Position numbers and translations under genes: made by a program. The notes beneath the pieces are model-generated. The model ran no database searches and had not been told where the DNA came from. It saw only the letters and a list, made by a program, of their open reading frames with translations. Shown one piece after another: positions 1 through 47,237 of a stretch of DNA of 47,237 nucleotides. The stretch comes from a virus: positions 1 to 47,237 of the IMG/VR virus record IMGVR_UViG_3300009154_000086. One strand, written 5' to 3'. Every line of letters starts with the position of its first letter. The stretch's first letter is position 1.

Positions 1-333
1 ATTAACTTTTATCATTATAAGGAAGATAAGGACAATAATACCTGGAGCATTGAATTTGATGCACTCTTTGATAATGGAAAGCTTAAGAGCATTAAGCTAA
101 CAAAAGCTGAGATTACAAGCACATCTGAAGAGAATGCAGCTAGGGAAAAAGAGTGGCAGGACCATGTAAATGCTTATGAAAATCATCCTTGGACCAAGAC
201 TAAGAAGATCTTGAATAAGATTACTTTTAATTACTGGACAAAGTTTTGGAGTAACTATGTTTCAAGAGCTCTTTATCAGGTAGCACAGAAGACGCAAAAG
301 CTTCAGATGTGGGTTATTAGAACTTTGGCTTAA
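1..333 (+). CDS. Hypothetical protein, C-terminal part (5' end outside window)
   Basis: An open frame runs from the first base to a TAA and gives 110 residues with no start inside the window, so only the C-terminal part is seen. It is lysine- and tryptophan-rich, with a run of aromatic residues (NYWTKFWSNYVSRALYQ) near the end that could be an amphipathic helix. No family is recognised. The next gene starts 1 nt after its stop, which suggests co-transcription. Being a gene is well supported by the open frame and the tight junction; the function is unknown. Confidence 0.6.
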   Translation: MNFYHYKEDKDNNTWSIEFDALFDNGKLKSIKLTKAEITSTSEENAAREKEWQDHVNAYENHPWTKTKKILNKITFNYWTKFWSNYVSRALYQVAQKTQKLQMWVIRTLA

Positions 334-334
334 T

Positions 335-439
335 ATGAATAAAGGTTATAATCCTTTGCTTGCCTGGCTTTGTATAATGGCTTTAGGTGGACTTATCTGG
401 TATGGTTTGATTAAAGCTGTACTTTACCTTTTTCATTGA
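335..439 (+). CDS. Tiny single-pass membrane protein (34 aa)
   Basis: ATG to TGA gives 34 residues. Residues 8-33 are almost all hydrophobic (LLAWLCIMALGGLIWYGLIKAV), which fits one transmembrane helix. The start lies 1 nt after the stop of the preceding gene, so it is probably translationally coupled to it. No family is recognised. It could be a small membrane effector, but the sequence says nothing about function. Confidence 0.5.
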   Translation: MNKGYNPLLAWLCIMALGGLIWYGLIKAVLYLFH

Positions 440-452
440 CTAGTCCTTAGTT

Positions 453-461
453 CTATTATAG
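453..461 (+). promoter_or_regulatory. Promoter-like box CTATTATAG before the phosphoesterase gene
   Basis: TATTATAG lies 9 nt before the ATG at 471. The same octamer precedes the dUTPase, sliding clamp and helicase genes, so it may be the -10 element of an early or middle promoter class. A TTGACT lies at 436-441, but its spacing to this box is short for a sigma70 promoter. Confidence 0.35.
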
Positions 462-470
462 AATAGGAAC

Positions 471-1343
471 ATGAGTAAGATTATAGCAATTGGAGATATC
501 CATAATCATTGGGTTGAAGCAGAGGCTATTGCATCAAAGTACGATAGTACTCATACTATTGTGTTCGCTGGTGATTATTTTGATAACTTTGGAGATTCAG
601 CTATTGAAGCTGATCAAACAGCTCGTTGGCTTAAGGAGTCATTGTCAAAGCCTAATCGAGTCCATTTGATGGGTAACCATGACATCAATTATGCACACTT
701 TAACCTAAGGCCTGGCTCTAGTCTTGGTGATCAGATCTATACTTGTTCTGGATATTCACCAGCTAAGGATGATGCTATTAATAGGATCATGTCCAATGAA
801 GATTGGGATAAGATTAAGTTTGCCCATAAGGAGAATGGTTTTTGGTTCTCGCATGCAGGCTTTCATCCTTTTTGGTTCTCTAGTCCTCCTTATGGAATGG
901 ATGATCAAATTATTGAGATTAAGCTCAAGAAGATTCAGAAATCTATTGAAGATAGAGAGTTTAGTAATGAATTAGCTGGAGCTGGAAAGTGTCGAGGAGG
1001 TATGAATAAAGTTGGAGGATTGCTTTGGCGAGATGCCATGAGAGAATCCTATACTGGTTCTTATTGGAATGATGAGTCTGGTATTAAGCAAGTAAGTGGT
1101 CACACACCAATGTACAAGGGTATTGATATTGAAGAGACTCTAAACAAGGGACTCTGTATTGATATTGATTGTGGATTATCCCAGGTGCTTGAAATCCTAG
1201 AAGATAGTACCTATAATATCATTGATACAGGACTTGAGAACTTTTACAGAGAATCTGAACGAAAGTTTGCTGAGGAACAAAAGAAAGCTAAAGAAGAACA
1301 GAGAAACAAATATCTTCTGAATAGTAGCTGGGGGGGCTTATGA
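471..1343 (+). CDS. Calcineurin-like metallophosphoesterase
   Basis: A 290 aa protein with the metallophosphoesterase signature in order: GDIHNH near residue 8 (GDxH), GDYFDNF near residue 34 (GDxxD), GNHD near residue 68 (GNHE/D), and later histidines in SHAGFH (near 127) and SGHTP (near 209). These residues bind a dinuclear metal centre in the PPP/calcineurin family. The last 35 residues are highly charged (E/K-rich) and probably form a helical tail. The ATG at 471 follows an AGGA-containing leader. The substrate cannot be told; phage relatives include Ser/Thr protein phosphatases of the lambda PPase type and polynucleotide or cyclic-nucleotide phosphatases. The family is confident, the role is not. 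Confidence 0.88.
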   Translation: MSKIIAIGDIHNHWVEAEAIASKYDSTHTIVFAGDYFDNFGDSAIEADQTARWLKESLSKPNRVHLMGNHDINYAHFNLRPGSSLGDQIYTCSGYSPAKDDAINRIMSNEDWDKIKFAHKENGFWFSHAGFHPFWFSSPPYGMDDQIIEIKLKKIQKSIEDREFSNELAGAGKCRGGMNKVGGLLWRDAMRESYTGSYWNDESGIKQVSGHTPMYKGIDIEETLNKGLCIDIDCGLSQVLEILEDSTYNIIDTGLENFYRESERKFAEEQKKAKEEQRNKYLLNSSWGGL

Positions 1344-1370
1344 TGATATCTACAACAAATTAAACAAATC

Positions 1371-1733
1371 ATGAAAAAAATAATTGTCCCAGAACAAAGA
1401 GAAGAAGCAAGTTATTTCTCTGATTTTTCAGGTCAGCCTTTTGGTGATTTGTATCATCCCCCAGTAACTCTAAAGCTTGAGTTTAATTATGGTTCAGAAT
1501 ATGATGGATCTGAAATTACTTTGCATTTGTCTGATAAAGACATTGTACCAATTTTAGATTTAATTAGCTTAAAGCTTAATCCAGATTTTAAAAAGAGTTT
1601 GGAAGAAGAGCTTATTGAAAATGATGAACAGTATTTCAATGCCATTGAGGCAAGAGATCCTATGGAGTGTGAGCATAGGATCTCTTGTAATAATTTACTT
1701 AAAAAGCTTTTAGGTCATGATAAGCTGGACTAA
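1371..1733 (+). CDS. Hypothetical protein (120 aa)
   Basis: ATG to TAA, 120 aa, acidic, 27 nt downstream of the phosphoesterase gene and on the same strand. No transmembrane segment, Cys pair or recognisable motif is visible. The middle (residues 30-65) looks like beta strands and the C-terminal third is helical and charged. It is likely co-transcribed with the upstream gene. Unrecognised. Confidence 0.6.
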   Translation: MKKIIVPEQREEASYFSDFSGQPFGDLYHPPVTLKLEFNYGSEYDGSEITLHLSDKDIVPILDLISLKLNPDFKKSLEEELIENDEQYFNAIEARDPMECEHRISCNNLLKKLLGHDKLD

Positions 1734-1888
1734 AAGGTTTCTTTATATTACTTGTGGTCAATCCTTAAGACAGAGATTTTATATTCATAGTTATGCTTAT
1801 TTGCCTTATTTGATTCATAGGGTAATATGGAAAGGATACAGCTAATAGCTGCATTTGTGTACTCTACTGGATTCATAAGACGGTGAGG
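1734..1888. other. Intergenic stretch with no supported gene
   Basis: About 155 nt separate the hypothetical gene from the spanin gene. Only very short frames occur (for example 19 codons from 1829). No terminator hairpin with a T tract was seen. A GAGG close to the end could serve as a ribosome binding site for the next gene. Confidence 0.4.
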
Positions 1889-1896
1889 TGTAAATA
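1889..1896 (+). promoter_or_regulatory. Late-promoter-like box TGTAAATA, spanin gene
   Basis: TGTAAATA ends exactly 5 nt before the ATG at 1902. It matches the T4 late consensus TATAAATA at seven of eight positions. Confidence 0.45.
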
Positions 1897-1901
1897 CTAA
1901 T

Positions 1902-2483
1902 ATGAAAAAATTAACTTTATTGTTTACGCTATTTTTAACTAGTTGTACAGTATACACTGAAAAACAATCAGAAGCTGTGAGTCAAAACGTTTATGCTGTT
2001 AACGATTCTTTAGGTAAGGCTCGGGTAGATCTTGCGTATTTTTACTCTAATGAGACAACAAAGTTTATTAAACCACCCAAACATCCTGTAAAAATAAGTT
2101 CGATTTATGAAGCAAAGGACGTAGCAAAGAATTCACCTGCTGGTGATAAAACTCGTGTTGTTATAGTTCCAGATGCATATAAGAGCGATAAAGTAGTTGT
2201 AGTAGGTTCGTCTGAGTATCAAACTTTATTGAAGGATAGGGAAACCAAGAAGATTCTTGAGCAAGACAACAAGAACAAGGAATTACAGCTTCAAGCTAAT
2301 AATAAAGAGCTAACCAAGCAAAAAGAAATGCAGGATAAAATGGTTAAGGATTTGAACTACTATCAGAAGGAAGTATATAAACTTAGACTAAAATGCTTGT
2401 GGTTATCTATAGTTATTGTTAGTATGCTCGTTCTTATTGGTGGATATATCTATCTCAGGATGAACAAGTTATTCATGTTTTAG
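1902..2483 (+). CDS. Unimolecular spanin candidate (lipoprotein plus C-terminal membrane anchor)
   Basis: 193 aa. The N-terminus is a lipoprotein signal (MKK, hydrophobic core, lipobox LTSC with Cys15; Thr at +2 favours the outer membrane). A long charged, Gln/Lys-rich coiled coil spans about residues 105-160. A single transmembrane helix (LSIVIVSMLVLIGGYIYL) lies near 164-182, followed by a short basic tail. An outer-membrane lipid at one end and an inner-membrane anchor at the other, bridging the periplasm, is the topology of u-spanins such as T1 gp11, which fuse the two membranes in the last lysis step. Holin and endolysin candidates follow directly. The coiled coil resembles two-component i-spanins more than T1 gp11. 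The call rests on topology and neighbours, not on detected homology. Confidence 0.7.
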   Translation: MKKLTLLFTLFLTSCTVYTEKQSEAVSQNVYAVNDSLGKARVDLAYFYSNETTKFIKPPKHPVKISSIYEAKDVAKNSPAGDKTRVVIVPDAYKSDKVVVVGSSEYQTLLKDRETKKILEQDNKNKELQLQANNKELTKQKEMQDKMVKDLNYYQKEVYKLRLKCLWLSIVIVSMLVLIGGYIYLRMNKLFMF

Positions 2484-2503
2484 TAGAAAAACATATATCC
2501 ATG

Positions 2504-2511
2504 ATTAAATA
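2504..2511 (+). promoter_or_regulatory. Late-promoter-like box ATTAAATA before the 42 aa gene
   Basis: ATTAAATA ends exactly 5 nt before the ATG at 2517, the same geometry as at many other late genes in this window. Confidence 0.45.
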
Positions 2512-2516
2512 TATAC

Positions 2517-2645
2517 ATGGATAAATTTATACAAATAATTTCATCTGTAGTTAATTCCGCGTTTGATTGGATTAACCTGCACCCTAAAACTGCACTAGCT
2601 ATCGCAATGTTTGCTGTTGGCTTTATTGTTGGAACTCTTTTTTAA
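2517..2645 (+). CDS. Small membrane protein of the lysis cassette (42 aa)
   Basis: ATG to TAA, 42 aa. An N-terminal amphipathic half (MDKFIQIISSVVNSAFDWIN) is followed by a hydrophobic helix (TALAIAMFAVGFIVGTLF) that could cross the membrane. The start is preceded by ATTAAATA at the 5-nt spacing seen before other late genes, which supports it as a real gene. Its place between spanin and holin candidates makes a holin, antiholin or pinholin-like role conceivable, but nothing in the sequence proves this. Confidence 0.55.
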   Translation: MDKFIQIISSVVNSAFDWINLHPKTALAIAMFAVGFIVGTLF

Positions 2646-2662
2646 GGGTTTTTTCTACCATT

Positions 2663-2770
2663 ATGTGCTATCCCTATACACGTACGCGCTATCTCTCTGT
2701 CCTGATATATATTTATAGCCTTGCCCTAGGCTTTGGTCTTGCAAGAGCTATCCTTTATCATTTAGGATAA
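2663..2770 (+). CDS. Possible tiny membrane protein (35 aa)
   Basis: ATG to TAA, 35 aa: a short basic N-terminus (YTRTRY) then a hydrophobic segment (LSVLIYIYSLALGFGLA), topologically a one-pass membrane protein. It fills most of the gap between the 42 aa gene and the holin candidate, and its stop overlaps the promoter-like box of the next gene. No Shine-Dalgarno at normal spacing and no TAAATA box is present, so it may be chance. Confidence 0.35.
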   Translation: MCYPYTRTRYLSVLIYIYSLALGFGLARAILYHLG

Positions 2771-2773
2771 ATA
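2766..2773 (+). promoter_or_regulatory. Late-promoter-like box GATAAATA, holin candidate
   Basis: GATAAATA ends 6 nt before the ATG at 2780. Confidence 0.45.
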
Positions 2774-2779
2774 TTATTG

Positions 2780-3223
2780 ATGTGGCAGAATATTGTTAGT
2801 ATAGGACAGACGGTTAGTGCTTTTCTCACAAACGGAAAAGCACCACCCAATACACCCACTTATTTGGAAAGACAGATGGAGGACACAAATCATCTATCTT
2901 CTAAAAAATTCTTTATTATTTTTAGCTCTTTGTTCATGCTAGCGTTTGTGTTCTATACGAGCGTTGGATTACTTTGGGTTATTCCTAGGGCTCCAGAAAT
3001 TGTTTCAGCTTTCGTCACAATTTTCACAAAGATGATAGAAATCTTTGGTATTATTATTTCCGTTTACCTCGGTGCTCAGGGGTTAGTTGATATAAGATAT
3101 AATAGTGCATCTAACGCAAGCACAGAAGGAATTTTAGAACAAAAAGAAGTTGATATTAATGAAACAATATTAACTAATAATACAAAAGAAAATGATTATC
3201 ACATTTCGGAGGTTGAAATATGA
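2780..3223 (+). CDS. Two-TM holin candidate
   Basis: 147 aa from the ATG at 2780; a TTG one codon upstream is less likely. A soluble N-terminal 40 residues precede two hydrophobic helices (about 43-67, FFIIFSSLFMLAFVFYTSVG, and 76-101, AFVTIFTKMIEIFGIIISVY), then a charged, acidic C-terminal tail from about 105. Two membrane helices directly upstream of, and overlapping (ATGA), the endolysin gene is the classic holin position. No specific holin family is recognised, and T4 holin T has only one TM segment, so this would be a different class. It could instead be another membrane protein of the lysis cassette. Confidence 0.55.
   Translation: MWQNIVSIGQTVSAFLTNGKAPPNTPTYLERQMEDTNHLSSKKFFIIFSSLFMLAFVFYTSVGLLWVIPRAPEIVSAFVTIFTKMIEIFGIIISVYLGAQGLVDIRYNSASNASTEGILEQKEVDINETILTNNTKENDYHISEVEI
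3208..3212 (+). promoter_or_regulatory. Strong Shine-Dalgarno GGAGG for the endolysin gene
   Basis: GGAGG lies 7 nt before the ATG at 3220, inside the end of the holin candidate. It is one of very few clear Shine-Dalgarno sites in the window and fits a coupled internal gene that has no promoter box of its own. Confidence 0.6.
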
Positions 3224-3831
3224 AGAAGCCATCACCAAAAGCATTAGCATTAATTTTAGAATATGAAGTAGGAGGAGGAAAGGCCTATTACGAAAAATAT
3301 TTAACCAAACCTGAATGGCCAGGCGGTGCAAGTGGATTTACTCTTGGTATTGGTGTTGATTGTGGATATTATTCCCCAGCGGAGCTTGAGAAGCTATTTC
3401 ATTTCCTTCCAAAGGATCAACTCGAAATAGTTAAAGGTGCTTCTGGTAAAACAGGACAGGCTGGTAAGGCTTACACCCAACAACACAAGAATAGTGGAAT
3501 AGTTGTTACCTGGGAACAAGCAATAGAGATGTTTGATGACCTTATCTGGTCAAAGTTTGCTCGACTTGCTGAAAAGGCATTTCCAGGTTTGGATCAACTT
3601 TGTGATGATGCTTATGGCGCTATTGTGTCTTTAGTATTCAATAGAGGATCAGCGATGTCTGGTGATAGTCGCTTAGAGATGAGAAATATTCGTGATCTTG
3701 TTCTTAAGAAAGACTACAGAGGAATAGCTAAAGAGCTGCGTAAAATGAAGAGAATTTGGCAAGGAAAAGGACTGGATGGACTACTTGAAAGACGAGAGGC
3801 AGAAGCAAAACTGGTCGAATCCTGTATATGA
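3220..3831 (+). CDS. Endolysin, GH24-like phage lysozyme
   Basis: 203 aa, soluble, no signal peptide. Motifs fit a divergent T4-lysozyme fold: a catalytic Glu candidate at E14 or E16 (LILEYEVGGG), then GFTLGIGVDCGY (39-50), corresponding to YTIGIG in T4 lysozyme with T41 at the catalytic Thr position, and AIVSLVFNRGSAM (134-146), resembling the A-x-x-S-x-x-F-N-x-G helix of GH24 enzymes. The Asp that lies six residues before the Thr in T4 lysozyme is not obvious. Expected role: cutting glycan strands of peptidoglycan after holin release. The gene overlaps its neighbours at both ends by ATGA, so three lysis-region genes are translationally coupled. Confidence 0.8.
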   Translation: MKKPSPKALALILEYEVGGGKAYYEKYLTKPEWPGGASGFTLGIGVDCGYYSPAELEKLFHFLPKDQLEIVKGASGKTGQAGKAYTQQHKNSGIVVTWEQAIEMFDDLIWSKFARLAEKAFPGLDQLCDDAYGAIVSLVFNRGSAMSGDSRLEMRNIRDLVLKKDYRGIAKELRKMKRIWQGKGLDGLLERREAEAKLVESCI

Positions 3832-4028
3832 GTTCTATCTACGATACTTTCTTCGATTTTAATCAACCTTGCCCTGATAAGGTTTCTAATTGTCAGCAGC
3901 TTAGAAAACAATATAGTGACGAAATACAGACAGCTCGTAATGCTAATTGCAAATCATGTACAGAGACGAAGATAAGAGTTAAATATATGGAAATAATTTG
4001 GAATGCGTTTGTAACTTCTCTACGCTAA
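3828..4028 (+). CDS. Small four-cysteine protein coupled to the endolysin
   Basis: 66 aa, start overlapping the endolysin stop (ATGA). Two cysteine pairs are visible, CPDKVSNC (15-22) and CKSC (41-44), which could bind zinc or form disulfides; there is no signal peptide. Its coupling to the endolysin suggests expression with lysis functions. Not recognised. The end overlaps the convergent metallopeptidase gene by 4 nt. Confidence 0.55.
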   Translation: MSSIYDTFFDFNQPCPDKVSNCQQLRKQYSDEIQTARNANCKSCTETKIRVKYMEIIWNAFVTSLR

Positions 4029-4510
4029 GATATGTGTCTAAAAGCTTTGTAGTATTTATAGAATTTAGATACGTGTTGTTTGGCAAACCTTCGTGCATCT
4101 ACTTCATGTTCATTTCTAAAATAAGCATGTCTGTTATTATTCACATCTTCCGTGCTATACGCTAGCGCTGTATGACTTATTTTATAAATTCTGTTTTGCA
4201 TCCAATGTCTAAACTCGTGAAGAAAATCGTCAAATAAAGCTAAATCTCTCTGTTTTTGTGATTTTGGCGGTGTGCTCGGTTTTACATTAGGTGTATCGCA
4301 GAGATGTATTTTATCTGTATAAAATATATACCCACTTTCATTTGCACCTACGTCAACTTGCAAAGTTAGCGTAATCTTACGGGTTATAGCACCGGGCTCA
4401 ACTTCAGCAAAGATCATAGATATAGCAGCTCCCATAGCCTTTAAATCATAGTTATTATCATTAAACCATTTAACAGATTTTGGTGTTGGTTTAAGGGTAA
4501 AGATGTACAT
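4025..4510 (-). CDS. Putative HExxH zinc metallopeptidase (161 aa)
   Basis: The likely start is the ATG at 4508-4510. A longer frame reaches 4792 but would run over the opposite-strand 64 aa gene. The protein has a clear HExxH motif, HEFRH at residues 98-102, where two His bind zinc and Glu is catalytic. Downstream, NEHEVDARRFAKQH (133-146) supplies a Glu/His third-ligand candidate in a context like ImmA/IrrE or SprT proteases (E-x-E-A-x-x-F-A). The first 60 residues are probably a beta-rich lead-in. It lies alone on the minus strand between lysis and nuclease genes. Substrate unknown; a host regulator, head protein or cell wall are possible. The fold assignment comes from motifs only. Confidence 0.6.
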   Translation of the reverse strand: MYIFTLKPTPKSVKWFNDNNYDLKAMGAAISMIFAEVEPGAITRKITLTLQVDVGANESGYIFYTDKIHLCDTPNVKPSTPPKSQKQRDLALFDDFLHEFRHWMQNRIYKISHTALAYSTEDVNNNRHAYFRNEHEVDARRFAKQHVSKFYKYYKAFRHIS

Positions 4511-4558
4511 ACTATGTTGAACTTTAGAATATTTACTATATAATATAACATATAATAT

Positions 4559-4562
4559 GGAG
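4559..4562 (+). promoter_or_regulatory. Shine-Dalgarno GGAG choosing the start of the 64 aa frame
   Basis: GGAG at 4559-4562 lies 6 nt before the ATG at 4569, while the upstream in-frame ATG at 4557 overlaps it. The ATG at 4569 is therefore preferred. Confidence 0.5.
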
Positions 4563-4568
4563 AATACA

Positions 4569-4751
4569 ATGGCAAATAATGATCTTATAGAAGTTATAAC
4601 AGAACTTACGGTATCAGATATCAAAACACTAAACAATATTATCGAATCTTGTTTAGATAAAGATATTTTTGCGTCTGAGAGTGTTGAGATAGTAAAAGAG
4701 CTGCATATTAAGCTTTTAAATTTAGCTAAGTCTCTGGATAAGCAAGTATAG
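4569..4751 (+). CDS. Small helical hypothetical protein (60 aa)
   Basis: From the ATG at 4569 the product is 60 aa (64 aa from 4557). It is acidic and heptad-like throughout (IEVITELTVSDIKTLNNIIE), with no cysteines or membrane segment. It probably forms a short helical bundle or coiled coil. It is transcribed divergently from the metallopeptidase. Stop codon TAG. Not recognised. Confidence 0.5.
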   Translation: MANNDLIEVITELTVSDIKTLNNIIESCLDKDIFASESVEIVKELHIKLLNLAKSLDKQV

Positions 4752-4772
4752 TAAGCTTCGGTCGGTAATACA

Positions 4773-4780
4773 ATTAAATA
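4773..4780 (+). promoter_or_regulatory. Late-promoter-like box ATTAAATA before the 72 aa gene
   Basis: ATTAAATA ends exactly 5 nt before the ATG at 4786. Confidence 0.45.
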
Positions 4781-4785
4781 TATGT

Positions 4786-5004
4786 ATGCCATCGGACTTA
4801 AATGTAGTTATTTCGATCTGTGAAGAATTTACTGACGTTATGCTCGTTGACCGTAAAAAGAATAGTATCATTGTCAATGTAAAAAAACAGTGGTTCAAAA
4901 CATTAAATGATCGATTACTGTCAATGAGATGTGTTCTTGTACATAAATCGACCATTGATTCATGCTATACCTGTACATATACCCGAAAGGCTGGCATTGT
5001 ATAG
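4786..5004 (+). CDS. Hypothetical protein (72 aa)
   Basis: ATG to TAG, 72 aa. A beta-rich N-terminal half (NVVISICEEFTDVMLVDRKK) is followed by a basic C-terminus with Cys49, Cys60 and Cys63 (CYTC pair). The promoter-like ATTAAATA at 5-nt spacing supports the start. Not recognised; a small nucleic-acid-binding protein is possible but unproven. Confidence 0.5.
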   Translation: MPSDLNVVISICEEFTDVMLVDRKKNSIIVNVKKQWFKTLNDRLLSMRCVLVHKSTIDSCYTCTYTRKAGIV

Positions 5005-5027
5005 GTTTTAATCTATACTATTAGTAT

Positions 5028-5708
5028 ATGTTAGTTTTTGATGCGATTTCCCATACTTATAAAAACGAATTCACAGGTGAGTTTTACACTTCAGCTTCGA
5101 CGCTTCTTGGAAAATTTAAAAAACCATTTGACGGTGATGTTATTGCTGAGCGTGTTGCAAAAAAAAGACGGTGTACTGTAGAGGAGGTTAAAGCGGAATG
5201 GAAAAAAGCTAATGATGATAGTAAGGTATATGGAACTGAGATACACGCGGTCATCGAGCGGTTTAATAAGTACAATACATACGACGTAGAGTATGTTGAT
5301 ATTATCCAGGCTTATATCGATCTTAACCTTATTAATAGTAAGTGCGATAATCTACTGATCGAGCAACAAGTTTACAATCACGAGTATAAAATAGCAGGTA
5401 CCGCGGATATTATTCGTCTTGAGGATCGTGGTGGTTTCAGTGTTTTTGATTTGAAGACTAATAAAAAATTTAATCTCTATAGTCAATATGGTGATAGCTT
5501 ACTATCACCGGTAGATCATTTATCGGCTTGTGAATATTCAAATTACGCGCTTCAACTATCGCTTTATGCCTATATGTATCAAGGTCTAACAGGCAGACGT
5601 GTTAATCAATTGGGAATTATATATTACGACAGAAACACTAACGCGTTTACACATTACCCAGTAAACTATATGAAACACGAAATCAAAGCAATTCTAAATA
5701 CTCTATGA
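5028..5708 (+). CDS. PD-(D/E)XK nuclease, RecB/Cas4-like exonuclease
   Basis: 226 aa with the ordered signature of RecB-family nucleases: GTEIHAVIE with His73; a Glu at 112 (LIEQQVYN); GTADII with Asp127; the catalytic VFDLKTNK with Asp141 and Lys143; then QLSLYAYMY from Gln176, the conserved Q-x-x-x-Y helix. All five elements are intact, so an active Mg2+-dependent DNA nuclease is expected. The four-cysteine Fe-S cluster of Cas4/AddB is not seen. It lies in a run with the following gene (ATGA overlap). Possible roles are host DNA breakdown, recombination or end processing; the sequence does not decide. Confidence 0.8.
   Translation: MLVFDAISHTYKNEFTGEFYTSASTLLGKFKKPFDGDVIAERVAKKRRCTVEEVKAEWKKANDDSKVYGTEIHAVIERFNKYNTYDVEYVDIIQAYIDLNLINSKCDNLLIEQQVYNHEYKIAGTADIIRLEDRGGFSVFDLKTNKKFNLYSQYGDSLLSPVDHLSACEYSNYALQLSLYAYMYQGLTGRRVNQLGIIYYDRNTNAFTHYPVNYMKHEIKAILNTL
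5693..5700 (+). promoter_or_regulatory. Late-promoter-like box TCTAAATA inside the nuclease gene end
   Basis: TCTAAATA ends 4 nt before the ATG at 5705 and lies within the last codons of the nuclease. It may be a promoter, a translation element or chance. Confidence 0.25.
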
Positions 5709-6181
5709 AGTTTATTGACATCATATTACAAACAAGTCAGATTAAAGAAGCAAAACTTTACGGGCCATCAAAAAAAGCTGCTGAAAGACCAGAAACAGGC
5801 ATTACTATCCAAAACCCTTCTGCGTTTCATGTTATTAAAGATTGCGCGACGCTTGCAAATAAATATTTACCGCATTTTGTGTTTGGGCATTATGCAAATC
5901 CGTTTGAAGTTTTAAAAGGAAAGTTTGTTCGTGAAGATATTGTTGAGTTTGTATCAGAGGCAAATTCAGACATCGTCTCATTTCAACTGTTAACGTTAAT
6001 TCTCGATAAAATGCGAAAATCTAAACCTTATACAGAGATTACGCCTGCAGTATCATCGACAATTAGCACTAATAACACAACAGATCCGTACGGCGACTAT
6101 GAGTCGTTCGTACCATCTAATTCAATCTCAGAGCAAAAAGATACGGTATCACTGCTATGCGCAGCGTTTGATGTTAGGTAA
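5705..6181 (+). CDS. Hypothetical protein (158 aa)
   Basis: Start overlaps the nuclease stop (ATGA); TAA end. It begins MKFIDIILQ. The middle (residues 30-100) is mixed alpha/beta, with aromatic HVIKDCATLANKYLPHFVFGHY. Residues 110-145 are Ser/Thr/Asn-rich and probably disordered. No motif is recognised. Translational coupling suggests a shared role with the nuclease, but this is inference only. Confidence 0.55.
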   Translation: MKFIDIILQTSQIKEAKLYGPSKKAAERPETGITIQNPSAFHVIKDCATLANKYLPHFVFGHYANPFEVLKGKFVREDIVEFVSEANSDIVSFQLLTLILDKMRKSKPYTEITPAVSSTISTNNTTDPYGDYESFVPSNSISEQKDTVSLLCAAFDVR

Positions 6182-6187
6182 TAAATA
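6180..6187 (+). promoter_or_regulatory. Late-promoter-like box AATAAATA before the Dps-like gene
   Basis: AATAAATA ends exactly 5 nt before the ATG at 6193. Confidence 0.45.
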
Positions 6188-6192
6188 ATAAT

Positions 6193-6549
6193 ATGAAGCT
6201 TATTACGCCTCTTCTTAGAATACAGAACCAGTTAAGAGTTTTTCACTGGCAGACAACAAGCTACGCTCAACATAAGGCCTTTGGTAAGGCGTATGAAGAG
6301 CTTGATGAGTTGTTTGATACTTTTGTTGAGGTATTTACAGGTAAGTATGGTAGGTCAAAAGCTAGCTTACACTATACCATTGAACTTGATAATTTAGACG
6401 ATAATTTTCTTAATGTTATTGATTCATATGTTGAATTCATGAAAGATTTAGATAATCAATTAGATATTAAAGATACAGACTTATTAAACATAAGAGATGA
6501 GATACTAGGTGTACTCAATCGACTCAAATACCTGCTTTCACTGAAATAA
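6193..6549 (+). CDS. DUF5856-type, Dps/ferritin-like helical protein
   Basis: 118 aa, all helical. The segment LRVFHWQTTSYAQHKAFG (residues 14-31) followed by AYEELDELFDTFVEVF closely resembles the HW-x(n)-H-x(n)-E pattern of Dps and ferritin-like helices, and the small phage family DUF5856 as I remember it. In Dps this helix carries iron ligands (His, Asp/Glu). Whether iron is bound here is unknown; the chain is shorter than Dps (about 160 aa). A late-type promoter box at 5 nt suggests late expression. Family call from memory, moderately sure. Confidence 0.65.
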   Translation: MKLITPLLRIQNQLRVFHWQTTSYAQHKAFGKAYEELDELFDTFVEVFTGKYGRSKASLHYTIELDNLDDNFLNVIDSYVEFMKDLDNQLDIKDTDLLNIRDEILGVLNRLKYLLSLK

Positions 6550-6570
6550 CAATTTGCGTGATTAATTGTT
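6548..6570. terminator. Weak inverted repeat between convergent genes
   Basis: AACAATT at 6548-6554 and AATTGTT at 6564-6570 form a 7-bp AT-rich stem with a 9-nt loop, placed exactly at the meeting point of convergent genes. No T tract of useful length follows on either strand, so any terminator activity is doubtful. Confidence 0.25.
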
Positions 6571-9500
6571 TGGGTTATAACCAAATGTAAATGTGTTATC
6601 AGAAGCGTTAAAATAACCTGCTGCAGATCCTAGGGTGGTGTATGTTTCAAGATATGGGCTACCTTGTGGATTGCCAAACGTTATATCGTAAACATTTGAT
6701 GCAGGCTTGTGTAGTGTGCATGTAATGTTTTGCACGGTATTATTGACGTAGCGGAAGCGAGTAGTAACAAGATAGAAGCAATCAGCTGTATCTTTGGCCA
6801 TGTAAGTGAGTGTATAGTACCCCGTTTCATTGCTAAAGTTTAAAATTGGTTTTTCAATCTTTACGATATTAAGCTCAATATCTCTACCAAAGAGAGAAAA
6901 TACACTTAGATCATCAAATGTTAATGCTTCTGTTGCTTTAAGAGGGTATATTTGACTTACCTGCTGGTCGTTGAGGTCTATTCTGTAAATAACAGGGTAT
7001 ATAGTTTTATAATTTGAAGCACTTAAACTGTCTATCAGAAGAGTTGTTTTACAAAAAGTAAGTATTTTATTTTTTTCATCAAACCAGACAGTTGAAAACT
7101 TTTCAAGCTCCGGTACCGCCCCACGAAGGAACGTTCTGTATTCTCTTACCGAGCCAGTAGGACGAGTTAGCTCAAAGTCGTAACGTATTTTATCAAATAA
7201 CAAATAATTTTCTGTTTCAAACTGAACAGTGTCATAATATACATCAAAGTTAATAAGTTTTGTATTTATTTCAGTCTTAATGTCGTTAGAGTAGTTAACA
7301 AACACAGCACTTAATGCAGTAGATACTGGGCTTATGATAGTACTATTAGCATTTCTAAAATATAGATTACCGTATTGTATATTTCTTGTGTAATAAATAG
7401 GTAATTTTGCTGAAGCTGTCTCAAGAGCTGTTGCGTCAACGAGTGTATTTTTATTGTCGACTCGTATGTCCTTAAAATTAGAAGGCTCTGTATATGAATA
7501 TGTATATACACCAAGATTGCATGGTTCAGCATCTAGTGAATCAACCCAAAAATCACCTCCATCATAATTACGTGCATTATTAAAAAATGGATCTATACTA
7601 AAATCCGCACGGTATGTGAAGTTTGCTACTTTATACGGAGCATTAGGTGCTGGTGCACCGTCAGCTAATTCATCATAGTAGAGTTGATTTGTGTCGGGGT
7701 TATATATCAAGCCGTTGTCGCTTGATATATCGGGAAGCTTACCATTACGGGGACCGACAAAGTATAACCCATCCTTAGTCTTGCAGGTATACGTTGTTAC
7801 GTCGTAAGATTCAAATATATCACTATATTGATAGTTATTAGCGAAGTTATATGATATAAGTTTTACAGGTAATCCACCATCACTAAAGCTTCCGGGTGTT
7901 GATACGCTTGTTTTTAATATAATACCTGAAAAGGTATAGTCACCTCGAGTACCTATTGTATTGTAATCAAAATTATATCCTTGACCCCATAATGTGTCAA
8001 GAAAAGTATATCCGTCGAGTATATAATTTATGAATACTGGTGCAGTCGCGGTAAATGATAATAATTTTTTAGTGCTGTCTTTATATAGACCGTATTCATT
8101 ACCGTAAATGTCGCTCTTGTATTGAACTAAAGTTTTATTTAACGGAAGCAGTGTTTGTTCACGAGATTCTATAGGGTATTGACTTATTAACGTTAGTGGA
8201 TACACGTCAGGGTTATTCCATATAGTGTTCATATCTCCTGTAAAGAAGTCTTGTGAATCGATATAACGCGAAAGACCAAAATTTGTATAGTTAAGGGTTT
8301 GTTCTCTTGACTGATACGCTCTAAATGTTTGGAAATACGGGCTTGTTATAATATCGCCCGCTCTGTACTGATTTGAAAAATCTATTTTATTAAAATAATT
8401 TTCTTCAAAGAAAGAAAGAGGTGTTTGAAAGTCGAGCTTTGAATTTCCAGAAATATTACCGTACTTTGAAGGATCTGGAAAATAATATACTGTATTAGGT
8501 TGTAGATTATTTACATTTACATTTGCTGTAAAGTTAAAACTGGTATAATTTAATAATCCTATTTTATCGGGTTTAAAAAATAAGCCTATATCTCTTCCTG
8601 TCTTTAAAAACTCCTGACTCGGTACAGCAGCGATAGAAGGATAGCGTTTGTTTAAAATATTAGCAAATTCACTATCAGCAGTAAAGAGTTGACCTGATGT
8701 ATATGTCGTCGTGGTGGATGAGGTAACAATATAATAAAAATCTGTTCCTATATATTTGGTTATTTCTTGTGAATTCGCGTTAATATTTAAAGAATTAACA
8801 TTACCGTCATTTACTGTTGTAATAAAGTCACGGTCTTTGAGTAGGTTTAGCTGACTAGAATTTACTAAAGGGTCGATAGTAAAATTATTATCGAGCTCTA
8901 CAAGATAGAATGGGTATGAGAGAATGGCCTTTAAAACACTTTGATTGAGATCTAAAAAGAGATACGGGTCAATATCGTTTTGATTCAATGAAAACGTATC
9001 ATGCCTTAAATCACCTGTAGCATTATATGCTGATGCTGGAAGAGTTGGACTTAAATCATAGTAATCAGTGTAAGTATCGTATAGGTCTTCAACGTTAACA
9101 ACAATATTGTTGCGTATATCCGATAGAGATAAGTTCAGCGTACTGAATAAATCAACGAGATCCTGTGCTTGCAAGGCCTTAGCTAAAGAAGTGTAGATTA
9201 TATCCTCAATACCTGTATTAGATCCTTTAAGATTATAACTTATAGCTGCTGACTGCACCTCGTCTCTCAATCCACTATAATAGAGACATATATCTTTAAT
9301 CTTTTTTGCAAAAAAAGGAACGGCGATTGCTAAATCTCTCTTGTTTGTAATATCAAGATTTTTTAAATAGCGTTTTTCGTCAGTTGTAGTATAGTTGACT
9401 ACGATGTCGTTAATTAAATTCGTATAGTAATTTTGTATAACACCGGCAGACGCTTCGTGATTTATGTTTTTTGCTGCATACCAGTTGTTAAGATATGACT

Positions 9501-9666
9501 GGTATCTTCTAAGATAATTACTTGTTGTTGTAAAAAGCTCGGTATTATGTTTTAACCACTCTGTAAACGTCAAGGGTTGTAGCCTGTCTACAGAGTTTAC
9601 CACAGGGGCGAGCGCTGTTATTGAATTATTCAGCCTCTCGTCTATAAATTGCAATGCGTCGGCCAT
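6562..9666 (-). CDS. Large virion structural protein at the baseplate wedge position (1034 aa)
   Basis: 1034 aa. The N-terminal 200 residues are helical (NNWYAAKNINHEAS, RDEVQSAAISYNLKG). The rest is Asn/Tyr/Thr/Ser-rich beta structure typical of phage tail-periphery proteins, with no enzyme motif seen. It is the last gene of the run gp25 - gp6 - PKD/propeller - this gene. In T4, gp6 is followed by the wedge proteins gp7 (1032 aa) and gp8, so by position and size this is a wedge or fibre-network component. Sequence similarity to gp7 was not recognised. A GTTAAATA box lies 5 nt before its ATG. Confidence 0.65.
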   Translation of the reverse strand: MADALQFIDERLNNSITALAPVVNSVDRLQPLTFTEWLKHNTELFTTTSNYLRRYQSYLNNWYAAKNINHEASAGVIQNYYTNLINDIVVNYTTTDEKRYLKNLDITNKRDLAIAVPFFAKKIKDICLYYSGLRDEVQSAAISYNLKGSNTGIEDIIYTSLAKALQAQDLVDLFSTLNLSLSDIRNNIVVNVEDLYDTYTDYYDLSPTLPASAYNATGDLRHDTFSLNQNDIDPYLFLDLNQSVLKAILSYPFYLVELDNNFTIDPLVNSSQLNLLKDRDFITTVNDGNVNSLNINANSQEITKYIGTDFYYIVTSSTTTTYTSGQLFTADSEFANILNKRYPSIAAVPSQEFLKTGRDIGLFFKPDKIGLLNYTSFNFTANVNVNNLQPNTVYYFPDPSKYGNISGNSKLDFQTPLSFFEENYFNKIDFSNQYRAGDIITSPYFQTFRAYQSREQTLNYTNFGLSRYIDSQDFFTGDMNTIWNNPDVYPLTLISQYPIESREQTLLPLNKTLVQYKSDIYGNEYGLYKDSTKKLLSFTATAPVFINYILDGYTFLDTLWGQGYNFDYNTIGTRGDYTFSGIILKTSVSTPGSFSDGGLPVKLISYNFANNYQYSDIFESYDVTTYTCKTKDGLYFVGPRNGKLPDISSDNGLIYNPDTNQLYYDELADGAPAPNAPYKVANFTYRADFSIDPFFNNARNYDGGDFWVDSLDAEPCNLGVYTYSYTEPSNFKDIRVDNKNTLVDATALETASAKLPIYYTRNIQYGNLYFRNANSTIISPVSTALSAVFVNYSNDIKTEINTKLINFDVYYDTVQFETENYLLFDKIRYDFELTRPTGSVREYRTFLRGAVPELEKFSTVWFDEKNKILTFCKTTLLIDSLSASNYKTIYPVIYRIDLNDQQVSQIYPLKATEALTFDDLSVFSLFGRDIELNIVKIEKPILNFSNETGYYTLTYMAKDTADCFYLVTTRFRYVNNTVQNITCTLHKPASNVYDITFGNPQGSPYLETYTTLGSAAGYFNASDNTFTFGYNPNN

Positions 9667-9671
9667 ATTAG

Positions 9672-9679
9672 TATTTAAC
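9672..9679 (-). promoter_or_regulatory. Late-promoter-like box GTTAAATA, 1034 aa gene
   Basis: On the minus strand GTTAAATA ends exactly 5 nt before the ATG at 9664-9666. Confidence 0.4.
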
Positions 9680-9684
9680 TATAA

Positions 9685-12600
9685 TTAGCTATTATAGGTT
9701 ATATTTGCAGCGGAGGTAAAAAGTCGGAAACCCTTTGTCAATTCATAGCTAAGAATATTTTGCATAATGCCTTCGTCAGCGCTCCAGGTTGTATATGAAC
9801 TGTTTTGTGGTGTTAGTGTTGTTAAATCACTGTCCCAGTCAATAATATTGTCGTAATACATATTATTAAAAACGGGATTATATGAATAAAACTCGTAATA
9901 CACACTAATATCTATTCCGGTAATATTATCAGGTGCTATTAACCCCCATCCCCAATCAGGTGTATATGCTGACAGTGGAATTCCCGTTATAGAACCGCTT
10001 ATTGTTATAAGATCCTCTATATCAGGTATATAGTTTGTATTAATAATCTTATATGTGTTTGAGAACAATTCTTTTGCAACAATAGGTATACCGTAAGGGC
10101 TTATTATTCCGGTTAAAATATCGATTTTAGAATTAAGATTAATGCCGTACTCGTCATTGGGAAATGTTGTGCCGCGGTTATCAAAATTTAACGCATATTT
10201 ATTTTGTGTTCCCCAGAGAATTCGCTGTTTTATTGATAATAAATCTACAAGACGTTTTAATTGAGGAGGATACAAATAATTATATTCCTCGAAATCCAGA
10301 GTTAATTCATTGCAGAGTGAAAGCAATGCATCGACATTAACTTTATCAACGTCAGAGCGGTTATTAACAAAATTTGCTACTTTCTCATGAACCGTCTTAC
10401 CGAGCTCATAGGGCTGTGCGCTTAGTCCACCGAGAATAACGCCTAAGAATTGATCAAAAAACACTTCTTTATCTAAAAGAGATTCTTGAAAGCGTAGAGA
10501 ATTATAATACCCGGCGGCGTCCCAGCCCTCGTTAACTTTAGAAATGCTAAATTTACCAGAGCTTGGGTGTATGTTAAATATATTCGATGCCCCTGTAATG
10601 GTTCTTGTTGTGCTTGCTCTGGTAGCGTATTTGTTTATCCACTTATAGCCATTCCAGTCGCCTATTGCTTGAAACTCTTGCATACCATCGCTATACTGAC
10701 CAGGCGGTATGCCGGGTAAGCCTGCTGCAGGATATTCAAGGTCTACGCTTGTTATATACTCAAAAAAATCACGAGGTGGTTTATCTCCATCAATTATATA
10801 AAGTTTTTTATCAAAATTATTAATAACCCAGATATAGTTTGACGTATCACACGTCAAACCTCCAATGCTGCAAATATAATTAGTTTTATTTGTACCACGA
10901 CCGGCTATATAATCAGCTCTTTTATTAGTTATGCCGTCAATTTTAGTTATTGTTTCTTTATTATGCGCAACCCAGGCGTTTTGATGACCATCAACAGTAA
11001 TATTACCTATTTGCTTAAAACCTGATAAAGGGAACCCGTCAATTAAATCACCGTTAGTGTTGAATTTATATAGATAGTCGTTAAAGGAGTCGAATGTAGA
11101 TCCTTGATTGTTGTGATTAACAGCTGTTACCCAGACATTTTTATTTCTGTCAACACATATTTCATCTGGAGTTATACCGTCTGGAAATTGTACTTCAGTT
11201 ATCGTTTCAGCAGCGGTAGTATAATTATTGTTACCACGGTATTTTATGAGATAATTGAAATTAGGGTGCGAATACGCAATCCAAACGTTATTTTCTACGT
11301 CTGTATCTATAGATGAGGGTAAAAATAAGTTTTCACCGGCGAATCCGTCTTGACTTATATAATCAGAACTTAGCGTATAGCTATAATTCGCTGCTGTTGG
11401 AGAGGCTGTAAATGTAACAGCACCTATGCTTGTATCAATTTTTATTGCTGTACCGCTCTCGAGAAGAGTAACCCATACATTTTCATCGCCATCAAGAGTG
11501 ATGTTATTTGGCGCAGCTGCAGGAAGTATATTATTTGTTGCTGTGGATCTATAGTCAATAGATACAATTTGATTATTAAATAATGTAGGTGTTGCAGAAA
11601 GAGTATAATAGTCAGAAAGCAAGTTGCCGTACATATCGTATTTGACAATTTTATCATTAATAGCGTCAGCAAACCAAGTTTGATAATCGTTGTTACTCCC
11701 TTCCGTACCAGCGGGTGAAACAGCGATTGCGTAGATGTTTCTATTGTCATTAACCGAAAGAGTGGAATCATTATTAGCAAGGGTTATATATTTTGACCCA
11801 TTCATACCGTTATAATATTCTTGTCTTAGAATTCTTAAAGCTGAATTATATTGAGGAATAGCTACCCAACCAACAAGCGCATCTTTTTGATAGTGAGCGG
11901 GCTCTAAAACAGTGACTGATGCAGTGAGTACGCAGTTTTCGGATGATTGTGTAGGTATAAAATAGCCCTTATAAAAAGCTCCAAGCGATTGTGGTGCTCC
12001 CGGTACAAAATCTTCATAATATGTAACTCCGTCAAGTGGTACGTATGTGTTTCCGCTTAGTGTTATAATAGATGTCTGTACATCATAGTATAAAGAAGGT
12101 TGAGATGCTGTGTTTTTTGTAATAGAAGAAGAAAGAGGTGGATAATTTTTTGTAGTAAATCCGTCTTTATCTTTAAATTTAATAACATAGGGTATCTCTG
12201 TGTCTTGCCAGCTAATACTAGGTATATTAAATTTCGTAGTAGATAGTGTTCCTTCTCCATCTATTCCTGTTGTAGTAATAGATAGCCGATCGGCAACATT
12301 ATACCTTATTTTAACACTTGGAAAAACAGCCGGGTCAAGATTTTGTAATCCCTGTATTGGGTAATCAACATATTCAAACGTATTCATCTTTTGTGTATAC
12401 GCATCGTTAAATTTTGAGCTATCTATTGTAGCAAAAAGAAATACAGGATTGCTTTCTGTCGTAAGATTTCCAGGTCTATCGTCGGTATACCAGACCTGAC
12501 ATGTCCCGGTTATACCAGCCAATACACTTCCTGAAGCAATCTGTGAGCATTGTTGGATTTGATTATTTTGTATATTAACGTAAATTTCCGTCTGTGTTGC

Positions 12601-13224
12601 TGTGAGACTCTCTATTTCAAGATATTCAATGTCACCGGTACTAGTAATGTTTTGTCTATAAAACCGACTAAGGGAACGCAGGTGATCCCATTTATCTGTT
12701 ATATCTAAAGGTGTATAATTATAATCTCCTCTCGCGCCTGATGCGTATAAATTAATAGTATAGCCGGTGGCGCTTAGGGCAGAATAGTTTTGCCAGCTAC
12801 TATATACGTCAATATATAAAGGGTCAAGCAATCTACCTGCTGGCACGTCGTATATGAGCCCCTTATAGTCACGGAAAGATATTTGCGAGGAGATATAGTC
12901 GTATACCTGAATGGTTCTAGTATAAAGACTATCATATGCGTTACCGTAATTGTCGTAAACAGTTAACGTCACAGTGTATTGACCTGGCCATTTATAAACG
13001 TGTTTCGGTCTTAAGTCGGTTGAAAAAGAACCATCGCCGAAATCCCAACGTATATTTTTATTCGATATGCTATAAATTGAGTTCGCTGAAAGAAGCGAGG
13101 ATGTAGTAAAATCCGGTACAAATTGTAAGGGTGTGTTTTCTAGTGTAAATGCAGATAATGTATTCGTACCAGTAAAATCTAGTACGTCAAAATAAACATA
13201 TGTATTGTTAACATTGTATGACAT
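9685..13224 (-). CDS. Virion protein with PKD domain and beta-propeller (1179 aa)
   Basis: 1179 aa. A PKD-type Ig-like domain spans about residues 30-108, with the hallmark WDFGDGS (60-66) and HVYKWPGQYTVTLTVYD (75-91). Residues about 495-812 form a beta-propeller of the NHL/Vgb type: the strand motif D-x(4)-VW[VI] recurs at 578-585, 642-649, 691-699, 744-752 and 792-800, each followed by a KxD/KY strand. The C-terminal 350 residues include a helical stretch (950-1010). Start overlaps the gp6 stop by 1 nt (TAATG). By position it replaces T4 gp7/gp8 in the wedge; PKD and propeller modules suggest protein or glycan binding at the baseplate edge. Function is inferred from domains and context. 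Confidence 0.75.
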   Translation of the reverse strand: MSYNVNNTYVYFDVLDFTGTNTLSAFTLENTPLQFVPDFTTSSLLSANSIYSISNKNIRWDFGDGSFSTDLRPKHVYKWPGQYTVTLTVYDNYGNAYDSLYTRTIQVYDYISSQISFRDYKGLIYDVPAGRLLDPLYIDVYSSWQNYSALSATGYTINLYASGARGDYNYTPLDITDKWDHLRSLSRFYRQNITSTGDIEYLEIESLTATQTEIYVNIQNNQIQQCSQIASGSVLAGITGTCQVWYTDDRPGNLTTESNPVFLFATIDSSKFNDAYTQKMNTFEYVDYPIQGLQNLDPAVFPSVKIRYNVADRLSITTTGIDGEGTLSTTKFNIPSISWQDTEIPYVIKFKDKDGFTTKNYPPLSSSITKNTASQPSLYYDVQTSIITLSGNTYVPLDGVTYYEDFVPGAPQSLGAFYKGYFIPTQSSENCVLTASVTVLEPAHYQKDALVGWVAIPQYNSALRILRQEYYNGMNGSKYITLANNDSTLSVNDNRNIYAIAVSPAGTEGSNNDYQTWFADAINDKIVKYDMYGNLLSDYYTLSATPTLFNNQIVSIDYRSTATNNILPAAAPNNITLDGDENVWVTLLESGTAIKIDTSIGAVTFTASPTAANYSYTLSSDYISQDGFAGENLFLPSSIDTDVENNVWIAYSHPNFNYLIKYRGNNNYTTAAETITEVQFPDGITPDEICVDRNKNVWVTAVNHNNQGSTFDSFNDYLYKFNTNGDLIDGFPLSGFKQIGNITVDGHQNAWVAHNKETITKIDGITNKRADYIAGRGTNKTNYICSIGGLTCDTSNYIWVINNFDKKLYIIDGDKPPRDFFEYITSVDLEYPAAGLPGIPPGQYSDGMQEFQAIGDWNGYKWINKYATRASTTRTITGASNIFNIHPSSGKFSISKVNEGWDAAGYYNSLRFQESLLDKEVFFDQFLGVILGGLSAQPYELGKTVHEKVANFVNNRSDVDKVNVDALLSLCNELTLDFEEYNYLYPPQLKRLVDLLSIKQRILWGTQNKYALNFDNRGTTFPNDEYGINLNSKIDILTGIISPYGIPIVAKELFSNTYKIINTNYIPDIEDLITISGSITGIPLSAYTPDWGWGLIAPDNITGIDISVYYEFYSYNPVFNNMYYDNIIDWDSDLTTLTPQNSSYTTWSADEGIMQNILSYELTKGFRLFTSAANITYNS

Positions 13225-15083
13225 TAGTACTCTCTAGTCAGTGTTTGTATGGAAGGTGTTACAACTGCTATCTTTTTAGCAAAATCAAGACTGTTTTTTA
13301 GATATGGAAATTTAAAAAACGGTAATTTTATATCTTGTGTATAAATGTTAATATCATCGTATGGGTAGACTGGATTGTATAATAAAAGACTGATACCAGG
13401 CACGGTGTAGAGTTGTCCGTTAATTGTGCGTTGTGTTGATACTCCTGTTACACCTTCAATCGCTAGAATTTGATTTGTCAAATCTGTGATGCTAACAAGT
13501 AGCCCGAGGTTGTCTTTCGTTGTAGCAAAATAGTTTGTAATTGTTGAGGCGACTAATTGACTTAAAAGAGTTGCGTCTTTTTTTGAGGTAACGGACCGAT
13601 TTATGACGAGAGTTGTTTCATCTCCAATGCTTGGTGTGAGTTGCTCTGTGGTTGCATGTACGCCTAGATTCACTTCTACATATACAGGGTCATTAACAAT
13701 CAGCTCAGCGGTCGTTAATTTTACATCTTGCAGGTCATTAAGGATGAGCTGCTTCTGCGCGCTATTTAAATAATTAGTTCTCGTAGTGAGAGAGGATGTT
13801 TTTACAAGCTTAGGTACAGCGTAGATATAGACGTTGTTAAAGTTGCTTGTGTCGGCAAATTTTACTTGATTGAATAGTACGCGAGATTCTGTATTTGGCT
13901 TAGTTACACCAAGATCAAAGTAATATTTTAAATGGCCTGATACATAATCCCAGTTATTTACAACCTGAGTTGAGGCTATAATATTACTATAATTTTTATT
14001 AATGTAATTAGTAAAATCATCGGAAGTGATTAAACGGTATTGGCTTCTAAATGTGTTAGGTGCATTTGCTTTAATGCTTTCAACGCTTTCTCGTTCAACA
14101 AATTTTGTAGAAGTTTCTATATTTGAGAATGTAATGTTTTTAGCTTCACTGGTAGTGATAAGTTTTACATTAGGGGAAATCGTGTCAGCTTTAATTGAAT
14201 TAAATCTAGCAGTACTAAAGAAAAAGAGAGACTTATTATCTAGAAGACCAGGTCCTATTTCTCCTTGTGAGCCGTTAGACTGGATATAATAAACAGCAAC
14301 CTCTGACCCTATGTCTAGTTGCTTACCTGTGATATTATTGCCAAACTTAATTTCGTATCTGCCGTTTTCATTTAATCGTATTTCGTATTTTGTAGCGTTA
14401 GATTTTTCTAAAAACAGCGATTGTGTTGATGTCCATTTTTCCCACTTTGAGCCTGCAGCGCTACTCCTGACATACACGTCGATGTTAAAATGGTCGAGTA
14501 TTACGTTAATTCCGTTTGTATCGACAACTACTAGGGTAAGAATCTCGAAAGGCGCGCCAGTTGCAAAATAAGATGGATATTCAGTGTATGAGCCTTGATA
14601 TAATAAATTGTTGTCCTGTAGGTCGGTTAATGTTGCTTGTTCGGCTGTTGGTTTTGTAAAGGTTATGTCGGAATTAAATGAGTATGCTGCACCATTAATA
14701 TTAAAATAAGAGTAGCGAGGAATTGTATAGGTATTTGCTGCTAAATTAGAGCTGCCTTTCGCCTTAAAAGGTAAAATTGCTGTTTGTGATCCAATAGGTT
14801 TGTAGCCTATCAACTTAACAATTTTGTTAATATTTTCGTAGAGCTCTGCAGTTGTAAAAGTGCTCTCTGCACTTGTTCTGTTTAAATAAAATAATAGAAC
14901 GTGATATGAGTAAGCAATAATATCAATTATTGACGAAAGATTGCTTCCCTCAAAGCTTTGATCTGTGTAGTTTCCGGTGGAGTTTAAGCGTTTAATTATT
15001 AAGTTCTTTAAACTCAGGGCATCGAAAGCAGCGTACCCGTCAACAGGTAAATTAAAGTCGTTATATTGATTATTAGTAGCCAT
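13224..15083 (-). CDS. 6: Baseplate wedge protein, T4 gp6 / baseplate J-like
   Basis: 619 aa (T4 gp6 is 660). The N-terminal region has the gp6/J pattern: NLPVDGYAAFDALSLKNLII, then DQSFEGSNLSSIIDIIAYSYHVLLFYLNRTSAESTF, where a DxxYEGSN-like loop is followed by the helix that packs wedge dimers. The C-terminal part contains the VxGVxG-like strand (AIEGVTGVSTQRT) typical of baseplate J proteins. gp6 dimers form the ring around the central hub. Gene order gp25 - gp6 is the normal T4-type order. Confidence 0.85.
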   Translation of the reverse strand: MATNNQYNDFNLPVDGYAAFDALSLKNLIIKRLNSTGNYTDQSFEGSNLSSIIDIIAYSYHVLLFYLNRTSAESTFTTAELYENINKIVKLIGYKPIGSQTAILPFKAKGSSNLAANTYTIPRYSYFNINGAAYSFNSDITFTKPTAEQATLTDLQDNNLLYQGSYTEYPSYFATGAPFEILTLVVVDTNGINVILDHFNIDVYVRSSAAGSKWEKWTSTQSLFLEKSNATKYEIRLNENGRYEIKFGNNITGKQLDIGSEVAVYYIQSNGSQGEIGPGLLDNKSLFFFSTARFNSIKADTISPNVKLITTSEAKNITFSNIETSTKFVERESVESIKANAPNTFRSQYRLITSDDFTNYINKNYSNIIASTQVVNNWDYVSGHLKYYFDLGVTKPNTESRVLFNQVKFADTSNFNNVYIYAVPKLVKTSSLTTRTNYLNSAQKQLILNDLQDVKLTTAELIVNDPVYVEVNLGVHATTEQLTPSIGDETTLVINRSVTSKKDATLLSQLVASTITNYFATTKDNLGLLVSITDLTNQILAIEGVTGVSTQRTINGQLYTVPGISLLLYNPVYPYDDINIYTQDIKLPFFKFPYLKNSLDFAKKIAVVTPSIQTLTREY

Positions 15084-15087
15084 GAGA

Positions 15088-15594
15088 TTAAGAAATAAAA
15101 TTAAATCCTGAAGTACTTAATGTACCAGCAAGTTGAAAGCTAGAATTCTTAAGTGTGGGTATGGTAAATACTATCGTTATTGAGTATTGTTGATTTTCTG
15201 GCTCAGCCATGACTCGTACCTTTTTGAGAGTTACTCTCGGTTCGAACGTCGTAACACCGCTTACAATTTGATTACCGATAAGGTTCGCTATATCCTCATC
15301 ACACACTTCAAACACATATTGCATTAAATTTAATCCAAAATATGGATTTAAAATTTTTTGTCCAGGAATGGTTGTGAATAAATTTTTAAGAGAGTTTTTT
15401 ATAGCTCCTATGTCATAATCAGAAATAATATCAATAATTTCTTTATCTCTTAAAAGCTCATTACTCTGTGTATATGCACCGAACGGTGATTTACCGTAAA
15501 TAGGAGTGAAATCGAGATGTAAGTCACTGTATGTATAGCCGCTATCAAGAATTGCGGGTTTCTCGGTAAGAGATTGTAGTTTAATAGATGCCAC
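15088..15594 (-). CDS. 25: Baseplate wedge protein, GPW/gp25 family
   Basis: 168 aa starting with GTG at 15592-15594. The family core is visible: SDLHLDFTP, then AIKNSLKNLFTTIPGQKILNPYFGLNL (residues about 66-92), which matches the gp25 pattern of an N-S-L-x-N-L-x-T-x-P-G-E-R-x-x-P-x-x-G region, and a C-terminal beta pair. gp25 is the conserved wedge protein that primes sheath assembly and contacts gp6 and gp53. A perfect TATAAATA lies 5 nt before the GTG, so this is the head of the wedge operon. Confidence 0.88.
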   Translation of the reverse strand: MASIKLQSLTEKPAILDSGYTYSDLHLDFTPIYGKSPFGAYTQSNELLRDKEIIDIISDYDIGAIKNSLKNLFTTIPGQKILNPYFGLNLMQYVFEVCDEDIANLIGNQIVSGVTTFEPRVTLKKVRVMAEPENQQYSITIVFTIPTLKNSSFQLAGTLSTSGFNFIS

Positions 15595-15599
15595 ATATA

Positions 15600-15607
15600 T
15601 ATTTATA
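15600..15607 (-). promoter_or_regulatory. Perfect T4-type late promoter box TATAAATA, wedge operon
   Basis: Minus-strand TATAAATA ends exactly 5 nt before the GTG of gp25. It faces the plus-strand box at 15650-15657, so this 70-nt gap is a divergent late promoter region. Confidence 0.6.
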
Positions 15608-15649
15608 AAGGTTTCTTGGTTTCAATAATTGGTTTATCAATACAAGGAC

Positions 15650-15657
15650 AATAAATA
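15650..15657 (+). promoter_or_regulatory. Late-promoter-like box AATAAATA, 199 aa gene
   Basis: AATAAATA ends 7 nt before the ATG at 15665. Confidence 0.45.
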
Positions 15658-15664
15658 ATAATAG

Positions 15665-16264
15665 ATGAAAAAGCGTTTTTTAGCTATATATGAAAGTTGG
15701 TTAACAGCAAGCAACCATAGCGGTTTTCTTGTAGGTAACATTGTCAAGTTCAAAGATAATGCATTAAAGCATGATTTCCTTAAAGCACTATCTGATGAAG
15801 CAGTTAATGCGATTAAAGCGCTTGTAGCAGGTAAGGGTACTCTTAGAATCACAAATGTAGTTAACAAGTATCCAGCAGGAATGGCAGCTAGTAACCCTGA
15901 CGACTTTGGTCCTGATTTTAGTATTGAGGTTAGTGAAGATATAGGTGGTGGTCGTATTATGAATAGTGCTGTTGTACATCCCGGTATGATTCAAAAGATC
16001 GATACAACGCCAAATCTCGAGCCTGTTCCTGATAAAAACAAATATAAGAACAAAGTTACTATTAAACCTGAAGTTGTAAAGGATGAAGCTGAAGAGGTTC
16101 CTTTTTATTCACCAGCGCGTACGCGCACATCTGATCTTGGTAATGGTAAGCTTAGTAGCGGTGACCGTTCTTTAAAGAATGTCAATATAAAGATTCCTGC
16201 TACACCTAACGTCACTTGTAAAGATCCTGCTTCTTATACTGCGGACTATTTACCTAAGGCTTAA
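15665..16264 (+). CDS. Hypothetical late protein with possible head-targeting N-terminus (199 aa)
   Basis: 199 aa. The first residues MKKRFLAIYESWLTAS resemble T4 capsid-targeting peptides, with I-Y-E/S as a possible prohead-protease-type site. Residues 20-110 look folded (NIVKFKDNALKHDFLKALSD, GTLRITNVVNKYPAG). From 120 onward it is Pro/Lys/Glu-rich and likely disordered. No known domain is recognised. It is a single plus-strand gene inserted between minus-strand wedge and clamp-loader genes with its own late-type box. It overlaps the clamp-loader 3' end by 11 nt. A virion or internal head protein is a reasonable guess. Confidence 0.6.
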   Translation: MKKRFLAIYESWLTASNHSGFLVGNIVKFKDNALKHDFLKALSDEAVNAIKALVAGKGTLRITNVVNKYPAGMAASNPDDFGPDFSIEVSEDIGGGRIMNSAVVHPGMIQKIDTTPNLEPVPDKNKYKNKVTIKPEVVKDEAEEVPFYSPARTRTSDLGNGKLSSGDRSLKNVNIKIPATPNVTCKDPASYTADYLPKA

Positions 16265-17186
16265 TATCTGAAAGCTGAATTAGACAAGCGTAGCAATTAA
16301 GCTCCTGGTCAACGCAAAACGCTGAACGGTAGAGATATTCAGATACCGTAAGAAGATAATATCTCTTGAGATCAGGATTTGTTTCTGCTTCATCGATATA
16401 ATTAAAGAGATTGCGTAAAAGTAAAACATAATCTGAATTAAATGTATGTTCGCTTTCAATTAACGCTTTTCGTAACGTCTCAATATTCCTCTTCTTTACC
16501 TCATTAAAGATAAGCTCTAAGACTTTATTATTCTTTGTATCAGCTAAAATAAGTTTACCGGTCGATGAAAACTTTTGTAGTTCGTTAATACATTTACGCA
16601 AGTCAGGGTAAGTACCTTTGACGAATTCAACAAACCTAACCTTCTGACTATCTTCTAAAGCAATACCCTCCTTCTTAAGGATAGTAGCGCATCTCTTTAC
16701 AGCGATATCTAAAGGTGGTGTTAAATCAAAACTCTGACAGCGACTCTGCAGAGCTGGAATAATTCTATACCGATAGTTCGCTGTAAGAATAAATCTTGTA
16801 ATGCCGGCGAACTATTCCATAGTGTTTCTCAATGCGCGTTGTGCATCAATAGAAAGACCATCTGTCTCATCGAGAATAATAACCTTAATCTTACCATCGA
16901 TACTCATTGTCTGAGCAAAACTCATTACCTTTGTACGGATAGTGTCGATACCGTTTTCATCAGAAGCATTAATATAAAGGTACTGACAACCAAGGATATC
17001 ATTAACGATAATCTTAGCGCTCGATGTTTTACCAATACCCGGTCCTCCAGTAAAGAGTAAATTAGGAATCTCCTCTTTTACTTTATAAGAGTTTAATACG
17101 TCGCGTATTTCCGGTGTACAGATAAAATCTTCAAGAGTATGCGGACGGTATTTTTCGCACCAAATATTTGAAAAATCGTAACTCAT
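16254..17186 (-). pseudogene. 44: Sliding-clamp loader ATPase subunit (gp44/RFC-like) interrupted by an in-frame TAG
   Basis: The reading frame encodes 310 residues (T4 gp44 has 319) but codon 125 is TAG (16812-16814). Before it: YRPHTLEDF, Walker A GGPGIGKT (47-54), Walker B VIILDETDG (102-110), then AQRALRNTME. After it, in the same frame: FAGITRFILTANYRYRII and the SRC motif (148-150) with arginine finger, and the C-terminal collar domain. Relatives normally read ME(E/A)(F/Y) here, so TAG stands where a Glu is expected; GAG to TAG is one change. No other lesion is seen. Start chosen as ATG 17184-17186, 1 nt after the dUTPase stop. Listed as broken, but readthrough, a suppressor tRNA or a sequence error are all possible. 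Confidence 0.85.
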
Positions 17187-17187
17187 C

Positions 17188-17640
17188 TTATCGTCCGGAG
17201 CTACCAAATCCTTTTTCACCACGATCTGTACTCTCTACCTTACCCCACTCAACTGGCATATGAATGCTAAAGTAAATGACGAACTGCGCAATACGATCAC
17301 CAGCCTTAACAGGGTAATCGACATCAGTACTATTATAGAGCTTGACACCTGCATCACCTCTATAAGCGTTATCAATAATACCGGGGTGAGCTGATACACC
17401 ATGCTTAAATCCAAGTCCTGATCGACTCTCAACCTTAATCCAATATCCTTCAGGGATGTAAGCAAACTTAAGACCGACGCCTACAACAGCGCTTCCACGA
17501 GCAGGAATTACAACATCCTCGACACTATAAACATCATAGCCAGTATCTGATTCGTGATTCTTTGTAGGTAGCTTAGCGAGGTCGTGCGTCTTTTCAAACT
17601 TTAAAATAGGGAGATACTGAATATTTGGATCTGTAGACAT
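17188..17640 (-). CDS. dut: dUTPase (trimeric dUTP pyrophosphatase)
   Basis: 150 aa with all five trimeric dUTPase motifs in order: SDTGYDVYS (31-39), RSGLG (73-77), GIIDNAYRG with catalytic Asp90 (87-95), GDRIAQFV (114-121) and RGEKGFGSSG (140-149), the Phe-containing C-terminal lid. It hydrolyses dUTP to dUMP, keeping uracil out of DNA and feeding dTMP synthesis. Its stop is separated by 1 nt from the clamp-loader ATG, so the pair is probably one transcript. A TATTATAG promoter-like box lies 6 nt before the ATG. Complete and expected to be active. Confidence 0.95.
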   Translation of the reverse strand: MSTDPNIQYLPILKFEKTHDLAKLPTKNHESDTGYDVYSVEDVVIPARGSAVVGVGLKFAYIPEGYWIKVESRSGLGFKHGVSAHPGIIDNAYRGDAGVKLYNSTDVDYPVKAGDRIAQFVIYFSIHMPVEWGKVESTDRGEKGFGSSGR

Positions 17641-17646
17641 ATACCA

Positions 17647-17654
17647 CTATAATA
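17647..17654 (-). promoter_or_regulatory. Promoter-like box TATTATAG before dUTPase
   Basis: Minus-strand TATTATAG ends 6 nt before the ATG. TTGATT lies 16 nt upstream of it, giving a sigma70-like -35/-10 pair that fits early or middle expression. Confidence 0.45.
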
Positions 17655-17699
17655 CTACACCTTTAATTAAAATCAACCGGAGATAAGTATATAGACAAT

Positions 17700-18164
17700 A
17701 TGGAAGAAGAGTTAAATGACGAAGTTGGTACTTTGCTTGATCAGCTTCAAGCGGTTAGCATAAAAGCGGAAAAAGTAAAAGAAGAAAGAGATCCTTTAAG
17801 AAAGGAAGACCTTGAAGACTTTGTTATTCAGAGAGGTGGAGCGCTTGTTGAGGATGCGCTCGATATGGTAGCCACAATGCGCGACTTTATTGTTTCGGCT
17901 CCAAACGCTGAGGATGTCGGTGCATATGCCGATCTTATTAAAGCTACATCAACAGCTCTGGAAGCTTTGAACAGACTCGCTGTGACGGATAAAAAGTCAG
18001 AGACTTCTGTTAAGCTTAAGGAGATGGATATTGCTTCAAGAAAAGAACTTCAACAATCTGATAATACACAACGTCTTCTTACAACAAGAGAGGAAATTTT
18101 TAAAATGCTTATTGATAAAGCAAAGCCTATAGAGGGTGAAATTGTTGAGAGTAAAGTTGTTTAA
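17700..18164 (+). CDS. Putative small terminase subunit (gp16-like)
   Basis: 154 aa, almost wholly helical. An acidic N-terminus with a Q/K/E coiled coil (residues 10-45) is followed by a central helical pair, GGALVEDALDMVATMRDFIVSAPNAEDVGAYADLIKATSTALEALNRLA (45-94), and a basic/acidic tail. The length and the layout of central antiparallel helices (an ALL-DxxxxL...NAExxxxYxxLIKTTTxxLxxL-type pattern) resemble T4-type small terminases, which form the ring that regulates gp17. It is separated from gp17 by 15 kb and on the other strand, so position gives no support. A variant box, GATAAGTA, lies 10 nt upstream of the ATG. Confidence 0.5.
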   Translation: MEEELNDEVGTLLDQLQAVSIKAEKVKEERDPLRKEDLEDFVIQRGGALVEDALDMVATMRDFIVSAPNAEDVGAYADLIKATSTALEALNRLAVTDKKSETSVKLKEMDIASRKELQQSDNTQRLLTTREEIFKMLIDKAKPIEGEIVESKVV

Positions 18165-19315
18165 GACCCGGTTTTTCCGCTTTTAGCGTTTTGCTCATTA
18201 TTAGGGTTTTTATCGCAAGTTGTAAGTTCTGTTATTACGGCTTCGTATATTTTCTCGGGATTAAATTGCTCTAACAATGCTTTAAGCTGCTCTCGTATAT
18301 CAAGCATGTTAACAATATTGGATATCTCATCTTCAACAGCTTTCTTTATCTGCTTAGCTATATCTTCTATATTAGGGAATTTAAAGTCTGTTATAACAGA
18401 CCAATCAGGTAATTTAATATTAGGTAGCTCAAAATTACATATAATACCCTTAACTTGTTTTTCTAGTGCCAATATACCTTCAAGACTCGTTGGTGGTCCA
18501 TTATGGAAAGCATCAGTTGCTAAGCTGAATATATCTGTAAGTGATCCAAGTGAAACTGACGGCAATGCAGCTTGTAGATTGAGTCCCTGTACGGCACTTC
18601 CAACTACGCTTCCTACAGTTCCAATAGGATTTGAGAGTGCATTAGTAAGGTTAGGTAACCTCGATATTGAACTTGGAATTTGACCAAGAGCATCTGTCAC
18701 AACAGATAGACCAGGTAGCTTGGCTAGGGACTGCGTATATTTTGATAGTGACGGGGTTGACTGTAGTAGACCTTGTATGTTACCGCCTTGAAGGTTACCA
18801 AGCACTTGTGATCCCTTGTTAAACACGTCACTTGTATATTGTGTAAATCGGTTACCTAAGCTATTTGTAGCTGTACTTGTACCAGTATCAAATATTTGAC
18901 GTGCAGCTGCAACAGATGGCGTTGGTTTATCTTTTCTTGTAATTCCAAGATCACGCGCATCATTAATAACCTTAATGTCTATTGTGGTTGCAGATAGAGA
19001 CGTTATAGCCCGGTACGGCATTGCATTATCTGTAATGATTCTTTTTCCAAGGTAATCGACTGTTACAAGAGACCCTTCTACATTTATCTGATACTTAAGA
19101 GGTGTGATTATTTGTTTATTGCTATATTGACCTTCTGCGCGTAATTTTAAGGCCTGAGCACCTTGCTCTGAAGTTTGAAACGCTAGAGGGTTATTACCTA
19201 CTATGTCCGATACTGAAGGCTGTAGATTTGCAAGGCTACTAGTTGTACCTGGTAAGCTTTGACTGAGATTACTAAACGTACTCGCCTTGTTAAAAAATGG
19301 TGTATCAGTAGCCAT
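18161..19315 (-). CDS. Tail/baseplate-associated hypothetical protein (384 aa)
   Basis: 384 aa. The N-terminal 70 residues are Ser/Leu-rich and low in charge. A small beta region, LKYQINVEGSLVTVDYLGKR (73-92), is followed by a long Gly/Leu/Ser-rich middle with repeated SLSKYTQSLAKLPGL-like amphipathic segments. A helical C-terminal region (300-360, IEDIAKQIKKAVEDEISNIV) precedes a polar tail. It is the last gene of the tail operon, 1 nt after the 3D-domain hub gene, so it is probably a hub-associated virion protein. No family is recognised. Convergent 4-nt overlap with the small-terminase candidate. Confidence 0.55.
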   Translation of the reverse strand: MATDTPFFNKASTFSNLSQSLPGTTSSLANLQPSVSDIVGNNPLAFQTSEQGAQALKLRAEGQYSNKQIITPLKYQINVEGSLVTVDYLGKRIITDNAMPYRAITSLSATTIDIKVINDARDLGITRKDKPTPSVAAARQIFDTGTSTATNSLGNRFTQYTSDVFNKGSQVLGNLQGGNIQGLLQSTPSLSKYTQSLAKLPGLSVVTDALGQIPSSISRLPNLTNALSNPIGTVGSVVGSAVQGLNLQAALPSVSLGSLTDIFSLATDAFHNGPPTSLEGILALEKQVKGIICNFELPNIKLPDWSVITDFKFPNIEDIAKQIKKAVEDEISNIVNMLDIREQLKALLEQFNPEKIYEAVITELTTCDKNPNNEQNAKSGKTGS

Positions 19316-19316
19316 A

Positions 19317-21035
19317 TTATGCTTTAAGTTTAACGACTTCTACTTTTAAGCCGCTGCCTTTTGAGTCTAACTTACTATAATACTTAGCAACGGCAGGATC
19401 GTTACCGGTATAAAAATCTAGCGCGTTACGCTTAGCAAGACTTCCACCGCCTGTATCACCAACACGGAAAATACCATCTTTATTACCGAGTTCACTACCT
19501 ACTGGCTTGCCGCTAGCGTCAGTAATTTTTAATAATGTTCCTGGTGGATATCCATATGATTTCGATACCGCAACGTCAAAATTTGCTGTAAGCTTACTAC
19601 CAACGTAAGCGCCTCGCGTCGTATCTTCAATAGACAAGGTCGGTTTCCAGTTTGGATAATTGTGATACATGTTCTGCTCAGCTGTAGCGATGTTTACACC
19701 TCTGTTTTCCCAATAATCAATGCCATCTTGAGGACGAGGTGGCTTAATGTCTAGGAACGTAGTAAGATCGCTCTTGTAGCTGCCATATGTTGATACATTG
19801 CGTTCGGTAACCTGACCGGTGCCCTCTATCATGTCTGCTGTAATAGGAGCTGGAGCAGTATTTGGGTCGTAATTTAATGCTGCAGGATCACCGGGCTGAG
19901 GTGCTGCACCGGTTGCTGTATAAGGTCGTGCTCCTATATTTGAGTTGTATCTCGCGTTATTAGCATACTCCCATCCTTGTTGCTGAGCGTATAAGGCTTG
20001 TTCAGCTTTTGCATTGTCTGCTTCTTGCTGTGCTATAGCTTGCGATGCTTGTGCCCTTTCTGCTGATGTCACGATAACAAAGTCCTTATCGCTTTCGGAA
20101 ACAGGAAATATGTCGCGTAAATTGTAAGCAACATCGTTGGCTATATTTGATAGATATTGAATGAAACTAAGTGTCTTTGCATCTGAGAACACAGATGTTA
20201 ATTTATCTTTTAAAAGAGATAGCGATTCATTTATCGTAACAAAGGTGGGTAAGTCGTTAATTAAATTAAGGCCGTGTGATGTTGATGCATCAGCTTGCAT
20301 ATTTGTCTGCAATGTAAGATTACTATAGCCAACACCTAATAAATTATGTCTCATTAGGGATGTTGTCTTGAGACTTAAGTCATATGCTACATTTCTTGCA
20401 GATGCGCTCATTTTACTCTCTATAGAAGCTGAATAGGGTATGGGTACTCCGTAGTACTCTTGATTGATATCAAAAAGAGGTAGAGTAGAATCAAGCTGAC
20501 AATACTTAGAATTAGCAACAATACCGATACTATCACTAATAACGTCAAAATAGCTAGTGTTATTATTATTACCACCGCCGCCATTGAGAACACTACTAAT
20601 GTTTGCGCTATCTAATGCATTATTAATTTGCAATGCAGCGCCTGGTAATTGATTGGATAATATATTATCTCTATTAAAACTTGCTTCAGATCGATATGAA
20701 AAAATTTCTTTATTGCTTAGTTTTAGCTTTTGATACCAAAATAAAATATTTTCGAGTGAGAAATCAGCCTGTTTAAAATAGTTACTATTTAGTGAATCGT
20801 AGTATTTGGTAATAGCTGTAATTGCGTCGCCTTGTTTAAAAGCGTTGCGGTATTCAATTGCAGCTTCAACTTCAGACTGCGATACAACGTCACTAGGAAA
20901 AACAGTTGAAATGGTTGTATTATCAGTGTTATACAACACATCATAGGTGTTTGTCAAGTCCATGTCAACAAGACTTGGTGCCACCGTTATTTCGTTGGTA
21001 TTACCCTTTCGCATTGTTGATTGTTGATCTGCCAT
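19317..21035 (-). CDS. Baseplate hub protein with C-terminal 3D-type peptidoglycan-cleaving domain
   Basis: 572 aa. The C-terminal 110 residues contain the 3D (Asp-Asp-Asp) double-psi beta-barrel signature: FDVAVSKSYGYPPGTLLKI, then GIFRVGDTGGGSLAKRNALD (521-540) followed by FYTGND, with Asp527 and Asp540 in the D-x-G-G...LDFY pattern of MltA-type lytic transglycosylases and YabE/YuiC proteins. Residues 340-400 form an Ala/Gln-rich helix then a Pro/Ala-rich linker. The N-terminal 330 residues have no recognised match. It directly follows the gp27-like hub gene, the place where T4 has the gp5 lysozyme, so this is the likely virion wall-piercing enzyme. Confidence 0.7.
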   Translation of the reverse strand: MADQQSTMRKGNTNEITVAPSLVDMDLTNTYDVLYNTDNTTISTVFPSDVVSQSEVEAAIEYRNAFKQGDAITAITKYYDSLNSNYFKQADFSLENILFWYQKLKLSNKEIFSYRSEASFNRDNILSNQLPGAALQINNALDSANISSVLNGGGGNNNNTSYFDVISDSIGIVANSKYCQLDSTLPLFDINQEYYGVPIPYSASIESKMSASARNVAYDLSLKTTSLMRHNLLGVGYSNLTLQTNMQADASTSHGLNLINDLPTFVTINESLSLLKDKLTSVFSDAKTLSFIQYLSNIANDVAYNLRDIFPVSESDKDFVIVTSAERAQASQAIAQQEADNAKAEQALYAQQQGWEYANNARYNSNIGARPYTATGAAPQPGDPAALNYDPNTAPAPITADMIEGTGQVTERNVSTYGSYKSDLTTFLDIKPPRPQDGIDYWENRGVNIATAEQNMYHNYPNWKPTLSIEDTTRGAYVGSKLTANFDVAVSKSYGYPPGTLLKITDASGKPVGSELGNKDGIFRVGDTGGGSLAKRNALDFYTGNDPAVAKYYSKLDSKGSGLKVEVVKLKA

Positions 21036-21040
21036 ATGTC

Positions 21041-22711
21041 TTAGAATCCGTTAGCTATACGCCCGTCGTCTGTAGTGTCATCGAGTTGTTTAAAGTTATA
21101 TGTTTTAATGCAGTGAAGGTCGTTATAATATTCGCTACCGTTGAATACATGTTTGACTTCTATTATCATATAGATACCCAATAATTTATTGTCAAACTTA
21201 CTAAAAGGTACAGCACCGTCACGATCTATGCCAATAAAGCAACCAGCTTGCCGATGTGTCATGCCGGGTAATCTAAATGACATTAGATTATTCATCATTA
21301 TGCTATCGTAAAGGAATTTATTTCTACCAAAGTTTAATCGCTGGTCGGGATCTTGCTCTACTACAGAGAATACATTCTGTATATTTTTATTTGTGTATCT
21401 CAATTGGCCTGGTGCAAAATTCGGATAAGCAGGGTATTGGTTTGAGCTGTTCATCTTATTAACGTAGTTTTTTTGATACGTTTTCATAGACTGCTCGACT
21501 CCGCTTCTCTCTATATCAATATTAAACTGTTTATTTTGATAGTCATAGCTATGTACAAAATGAGGTACTAGTTTTTGTTGAGAATATAGACCAGCCATAT
21601 TGTCAAACGAAAAACTCTTTACAGTTCCAAAACGTTCAAAATATAATCCGCCTGCAGGCGTAAAGTAAGCCTCTGCCGGGCTCTTTCCGTCTTGTTGCGT
21701 ATAACCACCAATTTTTACTGTCTCAACATATAGATTGCCCGGTGCATCAACACCAGATGTTTGACTATATGCCTGATCAAAGGATTGCTTTACACTTCCA
21801 AGCGAAAACTGTCGCGGATACCTTTCAAGATGAAGAAAGCACTGATCAAAATCACTTTCTGCATTAGAGACGTGTCTTGAGAGAATATAATTAACACAGT
21901 CAATTGCTTTGTAGTTAGCAGGCGTTGAGAAGAAAATCTTTGTACCTCCAATATCCCATTTAGTGTTTTGCTTGTTTTTTTCTGATTGAGGTAAATTTGC
22001 GGTGTCTTGATTATTGTTGGTTGAATCAGAGAACGAAATAGAATATCCCTCATTATCAGGAAATGCTGCTTTTAAAAATTCTTTTAGCGCAATTCCGGTT
22101 TCAATGCCCGTATCACCGCTTGGTTCACCGGTTGTATTTGTATTGCCTGTAGAATCGTATAAGTTTGGAATTGTAGCGGTTGAAAAAGGTACATTTTTTT
22201 CTAAAAGAAGCTGATAGTAGAGGTCCCAAAAATATAGCTTTTTATATTTTTGATCAGGTTGATCACTTACAATATCTTCACTATTGTAAATAGCAAAATC
22301 GTAACTCATACGGTACAAGGCTTGACCTTCTTCCGACCCCATATTATCAACAGCTGTGCTATCAAGCTGTGGCATTATATCAATATGCAAAATATCTCTA
22401 GCTTCCCCACGGAATATATATCCCATAGAGATGTCACCATTCGTATTACCGGCGTTATTGTAGTAGGTAGGTGTGTTGATATCCGTAGATGGTGTATCGC
22501 GTTCAATTATATCAAACGAATTATCAATAACGATTGATCCTTGTTGATAAAAATTATTAAATGTATCTTCTATACTAAGTGATTTTATTGCCGATGGTTT
22601 GATGTCCTGTGTTCTGGACTGCTCTCCAGCTGCATTAATCAACGTAACTTTAAAAATATAGTTATTGTTGTTGATCTTATGTGTATATTGATCATCAAGA
22701 GGGGTATTCAT
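21041..22711 (-). CDS. Baseplate hub protein, gp27-like
   Basis: 556 aa. The N-terminus has the tail-hub beta-barrel pattern (YIFKVTLINAAGEQ, then IKSLSIEDTFNNFYQQGSIVIDN), where an out-of-barrel loop is followed by short strands. The C-terminal strand set (GCFIGIDRDGAVPFSKFDNKLLGIYMIIEVKHVFNGSEYYNDLHCIKTY, near 490-540) matches how hub proteins end: a Y-x-(I/V)-x-x-V-x-H-x-F repeat. Asn/Ser-rich insertions lie at 180-200 and 225-245. It sits between the gp53-like and 3D-enzyme genes. T4 gp27 trimers form the hub that adapts the six-fold wedges to the three-fold spike. The assignment rests on fold-type pattern and order. Confidence 0.65.
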   Translation of the reverse strand: MNTPLDDQYTHKINNNNYIFKVTLINAAGEQSRTQDIKPSAIKSLSIEDTFNNFYQQGSIVIDNSFDIIERDTPSTDINTPTYYNNAGNTNGDISMGYIFRGEARDILHIDIMPQLDSTAVDNMGSEEGQALYRMSYDFAIYNSEDIVSDQPDQKYKKLYFWDLYYQLLLEKNVPFSTATIPNLYDSTGNTNTTGEPSGDTGIETGIALKEFLKAAFPDNEGYSISFSDSTNNNQDTANLPQSEKNKQNTKWDIGGTKIFFSTPANYKAIDCVNYILSRHVSNAESDFDQCFLHLERYPRQFSLGSVKQSFDQAYSQTSGVDAPGNLYVETVKIGGYTQQDGKSPAEAYFTPAGGLYFERFGTVKSFSFDNMAGLYSQQKLVPHFVHSYDYQNKQFNIDIERSGVEQSMKTYQKNYVNKMNSSNQYPAYPNFAPGQLRYTNKNIQNVFSVVEQDPDQRLNFGRNKFLYDSIMMNNLMSFRLPGMTHRQAGCFIGIDRDGAVPFSKFDNKLLGIYMIIEVKHVFNGSEYYNDLHCIKTYNFKQLDDTTDDGRIANGF

Positions 22712-22712
22712 A

Positions 22713-23075
22713 TTATGTTAATGCGCTGTTAATCTCTTTTAATACACCTGGTAGATACTCTGGTTTAATAAGCTTTATTACTGTACCAGTCTTTGGCAAT
22801 TCAAAAGGATTGAAAATTTTATTTGTTAATAAAATTAACCACCAGAGCTCAATTGTTTGGTATGCGTTAAAACTAACCATCGTCCATGGTTCAGATTTTT
22901 TAATAGTTAGATAAAAAATAGCGCGTTCGTCAAGCTTGTCGGGCAAAAAAACAGATTGCAGTAAGTTATAAAAATACTGATTGTCTACTGTCTGATATAG
23001 TTTGAATATTCTCTCGTAACGATATACATTCAAATCAGGAAGCATTGTTACACTGTTCTGATACTGTCCGTCCAT
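22713..23075 (-). CDS. Baseplate wedge protein, gp53/LysM-like
   Basis: 120 aa. The C-terminal half EPWTMVSFNAYQTIELWWLILLTNKIFNPFELPKTGTVIKL (62-102) has the gp53/LysM layout: a short helix, a W-W-x-I-L-L-x-N helix, an NPFELPKxG turn and a hydrophobic strand. Gp53 clamps gp25, gp6 and gp7 around the hub. T4 gp53 is longer (196 aa). A GTTAAATA box lies 7 nt before the ATG. The gp27-like gene follows after 1 nt. Confidence 0.65.
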   Translation of the reverse strand: MDGQYQNSVTMLPDLNVYRYERIFKLYQTVDNQYFYNLLQSVFLPDKLDERAIFYLTIKKSEPWTMVSFNAYQTIELWWLILLTNKIFNPFELPKTGTVIKLIKPEYLPGVLKEINSALT

Positions 23076-23082
23076 ATATAGA

Positions 23083-23090
23083 TATTTAAC
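23083..23090 (-). promoter_or_regulatory. Late-promoter-like box GTTAAATA, gp53-like gene
   Basis: Minus-strand GTTAAATA ends 7 nt before the ATG at 23073-23075. Confidence 0.4.
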
Positions 23091-23110
23091 TATCTTTTAT
23101 ACTTTTGAAA

Positions 23111-24382
23111 CTATATACCAAAATTAACTGCTGAAGGGTGTGTTGCTGCGTAAAAAGGACTACCTGCTGCAGCAGCTGATGGTAGTGACGACGTGCCTAC
23201 CTCACTAACCCCAGATTCAACGATATTACGCACACCTATCATGTGTTGCATGAAGTTTTTAGAATTAGCTGTCATGCTCTTTAAAGATATTCTTACTCTA
23301 TAAGCATCTGGTATAATAGCTTTCATTGCTGTTGATCCTGATGAAGAACCAAGAAATTGACCCGCTACGTCACCAGCGAATGTTGAAGATGTGTTAGTAG
23401 TTGGTACATTAATCGTCATTTCTCTACGGGACCCCATAAAATCAATTGTAATTGATGTAACGTAACAAAACGGAAAGAACTTAACACCTGGTACTTCAAC
23501 CATGTAAATAACAGGTTGATCGACGGTATTTTGTCCTGTTTTCCCAGGACGATTTTGATATACAAGTAAATATAAGAGTTGCCAATTTCTAACAACATCA
23601 TCGTAAGTGACTTCTCCTGTATTAATAAGAGGAAATTCTATATTAATATCTTCACCTTCTGTTGGGTAGTTATAAAATTTTGTCTTTTCAATATATGTAA
23701 TTTGTGTAGGGTTATTAATAGAGGCGGTTACTTCTGCAGCTTCTGTTACCATACCGATAAATGGAGCAACAGCGTCACCGATGCCGCCGACTTTACCGGA
23801 TTCTGAGAATGCATTCATTTGACTTGCGTGATTGTTGTCAAAATATGGTAAAACATAAACCCAGTTAGTAGGATCGGTAAGATAGAGATTTCTATATGGT
23901 CTTAAAGGATCAGATCCTCGTATTGTAGGGTTATTATCATCACCAAAATTATCTGTAACCATTTTAGCTGCGGAGTCAATTACTTCGGGTGCCTTTTCAG
24001 CAGCACCTTTTAATTTAGAAACAAAATTTTTGACGTTAGGACTGTTTGTTTTTGAAGCGTACTGTTCAATATTTGCAAACGTTTGAGATATATTATTAGA
24101 CGTTTGACCAAGGGAATACTTTAATTGACTAACGAGTGCATTAGTCCTTAATTTCATTTCAGTGAGAATTATTTTTGGCACCTCCTGTCGACCTTCATTA
24201 AGTTTTGAATATGTCCAGTAAAAATCTTTTACTACATTAATCTGTGTTGTGGGTCTTGTTACACCTGTACTTGCTGTACTGGCAATACTAACGGGCTTAA
24301 GCTCAGGAAGCGCGACACTTGTAGAGGTTGTTCCGCCTATACCAGGATTTGCATTTTGAAAGCCCCATAAAAAATTTGCCAT
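23111..24382 (-). CDS. Tail tube/baseplate cap protein, gp48-like
   Basis: 423 aa (T4 gp48 is 364). The N-terminal half is polar and low-complexity (Ser/Thr, then a helical stretch 75-150). The C-terminal half has strands matching the gp48 tube-cap fold: VIYMVEVPGVKFFPFCYVTSITIDFMG and IIPDAYRVRISLKSMTANSKNFM, corresponding to the T4 FGPCQIQSIRFDKTPNG and LPSTFTLEITMREI strands. Gp48 joins the hub to the first tube ring. Next to the tape-measure gene as expected. An Ala/Gly-rich tail ends the protein. Similarity is by eye. Confidence 0.65.
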   Translation of the reverse strand: MANFLWGFQNANPGIGGTTSTSVALPELKPVSIASTASTGVTRPTTQINVVKDFYWTYSKLNEGRQEVPKIILTEMKLRTNALVSQLKYSLGQTSNNISQTFANIEQYASKTNSPNVKNFVSKLKGAAEKAPEVIDSAAKMVTDNFGDDNNPTIRGSDPLRPYRNLYLTDPTNWVYVLPYFDNNHASQMNAFSESGKVGGIGDAVAPFIGMVTEAAEVTASINNPTQITYIEKTKFYNYPTEGEDINIEFPLINTGEVTYDDVVRNWQLLYLLVYQNRPGKTGQNTVDQPVIYMVEVPGVKFFPFCYVTSITIDFMGSRREMTINVPTTNTSSTFAGDVAGQFLGSSSGSTAMKAIIPDAYRVRISLKSMTANSKNFMQHMIGVRNIVESGVSEVGTSSLPSAAAAGSPFYAATHPSAVNFGI

Positions 24383-24387
24383 AACAA

Positions 24388-24395
24388 TATTTAAT
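24388..24395 (-). promoter_or_regulatory. Late-promoter-like box ATTAAATA, gp48-like gene
   Basis: Minus-strand ATTAAATA ends exactly 5 nt before the ATG at 24380-24382. Confidence 0.45.
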
Positions 24396-24404
24396 CGTGA
24401 TTAC

Positions 24405-27014
24405 CTATCTCGCCATTCCCGCTCTAAACGAGGAACTCGTCATAGGACTCGACATAAACGTTGTAGGGCTATTAATACTATTAACGTTAACTGTCTTTCC
24501 GGTTCCTTCTAGTCCCTTAAGAGCTTCTATAAGCTGTTTTGTGTTGACAGCGGTTTGCTTTTGGTATTCGAGCTGCACTTTTATGAAGTCTGTTTGAGAT
24601 TTAAGAGCCTTGTCAAGGCTTTCTGTATCGAATTTATTTCCTTTCATAAACGTATCAGCTTCAGGTGTTAATTTTTGTTCTGTCGTAGGTTTTATGGCGG
24701 GTAAATTTATAGAGTTACCTTGCTCTTCCACGCTTCTCGTAGGCATACTCGCATCACTTGACTCGGTTTTCTGTGTACCGTTATCTGTTGGCATTTTACT
24801 TGTAATAGTAGCTTTTGTTCTAGCTAATATATCGGGCTTTGCTTCAGACTTTTCTGGTTTATTATCAATAGTTATGGGTGTAGTAGGTGGTAATGTAGTT
24901 GACGGTGTAGAAGTTGAAGTTGCGATACTTATACCAAGCACTTCGGCGACTTTTTGTTTTAAGCTCCATTTACCTATTTTGATATCAGGTACCATGTCTA
25001 AAACAGCTCTCAGTAAGCTGTCTTTTATCGTTGACCAAAAATCTGAGATATTATTAGTAGCTGTTGTGGTAATTGCTTTTGCACCGCCAATGAGTAAATC
25101 TCCTATAACACGAAGCGGTTCTAATGCTTCTCCTAAATAACCAAACGCATCAAGCCACCTGCCATCACCGATGGATTCACCTGCGTTTATAAGTGGTCCT
25201 ATAATAGGAATGCCTTTTGCTTTATCATAAAGCCATTTTCCTGCAGTTGATAACCAATCACCAGCCACGGGAGCGTATTCTTTTGCCTTTTCAAGCAATA
25301 TACCTCCAATATATTGAAGCGGTTCTATAGCGTTTCCGAGATAATTAAATCCGGCTTCCCAATCTCCATTAAAAATAGATTCACCTGCTTTTATAAGTGG
25401 GCCAATGATTGGAATTTCTTTAGCTTTATCATAAAGCCATTTACCAGCAGTCGTGGTCCAATTTCCTATAGCATTTAAAACGGGTGGAGCGTATGTTTTT
25501 ACATTTTGTAATATTATACTACCTATTTGCTGTAGCGGTGCTACGGCTTCACCTAGATATTTGAATCCTGTATCCCAGTCACCATCAAAAATAGATTTAC
25601 CGGCCTTCATGAGAGAACCGATAATAGGAACAGATTTTAGTTTGTCGTAAATCCAGTCTCCCATGTCCTTAAGTATGTCAAGCTTCTTAGTTGTTCTTTC
25701 TTTACCTTTTGTTTCACCAGCTTTAAAATCGAGAAATGCATTTAATGCATCTAGCGCTAGAGAGATTGGTAATGCAAGTGGAGCTGCGGGGGTGAGATAC
25801 AAAAGACCGGTAATAGCGTTCAATACATCAATAACACCTCCAACAGTATCACCATCCTTGAATCGCGTATAAGCAAATCCGAGACTTATTAAGCTACCAA
25901 TGAGTGGTATTTTTTTAAGAACAGACCCTGTAATGCCTTTGAGGAGACCCTTGCCACCGACTTTTGTTAAAGCTTTAAATCCAACAGCGAGTGCACTGTC
26001 TCCTAATAGTTTTTTTAACCCTTTAAAAGGACCGTCATCCATTAAACCACTGAACAGTCCCATTATTCCACCAATAGTAGCACCTACACCAGCTATTACA
26101 GGTAGTAGATATTTAAAGAATTCGCCGATCGTTTCTAAAAATCCTTTTGGTTTTTCTTTTTTCTCAGGTTGATTATTTTTTGCAACACCATCAATTAAAT
26201 CGCTATTATCTTCGTGCTGACGGTCAAAGAACGGCTTAAGGGTATCACCAATTATATTCTGTAGTTTGACTTCTGTTTCAGGTGGTATAATAATCTCTAA
26301 GCTTTCCTTGTGATAGGGTGCTACAGGCTCCGCTGAAGGTTCTTTTCCTGATTTATTTTGTTTAAAAATACTAAAAAGTGACGAAAAGAGACTCGAGGTT
26401 TCTTTGGATGCTTCTTTCGTTTTTTCTTTTTTATCTTCGCTTGGCTCTGTGGTGTTATATTTTTTTCGCTTTTCAGCTAATTCTTCGGGTGGTGCGATAG
26501 AATCAGCGAATTTTTCAGCACGGGTTTGATCACCGCCAGATTCCTTATTAGTATTTTTTGCTATTACTCTTAACAAACTAGCAGCAATAGAATCTTGTAC
26601 AATTTGAGGTTTTCTCTCTATTGAGCCAGCAAGGCGCACTGGTAATACCTTTAGACTTGCAGGTATGTCTTTTACGTTTGATGAGACAAGCTTAATATCA
26701 TCAAGACTTGCACCTTTTTCTGTTTTTTTTGAATTCTTGCCTGTTTTAGCTTCACTATCTTGATCTGTTTTAGATCTTTTAGTTTTTTCAGCTACTGGTT
26801 TATTTAATAGCTTAGTCATTTCACTAAGCTTGTCAGCTGCAGTACGTTGATAGGTTATTATTGATTCGACCTTTTGACCAATCAGCTGCTGTACCTTCCC
26901 TAGAGTATTAGTCTGCGAGGACTGTAGATTAATAATACGATCAAGCGATTTATTTAGATCGGGTATACTCCCGTCAAATACCTCTTGAAGCTGGTCCAAT
27001 GTAATGCCGTCCAT
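24405..27014 (-). CDS. Tail tape measure protein (869 aa)
   Basis: 869 aa. The N-terminal 70 residues are helical. A charged Lys/Glu/Ser-rich linker spans 90-230. A hydrophobic, Gly-rich region (about 305-440) has possible membrane-inserting helices (LLPVIAGVGATIGGIMGLFSG). Three near-tandem repeats of about 68-72 residues follow (W[IL]YDKxKxxPIIGxLxxAGxSI...GxWxxxFxYLGxAxxPLxxIG), then a Ser/Thr/Pro-rich tail with a short coiled coil (about 810-840). Membrane-active segments plus internal repeats in a long helical protein placed between tube-cap and hub-assembly genes are the mark of a tape measure, which sets tail length and is ejected first. T4 gp29 does the same job but lacks these repeats. 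Confidence 0.8.
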   Translation of the reverse strand: MDGITLDQLQEVFDGSIPDLNKSLDRIINLQSSQTNTLGKVQQLIGQKVESIITYQRTAADKLSEMTKLLNKPVAEKTKRSKTDQDSEAKTGKNSKKTEKGASLDDIKLVSSNVKDIPASLKVLPVRLAGSIERKPQIVQDSIAASLLRVIAKNTNKESGGDQTRAEKFADSIAPPEELAEKRKKYNTTEPSEDKKEKTKEASKETSSLFSSLFSIFKQNKSGKEPSAEPVAPYHKESLEIIIPPETEVKLQNIIGDTLKPFFDRQHEDNSDLIDGVAKNNQPEKKEKPKGFLETIGEFFKYLLPVIAGVGATIGGIMGLFSGLMDDGPFKGLKKLLGDSALAVGFKALTKVGGKGLLKGITGSVLKKIPLIGSLISLGFAYTRFKDGDTVGGVIDVLNAITGLLYLTPAAPLALPISLALDALNAFLDFKAGETKGKERTTKKLDILKDMGDWIYDKLKSVPIIGSLMKAGKSIFDGDWDTGFKYLGEAVAPLQQIGSIILQNVKTYAPPVLNAIGNWTTTAGKWLYDKAKEIPIIGPLIKAGESIFNGDWEAGFNYLGNAIEPLQYIGGILLEKAKEYAPVAGDWLSTAGKWLYDKAKGIPIIGPLINAGESIGDGRWLDAFGYLGEALEPLRVIGDLLIGGAKAITTTATNNISDFWSTIKDSLLRAVLDMVPDIKIGKWSLKQKVAEVLGISIATSTSTPSTTLPPTTPITIDNKPEKSEAKPDILARTKATITSKMPTDNGTQKTESSDASMPTRSVEEQGNSINLPAIKPTTEQKLTPEADTFMKGNKFDTESLDKALKSQTDFIKVQLEYQKQTAVNTKQLIEALKGLEGTGKTVNVNSINSPTTFMSSPMTSSSFRAGMAR
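25029..25655 (-). repeat. Three tandem repeats inside the tape measure gene
   Basis: Three copies of roughly 205-216 nt, each starting at a codon run for W(I/L)YDK. Copies two and three are very similar in DNA as well: the stretch ending gctttatcataaagccat occurs near 25423-25440 and again near 25219-25236. Protein repeat units are about 72, 68 and 67 residues. Boundaries are approximate. Confidence 0.75.
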
Positions 27015-27021
27015 CTATTAT

Positions 27022-27029
27022 TATTTATA
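27022..27029 (-). promoter_or_regulatory. Perfect T4-type late promoter box TATAAATA, tape measure gene
   Basis: Minus-strand TATAAATA ends 7 nt before the ATG at 27012-27014. Confidence 0.55.
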
Positions 27030-27054
27030 ATAGAGCAAGGACTTGGTATGTATA

Positions 27055-27813
27055 TTATATACTGAAGAAACTACCGTCTATCTCTATAGAGCTGTCTCTA
27101 AATGTAGTGAATTTAGATTCAAGATCTCTATAGCTTTTAATAAATTGTAAAATCTTATTAATGAGAGTAGATGGTATTTTTTCGATCACGGATATCTTAT
27201 CGTCGATCTTAAGGTTATTAAACGGTATAATCTGATTACCCGTGGGTAGTTTAAACGTCACGGTTTTTATATATTTTATAATCTCGTAAACGAATAGCTC
27301 TCCTACTAAGGATTTAATGTCTCTGTCTTGTATTGTTTTAAGTTTATTAATTGTTAGATTACTAATATCCTTGTCGTATCCTAGGCGTGGTACTTCGAGT
27401 TCGATGCTAATATCGCCTACTTCAATATTTGATGAAAATATATCAGGTATATCAATTGATGATATTTCTTTAATGACGTCAAATAAATCAATAGTTGTGT
27501 CGCCGTTTGAGTATTCGTTGTTTAAGCCGTAGGCTCGTAGTGCAATTGCAATTGCTGTTCGATCAAAAGCGTAGAGATTATTTACATCAATCTTGTCGGT
27601 TACATTATCTTGAATAATGTTAAAGAAATTGACAATAAAAGATAACTTAGTTAGTGTCTCATCAACTGATGATTTGAGAAGATCTTTCTGTTGCTTGAGA
27701 TTAAGATTTTTAAATTTAATTGTCTTCTTGAGAGAAGGAACATAGATATCAATACCTGTTGATTCGTTAAGGGTATCAAGCTGCTTGAGAATATCGTTAA
27801 TATTGGTACTCAT
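27055..27813 (-). CDS. Baseplate hub assembly protein, gp26/gp51-like
   Basis: 252 aa. The N-terminus reads IDIYVPSLKKTIKFKNLNLKQQKDLLKSS (21-49), the pattern of T4-type gp26/gp51 proteins (short beta hairpin with K-x-I-K-F-K/R, then a Q/E-rich helix). A middle beta region and a helical C-terminus (SVIEKIPSTLINKILQFIKS) follow. It has the same build as the next upstream gene product, so the two may be paralogues. Position between gp54-like and tape measure genes fits a tail assembly factor or chaperone. Not certain. Confidence 0.5.
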   Translation of the reverse strand: MSTNINDILKQLDTLNESTGIDIYVPSLKKTIKFKNLNLKQQKDLLKSSVDETLTKLSFIVNFFNIIQDNVTDKIDVNNLYAFDRTAIAIALRAYGLNNEYSNGDTTIDLFDVIKEISSIDIPDIFSSNIEVGDISIELEVPRLGYDKDISNLTINKLKTIQDRDIKSLVGELFVYEIIKYIKTVTFKLPTGNQIIPFNNLKIDDKISVIEKIPSTLINKILQFIKSYRDLESKFTTFRDSSIEIDGSFFSI

Positions 27814-27825
27814 ATTAATATATAA

Positions 27826-28707
27826 TTACGGCGCAAGAAGATTCAACCCTTTGCTGGCTTTACTGCGGTTTTCTTCATCTCTTTTTTCGTCTCTAAACAT
27901 ATTAATATAAACGTTAAGCTCTGCTGGTGTAGATTGTTTTATTAGATTAAAATCCAAATGTAGTTTGCTAATGAGAAAATATTCTAACTCATATAGTGAG
28001 ATAAGGTTTCGCTTAAAGCACATTTTTAGAAAATCTAAAATAGAGCTTGTAAAGAGATTGAGCGGGACCTGAATATTATTGTTTTCAGTAGTATATGGTG
28101 ACCGTATATCAAGTAGTTTTATGTCGCGTATGGTATTGCTAAGGTGCAGGACGTAGTCGCTTATATCTTTAAGTATTGTCATCGGTAGATGCTCTATGAA
28201 TGAGTCTTTTTCGAGGGTAACGTCGTTGTTATTAATTGTAATTTTCTTAATAACCGTGCTTACAAGATCTAAATCATCTTGATCAAGGTTTATCTTGCTT
28301 GGCATGCCTAATTCAATTATTAACTTGTCGTTGTTATAATTCTTTGTTGTCGTATATATGTCGGCTGGAAGATCGAGCGTTGAGAGATTGTCGATAATAT
28401 TAGATATTTGTATGTTAGTATTGAAGGTCTTGCCTGTAGATGGGCATGTTGCTGTCAGCTCTAAATCAGGTGATACGCAAATAGAGCGAATTGTAAGTAA
28501 AACAATAATCTTATCTATAAACGTGAAAGAAGTAGTATCTGTTTCGCATAAATTTTTAATTAGATTTTCAAAAAAAATAATTGCGGACCGTGAATTATCG
28601 TTGGTAAGTGTTTTAATTAAGTGCTTATAATCAGGGTATAAAAGTTCGCTTATATTAACTGACCTGTTACATGAGGGTAATCTAACTGTATAGGTAAACT
28701 GGCTCAC
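27826..28707 (-). CDS. Baseplate hub assembly protein, gp51/gp26-like (293 aa)
   Basis: 293 aa, GTG start (28705-28707). The N-terminus is YTVRLPSCNRSVNISELLYPDYKHLIKTL, then a central Cys/Thr-rich beta region (LELTATCPSTGKTFNTNIQI), helical HLPMTILKDISDYVLHLSN, and a charged tail. Architecture (targeting loop, helix bundle, beta insertion, helices) matches the preceding protein and T4-like gp51/gp26 hub-assembly proteins. A variant box TTTAAGTA lies 6 nt before the GTG. Function inferred from position. Confidence 0.45.
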   Translation of the reverse strand: MSQFTYTVRLPSCNRSVNISELLYPDYKHLIKTLTNDNSRSAIIFFENLIKNLCETDTTSFTFIDKIIVLLTIRSICVSPDLELTATCPSTGKTFNTNIQISNIIDNLSTLDLPADIYTTTKNYNNDKLIIELGMPSKINLDQDDLDLVSTVIKKITINNNDVTLEKDSFIEHLPMTILKDISDYVLHLSNTIRDIKLLDIRSPYTTENNNIQVPLNLFTSSILDFLKMCFKRNLISLYELEYFLISKLHLDFNLIKQSTPAELNVYINMFRDEKRDEENRSKASKGLNLLAP

Positions 28708-28742
28708 ATGAGATACTTAAACATGTGACCGAGAAACGCCAA

Positions 28743-29639
28743 TTATACCGGTGAGTTAAAGCCTTTAAAGAGACTCGGATTCACAATATTTGGTACACCA
28801 CTAGTCGCAAATTGATTGACAATATCTGAGATTGGTAGATAGAGGTTATTTGAGACAGTGTAGTTTGAATACGTCCAGCGTGTATTAAAGTATGTTGCTT
28901 TTTCTTCAGTATATTCTAATGTTTCTTCATTAACTGTAAAAGGTACGCAATTATAGAAATTCCAAATTTTTCTCGGTATCTGCGAAACCCCTGCCCGTGT
29001 ACGAGTCATTTGCATAATATGAATATTTACTTTCATATTTTTTAGAGCTTCTGCCGAATCATCAGGGTTTCTCGCTACAAAACCGTAATGAGATGCAAGA
29101 ATGACCCAAGGACGAATAACAAAATCAATAAACGATGTATTTGTTTCACGAAATTGTAAATCTAAAATAGGTGCTTCGGCATTCCTTCCACCAGCTATAA
29201 CACCAGGGAGAAATCCTCTATTATTTTCTACATGTGCGCTTTCTACTGTAAATCCTTCATTAGGTATCGTTACCGAGCTAGCGAAAAGACAGCCAATAAC
29301 TTTTTGTAAAGGGAAACTAGTTAAAATATTTTTCGCGCCATCTATATCAAATCCTTGCTTCGAGCCGTCAGTTCTTTCTAATCCTTGAATTAAAGATGTC
29401 TTAAGGCCAGGTGGGTAATTATCTATTAACACAATCCACTGCGTAGACATAGGAATCGCTGTAAACCACGATTCCATTTGCGTGAGAAAATAATCACGCG
29501 TACTCACAATTGGTACACCCGGTATATTAAGACCGAAGAGCTGAGTTATTTGAGGAGCAAATAAAGGATTTGAACCTGTACCAATACCAGCTATATTCTG
29601 ACCTAAGCTATTAAGTGCACTACTAAAAGGGTCGTTCAC
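28743..29639 (-). CDS. Tail tube initiator, gp54-like
   Basis: 298 aa from a GTG. The N-terminal 60 residues are flexible and Gly/Pro-rich. The middle carries tube-fold strands: LFASSVTIPNEGFTVESAH, APILDLQFRETNTSFIDFVIRPWV, MKVNIHIMQMTRTRAG, then IPRKIWNFYNCVPFTVNEETLEYTEEKATYF with the final strand WTYSNYTV. The line-up of a LP..-strand, a PL-x-L-x-F-R-E-x-x-x strand and a W-F-x-x-C-x-P strand matches T4 gp54 (REL-x-PLVISFRMD, FTGCIPISVSAPELSYD), which starts tube polymerisation on gp48. It directly follows the tube gene. Confidence 0.65.
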   Translation of the reverse strand: MNDPFSSALNSLGQNIAGIGTGSNPLFAPQITQLFGLNIPGVPIVSTRDYFLTQMESWFTAIPMSTQWIVLIDNYPPGLKTSLIQGLERTDGSKQGFDIDGAKNILTSFPLQKVIGCLFASSVTIPNEGFTVESAHVENNRGFLPGVIAGGRNAEAPILDLQFRETNTSFIDFVIRPWVILASHYGFVARNPDDSAEALKNMKVNIHIMQMTRTRAGVSQIPRKIWNFYNCVPFTVNEETLEYTEEKATYFNTRWTYSNYTVSNNLYLPISDIVNQFATSGVPNIVNPSLFKGFNSPV

Positions 29640-29644
29640 TTAAT

Positions 29645-29652
29645 TATTTAGC
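29645..29652 (-). promoter_or_regulatory. Late-promoter-like box GCTAAATA, gp54-like gene
   Basis: Minus-strand GCTAAATA ends exactly 5 nt before the GTG at 29637-29639. Confidence 0.4.
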
Positions 29653-29668
29653 TTTAAAAGCCAACTTC

Positions 29669-30232
29669 TTACGACTCTCTTGTGAAGTAGTGGTAAGCCA
29701 TTGTAGCTGTAAACTCAATTGTCTGGCCTGTTCCAGCAGCCATTGAATATGTGAGTGTACCAACACTACGTGGTGATACACCGACGAGTGTGTATTGTGC
29801 GACTCTGTTCATCTTATTGTCAAGCTGGAGTAGATTGATAACGGATGTTTGCTTAGGTGTTAGATAGTCACCGGTGCTATTAGCGTCATCAAAAGTATAA
29901 CGCGACCAATCTTCAAATTTTTGTCTGATCTGAGAGTTGGCATCAGCATAGAAAGTGATACCATAACCTTCTGATCCAGGATAGACAGCGTTACCAGGGA
30001 GATTGAAGTTGAGACCCATATAAGGTACAGGAACATTTGTAATTGATCTCTCTGGTAGTGTCGCAGTCTTAGCATATACGAGGTCATCATCACCGAAAGT
30101 AATAACGTTACCTGCAGCATCTGTCGCACCGCCGGTATTAATCGAAAGAACACGGAAGTTAAAATCACGTGCAAACTCTCTATTAGCTGCTACTCTGTAA
30201 AAGTCTTGAATTAATTGATTAGTGTCGCTCAT
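29669..30232 (-). CDS. 19: Tail tube protein, gp19
   Basis: 187 aa (T4 gp19 is 163). Matches the gp19 layout: EFARDFNFRVLSI (19-31; T4 DFARPNLFQVEI), the KTATLPERSITNVPVPYMGLNFNLPGN strand-loop (T4 KATALPAGIVEKIPVGFMNRKINVAGD), the helix QKFEDWSRY (T4 QKFVDWQSI), and the C-terminal strands AQYTLVGVSPRSVGTLTYSM and TIEFTATMAYHYF (T4 YEIKGLWPTNVGELQLDW, TFEVTLALDYWE). Hexamers stack into the rigid tube through which DNA is ejected. ATTAAATA lies 10 nt before the ATG. Confidence 0.93.
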   Translation of the reverse strand: MSDTNQLIQDFYRVAANREFARDFNFRVLSINTGGATDAAGNVITFGDDDLVYAKTATLPERSITNVPVPYMGLNFNLPGNAVYPGSEGYGITFYADANSQIRQKFEDWSRYTFDDANSTGDYLTPKQTSVINLLQLDNKMNRVAQYTLVGVSPRSVGTLTYSMAAGTGQTIEFTATMAYHYFTRES

Positions 30233-30242
30233 GTTGTGTAAT

Positions 30243-30250
30243 TATTTAAT
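30243..30250 (-). promoter_or_regulatory. Late-promoter-like box ATTAAATA, tail tube gene
   Basis: Minus-strand ATTAAATA ends 10 nt before the ATG at 30230-30232. Confidence 0.4.
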
Positions 30251-30264
30251 TGTTTTTGTTTCCT

Positions 30265-32628
30265 TTATGCTATGATTTCAGAGAAGTTTTGACTTGTTCT
30301 TGTAGCGTAGAAGTTAACAAGAATAAATTCTGCTGTTCTCACCGGTTTGATATAGATGTCGATTACAAGTGTATTGTCGTCGACAATGCTTGGTGTGTTG
30401 TTTCTCTCGTCGCAAATTAACAAGTAGTCGTAAAGCCCAGCTGTATTTTTAGCATTGTTAAAGATCGGCGCGAGGACGTTCTTAACCTGTGTTCTTGTAA
30501 AGAGTGTATTGGGCTCAAATACGAAGTTGCGCGCAACAGTGTTCGTCTGTGTCTCGAGTGTAAGGAAGAGACGACGGACGTTAATGCGATCGAAAGCACT
30601 TGGTTGCTTGAGTAGAGTCTTTTGACCGTATACAACGAAGCCTTCGTTCGGGAAGAACACAATCGGGTTAAGTGAGATCTTGTAGAGTTGATCGCGCTGC
30701 TTCTGTTTTGGATAGAGAGCAAGATCGGTGATGCCGTTTAATGTTCCTTTATTAAAACCAGCTGGCGCGACCCATGGTTGATAATTTGAATCAACGTTAC
30801 CCATGATCGCTGCAGCAAATCCCGAAGACGGTACCCATACCTGTCTGTTTGAGCTAACGTCTGCAACTTGTACAACGTTTGCGTATGTTGCTGTATAGCT
30901 GTTATTAGCAAAGCTAAACAAGTTACGAAGAGGCCAATAGATATTATCAGAGAAATTCTTGGTTGGGTCATCAAGTGTCTTTACTCCGTTCTGTACAAAA
31001 ATATTTGTAAGGGGATCAGCAATAAAAATATGATCCTTACGACGATTTGTAGCAAAGTCGATAAACTGTGTTGCAACGGCTCTGTAATTCTTTGCAATTT
31101 CAGCACCAGTACCTGTACCATCCTGTGCTGTTAGGCTATTGAGGTTAGTCCCTACATATGGTACCGAATCATCAAAATAACCAGATGTAGCGGTGTTAAA
31201 TGAATTTGCGTAGATAGTACCGAGACCGGCTTCACAAGTAATTGAAAGCGGGTATATTTCGCTATTCTCAATTGTATTGAACATCGCACCGAGCTTTGTT
31301 GGTATGCTTCCAATGGTCTTCGTGCTTATATCAACAGAGCTATAATCACCGAGGGCAACAAGGTTATTTGTTGCACCGTATGAAGATAATAGCGCGCTAT
31401 AAAGGGCAGGGCTACATCCATATGATGATGAAAGGCTGGCTTCATTTGTTGAAAGCGCAGCTGAGCGCGGTGAGCTAAGGAAACGCACGCCTCTATTAGG
31501 TATCCCGCTTAGACTCAACCAACCCGATACATTCTTATTAGAGATATATGGGTTAACAAGCGTGATAATGTTGCTTGATGAATTATCGACAGTCTCGATG
31601 AAGTAGCTTACCGGGGTTCCGCCGTTTGAACTGTTAATTTGACGATAGTAGTCAAATGAGGCGTTATATCCTTCCTGTAGGACGTAATCGAGTTGAATTG
31701 TATCGGGTGAGAATGTTGATTGACGGAGCTTAAAGACGCCAATGTTGACGGTATCGTTATAATTTACCGTTGATGTATCAAATGTTGCGATATTTTCTAC
31801 AACTTCCGAAATACTATCATTTAGCCCGGTTGATGTAGCTGAGAGAGCGAAGGTTAAGCGCTGACTCGGTACAGTAACGTATGAAGTAGGTGTAATATAC
31901 GTGCTATTACTGTTAATAGACAACACGTTATTGATGTCATCAAATGATGTTGCTGGGTTTAGAGCAGTATTATCTACAATACCGACGTATGTACCTTCAA
32001 AGCGGTTATTAATAGAAGCTTGTGATTTATTTAAAATGATAAGACCGGCTTGACCAAGACTTGAGAGTGTATTAAAGGTCGTTCTAGGTGTCGCGTTGTA
32101 TGCCGACACAGTACCGGCGGATGTCACGCTGTTAAATGTAGGATCTGAGCCTGCAGGATTCCATGTAAAGGCATCACCGCGGAGAACAGAAAGATAATCG
32201 GCTTCTGAGAGTCTTACGTGTGTCGGTGCACCGAAGTATGTAGTAACACCGGTAGCGGTTGCTGAATATTGGAAAGATGTCGCAGAAGCACCGTTTTGTA
32301 CGGTTACGGCAGGATAAACTAAGGCGCTATACTGGTTTGAAGTACCGAGACCGGCTCCATCACCGTATGGAAGACGATATACAGTTACGTTTGCAGGTGA
32401 CGAGAAGACAGCCTTTGCAGTATGATAAAAATAGCGCTCTGCAGCGTTTGTCGGTAATCCGAAGATCTGCTCAAATTCAGATAACGTGCTGACCTGAACA
32501 GGATCAGAAGACGGGCCTTTTGGGGCAAAACCGGGGATTAAAACGTTTGTATTGGAGGCAAGATTTGCTCTTAATGAAAGATCAACTTCACTGATCTGTA
32601 CTCCGGGACTTTGAATTGTACGTGCCAT
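30265..32628 (-). CDS. 18: Contractile tail sheath protein, gp18
   Basis: 787 aa (T4 gp18 is 659; extra length lies in the variable outer domains). The N-terminus SPGVQISEVDLS (7-18) is the sheath hallmark, followed by the core strand region LIPGFAPKGPSSDPVQVSTLSEFEQIFGLP. The C-terminal core contains NPIVFFPNEGFVVYGQKTLL, INVRRLFLTLE and the terminal strand region typical of the sheath fold. The sheath contracts to drive the tube through the envelope. Codon use looks richer in C/G-ending codons than neighbours, as expected for an abundant protein. A perfect TATAAATA lies 6 nt before the ATG, leaving no room for a Shine-Dalgarno. Confidence 0.96.
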   Translation of the reverse strand: MARTIQSPGVQISEVDLSLRANLASNTNVLIPGFAPKGPSSDPVQVSTLSEFEQIFGLPTNAAERYFYHTAKAVFSSPANVTVYRLPYGDGAGLGTSNQYSALVYPAVTVQNGASATSFQYSATATGVTTYFGAPTHVRLSEADYLSVLRGDAFTWNPAGSDPTFNSVTSAGTVSAYNATPRTTFNTLSSLGQAGLIILNKSQASINNRFEGTYVGIVDNTALNPATSFDDINNVLSINSNSTYITPTSYVTVPSQRLTFALSATSTGLNDSISEVVENIATFDTSTVNYNDTVNIGVFKLRQSTFSPDTIQLDYVLQEGYNASFDYYRQINSSNGGTPVSYFIETVDNSSSNIITLVNPYISNKNVSGWLSLSGIPNRGVRFLSSPRSAALSTNEASLSSSYGCSPALYSALLSSYGATNNLVALGDYSSVDISTKTIGSIPTKLGAMFNTIENSEIYPLSITCEAGLGTIYANSFNTATSGYFDDSVPYVGTNLNSLTAQDGTGTGAEIAKNYRAVATQFIDFATNRRKDHIFIADPLTNIFVQNGVKTLDDPTKNFSDNIYWPLRNLFSFANNSYTATYANVVQVADVSSNRQVWVPSSGFAAAIMGNVDSNYQPWVAPAGFNKGTLNGITDLALYPKQKQRDQLYKISLNPIVFFPNEGFVVYGQKTLLKQPSAFDRINVRRLFLTLETQTNTVARNFVFEPNTLFTRTQVKNVLAPIFNNAKNTAGLYDYLLICDERNNTPSIVDDNTLVIDIYIKPVRTAEFILVNFYATRTSQNFSEIIA

Positions 32629-32634
32629 ATAAAG

Positions 32635-32642
32635 TATTTATA
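32635..32642 (-). promoter_or_regulatory. Perfect T4-type late promoter box TATAAATA, sheath gene
   Basis: Minus-strand TATAAATA ends 6 nt before the ATG at 32626-32628. Confidence 0.6.
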
Positions 32643-32668
32643 AATTTTTGGATAAATTTTTTCTTTAT

Positions 32669-33292
32669 TTAAAGACTTTCTATATCAGATATTGGTAAAA
32701 TATGTAACTGTGTGTAACTCAAGGTAAAGCTTGACTCAAGCTCTCCACTATCTCTATATGAGTAGTTTATCCCACCTAGTGTTGTAGGGAAAGCATCCAC
32801 ATATTTAAATTCTATAATTCGTCTATTGTACTCGTCTAAACCGTATACAGATACGGTTGTTTTGTATTGAAAAAAAGCATTTTCTACACCTGATGCAACG
32901 ATAGACTTAGTTGGTGTTGTTAAATCTTGCTGGTCGTAAAGCCCTGTTTTATCGTTATTTAGCATGTTAAGCCATGTATAGATTACCCAGTAATTATTAA
33001 ATCTGTTGTCGATGGTAAAATTAATATCAACAGGTGGATAAGGTTCACGACTATGACTGGTGTGCTTAAGAGTTTGTCCAGCAAATCTTGTTTGAACCTC
33101 TGGTACTGATATATTAGGCACAACTGTTCCAAAAACAGAAAATTGCAAAGTATCTGGAAGAATGGTATCTGTAGATCGGTTAAATTTTGTTGCAATTTGT
33201 TTAAGAGCAGGTGGTATATCTAAGACAAGAAGAAATTTATCTTTCTTTGCCTTATTAAACGGGCTCTGAATATATGTAGCATTATCAGCCAT
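32669..33292 (-). CDS. Second tail-tube-like protein (gp19 fold) between terminase and sheath
   Basis: 207 aa. Strand order matches the tube fold: KDKFLLVLDIPPAL, LQFSVFGTVVPNISVPEVQTRFAGQTLKHTSHSREPYPPVDINFTID (49-93; the LP...I.VPE....G..L loop of tube proteins), the helix NNYWVIYTWLNML, and the C-terminal strands RRIIEFKYVDAFPTTLGGINYSYRD and ELESSFTLSYTQL. It differs strongly from the 187 aa tube gene product. In T4 no gene lies between 17 and 18. It may be a tail-terminator-side tube ring, a neck component or a second tube subunit. The gene ends 41 nt before the sheath ATG and starts 1 nt after the terminase stop. Confidence 0.7.
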   Translation of the reverse strand: MADNATYIQSPFNKAKKDKFLLVLDIPPALKQIATKFNRSTDTILPDTLQFSVFGTVVPNISVPEVQTRFAGQTLKHTSHSREPYPPVDINFTIDNRFNNYWVIYTWLNMLNNDKTGLYDQQDLTTPTKSIVASGVENAFFQYKTTVSVYGLDEYNRRIIEFKYVDAFPTTLGGINYSYRDSGELESSFTLSYTQLHILPISDIESL

Positions 33293-33293
33293 A

Positions 33294-35015
33294 TTACATT
33301 AAGCGCTTCCAACCGCTTTCTTCCATATCCATAATATCAGTTTTTTCAGAAGCTGCACCTATATCAAATATCATAGGCATGGGTACAGCTTCATCTGGAT
33401 TTCTTTCATTACTATACATGGACGTAGGGTTTATAAAGTATTTAATGCCGTAGTCCATAGACTTGATGACTAGCGGTCGTTTATTGTCGTCAAGCTCTAC
33501 TATTTCATAATACTTTTCAGTGATTTCGTTTTCTAAAATCATGAGCGTCCAAATGAGACTCATAACTCTATCATCATGACTATCGTGTCCAGGTTTTGCA
33601 GCCCATGTACCGTTAGGGTAACGTACAAAATTCTTTATCTCTAATAATGTCCTTACATCTTTAATTCTAACAACGTTAAGCTCATTAAACCAATATCTCA
33701 TATTAGTTACACCCTTATACTTGGTGTTTGTATGTGCTACAACACCTGGTTTATTAAAGACTTTATCACCAGCTTTGGAGCCATAATTAATAATATTTTC
33801 ATACCTAAGATTATTTTTTAATTGGTCAACAACTTGCGCACCGCAATTGTTTCTTTCCACTAAAGCAGGAGGATTACCCCAGTGTTGCAGGATTTCATGT
33901 AATTTTGTAGTAAAATTGTATGGGCTAATGTTGTTATTATGATAAATTGCTACTTGTTCTATATTACGTAAATCAGTAATATCCAGAACTTGTACAACTG
34001 AAGCTGCTTCACCAACACCTTCAGCAACGTCAACGCCAACAACATATAAACGTTCTTTATCCGGTTCTTTCCACAGAAGATAATGCCCTTCATCAAAAAC
34101 AAAAGTAGGCGGTGTACATTCGGCTTTTAGTTTCTCAAAAAAAGCTTCATCAATAGCGCTTTCACCAGACTGTAAAAATGTGTTACCAAACTCTTGATCA
34201 AATTTTTCTCTACTACCCATTTCCCGGATTGTCTTGTTTTTCCACTTTTCATCTCTACCTGGAACCTCCCACCAGTCAACACGTTCTGCCTTCCATCCAT
34301 TATGCTTCTCTGAATCCTGCTCCATGGCCCCTTCGTATAAATCATGAAAAAGGTTTCCGGTTCCGTTTGGTGTACTAGCTACAAAGATTTTTGATTTCTT
34401 GGATGATGATATGATTGGATAAACAGATGCCCAGAATTCTTCAACTAAATGGTTATCAATAAATGCAAGCTCGTCAAGGAGGACAACGTTTACAGAGTCA
34501 CCTCTACCGGCGTCACTACTCGTTGTACTAATACCGATGCTTGATCCATTAGCTAACGACATCGATGTTTTGCCGTACTCAACAACACCAGGCTTTAGAT
34601 AATTCGGTAATTTTTCATAAGCCATTCTAACACGCTTAAAAATATTAATAGCGGTTGATTCTTTGTTAGCAACAATGAGAACGCGTTGATCGGGTTGAAA
34701 ACATACTAGCCAGAGAGCGTATATAGTAAAGAGAGTTGTTTTTCCGCTCTGACGTGAGGATAACATGACGACGAAGCGATTATCACGGAGCGACCGAAGG
34801 ATGCGTTTTTGATAGAGATGGAGTTGTATTTTTATCTTACCCTCATCAAGGTTTGTAATATAAAAAAAGTTTTCAGCAAAGTAAAGAATATTCTTTTTAC
34901 ATTTTTCTATATCTTTTATCCACTCTGGATTTGAGCTATAGTCGAATAAAGCGTCAGGTGTAGGTAATTGCTCATTACCTAGATAAAACTGCTGTTTCTC
35001 TTTTTTAGTAGCCAT
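33294..35015 (-). CDS. 17: Terminase large subunit, gp17
   Basis: 573 aa (T4 gp17 is 610). ATPase: Walker A SSRQSGKTT (86-94), as in T4 SRQLGKTT, and Walker B VNVVLLDELAF with Asp181/Glu182; motif III VASTPNGTGN (212-221). Nuclease of RNase H-fold type: GVDVAEG with Asp329, VERNN with Glu387, and HDDRVMS with Asp481/482. The motor pumps DNA into the prohead and cuts concatemers. It heads the minus-strand tail operon and is divergent from the acidic-protein gene with only 23 nt between them. Confidence 0.96.
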   Translation of the reverse strand: MATKKEKQQFYLGNEQLPTPDALFDYSSNPEWIKDIEKCKKNILYFAENFFYITNLDEGKIKIQLHLYQKRILRSLRDNRFVVMLSSRQSGKTTLFTIYALWLVCFQPDQRVLIVANKESTAINIFKRVRMAYEKLPNYLKPGVVEYGKTSMSLANGSSIGISTTSSDAGRGDSVNVVLLDELAFIDNHLVEEFWASVYPIISSSKKSKIFVASTPNGTGNLFHDLYEGAMEQDSEKHNGWKAERVDWWEVPGRDEKWKNKTIREMGSREKFDQEFGNTFLQSGESAIDEAFFEKLKAECTPPTFVFDEGHYLLWKEPDKERLYVVGVDVAEGVGEAASVVQVLDITDLRNIEQVAIYHNNNISPYNFTTKLHEILQHWGNPPALVERNNCGAQVVDQLKNNLRYENIINYGSKAGDKVFNKPGVVAHTNTKYKGVTNMRYWFNELNVVRIKDVRTLLEIKNFVRYPNGTWAAKPGHDSHDDRVMSLIWTLMILENEITEKYYEIVELDDNKRPLVIKSMDYGIKYFINPTSMYSNERNPDEAVPMPMIFDIGAASEKTDIMDMEESGWKRLM

Positions 35016-35019
35016 TTAG

Positions 35020-35027
35020 TATAAATA
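35020..35027 (+). promoter_or_regulatory. Perfect T4-type late promoter box TATAAATA, acidic protein gene
   Basis: TATAAATA ends 11 nt before the ATG at 35039, inside the 23-nt gap to the divergent terminase gene. Confidence 0.6.
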
Positions 35028-35038
35028 ATTAAGCACTT

Positions 35039-35896
35039 ATGAATAAATCACGCAATCTCGTTGAAATGGGTGAATTCTATGCATCATCTGTACTTACAGA
35101 ATCAGCAAAGAAAGCCAAGTCAAATAAGTTTCCTAGTAAGGATACATTTCCTACAGCAGCTAAGAAAGTTGAAACCGATACAGTTAAGACCGGTAAAGCC
35201 TTTAATGATGCCGGTCCAGAGAAGAATAATAAAACCGCTCTCAAGAAGCCTCTCGAGCCTAGCAAGAAAGATTCACATTATGAGGTCAATAAATTTTCTT
35301 CTCAAACTTACGAGAAAATGGAAGTGCAAAATATAAATAATTTTATGAACAAATCTATTTTTGATCGCCTATTCGAGGACGTAATGTCCGATAACATCAA
35401 CTCACCTTCAGATCTCGAGCACGCTGATGCCGAGGCTCTTGAACTTCCCGGCTCAGAGGCAGCTGGTGAAGAGGGTGAAGTAACAATCACACTCGATCGT
35501 GAGCTCGCTAAGAAGCTCCACGATGTTCTTATGTCCGTCCTCGGTGATGAGGAAGCTCATGACACAGAAGAGGAAGGTGCACCTGAAGAGGGTGAAGTTT
35601 CCGATGAGGCTGCTGAAGAGGAGGATGACGAGGATGAGAGTGAAGTCGCTGCTGAAGCAACAGAGCTCAAGGAAGTTCCTTCAAGCGCCGGTGCATCGCT
35701 TCAGAGCAAGAACAACAAGGTCGGTGATGAGACATCAAAATTAGTATCAAAGGGTCACGGTGAAGGCGGTAAGCTTACATCAGAGCCTGAGCTCAAGCCT
35801 GTTTCAGATTCAAAGGGTAAGTCTCTCGAAGGTAAGAATAACAAGGTTGCTTCAAAGACGTCCAAGGTTGGTTCATATCTCGCCGGTCTTAAGTAA
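35039..35896 (+). CDS. Acidic, low-complexity late protein; candidate prohead core or internal head protein
   Basis: 285 aa. A basic first third (many Lys, residues 24-85) is followed by a helix (NINNFMNKSIFDRLFEDVMSDN), a short folded part (VTITLDRELAKKLHDVLMSVLG), then a very acidic stretch (about 175-210, E/D runs) and a C-terminal Lys/Ser region with two copies of a 20-residue repeat (SLxxKNNKVxxxTSKxxS at about 223 and 263). The N-terminus contains VLTE/SAKK, which fits an L-x-E prohead-protease site. C/G-ending codons dominate from about 35400, suggesting high expression. Its promoter is late-type and a strong terminator follows. Scaffold, core or ejected protein are all possible; not recognised by homology. 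Confidence 0.6.
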   Translation: MNKSRNLVEMGEFYASSVLTESAKKAKSNKFPSKDTFPTAAKKVETDTVKTGKAFNDAGPEKNNKTALKKPLEPSKKDSHYEVNKFSSQTYEKMEVQNINNFMNKSIFDRLFEDVMSDNINSPSDLEHADAEALELPGSEAAGEEGEVTITLDRELAKKLHDVLMSVLGDEEAHDTEEEGAPEEGEVSDEAAEEEDDEDESEVAAEATELKEVPSSAGASLQSKNNKVGDETSKLVSKGHGEGGKLTSEPELKPVSDSKGKSLEGKNNKVASKTSKVGSYLAGLK

Positions 35897-35924
35897 AACA
35901 TTAAACAAAAATAGATTATAAATT

Positions 35925-35954
35925 AAGGGCCTTAGCAATAAGGCCCTTTTTTTT
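35925..35954 (+). terminator. Rho-independent terminator with GCAA tetraloop
   Basis: A perfect 10-bp stem AAGGGCCTTA / TAAGGCCCTT (35925-35934 and 35939-35948) closes a GCAA tetraloop. The T tract, which includes the last two stem bases, runs 35947-35954. It ends the transcript of the acidic protein gene and is the only strong terminator seen in the window. Confidence 0.9.
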
Positions 35955-35955
35955 G

Positions 35956-35963
35956 TATAAATA
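35956..35963 (+). promoter_or_regulatory. Perfect T4-type late promoter box TATAAATA directly after the terminator
   Basis: TATAAATA begins 2 nt after the terminator T tract and ends exactly 5 nt before the GTG at 35969. Confidence 0.6.
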
Positions 35964-35968
35964 TATCT

Positions 35969-36355
35969 GTGAAGAGCTTTAAAGTATTTTTTGAACGCAA
36001 TAGCTTCAATCCTAATATTAATAATAAAGGAGAAGCAGTTAAATCAAGACATTTAAATCTAATCAGTATACCTGATCATAGTCCAGCAAAACGCCAAGTT
36101 AAAAATATGGCAAAGTTTGTTCCAGACAGTCACCGTACAGTGCATTCAAATAATGCAGTAAAGACTTTACTTGATAATTCAAGCACACCTAAAGGACCTA
36201 TTAAGATTACAGATGCTGATATAAAGCAAATTGAAGTAGAGTTTTCACCTGTTAAATACGATCCTAACAAACCAAAAAAGCTCGGTAATACTGGTATAAT
36301 TCTTCGATACGATAGAGGATTGAATAGCCCGGTACTCGAGAAACCTAGACAATAA
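35969..36355 (+). CDS. Small late protein with capsid-targeting-like N-terminus (128 aa)
   Basis: 128 aa from a GTG placed 5 nt after TATAAATA. The first residues MKSFKVFFE closely resemble the T4 capsid-targeting sequence MKTYQEFIAE. The rest is basic and Pro/Asn/Lys-rich with little predicted structure, typical of internal or DNA-associated head proteins. It ends TAATG, overlapping the gp14-like start by one base, so the two are coupled. No family is recognised; the internal-protein idea rests on the N-terminal peptide and late promoter. Confidence 0.6.
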   Translation: MKSFKVFFERNSFNPNINNKGEAVKSRHLNLISIPDHSPAKRQVKNMAKFVPDSHRTVHSNNAVKTLLDNSSTPKGPIKITDADIKQIEVEFSPVKYDPNKPKKLGNTGIILRYDRGLNSPVLEKPRQ

Positions 36356-37095
36356 TGAGTATTGAAACAAAAGAATATTATACAGGTGGACCAGCGCCAC
36401 AAATTTATCCTCAAGCATTAAACTTTGAGGATAATACGTGTTTTAGATACACCGATAAAACAAATAATGCATCTGAACGTGCTATCTATGCAAATTATTG
36501 GCGCGAGCAAATTAATCTTTACGGGCAACAAGTTCTCTATTACGTTAATACTCTCAATACGCTATCAGCTGATATGCTATACGGCGAGCAACCGACTCAA
36601 CAATTCGCACCACCTCTACCATTAATAATGGCGATCAATCTGAATGAGAATGCACTTATGTTGAGTAAATACGGCTTATTGTCAGAGGACGAAGTTACGG
36701 CGTTTGTACCGTATGTAAGCTTTTATGCAAGGTTTGGACAGGGCTCTGAGCCGAAATCAGGGGATGTATTTCAGATGTCTGAATATGGTAGCGACAGACC
36801 TAACGGACGAGATGGTCGGTTTTATGAAATTACTGAACGTCTCGATCAGGATATAGCGCAAATTAATCCTCTTGCCGGTCACTACGTCTGGTTAGTAAAG
36901 GCTAAAAGATTTGAATGGTCGTTCGAACCCGGTCTTTCAGGGTCTGCTGTTAATAATCAAATTTTTGATGATACAAAAAACGCTACCGTATCAGGAGCTT
37001 ACAAACCATATAGCTATTCAGCTGATATTGCTTCTAAACAAATATTTGACTATTCACTCACACCGGGATATGATAGTGTATACGGTGGTTATTAG
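36355..37095 (+). CDS. 14: Neck / head-completion protein, gp14-like
   Basis: 246 aa (T4 gp14 is 256). By-eye alignment with T4 gp14 is good: YGQQVLYYVNTLNTLSADMLYGEQPTQQF (T4 [27 protein letters not shown]), DEVTAFVPYVSFYARFGQGSEPKSGDVFQM (T4 [29 protein letters not shown]), and RFYEITERLDQD...NPLAGHYVWLVKAKRFEWSFE. Gp14 with gp13 closes the filled head and forms the site for tail joining. Gp13 is not seen next to it. Convergent with, and overlapping by 4 nt, the next minus-strand gene. Confidence 0.82.
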   Translation: MSIETKEYYTGGPAPQIYPQALNFEDNTCFRYTDKTNNASERAIYANYWREQINLYGQQVLYYVNTLNTLSADMLYGEQPTQQFAPPLPLIMAINLNENALMLSKYGLLSEDEVTAFVPYVSFYARFGQGSEPKSGDVFQMSEYGSDRPNGRDGRFYEITERLDQDIAQINPLAGHYVWLVKAKRFEWSFEPGLSGSAVNNQIFDDTKNATVSGAYKPYSYSADIASKQIFDYSLTPGYDSVYGGY

Positions 37096-37364
37096 AGGTC
37101 GTTGTTATCTAAATTGTTTGTGTAATCAGGTATGTTTTCGTTTCGAAGCTTAGCAATAAAGCTATCTGCAAGTCTAGCAGTTTCAAACAACAACACAGCG
37201 CTCGCACCATCAGTGCCAACAAACGTATAAGCTAAATTATTATCTTGTTTTGCTATAGTACTAAGTGTGTATATTGTATTAGTTGTAAAAGCATTTTCAC
37301 GAGATCTGAACCCTCTGCTAGGATCAGGCTTTACGCAGAGACTGGTGCCGGCGATATAGTGCAT
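37092..37364 (-). CDS. Hypothetical protein (90 aa)
   Basis: 90 aa, start ATG at 37362-37364, the only Met in the frame. The middle (FTTNTIYTLSTIAKQDNNLAYTFVG) looks beta-rich, followed by a helix (AVLLFETARLADSFIAKLRN) and an acidic tail. Its 5' end overlaps the upstream gene by 34 nt. Not recognised. Confidence 0.45.
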   Translation of the reverse strand: MHYIAGTSLCVKPDPSRGFRSRENAFTTNTIYTLSTIAKQDNNLAYTFVGTDGASAVLLFETARLADSFIAKLRNENIPDYTNNLDNNDL

Positions 37365-37642
37365 GGGAGTTTAATTTTAGTAAGATCAGGTGTTCTCTCA
37401 ATTTCTTCAAGATCTGATTTCATCGATAAAAAGCGCTCTTCTATATATTTTTGAAAAGCAAGAGGCTTAATCCAATCAATATCATTATCTATTGAACGGC
37501 GCTTGAGTTGCTCGACGCGCTTTCCGACAAGCTCAATACCTTCCATCAAGCACAACCAACGTGTATACTCATCGTAAGTCATATTGTATGTGCTAGCCTC
37601 TATCTCTACTTTCGTTGTGTTTTTTAATTGTGTCGATGACAT
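37331..37642 (-). CDS. Hypothetical protein (103 aa)
   Basis: 103 aa from the first ATG. A second Met at residue 21 (NMTYDEYTRWLCLMEG) would start at 37582 and remove the 50-nt overlap with the upstream gene, so the start is uncertain. Mostly helical and charged (IELVGKRVEQLKRR, EERFLSMKSDLEEIERTP). Not recognised. Confidence 0.45.
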   Translation of the reverse strand: MSSTQLKNTTKVEIEASTYNMTYDEYTRWLCLMEGIELVGKRVEQLKRRSIDNDIDWIKPLAFQKYIEERFLSMKSDLEEIERTPDLTKIKLPCTISPAPVSA

Positions 37643-38057
37643 ATCCGAGTATTATGTATGATATCTGCAGAACGTCAATAATATTCTCATCTTGATTTAA
37701 AGTAGTTGCAAGCTCGTGTATAGCTTCAATATTTGTAATTACACCGTTAATAGTATTTTTATATGTTTTAGTAACTGTAAGTTTAGCATCATCTGTAATA
37801 GTTGAATTCTGTAAAGCCTTATCAATTGCAGAGCTATAAATTGTGAGAAGGTTTTTTATAAAATTTTTATCTAAGTTAATATTTTGTTTATATGCAACAA
37901 GCCCTTCCTCAAAGTATTTGTAATTGATCAAATCTGTTCTTTGCTTAATAATATTAATAATATCATTGACTGATCTCTGTTGCTCATTAACCTTAGTAAT
38001 AAAATTATCAGCAACACTCTCTGATGTTAATTTTGCAATACTATCTGGTATTTCCAT
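37593..38057 (-). CDS. Hypothetical helical protein (154 aa)
   Basis: 154 aa, all helical with heptad-like runs (SVADNFITKVNEQQRSVNDI; TNIEAIHELATTLNQDENII) and a hydrophobic segment near 128-143 (IDVLQISYIILGYVID) too short and polar to call a membrane helix. No motif. It lies in a minus-strand run of four small genes downstream of the zinc-ribbon membrane protein. Not recognised. Confidence 0.5.
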   Translation of the reverse strand: MEIPDSIAKLTSESVADNFITKVNEQQRSVNDIINIIKQRTDLINYKYFEEGLVAYKQNINLDKNFIKNLLTIYSSAIDKALQNSTITDDAKLTVTKTYKNTINGVITNIEAIHELATTLNQDENIIDVLQISYIILGYVIDTIKKHNESRDRG

Positions 38058-38069
38058 AATTTGTTAGTC

Positions 38070-38477
38070 TTATGTTGTGGGTATATTCGGTACCTGAGGC
38101 ATAATTAGCGGCTCAGTTACAAGAGCAGTTTCAGCTGTAATATAGACGCTTATATTTTTTTGACAGTGGTTGCATCTATAATTATTGTTTGTATTAAGTG
38201 TAATGGGTATAAACTCTGTCTTCTTTAAAGTACATGGACATGTTACTTCCATGCCTTGCAAACTAAATTCTCTCAGTCTTTCATTTTCAAGTTTTTTATT
38301 TTTTAACGCAACCCATGCATCGAGTATAATAATAAAAGCATAGTATAGACCAAATTGTAATAAAATACCAAGAGGTACACTATATAGTAAGCTTATAGTA
38401 AAATGCTTTAAACAAAGCCCAAAAAGAATAGCAACAGCCAAAAGTGCTGTTAGCTGAATAACGAGTCGACTAATCAT
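38070..38477 (-). CDS. Inner-membrane protein with zinc-ribbon-like cytoplasmic part
   Basis: 135 aa. Two hydrophobic helices (residues 5-24, LVIQLTALLAVAILFGLCL, and 31-55, LYSVPLGILLQFGLYYAFIII) are followed by a charged linker and a small four-Cys module: CPC near 80 and CNHC near 102. These could bind one zinc. Similar small membrane proteins occur in T4-type phages but no function is known to me. Topology and Cys pattern are seen; zinc binding is inferred. Confidence 0.55.
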   Translation of the reverse strand: MISRLVIQLTALLAVAILFGLCLKHFTISLLYSVPLGILLQFGLYYAFIIILDAWVALKNKKLENERLREFSLQGMEVTCPCTLKKTEFIPITLNTNNNYRCNHCQKNISVYITAETALVTEPLIMPQVPNIPTT

Positions 38478-38507
38478 TATATTAATATAATGGATTAATA
38501 TATTAAA

Positions 38508-38912
38508 TCAAGCTTGATTGCTTTTATCCTCTTTAGCACCAACACCTACTTCAACAAAGACTTGATTAAGTTCGTGTTGAGCTTTCTTAAGAGCTAATAA
38601 AATATTCTCTATTTCCTTTTTTGCTTTAGGGTCTTTTTCAACATTAGGGTGTTTAAGAGCGCTTTTAAAAGCTAAAATAGAATTGGACATATTTGTAGTA
38701 AGATCACCAAGGGTTGATACAACATTAGGTAATGGAAACGGAAGAACATTGCCTGCTTTTGCTTGATTTGGGCTTTGTGTTACAAGATCGTGATTAGTAC
38801 TAAAAAGGTCTTTAAATTTTAGCCTTTGTGCGTTAAACTCGCGAGAAGCTAAACCCTGTACCCATTTATTATAACCCGAAACAGTATCTTCAAATAACAC
38901 ATTCTTTTTCAC
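38508..38912 (-). CDS. Hypothetical late protein (134 aa)
   Basis: 134 aa from a GTG placed 7 nt after ACTAAATA. The N-terminus MKKNVLFEDTVSGYNKW has an L-F-E/D that loosely fits a prohead-protease-type site. The body is helical and basic with a charged C-terminal helix (AKKEIENILLALKKAQHEL). It is divergent from the 137 aa gene with a shared 34-nt promoter region. Not recognised; a small virion protein is possible. Confidence 0.5.
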   Translation of the reverse strand: MKKNVLFEDTVSGYNKWVQGLASREFNAQRLKFKDLFSTNHDLVTQSPNQAKAGNVLPFPLPNVVSTLGDLTTNMSNSILAFKSALKHPNVEKDPKAKKEIENILLALKKAQHELNQVFVEVGVGAKEDKSNQA

Positions 38913-38919
38913 TTAGAAA

Positions 38920-38927
38920 TATTTAGT
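38920..38927 (-). promoter_or_regulatory. Late-promoter-like box ACTAAATA, 134 aa gene
   Basis: Minus-strand ACTAAATA ends 7 nt before the GTG at 38910-38912. It lies back to back with the plus-strand box at 38934. Confidence 0.4.
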
Positions 38928-38933
38928 CTCGAC

Positions 38934-38941
38934 AATAAATA
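38934..38941 (+). promoter_or_regulatory. Late-promoter-like box AATAAATA, 137 aa gene
   Basis: AATAAATA ends exactly 5 nt before the ATG at 38947. Confidence 0.45.
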
Positions 38942-38946
38942 CATAT

Positions 38947-39360
38947 ATGAGTTCCTTTAAGTCTAGATTTAATTATATTTTAGAAGCAGATGCAGCGCCA
39001 GCTCCTGAAGACGCACCAGCAGCTCCTGCAACAGATAAAGAGGCTATGGCTCAGCAACTTGATACAGCTAAGCCTTCAGATTTCGACGTCAAAGCAGCTG
39101 AAAGACAGCAGCGTGTGGATCATGTAAAAATTGATCAAATTAATATACTTAACGAGTGGATCAAACAAATTGATGCGTTTGTGTTGTTCTTAAATGATAC
39201 AAATAGCGAATCAATTCAAATTCAACTTCATTCAGCTCCTTGTGACACAATGTTTGAAAATATTGCAAGAAGTGAAAAAAAGCGTATTTCACGTCTTGCT
39301 GCGGATCTCGGTACTCTTGGTCAAAACCTTAAGGGCTATCTTGCTTCTGCTAACGACTGA
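38947..39360 (+). CDS. Late protein with prohead-protease-like N-terminal site (137 aa)
   Basis: 137 aa. The N-terminus MSSFKSRFNYILEADAAPAP carries I-L-E/A after residue 13, a very good match to the T4 gp21 cleavage pattern (I/L-x-E before A/G). An Ala/Pro/Asp-rich linker (14-35) follows, then a helical domain (residues 50-135, VKIDQINILNEWIKQIDAFVLFLN; RSEKKRISRLAADLGTLGQNLKGY). A lone plus-strand late gene in a minus-strand region. It overlaps the primase gene end by 11 nt. Candidate internal head or core protein; not recognised by homology. Confidence 0.55.
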   Translation: MSSFKSRFNYILEADAAPAPEDAPAAPATDKEAMAQQLDTAKPSDFDVKAAERQQRVDHVKIDQINILNEWIKQIDAFVLFLNDTNSESIQIQLHSAPCDTMFENIARSEKKRISRLAADLGTLGQNLKGYLASAND

Positions 39361-40384
39361 TATCATTCATCAAAAGCTTTGCCTTTAGCCCTGTATAAGA
39401 GTTAGAAACAATATACTGCGGCGACACTTCATTTAAACCCGCAGCAATACAGACATCATTAATGTCTTTAAATTGATTGCCTATCTTTTTAGGCCAGATA
39501 AAAACCGTCTCTCCTAGATCAATTAATTTAATTGTTTTTGATCGGCTTGCTTGATCGAGCCATTGACTGTCTGGTACCCAAATATGCTTGTGTAGTATAA
39601 AATTATTGATCTGCTGTTGCTGTAAAGCGGAAAAAGTGTTATTGCTTTTCTCCTGAATACCTGCAACTGCGGTGCCGTTTTTTATAAAAAACGCATCAAT
39701 AGGTCCTTCAAAAATAAAAATATACTCGAGGTCTAAATTAATTCTATCAGCGTTATAAAGGGATTTTTCTCCATTTATCTTACTTAGGTACTTCGGTTGA
39801 TCTTTGCTTAGGTTGTTATCAATAGTTCTTGATTGATAGAATAATATTTCTCCTTGCTCACTATAAAAAGGAATAATAAGACGATTCTTATGAACCTTGT
39901 CGGTGAGTGATAGCCAAAGAGTTTGTGGACGATTAACAGCTGTATTAAGTCTTCTACTTGTTATCAGATCCAAGGCCTTCTTAACAATAATATTGTTCTT
40001 ATGGTAATTAATTTGATTCTCATCAAACAAATTAATACAGTCAAGCGGTAGCTTGTGTATAGTTTTTGTAGTAGGAATCTCATCCTTATCTTTAGATATA
40101 TCGGTAGGTAAAATATCATATGTCTGAACTTCTTTTATAATTTCGCTATATGTTTGCCCCGCTACTTCTTGAATCCATTTAAGCGGTCTTCCATACCAGC
40201 CACAATTATGACAACAAATGACACCATCATCAACAACGTAATAACAGCGACGCTTCTTTAGCCATGATTTACCCTCACGGCAGACCGGGCAACCCGCTTC
40301 GTAAGTATTGGTTGCTTTTTTAAACTTTGGATAGCCTGCGTACTGATAAAATTTTTGTACAATATACTCTTGTGGTAATATCAC
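39350..40384 (-). CDS. 61: DNA primase, gp61-like
   Basis: 344 aa (T4 gp61 is 342), GTG start. N-terminal zinc-binding domain: CPVC (32-35) and CHNC (58-61), with Gly-Trp-Tyr-Gly next to it as in phage primases. TOPRIM catalytic core: YIFIFEGPIDAFFI with EGPIDA at 226-231, and later basic and acidic patches. It makes short RNA primers for the lagging strand with the gp41 helicase encoded further along the same strand. The order (primase far from helicase) differs from T4, where 61 and 41 are close. Confidence 0.88.
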   Translation of the reverse strand: MILPQEYIVQKFYQYAGYPKFKKATNTYEAGCPVCREGKSWLKKRRCYYVVDDGVICCHNCGWYGRPLKWIQEVAGQTYSEIIKEVQTYDILPTDISKDKDEIPTTKTIHKLPLDCINLFDENQINYHKNNIIVKKALDLITSRRLNTAVNRPQTLWLSLTDKVHKNRLIIPFYSEQGEILFYQSRTIDNNLSKDQPKYLSKINGEKSLYNADRINLDLEYIFIFEGPIDAFFIKNGTAVAGIQEKSNNTFSALQQQQINNFILHKHIWVPDSQWLDQASRSKTIKLIDLGETVFIWPKKIGNQFKDINDVCIAAGLNEVSPQYIVSNSYTGLKAKLLMNDISR

Positions 40385-40428
40385 ACATTAACTATAGAGT
40401 AAGAATAAGATAAAAACAAGTATAATTT

Positions 40429-40611
40429 TTACTCAGGCTTTTCGAGATCGGTAATTGATACAATTCCCTTGCGAATAAACGCTCCGGATGCCGGGTCGAT
40501 ATATTCCGCTTCAACAATTTCCTGCTGATTACGGATGTACGTGCGGAGCCTTGGCTTCACAGGTTCACCACTAATTGGTGATTGTATGATTTTAGGTTGA
40601 ATATAATCCAT
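40429..40611 (-). CDS. Small hypothetical protein (60 aa)
   Basis: 60 aa: MDYIQPKIIQSPISGEPVKPRLRTY at the start, then EAEYIDPASGAFIRKGIVS, which reads like a small beta-rich domain (P-I-S-G-x-P and D-P-x-S-G-x-x-I pattern) and is likely folded. A GATAAATA box occurs 15 nt upstream but inside the 3' end of the neighbouring gene. Not recognised. Confidence 0.5.
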   Translation of the reverse strand: MDYIQPKIIQSPISGEPVKPRLRTYIRNQQEIVEAEYIDPASGAFIRKGIVSITDLEKPE

Positions 40612-40625
40612 GTATGTACTTAGTC

Positions 40626-40925
40626 TTATTTATCGCTGATACTACGTTTATTCTTTTCATACTGAAGTTTGCAGGTATTGTAAACATATGTAGGTAGCTT
40701 TTCAACTGTTTCAACAATATTGTTTTTTAATCCTATATTAAACTTCTCCGTAGGTACCTGTCTTACCGTCATGTTCGGTAGTGTGAGAAAATTATAATTA
40801 GTATCTACTGTATCCATGTACACTAACAACTCACCTAAATAAGCACCTGTTGTAACTGCGTATATGAACCGTGCTTTAGGGTGTTGTGTGTTAAAAAAAG
40901 ACTTAACTTTATTCAGAGCCTTCAT
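40626..40925 (-). CDS. Hypothetical protein (99 aa)
   Basis: 99 aa, ATG 40923-40925. Starts with a basic helix (KALNKVKSFFNTQ), then KARFIYAVTTGAYLGELLVYMD, a beta region, and a charged C-terminal helix. It is close to its neighbours on both sides in the clamp-to-primase run. Not recognised. Confidence 0.5.
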   Translation of the reverse strand: MKALNKVKSFFNTQHPKARFIYAVTTGAYLGELLVYMDTVDTNYNFLTLPNMTVRQVPTEKFNIGLKNNIVETVEKLPTYVYNTCKLQYEKNKRSISDK

Positions 40926-41010
40926 CGTCTAAATGTGTGTGGAAGAATTTGTTAATTAGCGTGACCAGAGAATCAGCTTCTTGCTGATTGTGCGCAGATA
41001 TGCAGTGCAC
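40909..41010 (-). CDS. Possible small gene with unclear start (33 aa from GTG, open to 41046)
   Basis: An open minus-strand frame ends TAA at 40909-40911 and reads protein-like text (GYTVDGDPVHCISAHNQQEA, then DSLVTLINKFFHTHLDDEG). No ATG, GTG or TTG occurs before the GTG at 41008-41010, yet the coding-like text begins earlier, right after the in-frame TAA of the 67 aa gene. Either the gene starts at an unusual codon, at this GTG, or belongs to a longer protein. It overlaps the start of the 99 aa gene by 17 nt. Confidence 0.35.
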   Translation of the reverse strand: MHCISAHNQQEADSLVTLINKFFHTHLDDEGSE

Positions 41011-41046
41011 GGGATCGCCATCTACCGTATATCCTAGTATAACAAA

Positions 41047-41250
41047 TTATGAGAGGAACTCTTCAACAACTGATGTAAGTGTCTTTAAATCTTTCTTGAT
41101 ACCGTTTGTATTTTCGAGCTTTTCTTCAAGAGAAGAAATCATAGCTTTACGGATAACTTCTTTTGTTTCCGCATCTATACCCGTCTCAGCATCTTTCGAG
41201 CGCTTTGATTTATTAGGCTTCTTGTTCTGCTGATCCTTGTCCTTCATCAT
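41047..41250 (-). CDS. Small charged protein (67 aa)
   Basis: 67 aa. A very basic N-terminal third (KDKDQQNKKPNKSKRSKD) is followed by an acidic helical part (KEVIRKAMISSLEEKLENTNGIKKDLKTLTSVVEEFLS). The start overlaps the 129 aa gene by 38 nt. The frame continues open after its TAA. Not recognised; it could be a small nucleic-acid- or polymerase-binding protein, but there is no direct evidence. Confidence 0.5.
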   Translation of the reverse strand: MMKDKDQQNKKPNKSKRSKDAETGIDAETKEVIRKAMISSLEEKLENTNGIKKDLKTLTSVVEEFLS

Positions 41251-41602
41251 GATTATTTAATCCTTTAGACATGTAGCGAGAGCGGCCGTGATAATTAGCG
41301 TCATTAGACACACCGTGGGTAATTAGATAATCAATAATAACCTCTATACTATCTGTTTTAATGTTAACGTTCTTTGGAATTTGAGCTCCGCCATCGTTTA
41401 GCTCAAATAGTACTTCACCAAGCTCGCTTTTGTTTACATAGCATGTAATCATTACAGATCTTTCACTTGGATTAACCATTACCGTCCAACGTCTTGGGTC
41501 GCCTTTTGCGTAGACTGAAAATAATCGAATTACTATAAAGCCGTTATCGCGAAGACGTTTAATAAAGTAGCTAGGTGTTTTTAGTTTATTGTTACTGCTC
41601 AT
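41213..41602 (-). CDS. Hypothetical protein next to the sliding clamp (129 aa)
   Basis: 129 aa. Residues 8-100 look like one alpha/beta domain (YFIKRLRDNGFIVIRLFSVY, RRWTVMVNPSERSVMITCYVN, SIEVIIDYLITHGV). The polar tail (GRSRYMSKGLNNHDEGQGSAEQEA) overlaps the next gene. Two nt separate it from the clamp gene end, so it is co-expressed with gp45. No family is recognised; a clamp or replication accessory role is a guess from position. Confidence 0.5.
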   Translation of the reverse strand: MSSNNKLKTPSYFIKRLRDNGFIVIRLFSVYAKGDPRRWTVMVNPSERSVMITCYVNKSELGEVLFELNDGGAQIPKNVNIKTDSIEVIIDYLITHGVSNDANYHGRSRYMSKGLNNHDEGQGSAEQEA

Positions 41603-41604
41603 AA

Positions 41605-42339
41605 TTAGTTTTGTAGTGCTGAAACAATAAACTTCATGTTTGAGGTTTCTGTGCCTGTGTCAAATGTTAATAGACCGCGCTTGGCAGCAATTTCAGCTGC
41701 TAAAGACTTGAATTTCATACAAGAAATTATTCTAAATAATTCAAAATTCAAGGGTAAGTGAGTATTAATTTGTTCACCAACATAATCATCAGCAATCTTA
41801 ATACCATAAGAATCAGTATTTGCTCTCGTTCTGTCTGTTAGTTCACCCATTACATCGTGACCCTTAAACGAAAGATATAGTTTATTGGTTTCCGTCGCAA
41901 CAGAACTACCCTTAATGAGAGACGTAACAGAGGTATAAGGTATACTGAATTTGCCGTCAAATGGTAATTGTTTTAACTTATCAAAGTTAATCTGCTTTGG
42001 TGTCTTAATAATATTATCCTCATAAAGGTGATATTTAAATCTCACTGATGAAGATTCGAACCCTATAAAATTACTAGATATATCAAAGCTACAACTCTTA
42101 TCCTCAATACACGAAAGAACTCTGCACAATTTCTTCAGATCGGGTACGTTGAGATTTTTTGTACCTTCTGTCTGTGCGTTAGTATAAGTAGCATTAACTA
42201 CAAGAGTATTATCTCCTGTTGTAATAATAGTAGATATTTTTTTTTCTACTAACTTTAAGACTGCGCTATCTGCAATTCTACTTAACGGTGTTAAAAAACT
42301 GCTAAGAAAATCTTCTCTATCAGGTATAGTGAGAATCAT
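41605..42339 (-). CDS. 45: Sliding clamp (DNA polymerase processivity factor), gp45-like
   Basis: 244 aa (T4 gp45 is 228). Two-domain clamp layout: FLTPLSRIADSAVLKLVEKKISTIITTGDNTLVVNATY (15-52; first helix and strands), LNVPDLKKLCRVLSCIEDKSCSFDI (65-89), then the second domain FSIPYTSVTSLIKGSSVATETNKLYLSFKG and LPLNFELFRIISCMKFKSLAAEIAAKRGLLTFD. Trimers encircle DNA; in T4 the clamp also activates late transcription with gp33/gp55. The clamp loader gene lies 25 kb away here. A TATTATAG box lies 4 nt before the ATG. Confidence 0.82.
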   Translation of the reverse strand: MILTIPDREDFLSSFLTPLSRIADSAVLKLVEKKISTIITTGDNTLVVNATYTNAQTEGTKNLNVPDLKKLCRVLSCIEDKSCSFDISSNFIGFESSSVRFKYHLYEDNIIKTPKQINFDKLKQLPFDGKFSIPYTSVTSLIKGSSVATETNKLYLSFKGHDVMGELTDRTRANTDSYGIKIADDYVGEQINTHLPLNFELFRIISCMKFKSLAAEIAAKRGLLTFDTGTETSNMKFIVSALQN

Positions 42340-42343
42340 TATT

Positions 42344-42351
42344 CTATAATA
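42344..42351 (-). promoter_or_regulatory. Promoter-like box TATTATAG before the sliding clamp
   Basis: Minus-strand TATTATAG ends 4 nt before the ATG. TTGTTT lies 16 nt upstream, a sigma70-like -35/-10 arrangement. Confidence 0.45.
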
Positions 42352-42381
42352 GACTCTTTATCTGCTTAAACAAGTGATATA

Positions 42382-42819
42382 TTAGTCCTTTTTTTTAACG
42401 TCTTCGATCGCATGTGCTCTCTCCTCAATAATAGAGAGCTTCTTTTCAATACGCTGAAGAATATCAAAAATGCGCTCAGAAAGAGGGCTGGTTTCAAAGC
42501 TAAATTCTAGTTGATTCTGATCAATTAATGATGATGCAGCTGTGGTGAGCTGTGTCACTGTAGGTATGCTTTCATGTACTTGTAAAATAGGTTGTTGTAC
42601 TGAAAGTTGTGGTGGTGTCTGTTGCGGTGCTACAGATTGTGATGGTATTGAGTTTAATACTGCATTAGGATCAAGAACCATGCCTTGAAGTGTGCTGTTT
42701 TTAGCAACAAGATTTTTATCTAACTCTTTTAATTCACCTGTTAAATGCTGACCCATAAACTGCAGGGTCAACATTTTAAGTTGATCTGGTGTTAGACTTG
42801 CGTCGTTAAACGTTTCCAT
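42382..42819 (-). CDS. Hypothetical protein with C-terminal coiled coil, coupled to SSB
   Basis: 145 aa. Helical N-terminus (LTPDQLKMLTLQFMGQHLTG), a Gln/Pro/Ser-rich low-complexity middle (60-105), and a clear C-terminal coiled coil (LSERIFDILQRIEKKLSIIEERAHAIEDVKKK, 113-144). The start overlaps the SSB stop (TAATG), so it is translated with gp32. Not recognised. An accessory of the replisome is plausible from coupling. Confidence 0.5.
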   Translation of the reverse strand: METFNDASLTPDQLKMLTLQFMGQHLTGELKELDKNLVAKNSTLQGMVLDPNAVLNSIPSQSVAPQQTPPQLSVQQPILQVHESIPTVTQLTTAASSLIDQNQLEFSFETSPLSERIFDILQRIEKKLSIIEERAHAIEDVKKKD

Positions 42820-43685
42820 TAATCATCAAGTCCTTTAAGAAGATCAGCAATAGAGTCGTCATCAAGGCTAGCAGGAGCCGCCTTCTTTTCAACAACTGGA
42901 GCTGCAACAGACTTTGGTGTGGTAATAATCTTTGGAGCCACAACAGGGGCTTCCTCTACATCCTCTACATCAGAAACACAGAAGTAATGAGCATTAAGAA
43001 TCTCTCTAAGCTCGTCATAACTCTTGACCGTAAGGTATGATTCAAGATCAAAAACGTTATTATAGATTTCATCATATGAATCTGCATCTAGACCAGCTAC
43101 AGCCTTAGGCAGAGCAAACTTAGAGGAAACATATGTAGGAAAATCTCCTTGCTTCTCAACCTTGATACGGAAGCTACAACCGTTGGGTGAAAGATCAAAA
43201 ATGCGAGGGCCAAAATCTACAGCATCTTCACCTTCAATAGCGTCCATAATAATTTTATTAAGCTGACGACCAAAGCGAAGAACCTTGATTGTGCCGTTAT
43301 TTTCTGGACGAACGGGATCATTCTCAACATATACGTTGATCAACCAGCTTTCCTTACGGTTGAGAGCACGTGCCTTGTCTTTCTCCTCCTCTGTGCCATT
43401 ACGGCGGATACGATACCCCTCCTCAGCAATTGGATCGCGTTGTCCCCAGGTGGTGGGGCTAATTACGTTAATAAGCTTTCCATCAGCAAAGCTGTTCCAT
43501 GCGTAAGAGTAGTAATGTAAAAAGGTCTTATTAGGGTCCTTAACGTTTGGGAGAAGTCGGACGGTATAAGTGTTTCCAACTTCAGTTTTAAGGTAATCCT
43601 TAAACTTGGTGTTATTGCCTTCGTTGTTCTTAGTGAGTGCTGACTTAATGCTGTCAAACATTGATGTTGTGAATGAGGTGCTCAT
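42819..43685 (-). CDS. 32: Single-stranded DNA-binding protein, gp32-like, lacking the zinc-site cysteines
   Basis: 288 aa (T4 gp32 is 301). N-terminal self-association region, then the OB-fold core: YTVRLLPNVKDPNKTFLHYYSYAW, SWLINVYVENDPVRPENNGTIKVLRFGRQLNKII (113-146; T4 [33 protein letters not shown]), SFRIKVEKQGDFPTYVSSKF. It ends in an acidic tail (LDDDSIADLLKGLDD) like T4's protein-recruiting tail. The region that in T4 holds His64, Cys77, Cys87 and Cys90 reads SPTTWGQRDPI here; the only Cys are at 170 and 236, so the zinc site is absent. It coats ssDNA in replication and recombination. Confidence 0.9.
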   Translation of the reverse strand: MSTSFTTSMFDSIKSALTKNNEGNNTKFKDYLKTEVGNTYTVRLLPNVKDPNKTFLHYYSYAWNSFADGKLINVISPTTWGQRDPIAEEGYRIRRNGTEEEKDKARALNRKESWLINVYVENDPVRPENNGTIKVLRFGRQLNKIIMDAIEGEDAVDFGPRIFDLSPNGCSFRIKVEKQGDFPTYVSSKFALPKAVAGLDADSYDEIYNNVFDLESYLTVKSYDELREILNAHYFCVSDVEDVEEAPVVAPKIITTPKSVAAPVVEKKAAPASLDDDSIADLLKGLDD

Positions 43686-43720
43686 AATTAATTTTGTTTA
43701 GTATAGGTTGTAATTTTAAT

Positions 43721-44380
43721 TTAATCAAGTGTGTTTTGTGTTTTTATTTTTTTTATTCCTAGTTCGACTAGTCTTTTTGCTTTTTTTGAAGCAAAAAACT
43801 TTAATCGAAAATTAGAAAGCGTATTTAGAAAATCTTCACTAAGAATGAATCTTAAAAGATCGGGATCCTGTGCTCTTATGCTCCGTTCAAAGTTTGTAAA
43901 TCCAAATAAGCTATAAACATTTATTTTATGTTCTTTAAGATGCAAGACGTAAGATAAACTGTTTCCTGTTCGATGTTCTATATAATTTGCTATATCTATG
44001 TGTTGTTCTTTACAAAAAGCGGAAATAAATTTTAAAGATTCAATAATATTTTTTAATTGTTCATCACTATCAGGATCGAGCAAATCTCTCTTCTTCATAT
44101 ATAGTGTATAGGCCTTTGTAGCCTTTAGTGTTGTGTAATACTCGAGCTCAAAATAATTTTCATCGGTATAAACTTCGTAAGGCGCTCTAATAAAGTCTTC
44201 GAGCCTGATATGAGGGAACTTGGCTAAAAAAATAGAAATCCTTTTGAGGCTATTAACATAGACAGCGTCTAAGTATTCAAAATCTTTCCTATATTTAAAA
44301 GGAAGATTTTTCTTTTGTCTTGAAATTCTCAAATGAGTATTGTATATGTGCTGTTCAAAATCTGAGAGTGGTATTTCCAT
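43721..44380 (-). CDS. 59: Putative helicase loader, gp59-like
   Basis: 219 aa (T4 gp59 is 217). All helical and basic. FRKDFEYL/AKFPHIRLEDFI-type N-terminal helices are followed by TGNSLSYVLHLKEHKINVYSLFGFTNF (about 141-167), which lines up with T4 gp59 VQSSYIFKLLQSNIISFETFILLDSF, and a Lys-rich C-terminus. It sits directly upstream of the SSB gene as gene 59 sits next to 32 in T4. Gp59 loads gp41 helicase onto gp32-coated forks. Similarity is weak by eye; the position adds much of the support. Confidence 0.55.
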   Translation of the reverse strand: MEIPLSDFEQHIYNTHLRISRQKKNLPFKYRKDFEYLDAVYVNSLKRISIFLAKFPHIRLEDFIRAPYEVYTDENYFELEYYTTLKATKAYTLYMKKRDLLDPDSDEQLKNIIESLKFISAFCKEQHIDIANYIEHRTGNSLSYVLHLKEHKINVYSLFGFTNFERSIRAQDPDLLRFILSEDFLNTLSNFRLKFFASKKAKRLVELGIKKIKTQNTLD

Positions 44381-44382
44381 CT

Positions 44383-44670
44383 CTACATTGTAATCTTATT
44401 TTTTGTAGAATTCAAATACTTCATAATATATTTGCTTTTATGAAGACTAGGATCGAATGATAAAAAAGCTTGCACTGCAGCAAAATCGCTATTTGCGTCA
44501 CAATATACTTTAAAGAGCTCTCTTATATCCTTATTTTGTAGGACAAAAAGAAAGACATTAGCTAGATTTAACTTTTTTGCGTGTATAAGAGTTACAAACG
44601 AGCAAAACGCTAAAAATAAATGATCGTGCTCATAATTTATGAGAGGTGTGTTGTTAGTTAACTGTTTCAT
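44383..44670 (-). CDS. Hypothetical helical protein (95 aa)
   Basis: 95 aa, 2 nt upstream of the gp59-like gene. Several short hydrophobic helices (LFLAFCSFVTLIHAKKLNLANVFLFVLQN) read as a soluble helical bundle rather than membrane. In T4 the neighbour of 59 is gene 33 (late transcription co-activator), but no similarity to gp33 was recognised. TATACT lies 6 nt before the ATG. Unknown. Confidence 0.5.
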   Translation of the reverse strand: MKQLTNNTPLINYEHDHLFLAFCSFVTLIHAKKLNLANVFLFVLQNKDIRELFKVYCDANSDFAAVQAFLSFDPSLHKSKYIMKYLNSTKNKITM

Positions 44671-44719
44671 TTATTCAGTATAACTAATTATTAAACTTTA
44701 CTTATAAATCAATGTTTTA

Positions 44720-46033
44720 TCAATTTGATAGCGCAGCAAGAGCATTCATAGTTGACGAACTTGCTTCTGTATCATTAAGGTGTTCGTCTTCTGTCAGAGT
44801 AAGAGTAGAGTAGTCAATACGTAGAATACATTGACCGAAATTTTGACCGAAGCGATTCTTCATCATGCCCATCTTAATAACACCTAGCTCTCTATCTGTA
44901 GGCTCCTGCCAAATGCTCATAATAACATCAGCTGTCATTGCAAGGCCTGTACTTTCTGAGATTGTCTCCATGCCAGGATCAGATATACCAAATCCACTTC
45001 TATTGACCTGCGTAGCAGAAATAATCGGGCAATTAAAGATATACGTAAGTGCGCGGAGTTGTTCAGTAATTTTCTTTACCTTCTCGTAACTATTACCCTC
45101 GCCTGGATACGTCAAGAGATTTACGTAATCGAGAACAATAGCATCAAACTTTAATCCTTTATCGCGCATTTTCTTAATGTATGACTGCAAGAAGCCGACC
45201 GTAATTGTAGATGGGGGGAATTCCTTAATAAGGATTTTCGCGCCCGGATTGCTCCCGGCATACTCTTCAAGAGATTGCTTAAGAGTAGGAAGTTCTGTCC
45301 TGAGCTTGCTAAGAGGAATCTTGGTAAGGTTCGAACTAATTCTCTGAGCGTAAATCACTTCAGGCATTTCAAGAGAGATGAGTAATACGTTTTTTCCTTG
45401 CTCAGCTATATTAATTGCTACGTTGCCCAAGAAAATACTTTTACCGATATTTGTTTCACCGGTAAAGATATAGAGTGCTCTACCCTCCTGGAGAAACCCA
45501 CCACCGATTTTATCATCTAACCACGTCCATCCGGTAGGAATGTAATTGATCTGAGAGCTCAAGTTATCCACAAGCTTGTCGACATCCTTAAGTAGATCTA
45601 AACCTGTCTCGGTTGTTAGAGAGATATTACAAGATTCTTCAAATTTCTCAAGAATTGTTGCTGTATCCATATCAGGTTTCTCGACAACTTCGAGCATTGT
45701 ATGATAGACAGCCTTTTCTTTTAAAAAAATTTCAGTATTCTGATAGAGCTCATCAGAATTTATCTTTGTATCAATATCTTTAAACTTCTCAACAGTTTTT
45801 CTATATGAGTCTTTAAGCTCCTTGGTTGTGAGCTGTGCTTTAATCTCCGTGTTTGTTGGACATGCATTACGGCGGTTAAAGAAGTCTTTTATAATTTCAA
45901 AGATAGGCTTAATATCCTTATCTTTAAAAAAGATAGGCTTTACATAATCAACAATCGATGCAAGATAAATTTCATCTGTTAGTGCCTTATACACCAATAC
46001 ATTCTCGAAATAATCATGATCAATCTTAGACAT
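44720..46033 (-). CDS. 41: Replicative DNA helicase, gp41 / DnaB-like
   Basis: 437 aa (T4 gp41 is 475). N-terminal helical domain (1-155), then the RecA-type motor: IPTGWTWLDDKIGGGF (165-180), Walker A GETNIGKS (192-199), LLISLEMPEVIYAQRISSN with the catalytic Glu222, Walker B DAIVLDYVNLL (297-307), ATQVNRSG and an arginine finger region near IWQEPTDRE. Hexameric 5'-3' fork helicase that recruits the gp61 primase. A TATTATAG box lies 6 nt before the ATG. It heads the run helicase - 95 aa - gp59-like - SSB. Confidence 0.92.
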   Translation of the reverse strand: MSKIDHDYFENVLVYKALTDEIYLASIVDYVKPIFFKDKDIKPIFEIIKDFFNRRNACPTNTEIKAQLTTKELKDSYRKTVEKFKDIDTKINSDELYQNTEIFLKEKAVYHTMLEVVEKPDMDTATILEKFEESCNISLTTETGLDLLKDVDKLVDNLSSQINYIPTGWTWLDDKIGGGFLQEGRALYIFTGETNIGKSIFLGNVAINIAEQGKNVLLISLEMPEVIYAQRISSNLTKIPLSKLRTELPTLKQSLEEYAGSNPGAKILIKEFPPSTITVGFLQSYIKKMRDKGLKFDAIVLDYVNLLTYPGEGNSYEKVKKITEQLRALTYIFNCPIISATQVNRSGFGISDPGMETISESTGLAMTADVIMSIWQEPTDRELGVIKMGMMKNRFGQNFGQCILRIDYSTLTLTEDEHLNDTEASSSTMNALAALSN

Positions 46034-46039
46034 TCGTTA

Positions 46040-46047
46040 CTATAATA
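46040..46047 (-). promoter_or_regulatory. Promoter-like box TATTATAG before the helicase
   Basis: Minus-strand TATTATAG ends 6 nt before the ATG at 46031-46033; no clear -35 element was seen. Confidence 0.4.
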
Positions 46048-46060
46048 CTACCTTATGCTA

Positions 46061-46747
46061 TTAATAGCTAGCATACTCTGTTAAAAACTTTGCTTGATTC
46101 TCGTTAAATGTTTTGTCATTTAAATCTCTTAGTCCGGGAGAGTTATGATAAGTTAGAATAGGAACGACACCTAGCTTAAGCTTCTTCTTATTGGCATCTA
46201 AGCAGCTTGAAAGATCGTAATGGTGAAAAGTGTAATTTTCGTTAAACTTCCATCCTACTTCTATAGCTCTCTTTACGTTTAATGACATAAACGCACCATC
46301 AATAAGGGCAACTCTTGCAGGACTTGGTCCAAAATTTGTAATAGAAATAGTACCGTCTGGTAAATAATGTCCAGCAAACCCTCTCAGGTTACCGCCTTGA
46401 AATCCACCGCACATAATATGCCAAAGAGCAGGTGCTTTTAGTATAGGGGTTAGGCCGCCAGCAAGGCCAATTAGATCGTATTTTTTGTGACTTTCTTCGA
46501 GTTTAAAAATGAACCCTGCATCATCTATCCACATATCGTCATGTACAAAAAGTACATAGTCGTAATCAGGGTTGTCTTGTAAAAATTTATTATACGCTTC
46601 TCCTAAGCCGAGTTTATTTTGCGTAAAGAAATGTGTATTGCTAGTAAGAGTTAACTTATTAGTTTGTTCTAGTTTAGCTAAGCTCTTATAGAGTAAGGTC
46701 TGCTTATAGTCTGCTAGTTGTGTACAAGATACGATAGCGAATGTCAT
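46061..46747 (-). CDS. Glycosyltransferase, GT-A fold (family 2-like)
   Basis: 228 aa. Reads as a GT-A enzyme: FAIVSCTQ at the N-terminus (first strand), GLGEAYNKFLQ (nucleotide-side helix), then YDYVLFVHDDMWIDDAGF (64-81) with the DxD-like HDDM metal motif, IGLAGG, ALIDGAFMSLNVKRAIEVGWKFNENYTFHHYDLSSCLDA (acceptor side, with the ExxxxxHxYDxD-like part) and VPILTYHNS. This resembles the StrF-type Glyco_tranf_2_5 family. Start overlaps the amidotransferase stop (ATGA). The acceptor is unknown: modified DNA base, virion protein or host surface are possible. Confidence 0.75.
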   Translation of the reverse strand: MTFAIVSCTQLADYKQTLLYKSLAKLEQTNKLTLTSNTHFFTQNKLGLGEAYNKFLQDNPDYDYVLFVHDDMWIDDAGFIFKLEESHKKYDLIGLAGGLTPILKAPALWHIMCGGFQGGNLRGFAGHYLPDGTISITNFGPSPARVALIDGAFMSLNVKRAIEVGWKFNENYTFHHYDLSSCLDANKKKLKLGVVPILTYHNSPGLRDLNDKTFNENQAKFLTEYASY

Positions 46748-47237
46748 ATAATAAAAAAGGGTGAATTGCTTGAAAAGCCTCCTACAGAAGTTATTCCTTC
46801 TGTAGTTATTAGGTAGAGTACACCTTCTTCAAGAGACACGAATTTATCCACAGGAAGTGATGAGAAGGTATTGTTTAAAAGGTCTGCGTAGAGTGTGCTT
46901 CCAGATCGTGCGAGATAGGTATTATGTGATTCCTTGCAATAAATCCACAAACCAAAGGTACCTTCTAGCTTCGATAGAACCTCACAGATTACCTCAACCT
47001 CGTCAGCACCAGACTCTTCATACGTCTGATCGAGCAATGCCGGTATAACGGATGTATCTACTTCGTTAAAGCTAGATTTATCTTTAATGAGGTTTCTTAG
47101 TTTGTTATCGTTAGTCAATACGCCGTTATGAGCTACCGTCCATAATCCGCAATCGAAAGGATGGGACGTCAACTCTTCAAACGTACGCTTGGAGCTTGTA
47201 GGTGCTTGTGTATGACCGAGAAAGTAATAAAACTCCG
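46744..47237 (-). CDS. Class II glutamine amidotransferase (partial, N-terminus beyond window)
   Basis: The frame stays open to the window end, so the N-terminus (with the catalytic Cys) is outside. The visible part starts EFYYFLGHTQAPTS, then HPFDCGLWTVAHNGVLTNDNKLRN: the GHTR-like and P-F...HNG motifs of the GlmS/PurF/AsnB glutaminase domain. EVDTSVIPALLDQTYEE and LEGTFGLWIY (the S/TD-E...LxGxFA strand) follow. It appears to be a stand-alone glutaminase domain with no synthetase part, since it ends about 145 residues after HNG. Coupled by ATGA to the glycosyltransferase. Substrate unknown. Confidence 0.8.
   Translation of the reverse strand, partial: EFYYFLGHTQAPTSSKRTFEELTSHPFDCGLWTVAHNGVLTNDNKLRNLIKDKSSFNEVDTSVIPALLDQTYEESGADEVEVICEVLSKLEGTFGLWIYCKESHNTYLARSGSTLYADLLNNTFSSLPVDKFVSLEEGVLYLITTEGITSVGGFSSNSPFFII

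Follow-up and report, generated by a model that had tools for sequence, protein, structure and literature searches.

A lone amber codon in the clamp-loader gene of a metagenome-assembled phage record is almost certainly a sequence error or a dead variant

Introduction

An in-frame TAG interrupts the gene for a gp44-like sliding-clamp-loader ATPase in the uncultivated virus record IMGVR_UViG_3300009154_000086. Is this codon decoded as an amino acid, by recoding, suppression, or readthrough, or does it simply mark a wrong base or a dead gene? The record is an assembly of 47,237 bases, classified as linear in IMG/VR and probably a fragment of a phage genome. We analyzed it over its entire length, and we refer to this whole stretch as the window. 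A preliminary description of the sequence had left four options for the amber codon: a sequencing error, a non-viable or suppressor-dependent variant, a suppressor tRNA carried by the phage, and programmed readthrough yielding truncated and full-length products. We evaluated these options by comparing the window with related records, by looking into the use of TAG and the presence of tRNA genes, and by counting broken genes in the same family of phages.

Results

The gp44-like gene runs on the minus strand from an ATG at 17186 to a terminator TAG at 16256-16254, and its frame is clean on either side of codon 125, with no further internal stop (Table 1). When codon 125 was counted as one residue, the protein matched PHROG 168 ("clamp loader of DNA polymerase," 4.3e-76), the Pfam entries AAA and Gp44_lid, and the solved structures of the RFC small subunit and of T4 gp44. 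The motifs that characterize gp44 and RFC small subunits, GGPGIGKT (Walker A), ILDET (Walker B, DExx), and SRC, indeed occur in one frame. These gene and protein matches bear out the initial observation of a lone in-frame TAG with the frame continuing on both sides. The preliminary description had also suggested looking for a second, intact gp44 gene, whose presence would have spoken against an interrupted essential function. There is none: a single copy is present in each of the 11 records searched, which are the window and ten related records of up to 157 kb, and the two gp44 pieces reported for G010 correspond to one frameshifted copy.

Table 1. Positions of the features discussed in the text (window coordinates)
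Feature	Position	Strand	Description
gp44-like sliding-clamp-loader ATPase gene	16254..17186	minus	310 codons and a terminal TAG; broken at codon 125
In-frame TAG, codon 125 of the gp44-like gene	16814-16812	minus	GAG in the conspecific record (G001/L002), GAG/GAA in relatives
Second difference from G001 in the gp44-like gene	16710	minus	Silent change in Leu codon 159, at 104 bases from the amber
9-bp inverted repeat	16773-16781 / 16807-16815	minus	Amber base lengthens the 7-bp repeat of the conspecific record
Conserved 113-codon gene	40912..41250	minus	In-frame TAA at codon 68 (41049-41047)

We then looked into codon 125 in the relatives, namely 27 loci encoding related clamp loaders that were recovered by an IMG/VR search. 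All 27 have GAG or GAA, as expected from the Glu that had been assigned to this position beforehand. The closest of them is record G001 (IMGVR_UViG_3300027741_000262), and the proteins of the 26 other loci are 65 to 96% identical to that of the window. The frame is broken at codon 125 in IMGVR_UViG_3300009154_000086 only, and a scan of IMG/VR with the degenerate surrounding sequence and TAG at codon 125 found no record. The clamp loaders of isolated phages are just 37 to 39% identical to that of the window, and the isolated phages searched gave no near DNA match, so there is no close cultured reference; the cellular genomes searched contained no relative of the gene and so offered no clue to the host.

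Over its full 24,010 bp, G001 matches positions 1570 to 25581 of the window with 99.96% identity, the differences being seven SNPs and a 2-bp indel located 10 bases from the end of G001. Its clamp loader has Glu (GAG) at codon 125 and is otherwise identical to that of the window. Judged by this identity, G001 is the same phage species as the window, and nearly the same strain, without the amber stop. The seven substitutions comprise the amber base, four synonymous changes, one of them within the gp44-like gene (Table 1), and two missense changes. A random coding substitution creates a stop codon in about 4.6% of cases, and the probability of at least one nonsense change among seven unselected differences is ∼0.28. 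Three of the seven differences (3148, 3152, and 3166) lie within 19 bases toward the end of the gene at 2777-3223, where they fall in both arms' sequence of an imperfect 10-bp inverted repeat.

The amber base itself extends an inverted repeat (Table 1), which random substitutions do in only 0.6 to 0.8% of cases. Repeat extension is a mark of quasi-palindrome template switching, a process known also in T4 (PMC3820800), and it might point to a templated mutation over random noise. Considered as a general source of differences, template switching had no general effect: among 102 SNPs in ten other pairs of near-identical records, none was associated with a repeat arm of at least 9 bp, where ∼1% would be expected at random. 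Since the association at the amber was noticed post hoc and has no counterpart among these 102 SNPs, we give little weight to a templated origin.

Alignment of the window with the open reading frames of two related records brought up a second interrupted gene, which lies beyond the reach of G001. In this conserved 113-codon gene, homology runs in frame past a TAA to the proper end, and codon 68 is Ser, within an open frame, in every relative found. Both stops, the TAG and the TAA, are one base from the sense codons of the relatives. Other apparent stops in these comparisons were, by eye, in antisense or out-of-frame spurious ORFs or upstream of starts. The breakage of two genes by different stop codons in one record disfavors any mechanism specific to TAG.

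How often conserved genes are broken in such records was estimated from 12 window proteins searched in the 27 relative loci, giving 228 gene-by-record pairs, a number that slightly overstates the independent cases because some loci are near-duplicates. The pairs contained three internal stops (one TAG and two TAA) and one frameshift, and two further stops lay at natural C-terminal ends. The single in-frame stops fall in conserved structural genes at L007:7575 (TAG, at a Trp position), L003:5638 (TAA), and L008:1452 (TAA), where relatives have sense codons. At L028:1020-1945 (IMGVR_UViG_3300004687_000437), gp44 is frameshifted, one base being deleted in comparison with the intact and otherwise identical L013. 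A rate of 4/228 predicts ∼0.9 broken genes per 53, with a probability of ∼0.24 for at least two; at this rate, such a record is expected to have one or another of its conserved genes interrupted, and the two broken genes observed in the window are unremarkable.

We next considered whether TAG could have another meaning in this phage. In the 53 plausible genes of the window (∼15,000 codons), TAG is the terminator of 10, including the gp44-like gene, which confirms the earlier remark that it ends other genes here, and it is found in frame internally in one; in the gene list as it stands, codon 125 is the sole internal stop. ARAGORN and Rfam detected no tRNA gene in the 47-kb window, itself probably a fragment, and tRNAs were present in two of eight related records, where all anticodons are those for Asn, Gln, and Met. 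Sparing use of TAG as an amino acid codon through a phage suppressor tRNA, in the manner of code 15 (TAG to Gln), would account for a gp44-like frame that continues through one TAG. As the record is probably a fragment, the tRNA could sit in another part of the phage, and some recoded phages have no suppressor tRNA of their own (PMC10607447). However, recoded phages carry TAG in dozens of genes, as in phAss-1, which has TAG within 41 ORFs together with three CUA tRNAs (PMC10607447). Like code-15 phages (phAss-1 and crAss-like), the window has a core gene with a TAG in frame, whereas their dozens of TAG-containing genes, their CUA tRNAs, present in most, their placement of TAG at Gln positions, and their rare use of TAG as a terminator contrast with one TAG, no tRNA found, a position that is Glu, not Gln, in 27/27 relatives, and TAG as an ordinary terminator. 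The second break in the record, moreover, is a TAA. We therefore regard recoding as extremely improbable, and the suppressor tRNA proposed in the preliminary description found no backing, either among the tRNAs of the window and related records or in a relative with TAG at this codon.

Suppression could also be provided by the host. Suppressor hosts are the classical means of growing T4 amber mutants, gene 44 mutants among them, and a lineage whose usual host has an amber suppressor tRNA could likewise keep a real amber mutation and be viable only there. In favor of this, the change affects a single base in a gene whose remainder is intact and encodes the same protein as the conspecific record. 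Yet an amber-only suppressor would be unable to read the TAA in the second gene, and a suppressor of both TAG and TAA would need to spare the TAA terminators of 36 of the 53 window genes. G001 has Glu at codon 125, and none of the relatives has TAG there. A suppressor host is in our view very unlikely.

Finally, we asked whether the stop could be read through in a programmed manner. E. coli dnaX yields two products, and by analogy truncated and full-length clamp-loader subunits could be made here. RNA from the TAG downstream does fold better than its shuffles (z = -2.9), but the sense-codon sequence of the conspecific record folds nearly as strongly (z = -2.4), and four other relatives gave no such fold (z from -0.8 to +0.6). 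Synonymous sites are no more conserved around codon 125 than elsewhere (mean codon entropy of 1.10 versus 1.05), the TAG itself is missing from G001 and all relatives, and a 124-residue product would be missing the lid and the collar as well as half of the ATPase module. With the stop absent in relatives, the fold not conserved, and no synonymous constraint around codon 125, nothing points to a selected readthrough signal at this codon. Programmed readthrough, as raised in the preliminary description, is scarcely credible.

Discussion

The observation of the amber codon is correct and ordinary. Codon 125 is very probably a private single-base nonsense change in one metagenome-assembled record, without a coding or regulatory role, and it is almost certainly a sequencing or assembly error or a dead variant and not a new reading of the code. 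The TAG is indeed private to one record, and the closest relative has a sense codon. The intact conspecific record, the TAA break, and the background rate support two of the options listed at the outset, a sequencing error and a non-viable variant; a suppressor tRNA carried by the phage and programmed readthrough are not supported.

The amber is probably an erroneous base in the consensus of the assembly, in line with the second nonsense codon of the record and the general background of breaks, which point toward noise. With lesser probability, the phage population may really include this gp44 allele, which would be inactive and unable to replicate alone. The second private difference, at 16710 and so 104 bases from the amber, points toward a real haplotype and fits a poorly covered stretch equally well. 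We find it very unlikely that a real phage population has nonsense alleles of gp44 and of the second gene frequent enough to dominate an assembly, kept by co-infection with intact siblings, with the gp44 allele generated by template switching at the inverted repeat.

If the genome truly has the TAG, its clamp-loader product would be a 124-residue fragment that keeps Walker A and B and loses sensor 1, SRC, the lid, and the collar. By analogy with T4, this fragment would be inactive, and the genome would be replication-dead unless an intact phage co-infecting the cell complemented it or the host provided suppression. Amber mutants of T4 gene 44 have a nearly absolute replication defect (PMC2988020).

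In two respects, the same gene and a nonsense codon inside an otherwise intact frame, the window resembles those T4 mutants; they are, however, selected laboratory mutants on suppressor hosts, whereas the window is one uncultivated record known from assembled sequence alone. A closer likeness is with the consensus errors and inactive alleles of metagenome virus contigs, which are isolated single-base breaks absent from near-identical records (L028 versus L013). The amber differs from these just by the essential gene that it strikes and by the inverted repeat that it extends.

In such records of this phage family, ∼2% of conserved gene copies carry a single-base break. Before a lone in-frame amber codon in a core gene of a metagenomic phage contig is put down to recoding, suppression, or readthrough, it should be compared with near-identical records.
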